A stretch of DNA of 38,655 bases from an uncultured Eubacteriales bacterium. Lineage in GTDB: Bacteria; Bacillota; Clostridia; Christensenellales; Aristaeellaceae. The position numbers and the translations under genes were made by a program. A model generated the notes under the pieces. The model did not search any database, was not told the DNA's origin, and worked only from the letters and a program-made list of their open reading frames with translations. The stretch spans positions 1 to 38,655 of the forward strand of contig CADASI010000063.1 in assembly GCA_902790525.1 (NCBI GenBank), in the 5' to 3' direction. Below, in pieces: positions 1 through 38,655 of the stretch (the stretch's first letter is position 1; every line of letters starts with the position of its first letter).

Positions 1-92
1 TCAGGGGCTCGAAGGGCGGGGAGTGAATGGAAGCCCAGTGGGCTTCCAGAGCCCGCCCTGACCGAGCCCGCAGGCGAGAATCGAGCCCCTGA
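1..92. repeat. 92-bp nested palindromic element
   Basis: A 12-bp terminal inverted repeat (TCAGGGGCTCGA at 1-12, TCGAGCCCCTGA at 81-92) encloses a second pair (AGGGCGGG 13-20 with CCCGCCCT 52-59). Inside that is a third hairpin (GGAAGCCC 29-36 with GGGCTTCC 40-47, loop AGT). All arms are perfect. The element has no convincing ORF and could fold as a structured RNA on either strand or be a dispersed palindromic repeat. There is no second copy in this window, and the true left boundary may lie outside it. Confidence 0.6.
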
Positions 93-102
93 TGGTGTAC
101 GC

Positions 103-145
103 AATGATAGCCCCCGAAAACGCAATGTTTTCGGGGGCTATCATT
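103..145 (-). terminator. hairpin downstream of NCS2 permease
   Basis: A perfect 19-bp stem (103-121 with 127-145) with a 5-nt loop lies 14 nt after the stop of the permease. The stem carries GGGGG/CCCCC and a T4 run. The U-tract after the stem on the minus strand is poor, so termination relies mainly on the very stable stem. It separates the permease from the 92-bp palindromic element. Confidence 0.65.
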
Positions 146-159
146 ATCTGCGTTCTTCT

Positions 160-1392
160 TTAAGCTACTACGCTCAGCAGGATCTTTATGATGAACAGCA
201 CGGCGACCACCAGTATGGCGGGCTGGAGGTCCTTGAAGCGGCGGGTGATGATCTTGGTGAACACGTAGAACAGCACGCCGAACATGATGCCGTCGGAGAT
301 GGAGGAAGCGCACACCATGATGATCATCGTCATGAACGCGGGGATGCTCTCGGCGTAGTCTTCATAGTCGATCTCGCGGATGGGGTTGATCATCATCAGC
401 CCCACGATCACCAGCGCCGGGGCGGTGGCCGCGCTGGGGATGGACCCGAACAGCGGCTCGAGGAACAGCGCCGCCAGGAACAGCACCGCGGTGGTCACGG
501 CGGTCAGGCCGGTGCGCCCGCCCTCCGCCACGCCCGAGGCGCTCTCGACGAAGGTGGTGATGGTGGAGGTGCCCAGCATCGCGCCGGCGGTGGTGCCCAC
601 GGCGTCCGCCAGCAGCGCCTGCTTGCAGTTGGGGATGCTGCCGTCCTCCTTGATGATGCCGGACTTGCCCGCGCAGGCGATCAGCGTGCCCACGGTGTCG
701 AACATGTCCACGAACAGGAAGGTGAACACCACCACGCAGAAGTCGAATATGGACCGTCCGCTGGAGAAGATCTCGCCGAAGGCGAAGTTGCAGAAGTACG
801 GGGTGGTGGGCAGGAAGGAGCCCCCGGCGTAGTGGGTCACGCCAAAGGGGATGCCCACGAGGGTCGTTATGACGATGCCGATGAGCAGCGCGCCGCGCAC
901 CTTGAAGATCAAAAGCGCACCGGTGATCAGTATGCCGATCATGGCCACGCCGGCGTCGGCGCGGAACCAGTAGGCGCTCAGCGCGGAGATGGTGCCCTCC
1001 GGGTCGGCGATGATGATGCCGGCATTCTTCAGACCGATGTAGGCGATGAACAGGCCGATGCCCGCGCCGATGGCCTTCTTGAGCCCCACCGGGATGCTGT
1101 TCACGATGGCCTCCCGGATGTTGCAGAAGGTGAGCAGTATGAAGATGATGCCCTCGACGAATATGGCCGACAGCGCCCACTGCCAGGAGTAGCCCATGCT
1201 CAGGCACACCGTATAGGCGAAGAAGGCGTTCAGGCCCATGCCCGCCGAGAGGCTGAAGGGCAGGTTGGCCACCAGGCCCATGACCAGCGTCGCGATGGCG
1301 GAGGCGATGGCCGTGGCGGCGAACACCTTGCCGAAGGCCATGCCCGAGGCGGACAGTATGCCGGGGTTGACGGCCAGTATGTAGGCCATCAT
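160..1392 (-). CDS. NCS2/AzgA-type purine permease, N-terminus interrupted by TAG
   Basis: This is a polytopic nucleobase:cation symporter of the AzgA/PbuG (guanine/hypoxanthine) branch, which imports purines across the cytoplasmic membrane. Family signatures are MAYILAVNPGILS near the start, NLPFSLSAGMGLNAFFAYTV, FVDMFDTVGTLIACAGKSG and the TSTITTFVESASGVAEGGRTGL stretch. The first usable ATG gives 410 residues. However, homologous sequence continues 27 codons upstream to an ATG at 1473-1471, which has an AAAGGA-like ribosome site (reading M-L-stop-R-F-F-H-L-K-E-R-G). Codon 3 of that natural start is TAG where the family usually has Glu. The protein is therefore either translated from an internal ATG with part of its first segment missing, inactive, or affected by a base error. 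It lies 136 nt downstream of the MATE gene on the same strand and is probably cotranscribed with it. The family assignment is firm; the exact base transported is not. Confidence 0.85.
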   Translation of the reverse strand: MMAYILAVNPGILSASGMAFGKVFAATAIASAIATLVMGLVANLPFSLSAGMGLNAFFAYTVCLSMGYSWQWALSAIFVEGIIFILLTFCNIREAIVNSIPVGLKKAIGAGIGLFIAYIGLKNAGIIIADPEGTISALSAYWFRADAGVAMIGILITGALLIFKVRGALLIGIVITTLVGIPFGVTHYAGGSFLPTTPYFCNFAFGEIFSSGRSIFDFCVVVFTFLFVDMFDTVGTLIACAGKSGIIKEDGSIPNCKQALLADAVGTTAGAMLGTSTITTFVESASGVAEGGRTGLTAVTTAVLFLAALFLEPLFGSIPSAATAPALVIVGLMMINPIREIDYEDYAESIPAFMTMIIMVCASSISDGIMFGVLFYVFTKIITRRFKDLQPAILVVAVLFIIKILLSVVA

Positions 1393-1464
1393 GGCGAAGG
1401 TGGTCAGTCCGGCGACCAGCTCGGTCTTGACGTCCGTGCCGCGCTCCTTGAGGTGAAAGAATCT

Positions 1465-1467
1465 CTA
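1465..1467 (-). other. in-frame amber codon near permease natural start
   Basis: The minus strand reads ATG TTG TAG AGA TTC TTT CAC CTC AAG from 1473 downwards. Translation after the TAG (RFFHLKERGTDVKTELVAGL) matches the expected N-terminus of AzgA/PbuG permeases and stays open into the annotated ORF. No ATG, GTG or TTG occurs between the TAG and the ATG at 1392. A single G-to-T change (GAG to TAG) would explain it. Confidence 0.75.
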
Positions 1468-1528
1468 CAACATGGTCAGCCCATCCTTTCTGCGTCGATG
1501 ATCGTATGGTTTTTAAAGCGTTATCCGC

Positions 1529-2887
1529 TTATGCGTTTCCTTCCTTCCACCTGCCGGACAGGTAGAACGCCCCGCCGATGATCAGCGGCATGAACCCGGC
1601 CAGGGCGTCGCCCATCCAGAAGCCGAAGCAGTCAAGCCGCATCGCAAAGCCCAGCAGCGCGGCCAGGCCGATGCGGGCGATGACGCCGTCGATGATGGCC
1701 ACGGCCAGGTTGAGCCCCGAGCGCCCGGAGCCGTTGATCAGCGAGAACGCGACGCTTCGCGTGGCGGCTCCGTAGAAGCCCAGTATGATGGGCACGGTGA
1801 GCACCGAGGCCACGGACAAAAGCGCCTGATCCGGCGTGAATATGCCGTACACCGCGTCCGGGCACACGAGCATGACGATGTGCAGTACGAAGCACAGCGC
1901 GATGCCCACCGCAAGCACCGTTGCGAGCGTGTGATTGACCCGGTCGTACTTGCGCGCGCCGAGGTTCTGGCCCACCATGGTGCTCCCGGCGGTGGTGAAG
2001 GACATGGTGATCACGTTGACCATGATGTTGACCTTGTTGTAGATGCCCGCCAGGGCCGAGTAGGTCACGTCGAACAGGTTGATCCACGCCATCAGTATGA
2101 TCTTGGAGAAGCTGACGGCGGCGGACTGTATCGCCATGGGGATGCCCAGGGCCAGCAGGCGCCTGAAGGCGGGGCCGTCGATGCGGAAGCTGGCGGGCTT
2201 GAAGTCAAAGCCGAAGCTGTCCCGGTGGCCGTAGAGGTAGACGATCGAGGCGACGAAGCTCACGCCCTGGCCGATGACGGTGGCCAGCGCCGCGCCGAAC
2301 ACCTCCATGCCCAGGTACTTCACGAACAGCACGTCCAGCACGGTGTTGAGCACCGCGGCCACGGCGATGAACACGAAAGGGCGCTTGCTGTCGCCCATGC
2401 CGCGCAGTATGGCGCTGACGATGTTGTAGCCGTAGATGAACACCAGCCCGCACACGCAGGTGACCATGTAGTCCATGGTGAACGCCTCCGCCGCCGCGGG
2501 GGTGTTGAGCCAGCGCAGCACCGAGTGGCGCAGGGCGTAGCAGACGACGGCGATCACCACCGAGACGCCCAGCAGGAAGGTGAACATGGTGCCGATGGTC
2601 TTTTTGATGTCGTCGTGGCGGTTTGCCCCGACGGCCCGCGCGATGATCACCTGCCCGGCGGAGGAGAAGCCCATGGCCACGAAGGTCAGAAGGTGCAGTA
2701 TGTCGCCGCCGATGGACACCGCCGACATGCCCGCCGGGCCGATGTAGTTGCCGACGACGATCATGTCCACGAGGTTGTAGATGGCCTGCAGCGCGTTGGA
2801 GACAAACAGCGGAAAGGCAAAGCGAAACAGCAGGGGAACGACGGGGCCGCGCGTCATATCGCGGATCATGGTTTTCTCATCGGTCAT
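1529..2887 (-). CDS. MATE family efflux transporter
   Basis: A 452-residue multidrug/toxic compound extrusion protein, an Na+ or H+ antiporter in the cytoplasmic membrane. The length is normal for the family and about 12 hydrophobic segments are visible. The N-terminal lobe begins TRGPVVPLLFRFAFPLFVSNALQAIYNLVD, the usual MATE opening with P and Q-x-x-Y-N-x-x-D. The second lobe repeats this pattern (LALGIPMAIQSAAVSFSKIILMAWIN), as expected of the internally duplicated fold. The ATG start is preceded by AAAGGGA. A sigma-A-type promoter lies about 40 nt upstream. The NCS2 permease follows on the same strand. The substrate cannot be predicted. Confidence 0.92.
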   Translation of the reverse strand: MTDEKTMIRDMTRGPVVPLLFRFAFPLFVSNALQAIYNLVDMIVVGNYIGPAGMSAVSIGGDILHLLTFVAMGFSSAGQVIIARAVGANRHDDIKKTIGTMFTFLLGVSVVIAVVCYALRHSVLRWLNTPAAAEAFTMDYMVTCVCGLVFIYGYNIVSAILRGMGDSKRPFVFIAVAAVLNTVLDVLFVKYLGMEVFGAALATVIGQGVSFVASIVYLYGHRDSFGFDFKPASFRIDGPAFRRLLALGIPMAIQSAAVSFSKIILMAWINLFDVTYSALAGIYNKVNIMVNVITMSFTTAGSTMVGQNLGARKYDRVNHTLATVLAVGIALCFVLHIVMLVCPDAVYGIFTPDQALLSVASVLTVPIILGFYGAATRSVAFSLINGSGRSGLNLAVAIIDGVIARIGLAALLGFAMRLDCFGFWMGDALAGFMPLIIGGAFYLSGRWKEGNA

Positions 2888-2923
2888 CGGCGCTCATCCC
2901 TTTCGCTGTGGTTTTCTGAATCT

Positions 2924-2952
2924 ATTTTACCACATACTGTCGCCGCGGGCAA
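2924..2952 (-). promoter_or_regulatory. promoter of MATE gene
   Basis: On the minus strand TTGCCC (2952-2947), a 17-nt spacer ending TGG, and TAAAAT (2929-2924). The extended -10 form TGGTAAAAT recurs at other promoters in the window. Confidence 0.65.
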
Positions 2953-2973
2953 CCGATAAATATGCTGAAATAT

Positions 2974-4797
2974 TCAATGGATCACGATCACCGCCTGCCC
3001 GCGCCCGCAGTGCTCGTACAGCCACTTGGCGTCCTCCACCGACAGGCGGACGCAGCCGTGGGAGGCCGGGTTTCCGAGGTTGCGCTGGGAACTCCGGCGC
3101 AGGGATTTCTCGTCCTTGCTGCCGTAGATGACTGAGTGGAACATGATGTCGTCCACGATCTTGTAGGAATACTGGGCCCAGCAGAAGAACTTCTTGAAGT
3201 AGTGCCAGCGGTTGACCGGGTGGCCCTCCAGGAAGATGCCGTGGGGCGTGGAGTCGTGCAGACCCGTGGAGCACTTGAACGTCTTGACGAGGTCGTAGTG
3301 ATTCTCCCCGCTGAGGGCCCAGACCTCCACCACCTGGCGGCTGAGGCTCACCTCGATGCGGAAGGGGAACTGCCTCGGTATGGCAGATGTCGAGAAGAGC
3401 ACGGAAGTGGTCGCGTGATCGACCTCGTCCGTCCGAGGCAGGCCGTTGGCCTTCTGGAAATCGTGCAGCGCGCTCAGCGTGTTGCCGCCGATCTTGCCGT
3501 CGATGCCGCTCTTGTCGAGGTAGAACAGCGTGTAAAGGCGGCTCTGCACGCGGGCGGCGTCTATGGTGGCGTCGGCGTCGAAGGCGCGGTACTCCAAAAG
3601 GCCGTTTTGCAGTGAGGCCACCGTCTCCCGGGTGAGATGATCGGGGCTGTCCTCCTCCTTCAGGTAGTCGGCGACGTGTGAAAGCGCCTTCTCCAGGGCG
3701 TCGTCGTACACGCCGTCGGGCAGCTCGGTGGTGTAGCCCGCGGCCACCAGCGCCGCCTCCACATCCCGGACGGCCAGCCCGGTGTCGCCCTTTGAAATGT
3801 CGTGGGCGGCGCAGTGGTCGGCCCGGGGTGCATCGGTTGAGAACAGCGCGTCGATGGTCTTTCGCCCGGCCACGCCGTTGGCCTCCACGCCCGCCTTCCA
3901 CTGGAACATGTAAAGCGCCTCCGCGGCGTAGTCGTCGAAGGTGTCGTCCGCGGCGGCGTCCATGTAGCCCAAATCGGCGAGGCGCTGCTCGACGCGCCCG
4001 ACCTCGCCGTCCGTCATGCCCTCGGACACATCCCTAAGATACGACGAATAAGCATCGCTGTACAGGCAGTAGAGCGTAAGGGGGGAGGCCACGCCGGTCT
4101 TTTCCACCGGGATGCCCTGGTCGATCAGGTGCTGCTGGAACGCCCTGACGGCGCTCGAGGTGGTCTTGCCGTACTCACCGTCGAGAGGCTCGGCCATGAA
4201 GCCGTAGCGCGCAAGGCTCCTCTGGAGCTGTTCGACTTCCTCGCCCTTGTCACCCGCGGACAGGCCCTCGGGCAGCTTCTCCACCCCCTCGGAGAACAGG
4301 CAGAGCACGGTCTCGCCGTTGGCCGTGCCGGTGACGGAGAGCCCGTTGACGCGCTGGAAGATCTTCATCGCGTTGGCGGATTTCACGCCCAGCTTGCCGT
4401 CCGCCGTGCCCTGCAGATAGCCCAGGTCGATCAGCCGCTGCTGTATGGCCTTGGGGCTTAAGTCCTGATCGGCGTACTTCGACAGCAGCGCCCGGGTGTC
4501 CTCATCGAGGTGGCCCGTCGCGGAAAGCCCGCTTGTGCGCTGAAAGTCGCGCAGGGCGGCCTCGGTGTGCTTGCCGAACCTGCCGTCCACGTCGTCCTTA
4601 TAGAAGCCCAGGTTCGCAAGGCTCCGCTGGGCCTCGCGAATGGCTTCCTCCGACATGGGCGTATCATCAGTGACGGTTTCTTCAGCGACGATGGGAGATT
4701 CCTCTTCGGCGTCGGGCGTCGCGATCTCCTCGGCCATGACGGGCAATATCGAAAGCGCGAGCAGCGCAATAAGTATAAGGAAAGTGCGTCTGGACAT
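2974..4797 (-). CDS. secreted L,D-transpeptidase with tandem peptidoglycan-binding repeats
   Basis: An exported cell-wall enzyme that makes 3-3 (L,D) cross-links in peptidoglycan. The 607-residue protein has a signal peptide (SRRTFLILIALLALSILPVMA, cut before EE). About six PG_binding_1-type repeats follow, each with the pattern (V/I)xxxQxxLxxLGYxxxxxDGxxGxxTxxAxxxFQ; the fifth is degenerate. A C-terminal YkuD domain (about 475-607) carries the catalytic motif SHGCVRLS with Cys582. The start is the ATG at 4797, which sits 5 nt after GTGGAGG. The GTG four codons upstream is part of that ribosome site. The gene is monocistronic, divergent from the histidine kinase. The repeat number is large for the family and could let the enzyme sit firmly on the wall. 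Confidence 0.92.
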   Translation of the reverse strand: MSRRTFLILIALLALSILPVMAEEIATPDAEEESPIVAEETVTDDTPMSEEAIREAQRSLANLGFYKDDVDGRFGKHTEAALRDFQRTSGLSATGHLDEDTRALLSKYADQDLSPKAIQQRLIDLGYLQGTADGKLGVKSANAMKIFQRVNGLSVTGTANGETVLCLFSEGVEKLPEGLSAGDKGEEVEQLQRSLARYGFMAEPLDGEYGKTTSSAVRAFQQHLIDQGIPVEKTGVASPLTLYCLYSDAYSSYLRDVSEGMTDGEVGRVEQRLADLGYMDAAADDTFDDYAAEALYMFQWKAGVEANGVAGRKTIDALFSTDAPRADHCAAHDISKGDTGLAVRDVEAALVAAGYTTELPDGVYDDALEKALSHVADYLKEEDSPDHLTRETVASLQNGLLEYRAFDADATIDAARVQSRLYTLFYLDKSGIDGKIGGNTLSALHDFQKANGLPRTDEVDHATTSVLFSTSAIPRQFPFRIEVSLSRQVVEVWALSGENHYDLVKTFKCSTGLHDSTPHGIFLEGHPVNRWHYFKKFFCWAQYSYKIVDDIMFHSVIYGSKDEKSLRRSSQRNLGNPASHGCVRLSVEDAKWLYEHCGRGQAVIVIH

Positions 4798-4826
4798 AGC
4801 GGCCTCCACGATGGTTTCTCATGAAG

Positions 4827-4835
4827 ATTATACCA
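4827..4835 (-). promoter_or_regulatory. extended -10 promoter of L,D-transpeptidase
   Basis: The minus strand reads TGGTATAAT at 4835-4827, a perfect -10 with the TGN extension. The only -35-like hexamer (TTCACA, 4858-4853) is 20 nt away, so recognition probably depends on the extended -10. Confidence 0.6.
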
Positions 4836-4934
4836 TCTATATCGCCGGAAGATGTGAACGGAATATGGCTTAATGGCATAGGGGGAATGAAAAAATAATG
4901 ACTCCATGCAGCGATACGCATACACAAAAACCAG

Positions 4935-4963
4935 TTGAAAACCGGGTTATTTTCTGGTAAAAT
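4935..4963 (+). promoter_or_regulatory. promoter of hybrid histidine kinase
   Basis: TTGAAA (4935-4940), a 17-nt spacer ending TGG, TAAAAT (4958-4963). The -35 box coincides with a TTG that is in frame with the kinase gene, which argues against translation starting there. Confidence 0.75.
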
Positions 4964-5003
4964 AGTGGCAACAATCACCCCGGGGTCGATGGAGGCGCAA
5001 AAC

Positions 5004-7442
<2,439 letters not shown>

Positions 7443-7458
7443 CCGGGCGACGATGCTA

Positions 7459-7554
7459 GAGTGTGTTTCTAAAATGCCTGAAGCGCATTTTCGGCGTCTT
7501 TGGCTGCATTTCTGCGTTGATTTCCCTTGACTTAGCCCCACTAAGCCTGCGGAA
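7459..7554 (+). repeat. MITE-like element, left half (copy 1)
   Basis: Starts with GAGTGTGTTTCTAAAATGCC after a TA (7457-7458) and matches the first ~95 bp of the full element at 17208-17367 nearly base for base. Similarity stops just after CTAAGCCTGCGGAA, so the right half is absent. It ends 12 nt before the first start codon of the following ORF. Confidence 0.8.
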
Positions 7555-7565
7555 GCGACGAGTTT

Positions 7566-8639
7566 TTGATCGAGAACAGGCTGCGGGAGGATCGGGCGCT
7601 TCACGGGCTCATGAAGGGCAGCCTGTTTGCGCTTGAACGCATGCTGCAGGCCTACGCGACGCGGTTTCCGTGCTTCACCGATCATTCGCTGCTGCACAGC
7701 ATGAACGTACGGCGCTACTGCAACGAGATCCTCGGCGTCGACGGCGTCAACGACATGAACGCGGGCGAGTGCTACGTGCTCGTCATGAGCTGCTACCTGC
7801 ACGACATCGGCATGGCCATCGGGGATCGGGACTACGCCGCGCTGGTCGATGACGTCGTGCCGCGGGACTGGTGGGACGCGCACCCCGACGCCGGGGAACC
7901 GGAGGCGATCCGCGCCTTTCACCACGAGTTCAGCGGGCGACTGATCAGGAAATACGCCGCGCTGTTTGAGATTCCGGACGCCTACGTGTTCCCGATGGTG
8001 CAGGTGTCCCGGGGACACCGAAAGACCGACCTCACGGACAGTGCGGAATACCCGGCGCTGATCCTGGTCCCGCGGCTCGGCGCGATGGGCGTGTGGCTGT
8101 CGCTGCCCATCGGCCTGATCATCACGCTGGGGGTGTCGGTGGTCCACGCTGTCATCCGCAACGGGCACTGGCCCCGGAGCCTGGAGGAGTGGCTTATGCT
8201 GCCCGCCGACTTCGGCACGAGCGAGCGCCTGGTGCTTACGCTTCGGAGCATGGAGGACGTCACCCGCACCTCCACGCGCGTGCAGGCGTTCTGCAGCGAC
8301 CACGGCATCGACCGAAAGACCGGCTTTCACGCCGGACTGTGCCTGGAGGAGATCGCCGGCAACATCGTCCGCCACGGCTTCAGCGCCGATAAAAGGCGGC
8401 ACGAGATCGAGGTGCGCGTGGTGCTCAAGAAGGCGGACGTCATGCTGCGCATCAAGGACGACTGTATCGCCTTCAACCCGCGGGAGTGGGTCGAGATGGC
8501 CGCGGGCAGCGACCCCCTCGCCAACGTCGGCATACGCCTGGTGTACCGGCTGGCCGAGGACGTGAGCTACCAGAACCTGCTGGGCTTGAACGTGCTGACG
8601 ATCAATATGAACGAAGCCCCCGTCGCCTCGGAGGGCTGA
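7566..8639 (+). CDS. chimeric ORF: HD domain fragment joined to MATE-HATPase C-terminus
   Basis: 357 residues from a TTG start with no clear ribosome site. Residues 1 to about 165 resemble an HD phosphohydrolase of the HD-CE type (FTDHSLLHSMNVRR, SCYLHDIGMAIGDRD, VSRGHRKTDLTDSAEYP) but stop in mid-domain. From about residue 170 the sequence switches to the last membrane segment of a MATE-like transporter (RLGAMGVWLSLPIGLIITLGVSVVHAVI). It then enters a serine-kinase-type HATPase domain (LCLEEIAGNIVRHGF, LRIKDDCIAFNP, NVGIRLVYRL). That MATE-tail plus HATPase arrangement is the C-terminus of a known family of MATE-ATPase fusions in Clostridia. The ORF therefore looks like two gene fragments fused by deletion, directly behind a truncated MITE. 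The reading frame is intact, so a functional product is possible but doubtful. Confidence 0.75.
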   Translation: MIENRLREDRALHGLMKGSLFALERMLQAYATRFPCFTDHSLLHSMNVRRYCNEILGVDGVNDMNAGECYVLVMSCYLHDIGMAIGDRDYAALVDDVVPRDWWDAHPDAGEPEAIRAFHHEFSGRLIRKYAALFEIPDAYVFPMVQVSRGHRKTDLTDSAEYPALILVPRLGAMGVWLSLPIGLIITLGVSVVHAVIRNGHWPRSLEEWLMLPADFGTSERLVLTLRSMEDVTRTSTRVQAFCSDHGIDRKTGFHAGLCLEEIAGNIVRHGFSADKRRHEIEVRVVLKKADVMLRIKDDCIAFNPREWVEMAAGSDPLANVGIRLVYRLAEDVSYQNLLGLNVLTINMNEAPVASEG

Positions 8640-8646
8640 CGGGGGC
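8616..8646. terminator. hairpin between convergent genes
   Basis: GCCCCCGTC (8616-8624) pairs perfectly with GACGGGGGC (8638-8646) around a 13-nt loop. It overlaps the end of the chimeric ORF and faces the end of the smr-like gene. No U-tract follows on either strand. Confidence 0.4.
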
Positions 8647-8651
8647 GCGCG

Positions 8652-8900
8652 TCAGTACAGCTCCCGAAGCACCAGCGACGTCATCCCCGGATTGTCGCCG
8701 GGCTCGACGCGCAGCACCTTCTTATGGCAGCGGTACTCGTCCCATATCATATCCCGCAGGCTGGTGCCACGGTTGAAGCCGTGCACCAGCCTGATTTGAT
8801 ACACCCCCGGCCCGGCGGCGGACAGCGCGCGGTTGATGATGCGCATGGCCTCCGCCTGGGTCTTTCCGTGCAGGTCGATGGTGACAAAGGGGTCGTTCAT
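8652..8900 (-). CDS. small Smr-domain protein
   Basis: 82 residues that are almost entirely a Smr domain, the fold found at the C-terminus of MutS2 and in free-standing RNA/DNA-acting proteins. Visible motifs are DLHG (9-12), the helix with EAMRIINRAL, and RLVHGFNRGTSLRDMIWDEY, a variant of the usual HGxGxG loop. The ATG start at 8900 overlaps the stop of the preceding HD gene (ATGA), so the two are translationally coupled. A longer in-frame start is possible upstream but would lie inside the HD gene. It is the last gene of the sugar operon. Its nucleic-acid role is family inference, and a role in sugar metabolism is not evident. Confidence 0.8.
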   Translation of the reverse strand: MNDPFVTIDLHGKTQAEAMRIINRALSAAGPGVYQIRLVHGFNRGTSLRDMIWDEYRCHKKVLRVEPGDNPGMTSLVLRELY

Positions 8901-9652
8901 TGTTCCCAAATCCTCTCTCTCATGTACGAAAACCACGCTTTTGTATCGGCGTTGTCGGACTGGAATGCAAGCATCTTCTCTGCATAGCCCTGCTCCCGCA
9001 CGATCTCCCGGCTGATGGGGTACACCAACTCAAACACCAGGCACAGGTGGGCGACCACGTAGTCCGCCGGGTGTTGCTTGAGCGACCTCAGCACGGCGGT
9101 GCGATTCCGGAAGCAGTCCTTCACGGCCTCGCTGACGGGGGAGGCGCGCAGCTGCTCCGTGGTGACGTTGTAGATGTCCTCCAGCGGCGTGTCGCAGTTG
9201 ACGCGGAGGATGTCGATCTTGTCCGCGTCCCGGAGGATGTGGCAGTACGCCGCTTCCGCCTCGCCGAGCCCTGCGTCGATGCGGTACCTGCTGTGGTTGC
9301 GTATGGCGGTTTCGAGGATACAAAGCTCTGCCGGGGGCAGGCCGTCCGGCGCGAAGCGTTCCATCAGCCCCTCTTTGAACAGCAGGTCCGCGCCGAGGGC
9401 GGCGTGGTCCACGGAGACGGCGTCCACAAAGGTGCCGTAGCGCCTGACCTGCTCGAAGCGGCCGATGTCGTGCAGCATGCCGCACAGCCAGGCCAGCTCG
9501 ACGTCCGCCGCGGTTACGTCCGCGGCGATGCGCTCGCACAGCGCGGCGACCCTTGTGGTGTGGTCGATCTTCAGCTTTATCTTCGGGTCCTGGGCGTTAT
9601 AGCCGGAGACGTAGTCCTCAAAGGCGGCGGTGACCGCGTTTCTGTTCAACAT
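8897..9652 (-). CDS. HD domain phosphohydrolase
   Basis: A cytosolic protein of 251 residues with an HD metal-dependent phosphohydrolase domain. The motif residues are His31 (KIDHTTRV), His61-Asp62 (GMLHDIGRFEQ), the downstream IRNHSRYRI, and DADKIDILR as the final metal ligand set. Three ATG codons in a row (9658, 9655, 9652) follow GAGGG. I chose the third because it has 7-nt spacing; the first overlaps the hexokinase stop. The gene is coupled to hexokinase upstream and to the Smr gene downstream by overlaps. The substrate is unknown; HD proteins of this size act on nucleotides or phosphorylated metabolites. The operon position suggests a house-cleaning role linked to sugar phosphorylation, which is inference. 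Confidence 0.85.
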   Translation of the reverse strand: MLNRNAVTAAFEDYVSGYNAQDPKIKLKIDHTTRVAALCERIAADVTAADVELAWLCGMLHDIGRFEQVRRYGTFVDAVSVDHAALGADLLFKEGLMERFAPDGLPPAELCILETAIRNHSRYRIDAGLGEAEAAYCHILRDADKIDILRVNCDTPLEDIYNVTTEQLRASPVSEAVKDCFRNRTAVLRSLKQHPADYVVAHLCLVFELVYPISREIVREQGYAEKMLAFQSDNADTKAWFSYMRERIWEQ

Positions 9653-9654
9653 CA

Positions 9655-10917
9655 TCATTCCCTCATATAGGCGGCGATGGCCGTGCCCTTCACGACGGCG
9701 TCCGGCACGATGTGGAAGGCGTAGTGGAGGCCGCGGCGCCTCGCCGCGTATTCCGACATGCAGGCTTCGAGCTTTTGCCGGAAGCCCGGCTGTTTTATAA
9801 AGGTGGAGCCCTCCGCGGTGATGAAGGCGGGCGCGGCGGCAGAAGTGCCGATCTCCGCCCTGATCAGCGCGGCGGTGACCGTGACGCTGCACAGCAGGGC
9901 GCTCCGCCCGGTCACGGCGTCGACGATAGCCGCTATGGCGCGCCTCTCCGCGTCGTCCGCGCAGGCGGCGGCGATGGGTCCGCCGCCCGACGGGTCCCCG
10001 GCAAAGGCGCTGATGTGCGCGGAGGACAGCGCCGCCCCGCCGAGGGCGTCCGTCAGGCGTTGCGAAAAGCCGGGGGAGAGCAGCCCCTCCGCCGCGGCGG
10101 TCTCCAGCACCAGCGCCATCAGGCCACCCTGATAGCCGCCGGAGACCATCTTCTCAAACCGGTCGCAGCCGGGGTCGATGTGTCCCCGGTCGTAGCGATC
10201 GTCGATGTCGCCGGTGGGAAAGCCGCAGTACGCGCCGGACTCCACGTTGATGATCGCCCCGTTGGGCTCCCGGTAGGCGGTGTTCGTGCCTGTGCCGTAG
10301 ATGAAGCCCACGAAGCCGCCGTAGCGCCCCTGTCCGGCCTCCAGCCTGCCGCCGAGGGCCGCGGCAAGGGTGTCGTTGACCACCGTGAAGCGCTGTCCAC
10401 AGGCGCGTCCCAGCGCCCTGGCGGCGTTACGCAGGCCGGCCCCCACGCGGCTGCCCACGAGGCCGGGCACATTAAGCTGCTTCGCCCCGGCGGTGACCAC
10501 GGCGTCGCCGTCCGGCAGTGGTTCAGCGGCCAGCGAAAAGCAGATGCCGACCCGTTCCATGGCGAGGTGCTCCCCGATGCCCTCGGCGAGCACGCGGTAG
10601 AAGTCCTCCAGGCGCATCTGTCGGCCGATGCCCGGCGTGCGGAACGCGGGCTGACGGTCGATGGCAAGCACGCCGCTTCGATCCAGCGTGACTGCGGCGG
10701 AGCGCACGTTGGTGCCCCCGATGTCGATGGCGGCCACGGTGACGGGCTTTTCGGGCAGCGGTCGGGTCGAAAGCGCCATCGGGATCATCTTGAGGGACCC
10801 CGGATGGCCGCCGCGCACCGCGTCCATCTCCTCAAGGAACCGCGCAAGCTGTTCCTCCCAGTCGTAGGCCTCGGCGCACAGCCTGTGGCGCATCAGAAAA
10901 TCCCCGACGGCGCTCAT
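9655..10917 (-). CDS. hexokinase-family sugar kinase
   Basis: Phosphorylates an imported hexose with ATP in the cytosol. The 420-residue protein has the actin-like ATPase fold of the hexokinase family (longer than bacterial ROK glucokinases). Motifs are the phosphate-binding DIGGTNVR (65-72), FTVVNDTLAAALGG with the catalytic Asp, and GFIYGTGTNTAY. The N-terminal ~60 residues form a helical leader typical of this bacterial hexokinase group. The ATG at 10917 overlaps the TGA of the upstream permease (ATGA). It is the fourth gene of the sugar ABC operon. No glycoside hydrolase is present, so the transporter probably brings in a monosaccharide, or hydrolysis happens elsewhere. A specific hexose cannot be named. 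Confidence 0.85.
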   Translation of the reverse strand: MSAVGDFLMRHRLCAEAYDWEEQLARFLEEMDAVRGGHPGSLKMIPMALSTRPLPEKPVTVAAIDIGGTNVRSAAVTLDRSGVLAIDRQPAFRTPGIGRQMRLEDFYRVLAEGIGEHLAMERVGICFSLAAEPLPDGDAVVTAGAKQLNVPGLVGSRVGAGLRNAARALGRACGQRFTVVNDTLAAALGGRLEAGQGRYGGFVGFIYGTGTNTAYREPNGAIINVESGAYCGFPTGDIDDRYDRGHIDPGCDRFEKMVSGGYQGGLMALVLETAAAEGLLSPGFSQRLTDALGGAALSSAHISAFAGDPSGGGPIAAACADDAERRAIAAIVDAVTGRSALLCSVTVTAALIRAEIGTSAAAPAFITAEGSTFIKQPGFRQKLEACMSEYAARRRGLHYAFHIVPDAVVKGTAIAAYMRE

Positions 10918-11795
10918 TCCTTGACGCCCCCAGCGGTCATGCCCATGACGATGTACTTCTGGAAGATCACCGTGATCGCCACCGGGATCAGCGAGCCCAG
11001 TATGCCCGCCACGCTGATCATGCCGTAGTCGATGGTGAACTTGCCGTTGAACTCGGCGATGGCCACCGGCATGGTCTTGGCGGAGAGGCTGGAGGTGAAT
11101 ATCAGCGAGTAGAAGAACTCGTCCCAGCTCATCAGGAAGGCCAGTATGCCCGTGGCGATGGCCCCCGGCCGGGCGATGGGCATGAAGATGTAGAACAGCG
11201 TCTGGAGCCGCGTCGCGCCGTCCACTTGCGCGGCCTCCTCGAAGGACTTGGAGATGGAGCCGAAGAAGTCCTGCATCACCCAGATGATGAAGGGCACGAT
11301 GAAGGACAGGTACAGTATGATCAGCGGCCCCCGCTTGTCCAGCCAGCCGAACTGGTTGTAGATGCGGTAGAGCGGTATGATCAGCGCCGCCGGCGTCAGC
11401 ATGTAGGTGAACAGTATCGTCAGCATGAGCCCGTTTTTGCCGCGAAAGCGCACGTGGGCGAACGAATACGCGGAAAGCGAGCCCACGATCAGGCTCAACA
11501 GCGTGACCGCCGCGGCGATGATGAAGCTGTTGATCAGCGCGATGCGGAACACGTAGGCGGGGTCGCTGCCGTTGTTACTGACGAAGACCTGCCGGAAGCG
11601 CTCGAAGGTGACGGCCTCCGGGATCAGCTTTAGCGGCTTGGCCGTCAAATCCACCGGGCGCATGATGCTGGTCATGAACATCCACAGCACGGGTCCCAGC
11701 ACGGCCAGCGTCAAAAGCAGGCCGAGGGCCATGTAGAGCAGCGTGCGTCCGCGCTTGCCGGGGGAGAAGTCCCAGCGCCTGCCCCTCTGTTTCAT
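10914..11795 (-). CDS. sugar ABC transporter permease (MalG type)
   Basis: One of the two membrane subunits of a CUT1-type carbohydrate ABC importer. 293 residues with a cytosolic basic N-terminus, about six membrane segments and the EAA loop EAAQVDGATRLQTLFYIFMPIARPG that docks the ATPase. The C-terminus ends IVMGMTAGGVKE, typical of MalG-type proteins. The ATG start has GGGGGGATGAACG before it and overlaps the stop of the MalF-type gene by 4 nt. No ATPase gene is in this operon, so a shared MsmK/UgpC-type ATPase elsewhere is expected. Confidence 0.93.
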   Translation of the reverse strand: MKQRGRRWDFSPGKRGRTLLYMALGLLLTLAVLGPVLWMFMTSIMRPVDLTAKPLKLIPEAVTFERFRQVFVSNNGSDPAYVFRIALINSFIIAAAVTLLSLIVGSLSAYSFAHVRFRGKNGLMLTILFTYMLTPAALIIPLYRIYNQFGWLDKRGPLIILYLSFIVPFIIWVMQDFFGSISKSFEEAAQVDGATRLQTLFYIFMPIARPGAIATGILAFLMSWDEFFYSLIFTSSLSAKTMPVAIAEFNGKFTIDYGMISVAGILGSLIPVAITVIFQKYIVMGMTAGGVKE

Positions 11796-12670
11796 CGTTC
11801 ATCCCCCCGTTTCATCATGCGGATGTAGATAAGCGTCATCAGCACCACCACCAGCACGATCAGGTAGGCGAGCGTGGCGGCCTCGGAGTAGTTGAGGTTC
11901 GTGAACGCCTGGAGGTAGGTGTCGTACATCAGCGTCTTGGTGCTGTTGGCCGGGCCGCCGCGGGTCATGAGGTAGAAGATGTCGAAGGCCTTGAACTTCT
12001 CCACCGTGCGCATCACGATGATCACCATGATGGTGGGCTTTATGGCCGGCAGCGTGATGGCGAAGAAGCTGCGGAAGGCCCCCGCGCCGTCCACCCGGGC
12101 GGCCTCGTAGCGGGTCTGGTCGATGCCCTGCAGCGCCGCGAGGAAGAATATCACCGCCAGCGGCGTCATCTTCCAGGCGTCCGCCACGATGATGCACAGC
12201 ATCGCCGTGGCCGGATTGCCCAGCCACGACTGGTAGGCGTCGATCAGGTGAAGCCGCATCAGTATGGCGTTGATGACGCCGTACTCGCCGTTGAGCATCA
12301 GCTTCCACAGGCTGCCGTTGACCACGGTGGGGATGGCCCAGGGGATGATGACGATGGAGCGCAAAAACCGCACCCCCGGGAACTCCTCGTTCAGCAGGAG
12401 CGCGATCATCAGGCCGAACACCGTCTCGATGGCCGTGGACGCCACGGTGAAGTAGAGGGTGCGGCCCAAATCCTCCCAGAACGCGCTGGAGGTCAGCGCC
12501 TTCTGGTAGAAGCCGAGGCCCGCGAACTCCCCGTTGTGCGAGGACAGCGGGTCGATGTTGACGAAGCTGTACACCAGCGTGGTGATGATCGGTATGATGA
12601 TGATCCCGAACACCACGATCATGGACGGCGTGATGAGCGCGTAGCCGTAGCGCTCCTCTTCTCTAAGCAT
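11792..12670 (-). CDS. sugar ABC transporter permease (MalF type)
   Basis: The partner membrane subunit of the CUT1-type importer, 292 residues. Six hydrophobic segments are visible beginning ALITPSMIVVFGIIIIPIITTLVYSF. The EAA loop is EAARVDGAGAFRSFFAITLPAIKPT. AGGAGG lies about 10 nt upstream of the ATG. It follows the binding-protein gene after an 81-nt gap containing a stable hairpin, and overlaps the MalG-type gene by 4 nt. Confidence 0.93.
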   Translation of the reverse strand: MLREEERYGYALITPSMIVVFGIIIIPIITTLVYSFVNIDPLSSHNGEFAGLGFYQKALTSSAFWEDLGRTLYFTVASTAIETVFGLMIALLLNEEFPGVRFLRSIVIIPWAIPTVVNGSLWKLMLNGEYGVINAILMRLHLIDAYQSWLGNPATAMLCIIVADAWKMTPLAVIFFLAALQGIDQTRYEAARVDGAGAFRSFFAITLPAIKPTIMVIIVMRTVEKFKAFDIFYLMTRGGPANSTKTLMYDTYLQAFTNLNYSEAATLAYLIVLVVVLMTLIYIRMMKRGDER

Positions 12671-12706
12671 ACGCCCCGGCCCTCCTCTCTGTACGTTACA
12701 AACTAT

Positions 12707-12729
12707 GGGCTGCCGCGGCGCGGCAGCCC
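12707..12729 (-). terminator. intercistronic hairpin in sugar operon
   Basis: A perfect 9-bp stem GGGCTGCCG/CGGCAGCCC (12707-12715, 12721-12729) with loop CGGCG lies between the binding-protein stop and the permease start. The following minus-strand sequence has no U-tract. It probably acts as a partial terminator or protects the binding-protein mRNA, giving more binding protein than permease. That is a common arrangement, inferred here. Confidence 0.5.
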
Positions 12730-12751
12730 TGATAATACGCCTGTTGCCTTA

Positions 12752-13999
12752 TTACCGGTCGGCAAGCTCAAGCGCGACGGCCTGCAGGCCCGTCAGGGCC
12801 TCCTCGGCGGTCTTCTGGCCCAGCAGCACGAGCTGGATCTCGGTCTGCATGGCGGTGGAGAGCTCGTTGTAGTACGGCACCATCGGGCGGTTCTGGATGA
12901 AGTCAAACTGTATCTGGGACGCCGCCACGACCTCCGCGCCCGCGGTCTCGATGACCTGGGGATCGGTGTAGAGGCTCTTCCAGATGGGCAGCGCGTTGGC
13001 GCAGTACTTGGCCTGCATCTCCTTGGAGGCGAGGAACAGCATGTACTCCCAGGCCTCGTCCGGGTGCTTGCAGCCCGCGGTGATCATCAGCGGCATGCCG
13101 CCGTTGACCGTGGCGCTCTGGGCCTTGTCGGTGCCGGGGATGGGGGTGATGACGCCCTGGCCGACGACGGAGGACTGGCTCTCGTCGTTCATGGAGGCGT
13201 ACTGATAGGTCCAGTTGATGGCGAACACGGCGTTGCCCGCGGCGAAGGTGGACAGCACGTCGTCCTCGATCATCTCGAGGCTCTTGGGGTTGCACAGGCC
13301 GTCCTTCAAAGTCTGGGCCATGAAGTCCAGCGCCTCGATGTTCTCGGCCTTGTCCAGCGTCGGCTGGTTGTTCTCGTCCACGAACGCGCCGCCGAAGGAA
13401 CCGGCGATGCAGGTGTAGTCGCAGATCAGGCACTCGGCCTGGGCGTAGCAGCCCACGATCGGGTACTCGCAGATGCCCTTCTCCTTGCAGGCCTTCGCGT
13501 CCTCGATGAGCTGATCCCAGGTGGCGGGGGCCTCCTCAATGCCGGCCTGCTTCAGAAGCTCCATGTTCACGAACATGTACTTCACGTCGTTGAGCCAGGG
13601 CATGCCGTAGTACTTGCCCTCGTAGCGGGTGGCGTCCAGCGCGCCCTGGTAGATGTCGTCCAGGTCCAGCGCGCTCACGCGGTCGGTGACGTCCAGCACC
13701 AGGCCGGCCTTGGCGAACTGGGCGGGCCAGATGCAGTCGCCCAGGATCACGTCGTAGCCGCCGCTGGCCGCGGAGGTCAAAATCTTGGGCGCCAGCTCCT
13801 CATAGGCGACGAAGGTGGGGTTGACCTGTATGCCGGTCGCCTCGGTGAAGGCCTGGGTCATGGCGAGCACGTCGTCCTCGCTGTAACCGGCCTGCTTCAT
13901 GAAGATGGCGTTGAGCGTGACGTCGTCCGCGAGGGCGCCGAACGCGCACAGCGACGACAGCATGACGAGGGTGAGAATGAGACAAAGCGTCTTTTTCAT
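12752..13999 (-). CDS. sugar ABC transporter substrate-binding protein
   Basis: A 415-residue extracellular solute-binding protein (SBP_bac_1 family) that delivers a sugar to the MalF/MalG-type permeases. The start is the ATG at 13999, with GGGAGG 7 nt upstream. The signal peptide (KKTLCLILTLVMLSSLCAFGALA, cut before DD) ends in a signal-peptidase-I site, and no lipobox Cys is present. The mature part shows YDVILGDCIWPAQFAKAGLVLD, GKYYGMPWLND, and GGMPLMITAGCKHPDEAWEYMLFLAS, all typical of CUT1 binding proteins. It is the first gene of a six-gene operon with a clear promoter. Confidence 0.92.
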   Translation of the reverse strand: MKKTLCLILTLVMLSSLCAFGALADDVTLNAIFMKQAGYSEDDVLAMTQAFTEATGIQVNPTFVAYEELAPKILTSAASGGYDVILGDCIWPAQFAKAGLVLDVTDRVSALDLDDIYQGALDATRYEGKYYGMPWLNDVKYMFVNMELLKQAGIEEAPATWDQLIEDAKACKEKGICEYPIVGCYAQAECLICDYTCIAGSFGGAFVDENNQPTLDKAENIEALDFMAQTLKDGLCNPKSLEMIEDDVLSTFAAGNAVFAINWTYQYASMNDESQSSVVGQGVITPIPGTDKAQSATVNGGMPLMITAGCKHPDEAWEYMLFLASKEMQAKYCANALPIWKSLYTDPQVIETAGAEVVAASQIQFDFIQNRPMVPYYNELSTAMQTEIQLVLLGQKTAEEALTGLQAVALELADR

Positions 14000-14044
14000 G
14001 ATGATACCTCCCTGCAAAGTAATGTCGTGAAAAACACCGTCTAT

Positions 14045-14073
14045 ATTATATTCCTATTAAGTGCTGTTCGCAA
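14045..14073 (-). promoter_or_regulatory. promoter of sugar ABC/hexokinase operon
   Basis: On the minus strand TTGCGA (14073-14068), 17-nt spacer, TATAAT (14050-14045). It lies 46 nt before the start codon and is divergent from the HAD gene promoter about 40 nt away. No convincing operator was recognised. Confidence 0.75.
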
Positions 14074-14114
14074 GCCCCTTTTTAACATTTTGAAAAAAAT
14101 ACTGTCGAAATCCC

Positions 14115-14144
14115 TTGCCACGCCCCGTCGTGGTATACTATAAT
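14115..14144 (+). promoter_or_regulatory. promoter of HAD phosphatase gene
   Basis: TTGCCA (14115-14120), 18-nt spacer, TATAAT (14139-14144), 36 nt before the ATG. Confidence 0.7.
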
Positions 14145-14180
14145 GGACAAAAGACTGTAAACTGAGACGGTGAGACGGAT

Positions 14181-14789
14181 ATGAAAAACCTGATCTTCGA
14201 CATGGGCGGCGTGCTCATCACCTACGACCCCGAATACTTCCTGACCCGGGCGGGCATCGTCGATAATGAGGACCGCGCGATGCTGATGGGGGCGGTGTTT
14301 CGCTCCCCGGAGTGGGGGATGCTGGATCGGGGCACGCTTGACGAGGCCGGGCTCGAGCCCATCGCCCTGTCCAAACTGCCCGAACGCCTCCACGCCGTGG
14401 CCCGGGACCTTATCTGGCGTTGGTGCAGTCCGCTTGAGCCCATCCCGGGCATGGCGGAACTGATCGCCGCGTACAAGGCGCGGGGGTGCGGCATCTACCT
14501 GCTCTCCAACGCGAGCTATATGCAGCCCGAATACTGGCCCGACATCCCGGGCAGCGCGCTGTTCGACGGCGCGGTCGTCTCGGCGCTGGAGAAGCGCGTG
14601 AAGCCGGAGCCGGAGATCTTTCAAATACTGCTGGACCGGTACGGCCTGAAGGCGGAGGACTGCGTGTTCATCGACGACATGCAAAAGAACGTGGACGCCG
14701 CAGAGGCCGTGGGCATAAAAGGCATACGCTTTGACGGCAATGTCGACCATCTGCGCAACCAGCTCGACGCAATCATCGGAAATGCTTAA
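14181..14789 (+). CDS. HAD-IA family phosphatase (YihX-like)
   Basis: A cytosolic haloacid-dehalogenase-type hydrolase of 202 residues. Motif I is FDMGGVL with nucleophile Asp7; the second Asp of the usual DxD is Gly, as in YihX-like members (FDLGNV). Motif II is LLSN, motif III the Lys in KPEPEIF, and motif IV FIDDM. The alpha-helical cap lies between motifs I and II. YihX releases glucose from glucose-1-phosphate, so a sugar-phosphate substrate fits the divergent sugar operon, but this is inference. Its stop overlaps the stop of the convergent radical SAM gene by 4 nt. Confidence 0.85.
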   Translation: MKNLIFDMGGVLITYDPEYFLTRAGIVDNEDRAMLMGAVFRSPEWGMLDRGTLDEAGLEPIALSKLPERLHAVARDLIWRWCSPLEPIPGMAELIAAYKARGCGIYLLSNASYMQPEYWPDIPGSALFDGAVVSALEKRVKPEPEIFQILLDRYGLKAEDCVFIDDMQKNVDAAEAVGIKGIRFDGNVDHLRNQLDAIIGNA

Positions 14790-15646
14790 CAATTCCCCGT
14801 ATAGACATATTTCAGCCGCTCGCGGGCGACCTCGGCCAGCCGGTACACCTTTCGCACGTCGGTGGCCGGGCGGTCGGTCATGCGAAAGCGGGGGAAGAAG
14901 CGGGAGATGTGCAGCGGTATGTCCGCGCCGACGGGCCTGCCGTCCGCGCCTTGAAGCCCCGCCACCCAGCCGGTCAGCGCGCGCATCTCGTCCTCGGCGT
15001 CGTTTAAGCCGGGCACGATCAGCGTGGTCAGCTCCACGTGGCTTATCTGCGCGGCCCGGGCGATGAACGCCCTGACCATGCCGAAGTCCCCGCCCAGCAC
15101 CTTTGAATAATAGCGCTCCGTGAATCCCTTTAAGTCGATGTTCATGGCGTCGATGAAGGGCGCGAGGGCTTCCAGCACTGAAAGCTCCGCCGTGCCGTTG
15201 GTGACCAGCGCGTTTTGAAGCCCCGCGGCGTGGGACAGCCGGGCGGCGTCGCGCACGTACTCCCAGCCGATCAGCGGCTCGTTGTAGGTGAATGCCAGGC
15301 CGATGTTGCCCCGGGGCACGAGCCTCACGGCCGCTTCGACCAGCGCCTCCGGGACGACGGTCTCCGCCTTCTCCGCATAGCGCAGCGCCTCTGCCGACCA
15401 GGAGATGTCGTGGTTCTGGCAGAAGGGGCAGCGCAGGTTGCAGCCGTAGCTGCCCACCGACAGTATCATGCCGCCGGGGTGGAATCGTCGCAGCGGCTTC
15501 TTTTCGACCGGGTCCAGCGCCAGCGCCGTGACCCGGCCGTAGTTTTCCGGGACGACCCGGCCGTCTTCACATTTTCGCGCGCCGCAAAAGCCCCTGCGCC
15601 CCTCCGGGATGTCGCAGCGGCGAAAACACACGTCACATCGCGCCAT
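14786..15646 (-). CDS. amrS: AmmeMemoRadiSam system radical SAM enzyme
   Basis: A radical S-adenosylmethionine enzyme of 286 residues related to pyruvate formate-lyase activase. The [4Fe-4S] motif is CNLRCPFC (Cx3Cx2C). An N-terminal Cys cluster (CDVCFRRC and GFCGARKC) matches the AmrS pattern. The C-terminus contains HISRFFPRFRMTDRPAT, characteristic of the family. GGAGG lies 7 nt before the ATG. It follows the Memo/AMMECR1 gene by 13 nt, so the two form one operon, the standard AmmeMemoRadiSam pairing. The biochemical product of this system in bacteria is still not settled. Confidence 0.9.
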   Translation of the reverse strand: MARCDVCFRRCDIPEGRRGFCGARKCEDGRVVPENYGRVTALALDPVEKKPLRRFHPGGMILSVGSYGCNLRCPFCQNHDISWSAEALRYAEKAETVVPEALVEAAVRLVPRGNIGLAFTYNEPLIGWEYVRDAARLSHAAGLQNALVTNGTAELSVLEALAPFIDAMNIDLKGFTERYYSKVLGGDFGMVRAFIARAAQISHVELTTLIVPGLNDAEDEMRALTGWVAGLQGADGRPVGADIPLHISRFFPRFRMTDRPATDVRKVYRLAEVARERLKYVYTGNC

Positions 15647-15659
15647 AGCCTATCCTCCG

Positions 15660-16346
15660 TCAGGTATGCCTGATCACTTCAAAGCGCTGCAAATCGACCT
15701 TCTCCCCGGGCGCTATGCCCGCCTTCTGTCGGGCGATCTCCACCTGCTGGCGCACCGTGTCCACGCCCTCCAGGTCCGGCAGCAGCAGCCCGCGGCGATG
15801 GCCCCGGCTGACGATCACGCCGTAGCGCTTCACGTTAAGCTCCGCCTCGGAGGCGACAGGCTCCGGTTCTCCCAGCACGTCCACGCTGATCTCCAGCCAT
15901 TTGAGCTCGTCGGGCTGTATGGGGTCGAAGCGGGGGTCGCGGCTGCACGCTGAGATGGCGTTTTGTATGATCTCCTCCGCCAGACTGGGCTGGGTGGGCG
16001 ATATGGTGCCGATGCAGCCCCGCAGGCGCCCCTGCTTGTGGATGGACACGAACGCCCCGGCGCGCTTTCCTGTCAGCGCCTCCGGCAGGCCCTCGGGGAC
16101 GCCGATGCGCCTGCGGTCCGTGACCCAGTTCTCCACCGACTGCCACGCCAGCTTGGCCCACGGGTCGCACTTTTCGCGGGCCTCGTCGAACCGCTGCGCC
16201 TGCGCGGCCTGCCGGAGGTCGAGGAACCGGCGGGCGTCGTCCGTGCCCCGCGGGCGGAAGGCGCAGATGCCGTAGCCCACGCCGGTCACGTCCTCGTGGG
16301 AGAATTGCTCCGCCGCCACGTCCACGCCGTCCAGCGCCCCCGCCAT
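15660..16346 (-). CDS. AMMECR1 domain, 3' half of broken Memo-AMMECR1 gene
   Basis: 228 residues from the first ATG after the frame break. Residues 1-35 (MAGALDGVDVAAEQFSHEDVTGVGYGICAF) are the last strand and helix of a Memo/LigB-type domain, not a natural protein start. The AMMECR1 domain follows: AGAFVSIHKQGRLRGCIGTISPTQPSLAEEII, RDPRFDPIQPDELKWLEISVDVLGEPEPV, GHRRGLLLPDLEGVDTVRQQVEIA. The domain itself looks complete. No ribosome site precedes the ATG, so expression as a separate protein is uncertain. In related organisms the two domains form a single protein of roughly 460 residues. The gene is 13 nt upstream of the radical SAM partner. Confidence 0.75.
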   Translation of the reverse strand: MAGALDGVDVAAEQFSHEDVTGVGYGICAFRPRGTDDARRFLDLRQAAQAQRFDEAREKCDPWAKLAWQSVENWVTDRRRIGVPEGLPEALTGKRAGAFVSIHKQGRLRGCIGTISPTQPSLAEEIIQNAISACSRDPRFDPIQPDELKWLEISVDVLGEPEPVASEAELNVKRYGVIVSRGHRRGLLLPDLEGVDTVRQQVEIARQKAGIAPGEKVDLQRFEVIRHT

Positions 16347-16926
16347 GATGACCCGGCGCGTAGCCGTAGGGGCCGTAGCTTTGCAGCTTGTGGGACAGGT
16401 CGCCGCTTGCGACGAACACCACCCGGCGGCCGGTCTCCTCCGTCGCCTCCCTTATCAGCTGCCCCAGCCGGTAGTGGTCCTCCAGCGGCAGCCCAGACAG
16501 CCCGACGCGCACCAGCCGGAAGTCCTCGTAATGTTGGCGGATGAAGTACAGCGGGACCATCGTGCCGTGGTCGAGCCCGGGGTCGCGCTGGCCCCGGGTC
16601 CCGGCAGGCAGGCCGCTTGCTATGGCCTTCCGCTCGATGGTCTTGGCCAGCTCGTGGTCGTAGGCCACGTCGAAGCGCACCTGGGGCGCGCGGAACTGCG
16701 AAAAGCTGCCCTGCGCGCCGCGCCCGGGGGAGATGTGAAAGTAGTCCGCGTACATTGTGGCGTGGGGGCTGGAGATGACGATGGTCTCCGGCCTGAGCGC
16801 GGCGATCTCCCGCGCCACCTTCTCGTAGGCCCGGGTCGTCGCCGCGACCTGCGCCTCGCTGCCGCGGCCCACCTCCGGCACGATCATCGGCGGGTGCGGC
16901 ACCATGTATGCAGCGATAATCGGCAT
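16341..16926 (-). pseudogene. Memo-like (LigB-fold) domain, 5' half of broken gene
   Basis: Starts at the ATG at 16926, with AAAGGA 9 nt upstream (an ATG at 16935 abuts the ribosome site). The sequence MPIIAAYMVPHPPMIVPEVGRG, SSPHATMYADYFHI, LDHGTMVPLYFI and VFVASGDLSHKL shows the conserved His and Asp residues of the Memo/class III extradiol-dioxygenase fold. After GPYGYAP the frame shifts: correct homology resumes in another frame at VIMAGALDG, and about 40 residues that normally lie between these motifs are missing. The original frame runs on through meaningless Gly/Arg-rich sequence to about 15835. An out-of-frame deletion of roughly 120 nt at about 16348-16360 explains this; an assembly error is the alternative. 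Confidence 0.75.
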
Positions 16927-17057
16927 GTGAATCATCCTTTCCAGGCACTTTGTGACCTGTTTGTTATTATTCGATCGCTCCGTTAAGCGAGAAATTGTTT
17001 GTTTAGTTAGGATTTAGGAATGAGTAATTAGGAATTATAGAATGCCGGACACCCAGC

Positions 17058-17128
17058 GTAGGGACGCCATTCTTGGCGACCGTTCAAGGCGAAACGGGTT
17101 ATGCGGACGCCAAGAATGGCGTCCCTAC
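17058..17128. repeat. 21-bp perfect inverted repeat
   Basis: GTAGGGACGCCATTCTTGGCG (17058-17078) recurs inverted at 17108-17128 with 29 nt between. Each arm itself contains CGCCA..TGGCG, so the element can form a long hairpin. A related GTAGGGGCGGCC-type inverted repeat occurs at 24637-24716. Confidence 0.8.
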
Positions 17129-17207
17129 GGATATCTTTTGAGGCAGCCCTGCATCCCTTGTGCAAAGGGAGGTGGCGCAAAGGGCCGGAGGGATTGCTCA
17201 ATTCCTA

Positions 17208-17367
17208 GAGTGTGTTTCTAAAATGCCTGAAGCGCATTTTCGGCGTCTTTGGCTGCATTTCTGCGTTGATTTCCCTTGACTTAGCACCACTAAGCCTGCG
17301 GAATATCGCCTTGGAATGCAGCCAAATCCGCTCGAAACTGCATCTCCCGGCATTTAGAAACACACTC
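17208..17367. mobile_element. full-length 160-bp MITE-like element (copy 2)
   Basis: Bounded by TA on both sides (17206-17207, 17368-17369). Terminal inverted repeats of about 20 bp: left GAGTGTGTTTCTAAAATGCC, right GGCATTTAGAAACACACTC. Internal sequence is also partly palindromic (TTTGGCTGCATT recurs inverted) with a CTTAG/CTAAG hairpin at the centre. No coding capacity. TA flanks and end structure resemble non-autonomous Tc1/mariner-IS630-type elements; no such transposase is present in the window. Confidence 0.75.
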
Positions 17368-17433
17368 TAATTCCTATCTCCTAATTCCTCTTTCGCGCCA
17401 CAAATTACAATATTTCGAACAGTTCCGCCTGTT

Positions 17434-18729
17434 TCAGTAATACACCTTGGCTCTGCCCTTGCCACGGGCGAGCAGCTCCTTCTGTAACCCCATGGCCTCC
17501 CGGGCGACCCCGGCGAAATCCATCTTCAACCGCCCGTCGTATTTCAAAAACTCGCCCGCCACCATGGTGTAGCGCACGTTGGCGCTGCCCGCGGCGTAGA
17601 GTATGGCGGATACGGGGTGGTAGTACGCCATGGTGTCCGGCGTCTGGAGGTCCCAGATCACCAGGTCGGCGGTCGCGCCCTCCTCGATTTTGCCCGTCCC
17701 CGCGCCGAACACGGCGTGCCCGGCCATTAGCCGCTGCCAGACCTCGAGGGCGGGGCGGAGGGTCGCGTCGTTGCGCTCGAACTTCTCCAGCATCGCAAAC
17801 AGCCGGGCCTGCTCCAGCACGTTCACGCTGCCCGAGCTGGCCGCGCCGTCCGTGCCGAAGCTGTAATTGAGCCGGTTCGAACGGTCGAAGAAGCCCCCTC
17901 TGCCGGCGGCGAGGCGCAGGTAGGTCTTGGGGCAGAAGGCAAACCAGGTGTCGTCGCCGATGAGGGCGAGGTCGTTCTCCGTCACCCACAGGCCGTGGGC
18001 CACCAGCACCGGCAGGTCGAAGCCGCCGGCGTCGTGCAGGCGTTGAAAGGGCGTTTTGCCCGTGCGCTCGAGGGACTGCGCCACCTGGAGTTTTGTCTCC
18101 GACAGGTGCAGGTGGATGGGCAGCCCCATGCGCCGCGCCGCGTCCACGATCTCGTGAAGCGTCTCCCCGGGGCAGGTGTAGTCCGAATGGGGGCCGAAGC
18201 GCAGGGTGATCCTCGGGGAATCCGAGCGATGATCCCGTATGAATGCGCCGACCTGCGCGAGCCTGTCGCGGTAGTCGGGGGCCATGCCGAACACCGTCGG
18301 GGCGATGTCCATGCGGATGCCGGCGTCCTTCGCCGCGCGGAGCACCTGTTCCTCGCCGAAGTAGTGGTCGGCCACCGCCGTCACGCCGTTGTTGAGCATC
18401 TCCGCGATGCCCAGCAGCGTGCCCGTGTAGATGTCCCGGTCGGTCATGCGGCTCTCGTAGGGCCAGATCATGTCGTTGAACCAGGTCTCGGCGCTGACGT
18501 CCTCGGCGATGCCCTTGAAGATGTTCATGGCGGTGTGGGCGTGCAGGTTCACGAGCCCCGGGCTCACGAAGTACGACGCGCAGTCGACGGTGTCGGTCGG
18601 AACGACGCCCGGCCGGGGCGTCCCCGATTCGCAGATCTTTGCGATGCGCCCGCCTTCGATGTAGATGTCCCTGTGGGACAGGCATTCCCCGGTGTGCGCG
18701 ATGACGTTGGCGTTGTGCAGCCTGATCAT
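17434..18729 (-). CDS. amidohydrolase, SAH/MTA deaminase-like
   Basis: A metal-dependent cytosolic hydrolase of 431 residues in the TrzA/ATZ/SsnA group (S-adenosylhomocysteine or methylthioadenosine deaminases, chlorohydrolases). The metal-binding motif is NLHAHTAMN (His63, His65), followed by ADHYF, HLHLSETK, LVAHGLWVTENDL and FGTDGAASSGSVN with the metal-binding Asp. The N- and C-terminal beta-sandwich (IYIEGGRIAKI; GTGKIEEGATADLVIWDL) is complete. The start is the ATG at 18729, 5 nt after AGGGA; a longer frame upstream runs across the promoter. It is divergent from the dipeptide ABC operon. The aromatic amine substrate is likely but unproven. Confidence 0.88.
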   Translation of the reverse strand: MIRLHNANVIAHTGECLSHRDIYIEGGRIAKICESGTPRPGVVPTDTVDCASYFVSPGLVNLHAHTAMNIFKGIAEDVSAETWFNDMIWPYESRMTDRDIYTGTLLGIAEMLNNGVTAVADHYFGEEQVLRAAKDAGIRMDIAPTVFGMAPDYRDRLAQVGAFIRDHRSDSPRITLRFGPHSDYTCPGETLHEIVDAARRMGLPIHLHLSETKLQVAQSLERTGKTPFQRLHDAGGFDLPVLVAHGLWVTENDLALIGDDTWFAFCPKTYLRLAAGRGGFFDRSNRLNYSFGTDGAASSGSVNVLEQARLFAMLEKFERNDATLRPALEVWQRLMAGHAVFGAGTGKIEEGATADLVIWDLQTPDTMAYYHPVSAILYAAGSANVRYTMVAGEFLKYDGRLKMDFAGVAREAMGLQKELLARGKGRAKVYY

Positions 18730-18772
18730 GGTATTCCCTCGCTTTTTACGAACATTTTTCGCCTCTGACCCT

Positions 18773-18801
18773 ATTTTACCATATCTTTCGCCGCCGGACA
18801 A
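18773..18801 (-). promoter_or_regulatory. promoter of amidohydrolase gene
   Basis: On the minus strand TTGTCC (18801-18796), 17-nt spacer ending TGG, TAAAAT (18778-18773); 44 nt before the start codon. Confidence 0.7.
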
Positions 18802-18854
18802 CCTGAAAATGCAGCTGTTTACCGTCTGCTTACGGCGTTTCCTCCAAATATGAC

Positions 18855-18883
18855 TTGATTTTTCGCTCAAAATGGTATAGTAT
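18855..18883 (+). promoter_or_regulatory. promoter of dipeptide-type ABC operon
   Basis: TTGATT (18855-18860) with TAGTAT (18878-18883) at 17 nt, overlapping an alternative extended -10 TGGTATAGT (18873-18881). It is divergent from the amidohydrolase promoter. Confidence 0.5.
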
Positions 18884-18944
18884 AGATAGCATTAATGTAC
18901 TATGGCAAAGCGATGGACCGCCGCTTGCCGGATCGGAGAACACC

Positions 18945-19883
18945 GTGGCAAGGTTTGTAATCAAACGACTTCTACAGATGGCGCTGATCGTGTTTCTCGC
19001 CTCCATACTGATATTCGCCATGGTCCGGGTGACGCCCTCGGACCCCATCGCCTCGATGACCAAGGGCAAGCGGATCAGCCAGGAGAGGCGGGAGGCGCTC
19101 GTCAGGCAGTACCATCTCGACAAAACCGTGCCCGAGCAGTACGTGATATGGATCACCGGCGCGCTGCGCGGCGACCTGGGCAACAGCTACGGCAAGAAGC
19201 AGCCGGTCACGGACATCATCGCCAGCCGCCTGCCCACCACGCTGCAGATCGTGCTGATGAGCGCCGTGATGGCCATCGCGCTGTCGATCCCCATCGGCAT
19301 CATCTGCGCCGTGAAGATGAACACACTGATCGACCGCCTGCTGTCCACGCTGACCCTGATACTGGTGGCTTCGCCGGTGTTTCTGACGGCCATCGTGCTG
19401 ATGCTGGTATTTGCGCTGAAGCTTCGATGGTTTCCGTCCTTCGGCGCGGGCAAGACCTTCGCCGAGAACCTGTACTATCTGTTCCTGCCCTCGCTGGCGC
19501 TGAGCCTGAGCATGGTGGCGCTGATCGCCCGCATCACCCGCAGCAACATGATCGAGCAGCTCAACGCGCCCTACGCCACCACCGCCGTCGCCAAGGGCAT
19601 CCCGTACCGGACGGTGGTGATGAAGCACTGCTTCAAGAACACCGTCATCCCCGTGGTAACCGTGGCCAGTTTGCAGATCGGCACGATGATCGTCGGCGCG
19701 GTGCTGGTGGAGAACGTTTTCGCGCTGGGCGGCATCGGCGACGTGCTGATCTCCGCCATCAAGGCGTCGGACTACCCCGTGGTGCAGGGCATCACGCTTC
19801 TGCTGGTGACGGTGTTCGCGCTGATCAACCTGCTGGTGGACATACTCTACGCGGCGATCGACCCGAGGATCCGGCTTGAATAA
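18945..19883 (+). CDS. peptide-type ABC transporter permease (DppB type)
   Basis: A membrane subunit of a DppBCDF/OppBCDF-family importer, 312 residues. It begins ARFVIKRLLQMALIVFLASILIFAMVRVTPSDP, the classic DppB opening. Several membrane segments follow, with the conserved EAA-like region (TRSNMIEQLNAPYATTAVAKGIPYRTVVMKHCFKN) and the C-terminal LLVDILYAAIDPRIRLE. The start is a GTG at 18945, 6 nt after GGAG; a longer frame upstream has no ribosome site and overlaps the promoter. First gene of a five-gene operon. Confidence 0.92.
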   Translation: MARFVIKRLLQMALIVFLASILIFAMVRVTPSDPIASMTKGKRISQERREALVRQYHLDKTVPEQYVIWITGALRGDLGNSYGKKQPVTDIIASRLPTTLQIVLMSAVMAIALSIPIGIICAVKMNTLIDRLLSTLTLILVASPVFLTAIVLMLVFALKLRWFPSFGAGKTFAENLYYLFLPSLALSLSMVALIARITRSNMIEQLNAPYATTAVAKGIPYRTVVMKHCFKNTVIPVVTVASLQIGTMIVGAVLVENVFALGGIGDVLISAIKASDYPVVQGITLLLVTVFALINLLVDILYAAIDPRIRLE

Positions 19884-19913
19884 TTCGTCGCCGATGGCAT
19901 GGAGGTTAGATTC

Positions 19914-20846
19914 TTGAAGGATACGATTTTCCGCCACAGGCCGTTTGTCAGGCTCAGGCGCAGGCAGACCGGGCGGCTGTTCACCTGGCCGGTGGCGCTC
20001 TCGCTGGGCATACTCGTGCTGATCATATTGGCGTGCGTGTTCGCGCCGCTGATCTCGCCCTACGCGCCGACGGAGCAGAACCTGTCGGACTCGCTGGCGC
20101 TGCCCTCGGCGCGGCATCTGCTGGGCGCGGACAAGGTGGGGCGCGACCTGCTGACCCGCCTGTTCTACGGCGGCCGGACCACGCTTTTGAGCGCCATCGG
20201 CGTGGTGGCGTTCTCGGTGCTGTTCGGCGTGCCGCTTGGCCTGCTCTCCGGGTTCTACGGCGGGGCGCTGGACGCGGTGATCGGCCGCGTGTGCGACGTG
20301 GTGCTGTCCTTCCCGTCGCTGCTGTTGGCGTTCGTGTTCGTGGCGGGCTTCGGCCGAAACGCCATGAACGCCGTGGTGGCGCTGGGCATCGTGTACGTGC
20401 CGATGCTCACGCGGCTGGTGCGGTCGCTGACGCTGGTGGAGAAGAACAAGACCTACGTGGAGGCGGCGGCCTCGCTGGGGTATTCGGACGGGCGGATACT
20501 GTTTTTCCACATACTGCCCAACTGCGTGTCCTCGGTCATCGTGCAGATCACCCTCGACCTGGCCTACGCCATACTGGACCTGGCGGCGCTGAGCTTCCTG
20601 GGCCTGGGCGTGCAGCCGCCCACGGCAGACTGGGGCGCCATGCTGGACGAGGGGCGCAACTTCCTGCTGCAAAACCCGCTGCTGGCGCTGGCGCCGGGCA
20701 TCGCCATCATACTGACCGTGGTGACGCTCAACCTGTTCAGCGACGGCATCAACCAGTATTTCGAGCCGCTACAGCGCAAGCTGCCGTCTTTCGCCGCCGA
20801 GGAGCGGCGGCAGGCCCGGAGGAAGGAGGCCGCGCATGACGCCTGA
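19914..20846 (+). CDS. peptide-type ABC transporter permease (DppC type)
   Basis: The second permease, 310 residues. The N-terminal amphipathic stretch and first membrane segment (WPVALSLGILVLIILACVFAPLISPYAP) are followed by HLLGADKVGRDLLTRLFYGGRTTLL, the OppC signature. The EAA loop is VEAAASLGYSDGRILFFHILPN. The start is probably TTG at 19914, 8 nt after GGAGG. The ATG at 19899 overlaps the ribosome site and has none of its own. It follows the DppB-type gene by 30 nt. Confidence 0.9.
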   Translation: MKDTIFRHRPFVRLRRRQTGRLFTWPVALSLGILVLIILACVFAPLISPYAPTEQNLSDSLALPSARHLLGADKVGRDLLTRLFYGGRTTLLSAIGVVAFSVLFGVPLGLLSGFYGGALDAVIGRVCDVVLSFPSLLLAFVFVAGFGRNAMNAVVALGIVYVPMLTRLVRSLTLVEKNKTYVEAAASLGYSDGRILFFHILPNCVSSVIVQITLDLAYAILDLAALSFLGLGVQPPTADWGAMLDEGRNFLLQNPLLALAPGIAIILTVVTLNLFSDGINQYFEPLQRKLPSFAAEERRQARRKEAAHDA

Positions 20847-21837
20847 GCGCACGAATCCTGCCCCCGCGCTGCTCAAAATACGCGACCTCAAGGTCGATCT
20901 GATGACCGTGCGCGGCATCGTCTACGCCCTGGACGGCGTGGACCTGACCGTCGGCGCGGGGGAGATCCACGGCGTGGTGGGGGAGAGCGGCTGCGGCAAG
21001 AGCATGACCGCGAAGTCCATACTGCGGCTGCACAACGAGCGGCGCTGCCGCACCTCCGGGGAGATACTGTTCGAGGGGCGCGATTTGAACCGCCTGTCCC
21101 GGCGGGAGATGGAGCAGGTCCGGGGCAAGCGCATCTCGATGATCTTCCAGGATCCGATGGTGTCTTTGAACCCGCTTCTGTGCGTGGGCGAGCAGATCGC
21201 GGAGACGATACGCCGGCACGAGCGCTGCCCGAAGGAGGCCGCGCGACAGCGGGCGCTTCAACTGCTTCAACAGGTGGGCATCACCCCGCCGGAGAAGCGC
21301 TACGGCCAGTACCCCTACGAGCTGAGCGGCGGGCTTCAGCAGCGGGTGATGATCGCCATCGCTATCGCCTGCAACCCCGCGCTATTGATCGCGGACGAGC
21401 CCACCACCGCGCTGGACGTGACCATACAGGCCCAGGTGCTGGAGCTCTTGAAGCGGCTGTCCGGCGAGATGGCCATGAGCATACTGCTGATCACCCACAA
21501 CTTCGGCATCGTGGCCGAGGTGTGCGACCGGGTGTCGGTGATGTACGCCGGGCGCGTGGTGGAGACCGCCGACGCCCGCGCGATATTCCGCAACCCCTGC
21601 CACCCCTACACCCGGGGGCTCATCGACAGCATCCCGCGCCCCGGCACGCGCGGCGAGGCGCTGCACACCATCCCCGGCGCGCCGCCGCAGCTCTACGAGC
21701 GTGGCGCGGCGTGTCCCTACATGGCGCGCTGCCCGCGCGCCGGCGCGGCCTGCAGGGTGCGACCGGAGGCCGTCGAGGTATCTCCGGGGCACGTCGTGGC
21801 GTGCCACGATGTGAAGGGAGGCGCGGATCATGACTGA
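20836..21837 (+). CDS. peptide-type ABC transporter ATPase (DppD type)
   Basis: 333-residue nucleotide-binding subunit. Walker A is GESGCGKS (49-56), the signature is LSGGLQQRV, and Walker B with Glu is LLIADEPT. The C-terminal oligopeptide-transporter extension has the Cys cluster [14 protein letters not shown]. The start overlaps the end of the DppC-type gene and follows AGGAGG. It forms a heterodimer with the next ATPase. Confidence 0.94.
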
Positions 21838-22807
21838 TAATGCGCGTGATATCCCGGTCATACGCGCGGACCATTTGAAGAAATACTTCCCGATGGACAA
21901 GGGACCTCTCAGGCGCTCCCGCCGGATGCTCAGGGCGGTGGACGACGTGTCGTTCAGCATCGCCAAAGGCGAGATCATGGGCATCGTGGGGGAGAGCGGC
22001 TGCGGCAAGTCCACCCTCGGGCGGGTGCTTCTTAACCTGACGCCCGCCACGGAGGGGAAGCTGTTCTTCCAGGGCGACGACATCACCGGTTTAAACCGCA
22101 GGGGCATGAAGCCCTACCGCCCGCGGATGCAGATGATCTTCCAAAACCCCTTCGCCTCCTTCAACCCGAAGCAGCGCGTCGGCCGGGCGCTCATGGAGGT
22201 GGGCCGGGTGCACGGCATGTCCCCGGACGCCGCCCGCGCGCGGATCGAAGCGCTCATGGACATGGTGCACCTGCCCGCGGAGATGCTGGAGCGCAGTCCG
22301 TCGGAGCTGTCCGGCGGCCAGCTTCAACGTCTGGCCATCGCCCGATCGCTCATATTGAACCCGGACTTCATCGTGGCGGACGAGCCGGTGTCGGCGCTGG
22401 ACGTGTCGGTGCAGGCGCAAATACTGAACCTCATCATGGAGCTTCGGGCGCGGCTTCACATGACCATGCTGTTCATCTCCCACGAGATGACCGTGGTAGA
22501 GCACATCTGCGACCGGGTCGCGGTGATGTACCTGGGCCGCATCGTGGAGACGGGCCCCACGGAGGCGCTGTTTTCAAACCTCATGCACCCCTACGCCCAG
22601 GCGCTGATCTCCGCCATCCCCAAGGCGGACCCGGACGAGGTCAAGGCGCGCATCGTGCTGGAGGGCGACATCCCCAGCGCCATCGACCTGCCCGCGGGGT
22701 GCCGGTTTTCCTCCCGCTGCCCGCGATGCACGGAGGAATGCCTGAGATCGGAACCGGAACTGGTGGATACGGGCCGCGGACACCTTGTGGCCTGTCATCA
22801 TATATGA
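21830..22807 (+). CDS. peptide-type ABC transporter ATPase (DppF type)
   Basis: 325-residue partner ATPase. Walker A is GESGCGKS (54-61), Q-loop region MQMIFQNPFASFNP, signature LSGGQLQR, Walker B FIVADEPVSALD. The C-terminal extension is CRFSSRCPRCTEEC. The ATG lies inside the last codons of the DppD-type gene. Confidence 0.94.
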   Translation: MTDNARDIPVIRADHLKKYFPMDKGPLRRSRRMLRAVDDVSFSIAKGEIMGIVGESGCGKSTLGRVLLNLTPATEGKLFFQGDDITGLNRRGMKPYRPRMQMIFQNPFASFNPKQRVGRALMEVGRVHGMSPDAARARIEALMDMVHLPAEMLERSPSELSGGQLQRLAIARSLILNPDFIVADEPVSALDVSVQAQILNLIMELRARLHMTMLFISHEMTVVEHICDRVAVMYLGRIVETGPTEALFSNLMHPYAQALISAIPKADPDEVKARIVLEGDIPSAIDLPAGCRFSSRCPRCTEECLRSEPELVDTGRGHLVACHHI

Positions 22808-22846
22808 TCCACATGACCCCTACGACAATCACAGGAGGATTTCGGA

Positions 22847-24436
22847 ATGAAGAGAATGTTCGTCATCACGCTGATCGCCGTCCTGCTGGCCGCGCTGTGC
22901 TGCGGCCCGGCCATGGCCGAGGGTAACACGTTCACCATCGCGCTGGACAGCGACATCGTCGCGCTGGACCCCATCTACGCCTACGACTTCACCACCAACC
23001 CCGTGGTCAACCAGATCACCGAGGCGCTTCTGCAATTCGACGTGGACAACCACCTCCAGCCCATGCTGGCGTCCTCCTGGGAGATGGCGGACGACGTGAC
23101 CTACGTCTACCAGATCCGCAGCGACGTGAACTTCTCCGACGGCACGCCCATGACCATGGACGACGTGCTGTTCTCCCTGAATCGCAACATGGACCCGGAG
23201 GCGGGCTCCTACCTGAGCTGGATGTTCGACAACGTGGACAGCATCGAGCAGACCGGCGACTGGGAGCTGACCGTGAAGCTCAAGGAGCCCTCCGCCACCT
23301 GGCAGTACGTGCTGGGCACCACCGCCGGGCACGTGGTCAGCAAGGCCTACTGTGAGGCCCACGCCGAGGACTTCGGCAGCGCCGAGGGCGGCCTGCTGGG
23401 CACCGGTCCCTACGTGTACGAGAGCTGGTCCGACGGCCAGGAGGTCGTGCTTCAGAAGAACCAGAACTACTGGGACAAGGACAAGGCCGTCACGCTGGAC
23501 ACGCTGGTCTACAAGATCATCCCTGACGACACCACCCGCGTGATGGCGCTGACCACCGGCGACGTGGACTTCACCCCCGCCACGCCCTCCGACATGCTGG
23601 ACACCCTGACCGCCAACGACAAGCTGGAGGTGCAGGACGTGGCCACCGCGGGCGTGACCTTCTTGGCCTTCAACACCGCCCGCGCCCCGTTTGACGACGT
23701 GAACGTGCGCCGGGCCATCACCGCCGCGATTGATCTCAACGCCATACAGGACAACATCGTGCGCCAGGCGGGCCAGGTCGGCACCTGCCTGCCCAACAGC
23801 TCCGTGCTGTTCGCCGCCGACGAGGCCGGCTGGCAGGCCTACATGGCCGCCGCGACCCCGGTGACCTTCGACCTCGAGAAGGCGAAGGAGTACCTCGCGG
23901 CCTCCGCATATCCCGACGGCTTCGACTGCAACATGATCATCTCCGAGAACTCCCTGCGCTACTCCATCGCGCTGTACCTGCAGGAGGCGCTCAAGGCTAT
24001 CAACATCAACGTGGAGCTGGTGAAGGTGTCCGCCGATGAGCACACCGCCTATCAGTTCGGCAACATCTACGATGAAGAGGGCTTCCGCGACTATGACATG
24101 ATCATGGCCGGGTGGGAGGCCGACTACCCCGACATGTCCGGCAACATCGAGCCCCTGCTGGCCGGGTACAACACCGGCGACGGCGGCTCCAACGCCGCGG
24201 TGTACGTAAACGATCAGGTGGACGATCTGATCCGCCAGTCCTCCCGGGCCGCCGACGCCGCCGAGCGCACCAGGCTGCTGGGCCAGGCGATGGACATCGT
24301 CAACGAGGATTGCCCCTACGTGTTCCTCAGCTATCCCAACAAGCAGGTGACCTGCAACAGGGCCTACACCGGCTTTACCATGAATTCCTCCTGGATCTGG
24401 AACATGTACTTCAAGGATATCGTGCTCGCGGGCTGA
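22847..24436 (+). CDS. peptide-type ABC transporter substrate-binding protein
   Basis: A 529-residue SBP_bac_5 family protein that captures the ligand outside the cell for the permeases encoded upstream. The signal peptide KRMFVITLIAVLLAALCCGPAMA is cut before EG at a signal-peptidase-I type site; the Cys pair is not in a lipobox. The mature part has DSDIVALDPIYAYDFTTNPVVNQITEALLQFD, LASSWEMADDVTYVYQIRSDVNFSDGTPMTMDDVLFS, GTGPYVYESW and VRRAITAAID, all family hallmarks. AGGAGG precedes the ATG. Placing the binding protein last in the operon is unusual but known. Flanking amidohydrolase genes suggest the ligand could be an amide or amine compound and not a simple peptide (inference). Confidence 0.93.
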   Translation: MKRMFVITLIAVLLAALCCGPAMAEGNTFTIALDSDIVALDPIYAYDFTTNPVVNQITEALLQFDVDNHLQPMLASSWEMADDVTYVYQIRSDVNFSDGTPMTMDDVLFSLNRNMDPEAGSYLSWMFDNVDSIEQTGDWELTVKLKEPSATWQYVLGTTAGHVVSKAYCEAHAEDFGSAEGGLLGTGPYVYESWSDGQEVVLQKNQNYWDKDKAVTLDTLVYKIIPDDTTRVMALTTGDVDFTPATPSDMLDTLTANDKLEVQDVATAGVTFLAFNTARAPFDDVNVRRAITAAIDLNAIQDNIVRQAGQVGTCLPNSSVLFAADEAGWQAYMAAATPVTFDLEKAKEYLAASAYPDGFDCNMIISENSLRYSIALYLQEALKAININVELVKVSADEHTAYQFGNIYDEEGFRDYDMIMAGWEADYPDMSGNIEPLLAGYNTGDGGSNAAVYVNDQVDDLIRQSSRAADAAERTRLLGQAMDIVNEDCPYVFLSYPNKQVTCNRAYTGFTMNSSWIWNMYFKDIVLAG

Positions 24437-24460
24437 CGCGAGGCATTTCCGTAACAGACG

Positions 24461-24490
24461 GCGCGGTTTTGAGGGAGCTCAGAACCGCGC
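24461..24490 (+). terminator. terminator of peptide-type ABC operon
   Basis: A 13-bp stem with one G-U pair (24461-24473 with 24478-24490), GCGCGGTT.../...AACCGCGC, loop GGAG, 24 nt after the stop codon. The U-tract is weak. Confidence 0.6.
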
Positions 24491-24530
24491 TGAGCATTGA
24501 GGAAAATTAGGAATTAGGAGTTTGGAATTA

Positions 24531-24622
24531 GAGTGTGTTTCTAAAATGCCTGAAGCGCATTTTCGGCGTCTTTGACTGCATTTCTGCGTTGCTTTCCCTT
24601 GACTTAGTCCCACTAAGCCTGC
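24531..24622 (+). repeat. MITE-like element, left half (copy 3)
   Basis: Preceded by TA (24529-24530); GAGTGTGTTTCTAAAATGCC and the following ~90 bp match the left half of the element at 17208 with a few substitutions. Similarity ends after CTAAGCCTGC, within a few bases of where copy 1 ends. Confidence 0.8.
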
Positions 24623-24636
24623 CGCGCGGTAAATCC

Positions 24637-24716
24637 GTAGGGGCGGCCAATGGCCGCCCGCCTGACAACGATACGCTATGTTGTGCCCGGCGGGCAGCGC
24701 ATCGCCGCCCCTGCGA
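24637..24716. repeat. GC-rich imperfect inverted repeat
   Basis: Left arm GTAGGGGCGGCC...GCCCGCC (24637-24662), right arm GGCGGGC...GCCGCCCCTGC (24689-24715), arms about 26 bp with mismatches in the middle. It resembles in design the 21-bp inverted repeat at 17058-17128. Confidence 0.65.
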
Positions 24717-24790
24717 CGACCCTCCGGCATCCAACAATTCCTCATTCCTCATTCCTGATTCCTAATTAAGCAAAAGGAAAATATCGCACT

Positions 24791-26404
24791 ATGTCAAACA
24801 CGATACTCTACAACGCCAACATCTACACCATGGAGGCTCCGGGCGCGCGGGCGGAGGCCATCGCGATTGCGGGCAACCGCATCGAGGCGGTGGGGCGTCT
24901 CGACACGCTGCTCCCGCTGGCGGACGCGAACACGCGGATGATCGACCTCGGGGGGAAGTGCGTGCTGCCGGGGTTCAACGACACCCACTGTCATGTGGTC
25001 CAGACCGGCATGGAGTCCGTCAAGGTCTGCCTGCGCGGGGTGCGCTCCATCGGGGAACTGGTCGTAAAAATGCGCCGGTTCATCGAGGATCGTCACATCC
25101 CGGACGGCGAATGGGTGGTGGGCTACGGCTACGATCAGCTGCTGTTCGACGAACCCCGGCAACCCAACCGCGATGACCTGGACAAGGTGTCCGCGCGGCA
25201 TCCCCTCATGGTGGACCGCATCTGCGGGCACATCGGCGCGGCGAACTCGCTGGCGCTTGCGCGGGTGGGCTTTGACGCGCACACGGTCATCGAGGGCGAG
25301 GGCGGCATCATGGAGAAGGACGCCTCCGGCAGGCTCACCGGCGTGCTGGTGGAGACGGCCCGCGACGTCATGGCCAACCGCATGCCCAAGCGGGACGCCG
25401 CCGCGCTCGCGCCGCTGATCCGGGGCGTGTTCGAGGAGGCGTCGCGCTACGGGGTCACGTCCATGCAGACCGACGACCTCGAGGCCGCGCCCATCGGGGA
25501 GATCATGGCCGCCTACCGCCGCCTGAAGGACGAGGGCAGCGCCACGGTGCGCATCTGGGAGGAGGTGCAGTGCCCTCGCCCGAGGGCGCTTGAGCAGTTC
25601 CTCGCGCTGGGCCTGCGCACCGGCGACGGCGACGGCTTCTTCAGGATCGGCAACATCAAGATCATCACCGACGGCTCCCTCGGCGCGCGCACGGCCTACA
25701 TGCGCACCGACTACGCAGACGCCCCGGGCGCGCGAGGCGTGGCGGTGTACACCCAGGCAGACCTGGACGACCTGGTCTGTCAGGCGCACCTGGCGGGCAT
25801 GCAGGTGGCCTGCCACGCCATCGGCGACGGGGCCGTCGGGCAGTGCGTGCACGCCATGGCGGCCGCCCGGGCGATGGACGGCGTCGACAGGCGAAACCGC
25901 ATCGTCCACTGCCAGTTCGCCGGGGACGACCTGCTGGACGCGATGGCGCGGGCGGGCATCTGCGCCGACATACAGCCCGCCTTCGTGCCGTCGGACTACG
26001 GCATGGTCGGCGCGCGCATGGGCGCGCGCAGCGGCATCGGCTACCGCTGGAAGACCATGGCCCGGCGCGGCATCCACATGGGCGGCGGCTCCGACAGCCC
26101 GGTGGAGACCTTCAACCCCGTCTGGGGCATACACTGCGCCGTCAACCGGACGGGCCGCGACGGCCTGCCCGAGGGAGGCTGGCGCCCGGAGGAGAAGCTG
26201 AGCGTCTTTGAGGCGGTCAGGCTGTACACCTCGGAGGGGGCCTATCTCACCTTCGAGGAGGCCGACAAGGGCATGCTCAGGCCGGGGATGCTTGCGGACA
26301 TGGCCGTGCTGGACCGGGACATATTCGCCGTGCCGCAGGCGGAAATCATGTCTTTGCGCAACGTGATGACGATCATGGACGGCAATATCGTGTACACCGC
26401 CTGA
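24791..26404 (+). CDS. YtcJ-like amidohydrolase (Amidohydro_3)
   Basis: A 537-residue metal-dependent hydrolase. The metal motif is LPGFNDTHCHVVQTG (His66, His68). Later motifs are NIKIITDGSLGARTAYM, QVACHAIGDGAV, NRIVHCQF, and MGGGSDSPVETFNP with the catalytic Asp, characteristic of the YtcJ group. The C-terminal part returns to the beta-sandwich (LADMAVLDRDIFAVPQAEI). The ribosome site is weak (AAAAGGA, 13 nt away). It lies downstream of the ABC transporter across a repeat island, so the original link to that operon may have been broken by repeat insertion. The substrate is not known for most family members. Confidence 0.88.
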   Translation: MSNTILYNANIYTMEAPGARAEAIAIAGNRIEAVGRLDTLLPLADANTRMIDLGGKCVLPGFNDTHCHVVQTGMESVKVCLRGVRSIGELVVKMRRFIEDRHIPDGEWVVGYGYDQLLFDEPRQPNRDDLDKVSARHPLMVDRICGHIGAANSLALARVGFDAHTVIEGEGGIMEKDASGRLTGVLVETARDVMANRMPKRDAAALAPLIRGVFEEASRYGVTSMQTDDLEAAPIGEIMAAYRRLKDEGSATVRIWEEVQCPRPRALEQFLALGLRTGDGDGFFRIGNIKIITDGSLGARTAYMRTDYADAPGARGVAVYTQADLDDLVCQAHLAGMQVACHAIGDGAVGQCVHAMAAARAMDGVDRRNRIVHCQFAGDDLLDAMARAGICADIQPAFVPSDYGMVGARMGARSGIGYRWKTMARRGIHMGGGSDSPVETFNPVWGIHCAVNRTGRDGLPEGGWRPEEKLSVFEAVRLYTSEGAYLTFEEADKGMLRPGMLADMAVLDRDIFAVPQAEIMSLRNVMTIMDGNIVYTA

Positions 26405-26428
26405 GCATCGGCGGCGATGATATTGTCC

Positions 26429-26457
26429 TTGAAAATCGCGCCGAAATCTGGTAAAAT
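26429..26457 (+). promoter_or_regulatory. promoter of sensor-MscS gene
   Basis: TTGAAA (26429-26434), 17-nt spacer ending TGG, TAAAAT (26452-26457). It has the same architecture as the histidine-kinase promoter at 4935-4963. Confidence 0.75.
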
Positions 26458-26512
26458 CAGGGCATCGGAGGCTGTAGTGCCACGCAGGCGCTGTGCCGAT
26501 GGGAGGTCGAAA

Positions 26513-29503
26513 ATGAAGAAACGGTACGCGATACAGAAGAAGACCGCCGGGGCCATCGCGGTGATGCTGATCTCGATACTGCTCATCACCTTCGCGCTGA
26601 CCGGGCTCGGCATGCGCTTCACGCGCCAACGCGAGGACACCCGGAACCGCATGAAGATCAAGGCCCTCGCGCAGATGCTGACCAACGAAAACGCCATCAA
26701 GGCGGCGGCGGTGCGGACCTACGATGCGCACATCGCCTCGGGCCTGCGGATGATGTGCGACGCCCTCCGCGCGCGCTTCGACGGCGGCCGCTACACCGGC
26801 CCGCAGGTGTTCTCCGACGGGTTCGTCGCGCGGCTTTCGGGGGAGGACGTCATATTCCCGGAGGATTTGCCCTTCGACGGCCTGGCGCTTGACGCCGCGC
26901 AGGTCCGCGACAGCCTCCGCGTGGGCGGGATACGCGCGATGCACGCGCGGATCGACGGCGAATCCTGCTACCTGTCCTTCGGGGACATGGGCAAGGGGTT
27001 CTGCTATGTGGGGATCACGCCGGAATCGGATTATCTTGACTACGTCGGCCTCTACACCGCCCAGATCTACGAGGCGCTGGAGAAGGCCGACAACGTGTTT
27101 GACGGCGCGACCCTCGTGATCGGGGAACAGGACGGGCGTGAGACGCTGCTTCGCACCTACGGGGACATCGACGGGGATGTCACGCTTGCAGACCTTGGGC
27201 TGTCGTCCGGGGCGCTGCCCTCCGGCGATTACGAGGTCACGCTCAAGGGGAGGACGTACACCTGCGCCGTGTTGGAGCCCGAAGCGGAATGGCGCGACCG
27301 CGCGGACGTGACGGTGCTGCAGCTTCTGCCGCTTCACGCCCAGGAGCAGGAGAACCTGCGCGCGGCGCTGTTCATCGCCTTCACTATGGCGCTGATCTTC
27401 ATGACCATCATCACCTACGTGACCTCCGTGCAGCGCTACGTGAAGGAGAACGAGATCACCGGCGACCAGGCGGCGCACTACGCCCCCCGGAAGCTGCGGC
27501 TCAAGCTTATCTGCGCCGGCATCGTCGGCGTGGTGGCCATATTCGCCATCACGCTGGTGGTGCAGGAGGTCAAGGAGCTTTACGTGGAGCTCCGGCACGG
27601 GCGGGACACGTTGAGCCTGCTCTCGAGGCAGCTGGAGCAAATGGATGGCGACAGAGACGACAGCATCGTCCGCGATCACGAGGACTGGTACGTCGGCTAC
27701 GGCCAGCGCATGGCGGAGCTGCTGTCCGAAACCCCGGAGCTTGCCAACCAGGAGATGCTCCAGGCCTTCTGCGACGACCTCAACATCGACTACATCGTGC
27801 TGTTTGACGAGAACGGCAGCCAGGCGGCATGCAGCCGGGACTACTCCGGCCTGACGATGAGCCGCGGCCTCGGGCAGGACGCCGCCGATTTCCAGCGGCT
27901 GCTGCTGGGCGTGCCGTCCATCGTCCACAAGCCCTCCGTGAACTCCGCCACGGGGCTGGAGCGCCAGAGGATCGGCGTGAAAGTGCCCTCCGCCGACGGC
28001 CGGTACGGCGCGCTGGTCATGGCGCTGATGCCGGAGACGACCGGCATCGACGTGGACATCAACGACATCGACCGGCAGATCAGCCTGATCGCCACCGACG
28101 GCATCATGTGCTTCACCGCGAATCAGGACACCGGCGCGATACTCTACGCCAACGACCCGGAGATGGTGGGGGCGAACGTCGTCGAGCGGAACCTGGCCCG
28201 GGACAGCCTGCGGGACGGCTACATGGATTTCGCCTCCCTGAGCGGGGCGCGGCACTTCGTGATCACCGACCGCCTGGACGAGCAGATACTTTACTACGCC
28301 GTGCGTTACAGCGACATCTTCGGCACCGTGATCCGCTACGGGCTCGCGGCGGTGGGGCTGTTCGCGCTGGCGCTGGGGATTTTGATGGTCGTGCTGTTCA
28401 GGGGCTATAACGACGTCGCCTTTTCCGAATGGGCGGTCATCAACGCGCCGGAGGACCCCGACGGCCAAGCCGGGGCGCAGCGCGTGCTCAAGGAATCGAC
28501 CAAGGCGGCGATACGCAGGCGCGTGTGGATGGAGGGACCCGTGGGCGCGGTGTGGCGAAAAATCGTCCGCGCCATCCGGTGGGACGAGCGGCTGCCGGAG
28601 GAGAAGTCCAACGCGGTGTTCCAGTTCAGCCTGTTCTTGCTGATGCTGTTCTGGGCAAACCGGCTGTTCAGCCGGAACCTGTCCCACGACAACTACGACT
28701 CGCTGGCGATGTTCCTGGTGCAGGGCGACTGGATGCGGGGCGCCAACCTGTTCTCGCTGTGCAGTATACTGCTGGTGTCGGGCTACGCCATCATGATCAA
28801 CGTCGTAAGCCGCTTCCTGCTGGGGCTGACCTCGGGCTTTCTGATGCGCAAGGGGCAGACCATCTGCCGCCTGGTGGAGAGCTTCATACGCTACATCTCG
28901 CTGATCGTGGTGCTGTACCTGACCCTCAACTACCTGGGCCTGCCCGTGGGCACGGTGGTGGGGTCGCTGGGCATCGCGTCGCTGGCACTGTCCCTCGGTG
29001 CGAAGGACCTGGCCGCCGACATACTGGCCGGGCTGTTCATCGTATTCGAGCGCACCTTCCAGGTGGGGGACGTGGTGGAGATCAACGGCAAGCACGGCAA
29101 GGTGCAGGAGATCGGCGTGCGCACCACGAAGCTGATGTTGCCGGGCAACAACGTGCAGGTCTTCGGGAACCACTGCATCGAGGAGGTGCTCAACCTGACC
29201 TACAAGCTCTCCTGGTGCAGCATCGAGCTCCGGGTGCCCGCGAAGGAATCACTTCAACATATCGAGGAAGTGCTGAGCCGCGAACTGCCGGAGATCGGCA
29301 AGCGGTGCGACAAGATCGTCGGCGCGATCAACTACGTGGGCGTGACCGAGATCGGCGGCGATGTGGGCACGTACATGGGCGTGCCCACCCGGACGCTGAC
29401 CATCAGCGCGGAATGCCGCGAGGAGGACAAGTATTCGGTCAAGCTCTTCATCAACCGGGAGATCTGCCTGCTCTTCGAGCGGGAGGGGATCGAGCTCTGG
29501 TAG
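26513..29503 (+). CDS. MscS-family channel with two extracytoplasmic sensor regions
   Basis: 996 residues; ATG at 26513, 6 nt after GGGAGG. The C-terminal ~230 residues are an MscS mechanosensitive channel: pore helix VGTVVGSLGIASLALSLGAKDLAADILAGLF, then ERTFQVGDVVEINGKHGKVQEIGVRTTKL (beta domain) and the alpha/beta vestibule. Upstream the protein is unlike standard MscS. It has TM1 (about 12-34), a large outside region (35-281), TM2 (283-304), TM3 (330-352), and a second outside region (353-605). The second region carries Cache-like features (YIVLFDENGSQAACSRDYSGLTMS, then RIGVKVPSADGRYGALVMAL). TM4 (606-630), a cytosolic linker and TMs 5-7 lead into the pore. The arrangement suggests an ion channel gated or tuned by external ligands. 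The MscS part is certain; the sensor assignment is from pattern and topology only. Confidence 0.85.
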   Translation: MKKRYAIQKKTAGAIAVMLISILLITFALTGLGMRFTRQREDTRNRMKIKALAQMLTNENAIKAAAVRTYDAHIASGLRMMCDALRARFDGGRYTGPQVFSDGFVARLSGEDVIFPEDLPFDGLALDAAQVRDSLRVGGIRAMHARIDGESCYLSFGDMGKGFCYVGITPESDYLDYVGLYTAQIYEALEKADNVFDGATLVIGEQDGRETLLRTYGDIDGDVTLADLGLSSGALPSGDYEVTLKGRTYTCAVLEPEAEWRDRADVTVLQLLPLHAQEQENLRAALFIAFTMALIFMTIITYVTSVQRYVKENEITGDQAAHYAPRKLRLKLICAGIVGVVAIFAITLVVQEVKELYVELRHGRDTLSLLSRQLEQMDGDRDDSIVRDHEDWYVGYGQRMAELLSETPELANQEMLQAFCDDLNIDYIVLFDENGSQAACSRDYSGLTMSRGLGQDAADFQRLLLGVPSIVHKPSVNSATGLERQRIGVKVPSADGRYGALVMALMPETTGIDVDINDIDRQISLIATDGIMCFTANQDTGAILYANDPEMVGANVVERNLARDSLRDGYMDFASLSGARHFVITDRLDEQILYYAVRYSDIFGTVIRYGLAAVGLFALALGILMVVLFRGYNDVAFSEWAVINAPEDPDGQAGAQRVLKESTKAAIRRRVWMEGPVGAVWRKIVRAIRWDERLPEEKSNAVFQFSLFLLMLFWANRLFSRNLSHDNYDSLAMFLVQGDWMRGANLFSLCSILLVSGYAIMINVVSRFLLGLTSGFLMRKGQTICRLVESFIRYISLIVVLYLTLNYLGLPVGTVVGSLGIASLALSLGAKDLAADILAGLFIVFERTFQVGDVVEINGKHGKVQEIGVRTTKLMLPGNNVQVFGNHCIEEVLNLTYKLSWCSIELRVPAKESLQHIEEVLSRELPEIGKRCDKIVGAINYVGVTEIGGDVGTYMGVPTRTLTISAECREEDKYSVKLFINREICLLFEREGIELW

Positions 29504-29525
29504 AGAAAAATGGATGCTGCAAATG

Positions 29526-29555
29526 AGAACCACCGGCCGAGCGGTCGGTGGTTCT
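29526..29555. terminator. bidirectional terminator between convergent genes
   Basis: AGAACCACCGGCC (29526-29538) pairs with GGTCGGTGGTTCT (29543-29555): 13 bp with one G-U, loop GAGC. It lies 23 nt after the MscS stop and 7 nt beyond the end of the AAA gene. T-rich sequence (GTTTG) follows on the plus strand. Confidence 0.75.
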
Positions 29556-29561
29556 GTTTGC

Positions 29562-30746
29562 TCACTCTGATTCTGTTTTTGGCGGTTCCAGCTTGACGGG
29601 GATGTTCTTCGACAGCGCCGTCAGCTCCGCGATGGTGTCCTCGGCGGACTGTATCAGCGACTGCTGCGCCTTCTCCGCCGCGATCATCTTCTCGTCGGTC
29701 TCGCGGGCGGTCTTGACGTCCTCCGCCGTGATCAGCATCAGGTCCTCCTTGGACACGTCCGCGCTCTGGGCCAGCCGGTTGGCCTGCGCCACCAGCAGCC
29801 GCTCGAACACGTTGCGCACGCCGCGGGCGTTGCCGAAGGAGATCGAGCTGGTGTTGGCGTCGACGATGTACTGCCGCGCGGCCTCGCGGCCCGCGTCGTC
29901 CAGCTTGTACTGGCCCTTCTTGAGGTTCAGATCGAGTATCGCGGCCATCTCGTCGATGGAGTAATCGTCGAAATGCAGGTAGCGGTTGAAGCGGGACTCC
30001 AGGCCGGGGTTGGAGTGTATGAACTTCTCCATCAGCCCGTCGTAGCCCGCGACGATCACCACCAAATCATCCCGGTGATCCTCCATGGCCTTGAGCAGCG
30101 TGTCGATGGCCTCCTGGCCGAAGTCGTTTTCAGACTTGCTGTTGAGGGCATAGGCCTCGTCGATGAACAGCACGCCGCCCAGTGCCTTTTCGATCACGGC
30201 GCTGGTCTTGGTGGCCGTCTGGCCCACGTAGCCCGCCACCAGCCCGGAGCGGTCCACCTCCACCAGATGGCCCTTGTTCAGTATGCCCAGGCTCTTGTAG
30301 ATGCGGGACATGATGCGGGCGATCATGGTCTTGCCGGTGCCGGGGTTGCCGGTGAATACCATGTGCAGCGACATGTCCACCGTCTTTAGGCCGTTTTGCT
30401 GGCGCAGCTTGTGGATGGTGACCATGTTGATGAGGTTGTTGACCTCTTTCTTGATGCCGTCCAGGCCGATCAGCTCGTTGAGCTCCGCCTTGAGGTCGTT
30501 GATATCCTCGGGCGGGGTCTCCTGTTCGGCCTCCTGCTGCGGCTTAGGCGCCGTCTGCTGGGGCTTCGCGGCCTGCGCCTCGGGCTTTTTCTCCGCCTGC
30601 TTATCCCCGGCGGGCTTATCCCCGGCGGGCTTTTCCCCGGGCAGGCCGTCGCCCCACAGGTCGCTTCCGATGTTGCGCAGGTTGTTGTTGATCAGCGTGC
30701 TGATCACGTCCATTTGGGTGCGAATGATTTCGTCGCGGTTGTCCAT
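29562..30746 (-). CDS. CbbX/SpoVK-type AAA ATPase
   Basis: A 394-residue AAA+ ATPase of the CfxQ/CbbX family, ring-forming remodelling ATPases (CbbX reactivates Rubisco; SpoVK acts in sporulation). Walker A GNPGTGKT (133-140), Walker B LFIDEA (193-198), an Arg-containing ESRFNRYLHF region, and the C-terminal NARGVRNVFERLL helix bundle. The N-terminal ~80 residues are a low-complexity linker with tandem PAGDK units (encoded by 15-bp DNA repeats near 30600-30645) and PQQ-rich sequence. The ATG is 6 nt after the glgA stop, with GGAG upstream overlapping the end of glgA. It is the last gene of the glycogen operon, so it could act on a glycogen enzyme or on the granule (inference). Confidence 0.85.
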   Translation of the reverse strand: MDNRDEIIRTQMDVISTLINNNLRNIGSDLWGDGLPGEKPAGDKPAGDKQAEKKPEAQAAKPQQTAPKPQQEAEQETPPEDINDLKAELNELIGLDGIKKEVNNLINMVTIHKLRQQNGLKTVDMSLHMVFTGNPGTGKTMIARIMSRIYKSLGILNKGHLVEVDRSGLVAGYVGQTATKTSAVIEKALGGVLFIDEAYALNSKSENDFGQEAIDTLLKAMEDHRDDLVVIVAGYDGLMEKFIHSNPGLESRFNRYLHFDDYSIDEMAAILDLNLKKGQYKLDDAGREAARQYIVDANTSSISFGNARGVRNVFERLLVAQANRLAQSADVSKEDLMLITAEDVKTARETDEKMIAAEKAQQSLIQSAEDTIAELTALSKNIPVKLEPPKTESE

Positions 30747-30752
30747 TATGAT

Positions 30753-32252
30753 TTAGTTCTCCTCTGCCTTCTTGCGGGCGGCTTCCTCCGCCTCGGCCTT
30801 CTGCTCGACGGCGCGGCGCTCCAGTATCATGCTGTAAAGCGCGATGTACTTCTTCGCGGACTGATCCCAGCCGTACTGGCCGGTCATGGCGCGGATGGCC
30901 AGGCCGTTGAACACGTCGCGCTGCTCGTGGAACATCTTGACGGCGTTCTCGATGACGTGCAGCATGTCGTGGGCGTTGTAGTAGAGGAAGGTGAAGCCGT
31001 TGCCGTCGCCGGTGTACTTGTTGTAGGCGAGCACGGTGTCGCGCAGGCCGCCGGTCTCGCGGGTGATGGGCAGCGTGCCGTAGCGCAGGGAGATCATCTG
31101 GCTCAGACCGCAGGGCTCAAACAGCGAGGGCATCAGGAACAGGTCCGCCGCCGCGTAGATCTTGTGCGCGAGCACGTTGTTCATCTGGAAGTTGGCGGAG
31201 ACCTGGTTGGGGTACTTCCACTGGGCCCAGCTGAAAAGGTCCACATAGCGGCTCTCGCCCATGCCCAGCACCACCAGCTGCGCGCCGGTGTTCATGATCT
31301 CCGGCAGCACGCATTCCACGAGATCCAGGCCCTTCTGGCCGGACAGGCGGGTGATCATGGCGATCATGGGGATGTCGGCGTCCACCTTGAGGCCCAGCTC
31401 GCGCTGCAATGCCAGCTTGTTCTCGGCCTTGAGCTCGTAGGTCTCGGCGGTATAGGGCTTCGGGATGATGCTGTCGCGGGCGGGGTCGTACTCCGCGGTG
31501 TCGATGCCGTTCAGTATGCCCGTGAGGTGATCCACCCGCGAGCGCAGCAGGCCGTCCAGCCGCTCGCCGTAGTAGGCGGTCTGGATCTCCTGGGAATAGG
31601 TGGGGGAGACGGTGGTGACCTCGTCGGCAAACACGATGCCGCCCTTCATGCAGGAGCACATGCCGAAGAACTCCAGCGCCTCGCTGGTGTAGGCCCAGGG
31701 GCCCAGGTACAGCAGGTCTTCCATCATGTCGATGGGGAACAGGCCCTGGTATTGCAGGTTGTGGATGGTGTAGACGGTGCGGATGTTCTTGTAGAGCTCC
31801 AGGTGCTTGTACTGCGCCTTGAGCAGTATCGGTATGAGGCCCGTCTGCCAGTCGTGGCAGTGCAGCACGTCGGGCATGAAGTCGATCTTCGTCAGCGCCT
31901 CCAGCACGGCCCGGGAGAAGAAAGCGAAGCGCTCGCCCTCGTCGCCGCCCATGCCGTAGATGTAGTCGCGGCCGAAGTACTGCTCGTTATCCACAAAGTA
32001 GTAGGTGATGCCGTTATAGACCAGCTTCATGATGCCCACGTACTGGCGGCGCCAGCCGAGATTGACGTAGAAATAGAGCACATGCTCCATCTGGTCGCGC
32101 CAGGACTGGTCAATGGCCTTGTACAGGGGCAGGATGACGCGAATATCTTCGCCCGCCTTGAGTATCTCCTTGGGCAGCGCGCTGACGACGTCCGCCAGGC
32201 CGCCTGTCTTGACAAAAGGCACACATTCAGACGCAGCAAAAAGTATCTTCAT
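30753..32252 (-). CDS. glgA: glycogen synthase
   Basis: ADP-glucose:alpha-1,4-glucan glucosyltransferase (GT5), 499 residues. N-terminal ADP-glucose-binding KTGGLADV (15-22), HCHDWQTGLIPILL, TIHNLQYQG, and the C-terminal GT-B lobe with ITRLSGQKGLDL and the acidic motif PSLFEPCGLSQMISLRYG. A highly charged tail (EQKAEAEEAARKKAEEN) extends beyond the usual end. GGAGG is 8 nt before the ATG. Third gene of glgC-glgD-glgA-AAA. Confidence 0.97.
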   Translation of the reverse strand: MKILFAASECVPFVKTGGLADVVSALPKEILKAGEDIRVILPLYKAIDQSWRDQMEHVLYFYVNLGWRRQYVGIMKLVYNGITYYFVDNEQYFGRDYIYGMGGDEGERFAFFSRAVLEALTKIDFMPDVLHCHDWQTGLIPILLKAQYKHLELYKNIRTVYTIHNLQYQGLFPIDMMEDLLYLGPWAYTSEALEFFGMCSCMKGGIVFADEVTTVSPTYSQEIQTAYYGERLDGLLRSRVDHLTGILNGIDTAEYDPARDSIIPKPYTAETYELKAENKLALQRELGLKVDADIPMIAMITRLSGQKGLDLVECVLPEIMNTGAQLVVLGMGESRYVDLFSWAQWKYPNQVSANFQMNNVLAHKIYAAADLFLMPSLFEPCGLSQMISLRYGTLPITRETGGLRDTVLAYNKYTGDGNGFTFLYYNAHDMLHVIENAVKMFHEQRDVFNGLAIRAMTGQYGWDQSAKKYIALYSMILERRAVEQKAEAEEAARKKAEEN

Positions 32253-32292
32253 CGCTCATTCCTCCCGGTTTCGATTTGAATACGCCCGCCCC

Positions 32293-32323
32293 CGCCCGGC
32301 GGCATGTGACGCGCCGCCGGGCG
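32293..32323 (-). other. intercistronic hairpin between glgD and glgA
   Basis: An 11-bp GC-only stem (32293-32303 with 32313-32323), loop of 9 nt, in the 84-nt gap between glgD and glgA. No U-tract follows, so it is more likely an mRNA processing or stability element than a full terminator. Confidence 0.5.
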
Positions 32324-32336
32324 CGCAGGCGTTGAA

Positions 32337-33476
32337 TTAGAGGGTGATATTCTTGCCGATGACGATCGGATACTGGCTCTGGCCGATCAGTCTGCCATGG
32401 CTGCGAATGGTCACTTCCTTGTCGAAGATCACGTTCTCCAGCTCGACGTCGTCCTCGACGTAGCTGTCCTGCATGATCACGCAGTTCTTGAGGCGCGCGC
32501 CCTTGCCGACGCGCACGCCGCGGAACAGCACGCAGTTTTCCACCGTGCCGTCGATCACGCAGCCGTCCGCCACCAGGGAATTGGTGACCTTCGCGCCGGC
32601 GCGATAGATGGTGGGCACGGAATCGCGGGTCTTGGTGAATACGGGGTTTTTGCCAAACAGCGCGTCGCGCACCTCGGGCTTCAACAGATCGAGGCTCAGG
32701 TTGAAGTAGCCGCGGATGGTCTCGACCCGGCGGTAGTAGCTCTCCTCCTCGTAGCCCATGATCTTCAGGCTGCCGGCCTGTATGGCGGGCAGCAGCACGT
32801 CGGTGTACATGTCGTGGGAGCCGCGGGACAGCGCCTGGTCCACCAGGTAGATCAGCAGCGTGCGCTTGACCATCATGACGCTCAGGAAGAAGTTTCCGAA
32901 GCTGGCTGCGTTGGGGTTGATCTCCAGGTTGGCGACGGTCTTGTCGGAGCCGATGTCCAGGTAGACGTGGTTGTTCTTCGAGGAGGAGGAGAACTCGGTG
33001 ATCTCCGGGGTGACCTTCTTGTACATCATGGTGATGTCCGCGCGCGACTTGATGTGCTGGTCGATCATCGGCTCGAAGGACGTGGTCATGATGTAATCGC
33101 TGTCGGTCAGTATCACGAAGTCCTGCTTGGAGCGGCGCAGGTAGTCGAAGTTGGAGCGCAGGGCGTCCAGCAGGTCGTTGTACTCGCCGTTGTTGTCGCG
33201 GGTCATGAACGGGGGCAGTATGAACAGGCCGTTGTTGCGAGTGTGCAGGTCCCAGTCCTTGCCGGATCCCAGGTGGTCCATCAGCGAGGAGTAGTTCTTC
33301 TGCGCGATGATGCCCACGTTGTGGATGCCGGAATTGACCATGTTGGACAGCGTGAAATCGATAAGGCGGTAGCGACCGGCCACCGGGATCGCGGCGACCG
33401 CGCGCTGGCTGGTCAGCTCGCGCAGGTTAAGATCGTCCTTTGAGGTATAGACGATACCCATGACATCATTTTTCAT
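32337..33476 (-). CDS. glgD: glucose-1-phosphate adenylyltransferase subunit GlgD
   Basis: The 379-residue second subunit of ADP-glucose pyrophosphorylase found in Firmicutes. It begins MKNDVMGIVYTSKDDLNLRELTSQRAVAAIPVAGRYRLIDF, typical of GlgD, and lacks the GGxGxRL nucleotide loop of GlgC, which fits the regulatory role reported for GlgD. A left-handed beta-helix follows at the C-terminus (SLVADGCVIDGTVENCVLFRGVRVGKGARLKNCVIM). GGGAGG lies 12 nt before the ATG. Its start is 7 nt after the glgC stop. Confidence 0.95.
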   Translation of the reverse strand: MKNDVMGIVYTSKDDLNLRELTSQRAVAAIPVAGRYRLIDFTLSNMVNSGIHNVGIIAQKNYSSLMDHLGSGKDWDLHTRNNGLFILPPFMTRDNNGEYNDLLDALRSNFDYLRRSKQDFVILTDSDYIMTTSFEPMIDQHIKSRADITMMYKKVTPEITEFSSSSKNNHVYLDIGSDKTVANLEINPNAASFGNFFLSVMMVKRTLLIYLVDQALSRGSHDMYTDVLLPAIQAGSLKIMGYEEESYYRRVETIRGYFNLSLDLLKPEVRDALFGKNPVFTKTRDSVPTIYRAGAKVTNSLVADGCVIDGTVENCVLFRGVRVGKGARLKNCVIMQDSYVEDDVELENVIFDKEVTIRSHGRLIGQSQYPIVIGKNITL

Positions 33477-33483
33477 CTTCTGC

Positions 33484-34674
<1,191 letters not shown>

Positions 34675-34734
34675 GTTCAATCCCTGCTTTCATGATGTAG
34701 TTGGAAGGACAATTATTGTGCCCGTTACCAAATC

Positions 34735-34763
34735 ATAATATTAGTATACAACAAATTCTGCAA
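34735..34763 (-). promoter_or_regulatory. promoter of glycogen operon
   Basis: On the minus strand TTGCAG (34763-34758), 17-nt spacer, TATTAT (34740-34735), about 60 nt before the start codon; an alternative -10 TATACT lies within the spacer. The region is distinctly AT-rich compared with the genes. Confidence 0.6.
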
Positions 34764-34791
34764 AAAATCCAGTCCAAATCACATGTTTTTG

Positions 34792-35958
34792 TCAATTATT
34801 TTGCGTACACAGCCGATAGGTCTCGTTGACGACCATGTATTCCTCGTCCGCGGGAATTACGTGGACGCTGATTTCGGACCCCGGCGCGGAGATCAGGCGC
34901 TCGCCGGACCCGTTCATATTGCTCTCTTCGTCCGCGATCACGCCCATGTGCGCCATCGCCGCCATGATCCGCCCCCTAAGCGGCGCGTAGTTTTCGCCGA
35001 TGCCGCCGGTGAAGGCCAGCGCGTCCAGCCCGCCCAGCTCCATGGTGTAGGCGCCGATGTAGCGCAGTATGGCGGTGGCGTACACGTCCATGGCCAGCTT
35101 CGCCCGGGGGCTGCCCGCGCGGATGGCGGCGTCCACGTCCCTGAGGTCGCCGCTGGTGCCGGAGAGGCCCTTCATGCCGCCGTTTTTGCCCAGGCCGTCG
35201 AAGATCTCATCAAGCGTCAGGCCCTGCTTCATCAGGTAGGGGATCAGGTACACGTCCACGTCCCCGGTGCGGCTGGCGTGGGGGATGCCCATTTGAAGCG
35301 AGAAGCCGAAGCTGTTGTCCACGCTCTTGCCGTCCAGTATGGCGCACAGGGACCCGCTGCCGCCCAGGTGGCAGGAGATCACCCGCCGCTTGTCCCTGAG
35401 CTTTTGCGCGATGTAGCCGTGGCTCGCGCCGTGGTAGCCCATGCGCATGCAGCCGTACTTCTCGGTCCACTCGTAGGGCACCGGGAACACCCGGCGCTCC
35501 AGCGGGATGGTGCGGTGGAAGGCGGTCTCGAACACGCCCACCCGCGGCACGTCCGGCAGCAGCTTTTCAAACACGCCGATGGCCTCCAGGTACGGCCCGT
35601 TGTGCGCCGGGGCCACCGGGAAGTAAGCCCGCATGCCGTCGAGCACGTCCTCTGTTAAAAAGTGCACGCCGTAGTGGTCCTTCGAGAGCACCGTCTTGAA
35701 GCCCACGGCCTCTATGGCGTCCAGGCTGTCCACGGTGTCCGCCAGCGCGTCAAGGAACCGCCTTATGCCGCGGGTGTAGTCCGGGATGTCCAGGCCGTCC
35801 TCCTTTATGTGCCGCGCGGCGGAGTTGTAGTGGAATATGGCGTCCTTCGACCCCACGCGCTCCACCTTGCCGTCGGCAAGCGCAACGTGCCCGGGCATCT
35901 CCCACAGCTTGAATTTCAGCGACGTGCTGCCCGCGTTGCAGATCAGTATCTTCAACAT
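34792..35958 (-). CDS. divergent acetokinase-family kinase (AckA-like)
   Basis: 388 residues with the acetate/propionate kinase fold throughout: NAGSTSLKFKL (Asn8), ETAFHRTIP, GYHGASHGY (His176), CHLGGSGSL, SRTGDVD with the conserved Arg, AFTGGIGEN and a final Glu region (DEEYMVV). Several catalytic positions differ from true AckA. The GHRVVHGG motif holding the substrate-binding Arg reads GFKTVLSKD (Lys88), the catalytic Asp of FDTAFH is Glu144, and HLGNGAS reads HLGGSGS. GAGGTG precedes the ATG. No phosphotransacetylase gene is adjacent. It may be an acetate kinase with altered activity or act on another carboxylate; the name ackA is therefore withheld. Confidence 0.85.
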   Translation of the reverse strand: MLKILICNAGSTSLKFKLWEMPGHVALADGKVERVGSKDAIFHYNSAARHIKEDGLDIPDYTRGIRRFLDALADTVDSLDAIEAVGFKTVLSKDHYGVHFLTEDVLDGMRAYFPVAPAHNGPYLEAIGVFEKLLPDVPRVGVFETAFHRTIPLERRVFPVPYEWTEKYGCMRMGYHGASHGYIAQKLRDKRRVISCHLGGSGSLCAILDGKSVDNSFGFSLQMGIPHASRTGDVDVYLIPYLMKQGLTLDEIFDGLGKNGGMKGLSGTSGDLRDVDAAIRAGSPRAKLAMDVYATAILRYIGAYTMELGGLDALAFTGGIGENYAPLRGRIMAAMAHMGVIADEESNMNGSGERLISAPGSEISVHVIPADEEYMVVNETYRLCTQNN

Positions 35959-35976
35959 CCATCACCTCATGCTTCT

Positions 35977-36005
35977 ATATTACTATAAGAAAGGGACAAA
36001 TGCAA
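35977..36005 (-). promoter_or_regulatory. promoter of AckA-like gene
   Basis: On the minus strand TTGCAT (36005-36000), 17-nt spacer, TAATAT (35982-35977), 18 nt before the start codon. Confidence 0.55.
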
Positions 36006-36066
36006 CAATTATTTAACAACGCATACTCGCCGCGCATATGGCGCACAATAGCGGCGAGGTGATCCT

Positions 36067-37035
36067 ATGAAACCGATGAAATGCCTTGCGGCGATTGCCG
36101 TACTGGCGCTGACGCTGGGCGGCTGCATGAACCGGGGCCAGCCGGAGCACTGGACGCCCACGGAGGACGTGCCCGGGATCCCGCGCAAGCTCGAGCGGGC
36201 GGAGGGCGGCGGCGTGCCGACGCTCACGGTGTACGACACCGGGCGGGAGGCCGTGTCCGACATGGACATCGAGACCTACGTGGAGGGCGTCGTGGCCGGC
36301 GAGATGAAGAACGACTGGCCGCTGGAGGCGCTCAAAGCCCAGGCGATACTGGCGCGGACCTTCACGCTGCGCTTCTGCGCGGACAAGTCCTCGAAGTACA
36401 AGGGCGCGGACATCTCCACCGACGTGACGGAGGCCCAGGCCTACGACGCAAAGTCCGTCAACGACGCCATCCGGCAGGCTGTCAAGGAGACCCGCGGTAT
36501 GGCCATGGCGTATAAAGGCGACTATCCCTACGCCTGGTTCCACGCCCACGCCGGAGGCATGACCGAGCTGCCCACGGTGGCCCTCGACTACGGCAAGGAG
36601 GACCCGGCCTACCTCCAGAGCGTGGAATCCCGGGAATCCGATAAGGCCCCGGAGAGCGTGAAGGCGTGGACGGCGCGCTTCACGCTCAGGCAGGTCGCCG
36701 AGGCGTGCAGGGAGGCGGGGACGAAGGTCAAGGAGGTCGAGACGGTTGCGGTCGGCGAGCGGGGACAGTCCGGCCGGGCGAAGACGCTGGCGATCAACGG
36801 GCAGTATGTCTCCGCGCCCTCGTTCCGCATCGCCATCGGCGCGAACCGCTTAAAGAGCACGCTCATCGACGACATCGAGGTGGACGACGGGCACGTAACC
36901 TTCACCGGCCGGGGCTTCGGCCACGGCGTGGGCCTGTCCCAGTGGGGCGCCTACGCCATGGCGGAGCAGGGACAGCACGCGGAGGACATCATCCGCCACT
37001 ACTTCCGGGACGTCGACATCGTAAAGCTGTGGTAA
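36067..37035 (+). CDS. SpoIID/LytB-domain lipoprotein
   Basis: A 322-residue protein related to SpoIID, the lytic transglycosylase that trims peptidoglycan during engulfment. The signal peptide ends in a lipobox (LTLGGC), so it is anchored to the outer face of the membrane. SpoIID-domain motifs: EGVVAGEMKNDWPLEALKAQAILARTFTL (with the catalytic Glu of AGEM), YAWFHAHAGGMTE, and the C-terminal FTGRGFGHGVGLSQWGAYAMAEQG. GAGGTGAT precedes the ATG. The gene is alone in its transcription unit and followed by a terminator. Whether it is the true sporulation SpoIID or a vegetative wall-remodelling paralogue cannot be told here. Confidence 0.9.
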   Translation: MKPMKCLAAIAVLALTLGGCMNRGQPEHWTPTEDVPGIPRKLERAEGGGVPTLTVYDTGREAVSDMDIETYVEGVVAGEMKNDWPLEALKAQAILARTFTLRFCADKSSKYKGADISTDVTEAQAYDAKSVNDAIRQAVKETRGMAMAYKGDYPYAWFHAHAGGMTELPTVALDYGKEDPAYLQSVESRESDKAPESVKAWTARFTLRQVAEACREAGTKVKEVETVAVGERGQSGRAKTLAINGQYVSAPSFRIAIGANRLKSTLIDDIEVDDGHVTFTGRGFGHGVGLSQWGAYAMAEQGQHAEDIIRHYFRDVDIVKLW

Positions 37036-37040
37036 AAAAG

Positions 37041-37072
37041 GAATGCCGCCTTCACGGGTGGCATTCTTTACG
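37041..37072. terminator. terminator after SpoIID-like gene
   Basis: GAATGCCGCC (37041-37050) pairs with GGTGGCATTC (37057-37066), 10 bp with one G-U, loop TTCACG, followed by TTTACGTTT and preceded by AAAAAAG. It begins 5 nt after the stop codon. Confidence 0.8.
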
Positions 37073-37078
37073 TTTGCC

Positions 37079-37087
37079 TGCTATAAT
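37079..37087 (+). promoter_or_regulatory. extended -10 promoter of ZnuA-like gene
   Basis: TGCTATAAT at 37079-37087, directly after the terminator; no good -35. About 31 nt before the ATG. Confidence 0.6.
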
Positions 37088-37118
37088 ATCAGACAATACG
37101 TTCGGGGAGGCGGTCGCC

Positions 37119-38054
37119 ATGCGCGGGAAGGGCTGGATTGCGGCGCTGTTGCTCATGGCGCTCATGCTGTCCGGCTGCCGGCCGCTGGTGGCGGACGCCC
37201 CGAAGCAGTTGGAAGTCTACGCCACGTTCTACCCGATCTGCGCGCTGGCGGACGCCGTCGCGCAGGGCGTGCCCGACATGGCGCTGCACTGTCTCGTACA
37301 GCCCCATGACGGCTGCCTGCGAAGCTACGCGCTGTCCGACTGGGACATCTACATGCTCACCTCCGCCGACGCGGTGATCGCGGGCGGCAGGGGGCTGGAG
37401 GCCTTCGAGAGCGGGCTTTTCTCGATGGGCGAGAAGGGTCCGGCGGTGTCGGCGGTGCTGTACAACCTGGAGCTCGTCAACGCCCGCCAAAGCCACGGTG
37501 GCGCGGAGGCGGAGTCCCACCTGGACGGCCCGAACCCGCACCTGTACATGTCCGTCGACGGGGCCAAACAGATCGTGGAGAGCATCGCCGCCGCGCTGCA
37601 AACCCTCGATCCCGGCTTCGCACAGACCTACATCGACAACGCGGCGAAGGCTGTCGAGCGGCTGGAGGCGTTGAAAAGCCGGCTTCGGGAGATCACCGGT
37701 GACCTGTCCGGGAAAAGTGTCATACTGATGAGCGAGGCGCTCGTGTACGTGGCGAGGGACTACGGCCTCGAGGTCGCGGGACAGTACGACCGCGAGCCCG
37801 GCACGGCACTTGATGGCAGCGACCTGGCTTCGTGCCTCGAGGCACTCGGGGCGTATGACGCCGACGTCGTGCTGATCGAAAAGCAGGCCCCGGCGGCGCT
37901 CAAACGGGCGCTGGCGGCGGCGGGCTACCGCGTGGCGGGGATCGACATAATGTCCACGCACCGGGAGGACGAGGGCTTCGAGGGCTACATTGAGGCGCAA
38001 TTAAACAACGCCCGGGCTATCAGGCGGGCGTTTGACGGGGAGGCAGACGTGTGA
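37119..38054 (+). CDS. ZnuA-like metal-binding lipoprotein (orphan)
   Basis: A 311-residue cluster A-I substrate-binding protein (ZnuA/TroA family), lipid-anchored through LSGC (Cys20). Two metal-ligand His positions are visible: His63 in LVQPHDGCLRSYALSDWDI and His141 in GPNPHLYMS. The third ligand normally sits in FHDAFxYF; here the segment reads ILMSEALVYVARDYGL, so the His is replaced by Ser205. A short His-containing loop (ARQSHGGAEAESH) lies before His141. GGGGAGG is 8 nt before the ATG. No permease or ATPase gene is adjacent. The gene overlaps rnhA by 4 nt. It may bind zinc or manganese with altered geometry, or serve as a metal chaperone. Confidence 0.82.
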   Translation: MRGKGWIAALLLMALMLSGCRPLVADAPKQLEVYATFYPICALADAVAQGVPDMALHCLVQPHDGCLRSYALSDWDIYMLTSADAVIAGGRGLEAFESGLFSMGEKGPAVSAVLYNLELVNARQSHGGAEAESHLDGPNPHLYMSVDGAKQIVESIAAALQTLDPGFAQTYIDNAAKAVERLEALKSRLREITGDLSGKSVILMSEALVYVARDYGLEVAGQYDREPGTALDGSDLASCLEALGAYDADVVLIEKQAPAALKRALAAAGYRVAGIDIMSTHREDEGFEGYIEAQLNNARAIRRAFDGEADV

Positions 38055-38497
38055 AAGAGGTCGTGATCTACACCGACGGCGCGTGCTCCGGCAATCCGGG
38101 GCCGGGCGGCTGGGGCGCGATACTGATGTACAAGGACAAAAAGCTGGAGCTGTCCGGCTACGAGGCCCGCACCACCAACAACCGCATGGAGCTGCTGGCC
38201 CCGATCCAGGCGCTTTCCCGGCTCCGGGAGCCCTGCGCGGTCAAGGTGTATTCCGACAGCGCCTATCTGGTCAACGCCTTCAACCAGCGCTGGCTGGACA
38301 ACTGGCAGAAGCGCAACTGGTTAAAGAGTGACAAGAAGCCCGTGGAAAACCAGGACCTGTGGAAACGGCTGCTTGAGTATACAGGCATACATAAGGTCGA
38401 GTGGATCAAGGTCAAGGGCCATGCCGACAACGTCTACAACAACCGCTGCGACGAGCTGGCCACCGGGGAGATCAAGCAGCACTATATCAAGATTTAA
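38051..38497 (+). CDS. rnhA: ribonuclease HI
   Basis: 148 residues; cleaves RNA of RNA-DNA hybrids in the cytosol. Catalytic residues are in YTDGACSGNPGPGGWG (Asp), NNRMELLAPIQAL (Glu), YSDSAYLVN (Asp) and NNRCDELA (Asp), with the basic handle region NWQKRNWLKSDKKPVENQDLW and KVKGHADN. The start is a GTG overlapping the TGA of the ZnuA-like gene, with GGGGAGG 7 nt upstream. The length matches classical RNase HI. Confidence 0.96.
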   Translation: MKEVVIYTDGACSGNPGPGGWGAILMYKDKKLELSGYEARTTNNRMELLAPIQALSRLREPCAVKVYSDSAYLVNAFNQRWLDNWQKRNWLKSDKKPVENQDLWKRLLEYTGIHKVEWIKVKGHADNVYNNRCDELATGEIKQHYIKI

Positions 38498-38655
38498 TCC
38501 TTGTCGTCGTCGCGCAGGTGCACCGATTTTGCCGCCAGCCGCCTGCGATCGTCGGACATGGCGGCGTAGTGCTTGCGGGTGGTGTTGACGTCGCTGTGGC
38601 CCAGCACGTCCGCCACCAGGTAGATGTCGCCGGTCTCGCGGTACAGATTGGTGCC
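38494..38655 (-). CDS. tyrosine recombinase, C-terminal part (partial)
   Basis: The last 53 codons of a gene running in from the right edge. The translation TNLYRETGDIYLVADVLGHSDVNTTRKHYA is the C-terminal catalytic region of XerC/XerD-type integrases: LGHSDVNTTRKHY with the second His region and the nucleophilic Tyr. The charged tail ends DDDKD. Its TAA overlaps the stop of rnhA. The rest of the gene lies outside the window, so Xer housekeeping versus mobile-element integrase cannot be decided. Confidence 0.85.
   Translation of the reverse strand, partial: GTNLYRETGDIYLVADVLGHSDVNTTRKHYAAMSDDRRRLAAKSVHLRDDDKD

Follow-up and report, generated by a model that had tools for sequence, protein, structure and literature searches.

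An MscS-type channel carrying two Cache-like extracytoplasmic modules in one chain: a candidate receptor-channel of the Aristaeellaceae

Channels of the bCNG type carry their ligand domains in the cytosol. Ligand control of an MscS-type pore has been described for them (PMC4560390), and MscK, a protein of eleven helices in which an MscS core is joined to one large periplasmic domain of ∼500 residues, needs external potassium in addition to tension (PMC9653487). As portrayed in that source, MscK gives control by an external ligand a precedent within the MscS superfamily, one that the original prediction, which cited bCNG, had missed. Among prokaryotic extracellular sensors the largest superfamily is Cache; the double Cache domain measures ∼271 residues and fills an extracytoplasmic loop between two helices (PMC4822843). 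The outputs given in Table 1 of Upadhyay et al. 2016 are kinases, MCPs, c-di-GMP enzymes, cyclases, phosphatases, transcription factors and calcium-channel subunits: the table does not include MscS, and a channel could have escaped the survey because it began from proteins with known signalling outputs (PMC4822843). The calcium-channel case concerns the alpha2-delta subunits of animal voltage-gated channels, which carry a Cache domain (PMC4822843); alpha2-delta is described as an auxiliary subunit (PMC9016415). A 2025 study of gut receptors names, in the sections drawn on here, three receptor classes with no channel among them (PMC12415202). No report of a Cache–MscS fusion was found in the open-access literature, where absence is not proof.

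Here we describe a gene in a stretch of 38,655 nucleotides (hereafter the window; contig CADASI010000063.1 of assembly GCA_902790525.1, from an uncultured Eubacteriales gut bacterium of the family Aristaeellaceae) that joins two Cache-like modules to one pore. With MscS its product shares the pore helices, beta domain and vestibule, but it has ∼740 extra N-terminal residues containing two outer modules and five extra helices, and it reaches none of the NCBIfam MscS equivalog cut-offs. The likeness to MscK lies in an MscS core with a large N-terminal outside part; in contrast to MscK, the window protein carries a pair of Cache-like modules, each set between helices, and membership of the MscK family was rejected (22.7 bits with the NCBIfam MscK model against a cut-off of 991, and about eight helices against eleven). 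Putative ligand control of an MscS-type pore is shared with bCNG, whereas the sensors of the window protein are predicted outside; bCNG membership was likewise rejected, no cyclic-nucleotide-binding Pfam family being found up to E = 1. Double-Cache (dCache) receptors possess the same ∼250-residue extracytoplasmic module, matched directly by a profile of the second module (D2), but here it occurs twice and feeds a channel pore as its putative output. Finally, where alpha2-delta places Cache on an auxiliary subunit, the window protein has Cache-like modules within the pore-forming chain. The dependence of MscK on external potassium and the Cache domains of calcium-channel subunits are partial precedents for Cache modules within an MscS chain.

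Layout of the gene and its pore

The gene is an open reading frame of 996 codons, followed by three bases of stop. Its features are as follows.

26429-26457, plus strand: sigma-70-like promoter match, 10/12, with TG ahead of the second hexamer (not above chance, not kept in L007)
26501-26507, plus strand: Shine-Dalgarno-like GGGAGGT, 5′ of the ATG (sequence)
26513-29503, plus strand: whole gene, dual-sensor MscS channel (open reading frame, Pfam, alignment of relatives)
26531-26611, plus strand: TM1, residues 7-33 (hydropathy)
26612-27358, plus strand: D1, first predicted extracytoplasmic module, residues 34-282 (homology to D2; dCache fold matches of a low-confidence model)
27359-27565, plus strand: TM2, short cytosolic loop and TM3, residues 283-351 (hydropathy, charge)
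27566-28330, plus strand: D2, second predicted extracytoplasmic module, residues 352-606 (dCache_1 in 8/19 relatives; module on other receptors; fold search)
28331-28408, plus strand: TM4, residues 607-632 (hydropathy)
28409-28612, plus strand: cytosolic linker, residues 633-700 (K+R 12/68)
28613-28672, plus strand: TM5, extra helix ahead of the MscS core, residues 701-720 (hydropathy)
28736-28831, plus strand: first helix of the MscS core, residues 742-773 (PDB sequence search, hydropathy)
28886-29005, plus strand: pore helices, MS_channel_1st, residues 792-831 (Pfam; gate positions hydrophobic in 19/19)
29006-29170, plus strand: MS_channel_2nd beta domain, residues 832-886 (Pfam)
29171-29500, plus strand: remaining cytosolic vestibule, residues 887-996 (PDB sequence matches to MscS up to residue 985)

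A chance reading frame was ruled out by conservation in many genomes: the entire 996-residue protein is conserved at 81% identity in another genome (locus L007), and near end-to-end matches at 26-32% identity occur at L008, L009 and L065. An alternative in-frame ATG lies 96 bases upstream of 26513, and L007 starts at the residue matching 26513. The strong promoter of its own with which the gene had been credited did not hold up: one sigma-70-like site is found between 26000 and 30000, against 0.7 ± 0.7 in shuffles, and since the channel starts 108 nt after the upstream gene in the window and 41 nt after it in L007, the promoter-like site is no conserved feature. An antisense frame of 1459 residues (24794-29173, minus strand) spans an amidohydrolase gene and most of the channel gene; we take it for a codon-usage shadow.

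Hydropathy places helices in the window protein near residues 6-37, 280-307, 326-358, 601-637 and 701-720, and then from ∼740, about eight in all, with soluble regions at ∼34-282 and ∼352-606 between them. An even helix count is consistent with the MscS orientation. Lysine plus arginine density, counted within segment boundaries chosen by the analyst, is 0.42 at the N-terminus, 0.10 in D1, 0.15 in the loop 309-328, 0.08 in D2, 0.18 in the linker, 0.00 in the loop 722-741 and 0.23 in the loop 774-786. Helix count and charge together argue against a cytosolic placement of D1 and D2 and predict both outside, D1 (249 residues) and D2 (255 residues) each filling the stretch between predicted helices. 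One plan is common by hydropathy to 19 channel frames, the window's included: two outer regions, each flanked by a helix on either side and parted from one another by a short loop, then the cytosolic linker, one further helix and the helices of the MscS core; at L064 and L066 the first helix is absent from frames that are trimmed or cut. The analysis thereby confirmed a single chain composed of two extracytoplasmic modules, a cytosolic linker, an extra helix and an MscS pore, and the two membrane-anchored outside regions of ∼250 residues, which the original prediction had placed at nearly the same residues, stand as proposed.

The pore and vestibule that had been read into the C-terminus are supported as well. 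Pfam MS_channel_1st (PF21088) matches residues 792-831 with 29.5 bits (cut-off 23.1) and MS_channel_2nd (PF00924) residues 832-886 with 48.8 bits (cut-off 20.2), while PDB sequence searches match MscS structures over residues 778-985; no further Pfam family was found in the window protein up to E = 1. Positions 824 and 828, which from an alignment by eye we take to be equivalent to the gate leucines of E. coli MscS, are hydrophobic in all 19 channel frames. As judged from these alignments, then, the pore retains MscS features, including hydrophobic residues at the gate positions. This conservation bears on the notion that the pore is non-conducting and serves as a scaffold through which the sensors signal to partners in the cytosol. 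L064 and L070, two relatives whose vestibule is shortened, would fit such a role, but the pore helices are the most conserved part of the protein (mean pairwise identity 0.417), the gate is hydrophobic throughout, and in the window protein Pfam reveals no output domain on the cytosolic side; we consider a scaffold highly improbable.

The two outer modules

From an alignment of 19 proteins the D1 and D2 regions were excised and their profiles compared. D1 and D2 match one another with a probability of 99.5% over 234 columns, at 9% identity; a rerun gave 99.0%, against 0.4% for the best of 30 column shuffles and 0.1% for a reversed alignment, and comparisons of D1, D2 and the dCache set with the channel part gave at most 0.3%. 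D1 and D2 are, on this profile evidence, homologous modules, each lying between two helices and predicted outside.

Their likeness to Cache is fainter at the level of any single comparison. Against seven dCache regions of the window's own genome D2 scores 48.8% and D1 37.2%, values that are weak and above the controls; a rerun against same-genome dCache regions gave 44.6% for D2 and 16.0% for D1, with shuffle maxima of 1.4% and 0.1%, respectively. Pfam dCache_1 is found in nine of the 19 channel relatives (best E 9.3e-6, every match under the 45-bit cut-off), in D2 in eight of them and in D1 in one (L013), and other Cache models match D1 weakly in L013, L014, L062(-) and L069 (E 0.03-0.11). 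Neither the window protein nor L007 matches any Cache model of Pfam. In PDB sequence profile searches dCache entries rank first, at values that are not significant (E 0.033 for D2, 0.058 for D1) and with unrelated entries directly beneath them. Structure models of the two modules, built from two sequences each, reached pLDDT values of 51.2 and 44.1. In PDB fold searches with these low-confidence models dCache-type sensors come out at the top: all 13 matches of D2 at E ≤ 0.001 fall to extracytoplasmic sensors or to periplasmic domains (TM-scores 0.23-0.35), and the best ten matches of D1 are chemoreceptor entries (TM-scores 0.18-0.22). Structural comparison with dCache domains, to which the original prediction had looked, therefore points the expected way through models that are themselves of low confidence. 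The Cache-like character that had been ascribed to the second region is nevertheless borne out and extends to the first: that both modules are Cache-type, like the sensors of double-Cache chemoreceptors, is well supported. The motif R-x-W-Y is part of the amino-acid dCache signature. It is absent from D1 and D2, and hence we propose no ligand class.

The strongest evidence for a sensor identity is the modularity of D2. Profile matches to D2 occur in 19 of 398 genomes of the phylum, the window's own included, and in 44 of the 239 genomes of the family sample. The loci examined contain 51 distinct frames that combine D2 with a channel and 39 with D2 and no channel, of which four (L104, L127, L149 and L169) are, in the analyst's reading, cut or broken channel genes. 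All 35 single-sensor D2 relatives that were scanned carry a known signalling output:

MCP with a D2-type module, 16: L085, L087-L097, L100, L103, L105, L106
GGDEF or GGDEF-EAL with a D2-type module, 12: L005, L086, L098, L101, L174-L181
SpoIIE with a D2-type module, 7: L108, L182-L187

A curated Cache-clan cut-off is passed, by a match overlapping that of D2, in seven of the 35 (L088, L098, L100, L101, L103, L105 and L106). By these domain assignments the D2 family sits elsewhere on chemotaxis receptors, c-di-GMP enzymes and SpoIIE phosphatases. In three of the SpoIIE proteins (L108, L184 and L187) a 5TMR_LYT membrane part precedes the D2-type module. The window's own genome encodes a GGDEF protein with a D2-type module (L005, G000:C128, a frame of 654 residues); one sensor type may thus feed both c-di-GMP and a channel within one cell.

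Sensors and pore have diverged to different degrees. Mean pairwise identity is 0.155 for D1, 0.220 for D2 and 0.394 for the beta domain and vestibule, the last close to the figure for the pore given above. Distances in D1 and D2 correlate at 0.90 and each correlates with the channel at 0.68-0.69, none of these values being reached in 2000 permutations. The pattern fits diversified inputs on one output, with D1 and D2 acting as a unit; rate effects could also produce it.

These data weigh on a rival account, by which the protein is mainly an osmotic safety valve whose outer modules adjust its tension sensitivity, respond to ions or to the cell wall, or stabilise assembly, with no specific signal molecule. 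The pore is a relative of MscS by Pfam and PDB matches, and MscK, with its large periplasmic domain on an MscS core and its need of tension plus external potassium (PMC9653487), offers a model for such a valve. However, D2-type modules occur on signalling receptors in every single-sensor relative scanned, divergence has been more rapid in D1 and D2 than in the pore, and a plain MscS of 287 residues in the window's genome could itself be the valve. We think the osmotic account rather unlikely.

Distribution and gene neighbourhood

Whole-genome searches were confined to one phylum. In the family sample (239 genomes of completeness at least 80%) an open frame with D1, D2 and channel matches is present in 28 genomes (26 via loci L126-L153, plus the window's genome and G040 with L015), and broken or cut dual-sensor copies were found in G005, G007, G030 and G889. 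The D1 model also matches 44 of the 51 frames with D2 and a channel (loci L126-L193, some genes being counted twice), one of the remaining seven, L149, being a broken piece. Five dual-sensor channels are present in G112 and four each in G891, G895 and G897; beside its plain MscS the window's genome carries three, of which one is truncated at a contig end. The architecture, for which a search in other Clostridia had been suggested, thus recurs in related genomes. Outside the family it is met with rarely: in a sample of 297 genomes of the order it occurs in G335 and G158, which belong to other families. The full profile at E ≤ 1e-60 matches 15 of 199 genomes of the phylum, G783 along its length and 14 in the channel part only. 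Viral contigs scanned with two proteins yielded no relative. Plasmid records gave 33 matches, none covering 80% of the query, and the ten listed covered the channel part only.

At L062 (G112:C44) two dual-sensor channel genes adjoin on opposite strands. Homologues at L012 (G005), L016 (G007) and L017 (G002) each contain one in-frame stop and are either broken genes or assembly errors. The order also has short channels, 30-40% identical to the pore. Those at L039-L061, mostly frames of ∼320-380 residues, resemble the window's pore (about 31-38%) more closely than do several of the dual-sensor channels, and in some of them the core is preceded by an extra helix. No sensor lies in or beside these genes within the locus stretch examined. 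A split system, in which a separate sensor gene would serve a short channel, was rejected: within the stretch examined 41 of 44 channel loci have no D1 or D2 match, and at the remaining three (L023, L024 and L029) the locus end truncates a dual-sensor gene.

Upstream of the channel the window contains genes for an oligopeptide-type ABC transporter and one of the Amidohydro_3 family. Beside the transporter genes (17408-19876) are frames of 426 and 325 residues with no Pfam match at E ≤ 1e-5, and a LigB-family frame lies at 15838-16935. The transporter and Amidohydro_3 genes would fit ligand-controlled metabolite export, the sensors reporting an outside concentration and the pore releasing a solute, with no ion-signalling receptor involved. 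Genes for a binding protein, the amidohydrolase and the channel follow one another in L007 as well, but in L007 alone of 16 loci: this order was not seen in the 15 others, some of them short or cut by contig ends. As a clue to the ligand the neighbourhood fails, being kept only in a close relative, and we judge export quite improbable.

Proposed gating and its meaning

We favour, as the probable function, a receptor-channel, in which two tandem double-Cache-like outer sensors would set or bias the opening of an MscS-type pore. Its architecture, as predicted, is well supported; ligand, gating and conduction are what we infer. A small molecule outside the cell would bind D2, and perhaps D1, and shift TM4, as is thought to happen for Cache sensors in receptors. 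The shift would travel along the cytosolic linker and TM5 and so reach the MscS helices, with the result that the pore opens or the tension it requires changes. Within a single chain D1 and D2 may form a pair, replacing the usual Cache dimer, an arrangement compatible with a pore of seven subunits. The result would be a flow of ions or small solutes with no kinase step.

For a broader proposal we hold the balance to be even: that these proteins are bacterial ligand-gated channels of a class not described before, whose tandem double-Cache modules pair within the chain and directly gate an MscS pore, and that in some gut bacteria they have been multiplied into several receptor-channels with different inputs.

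Since D2-type modules are also found on chemotaxis receptors and cyclases, existing screens for Cache ligands are directly applicable, and the several diverged copies per genome form a test set for one sensor type driving different outputs. Ligand responses of other gut sensory domains have been tested by FRET in fusions to the Tar signalling part (PMC11237719). If ligand binding opens the pore, a single protein would let these bacteria convert an outside chemical into a flux of ions or solutes, with a logic like that of animal ligand-gated channels, and Cache would gain a further output beside chemotaxis, phosphorylation and second messengers.
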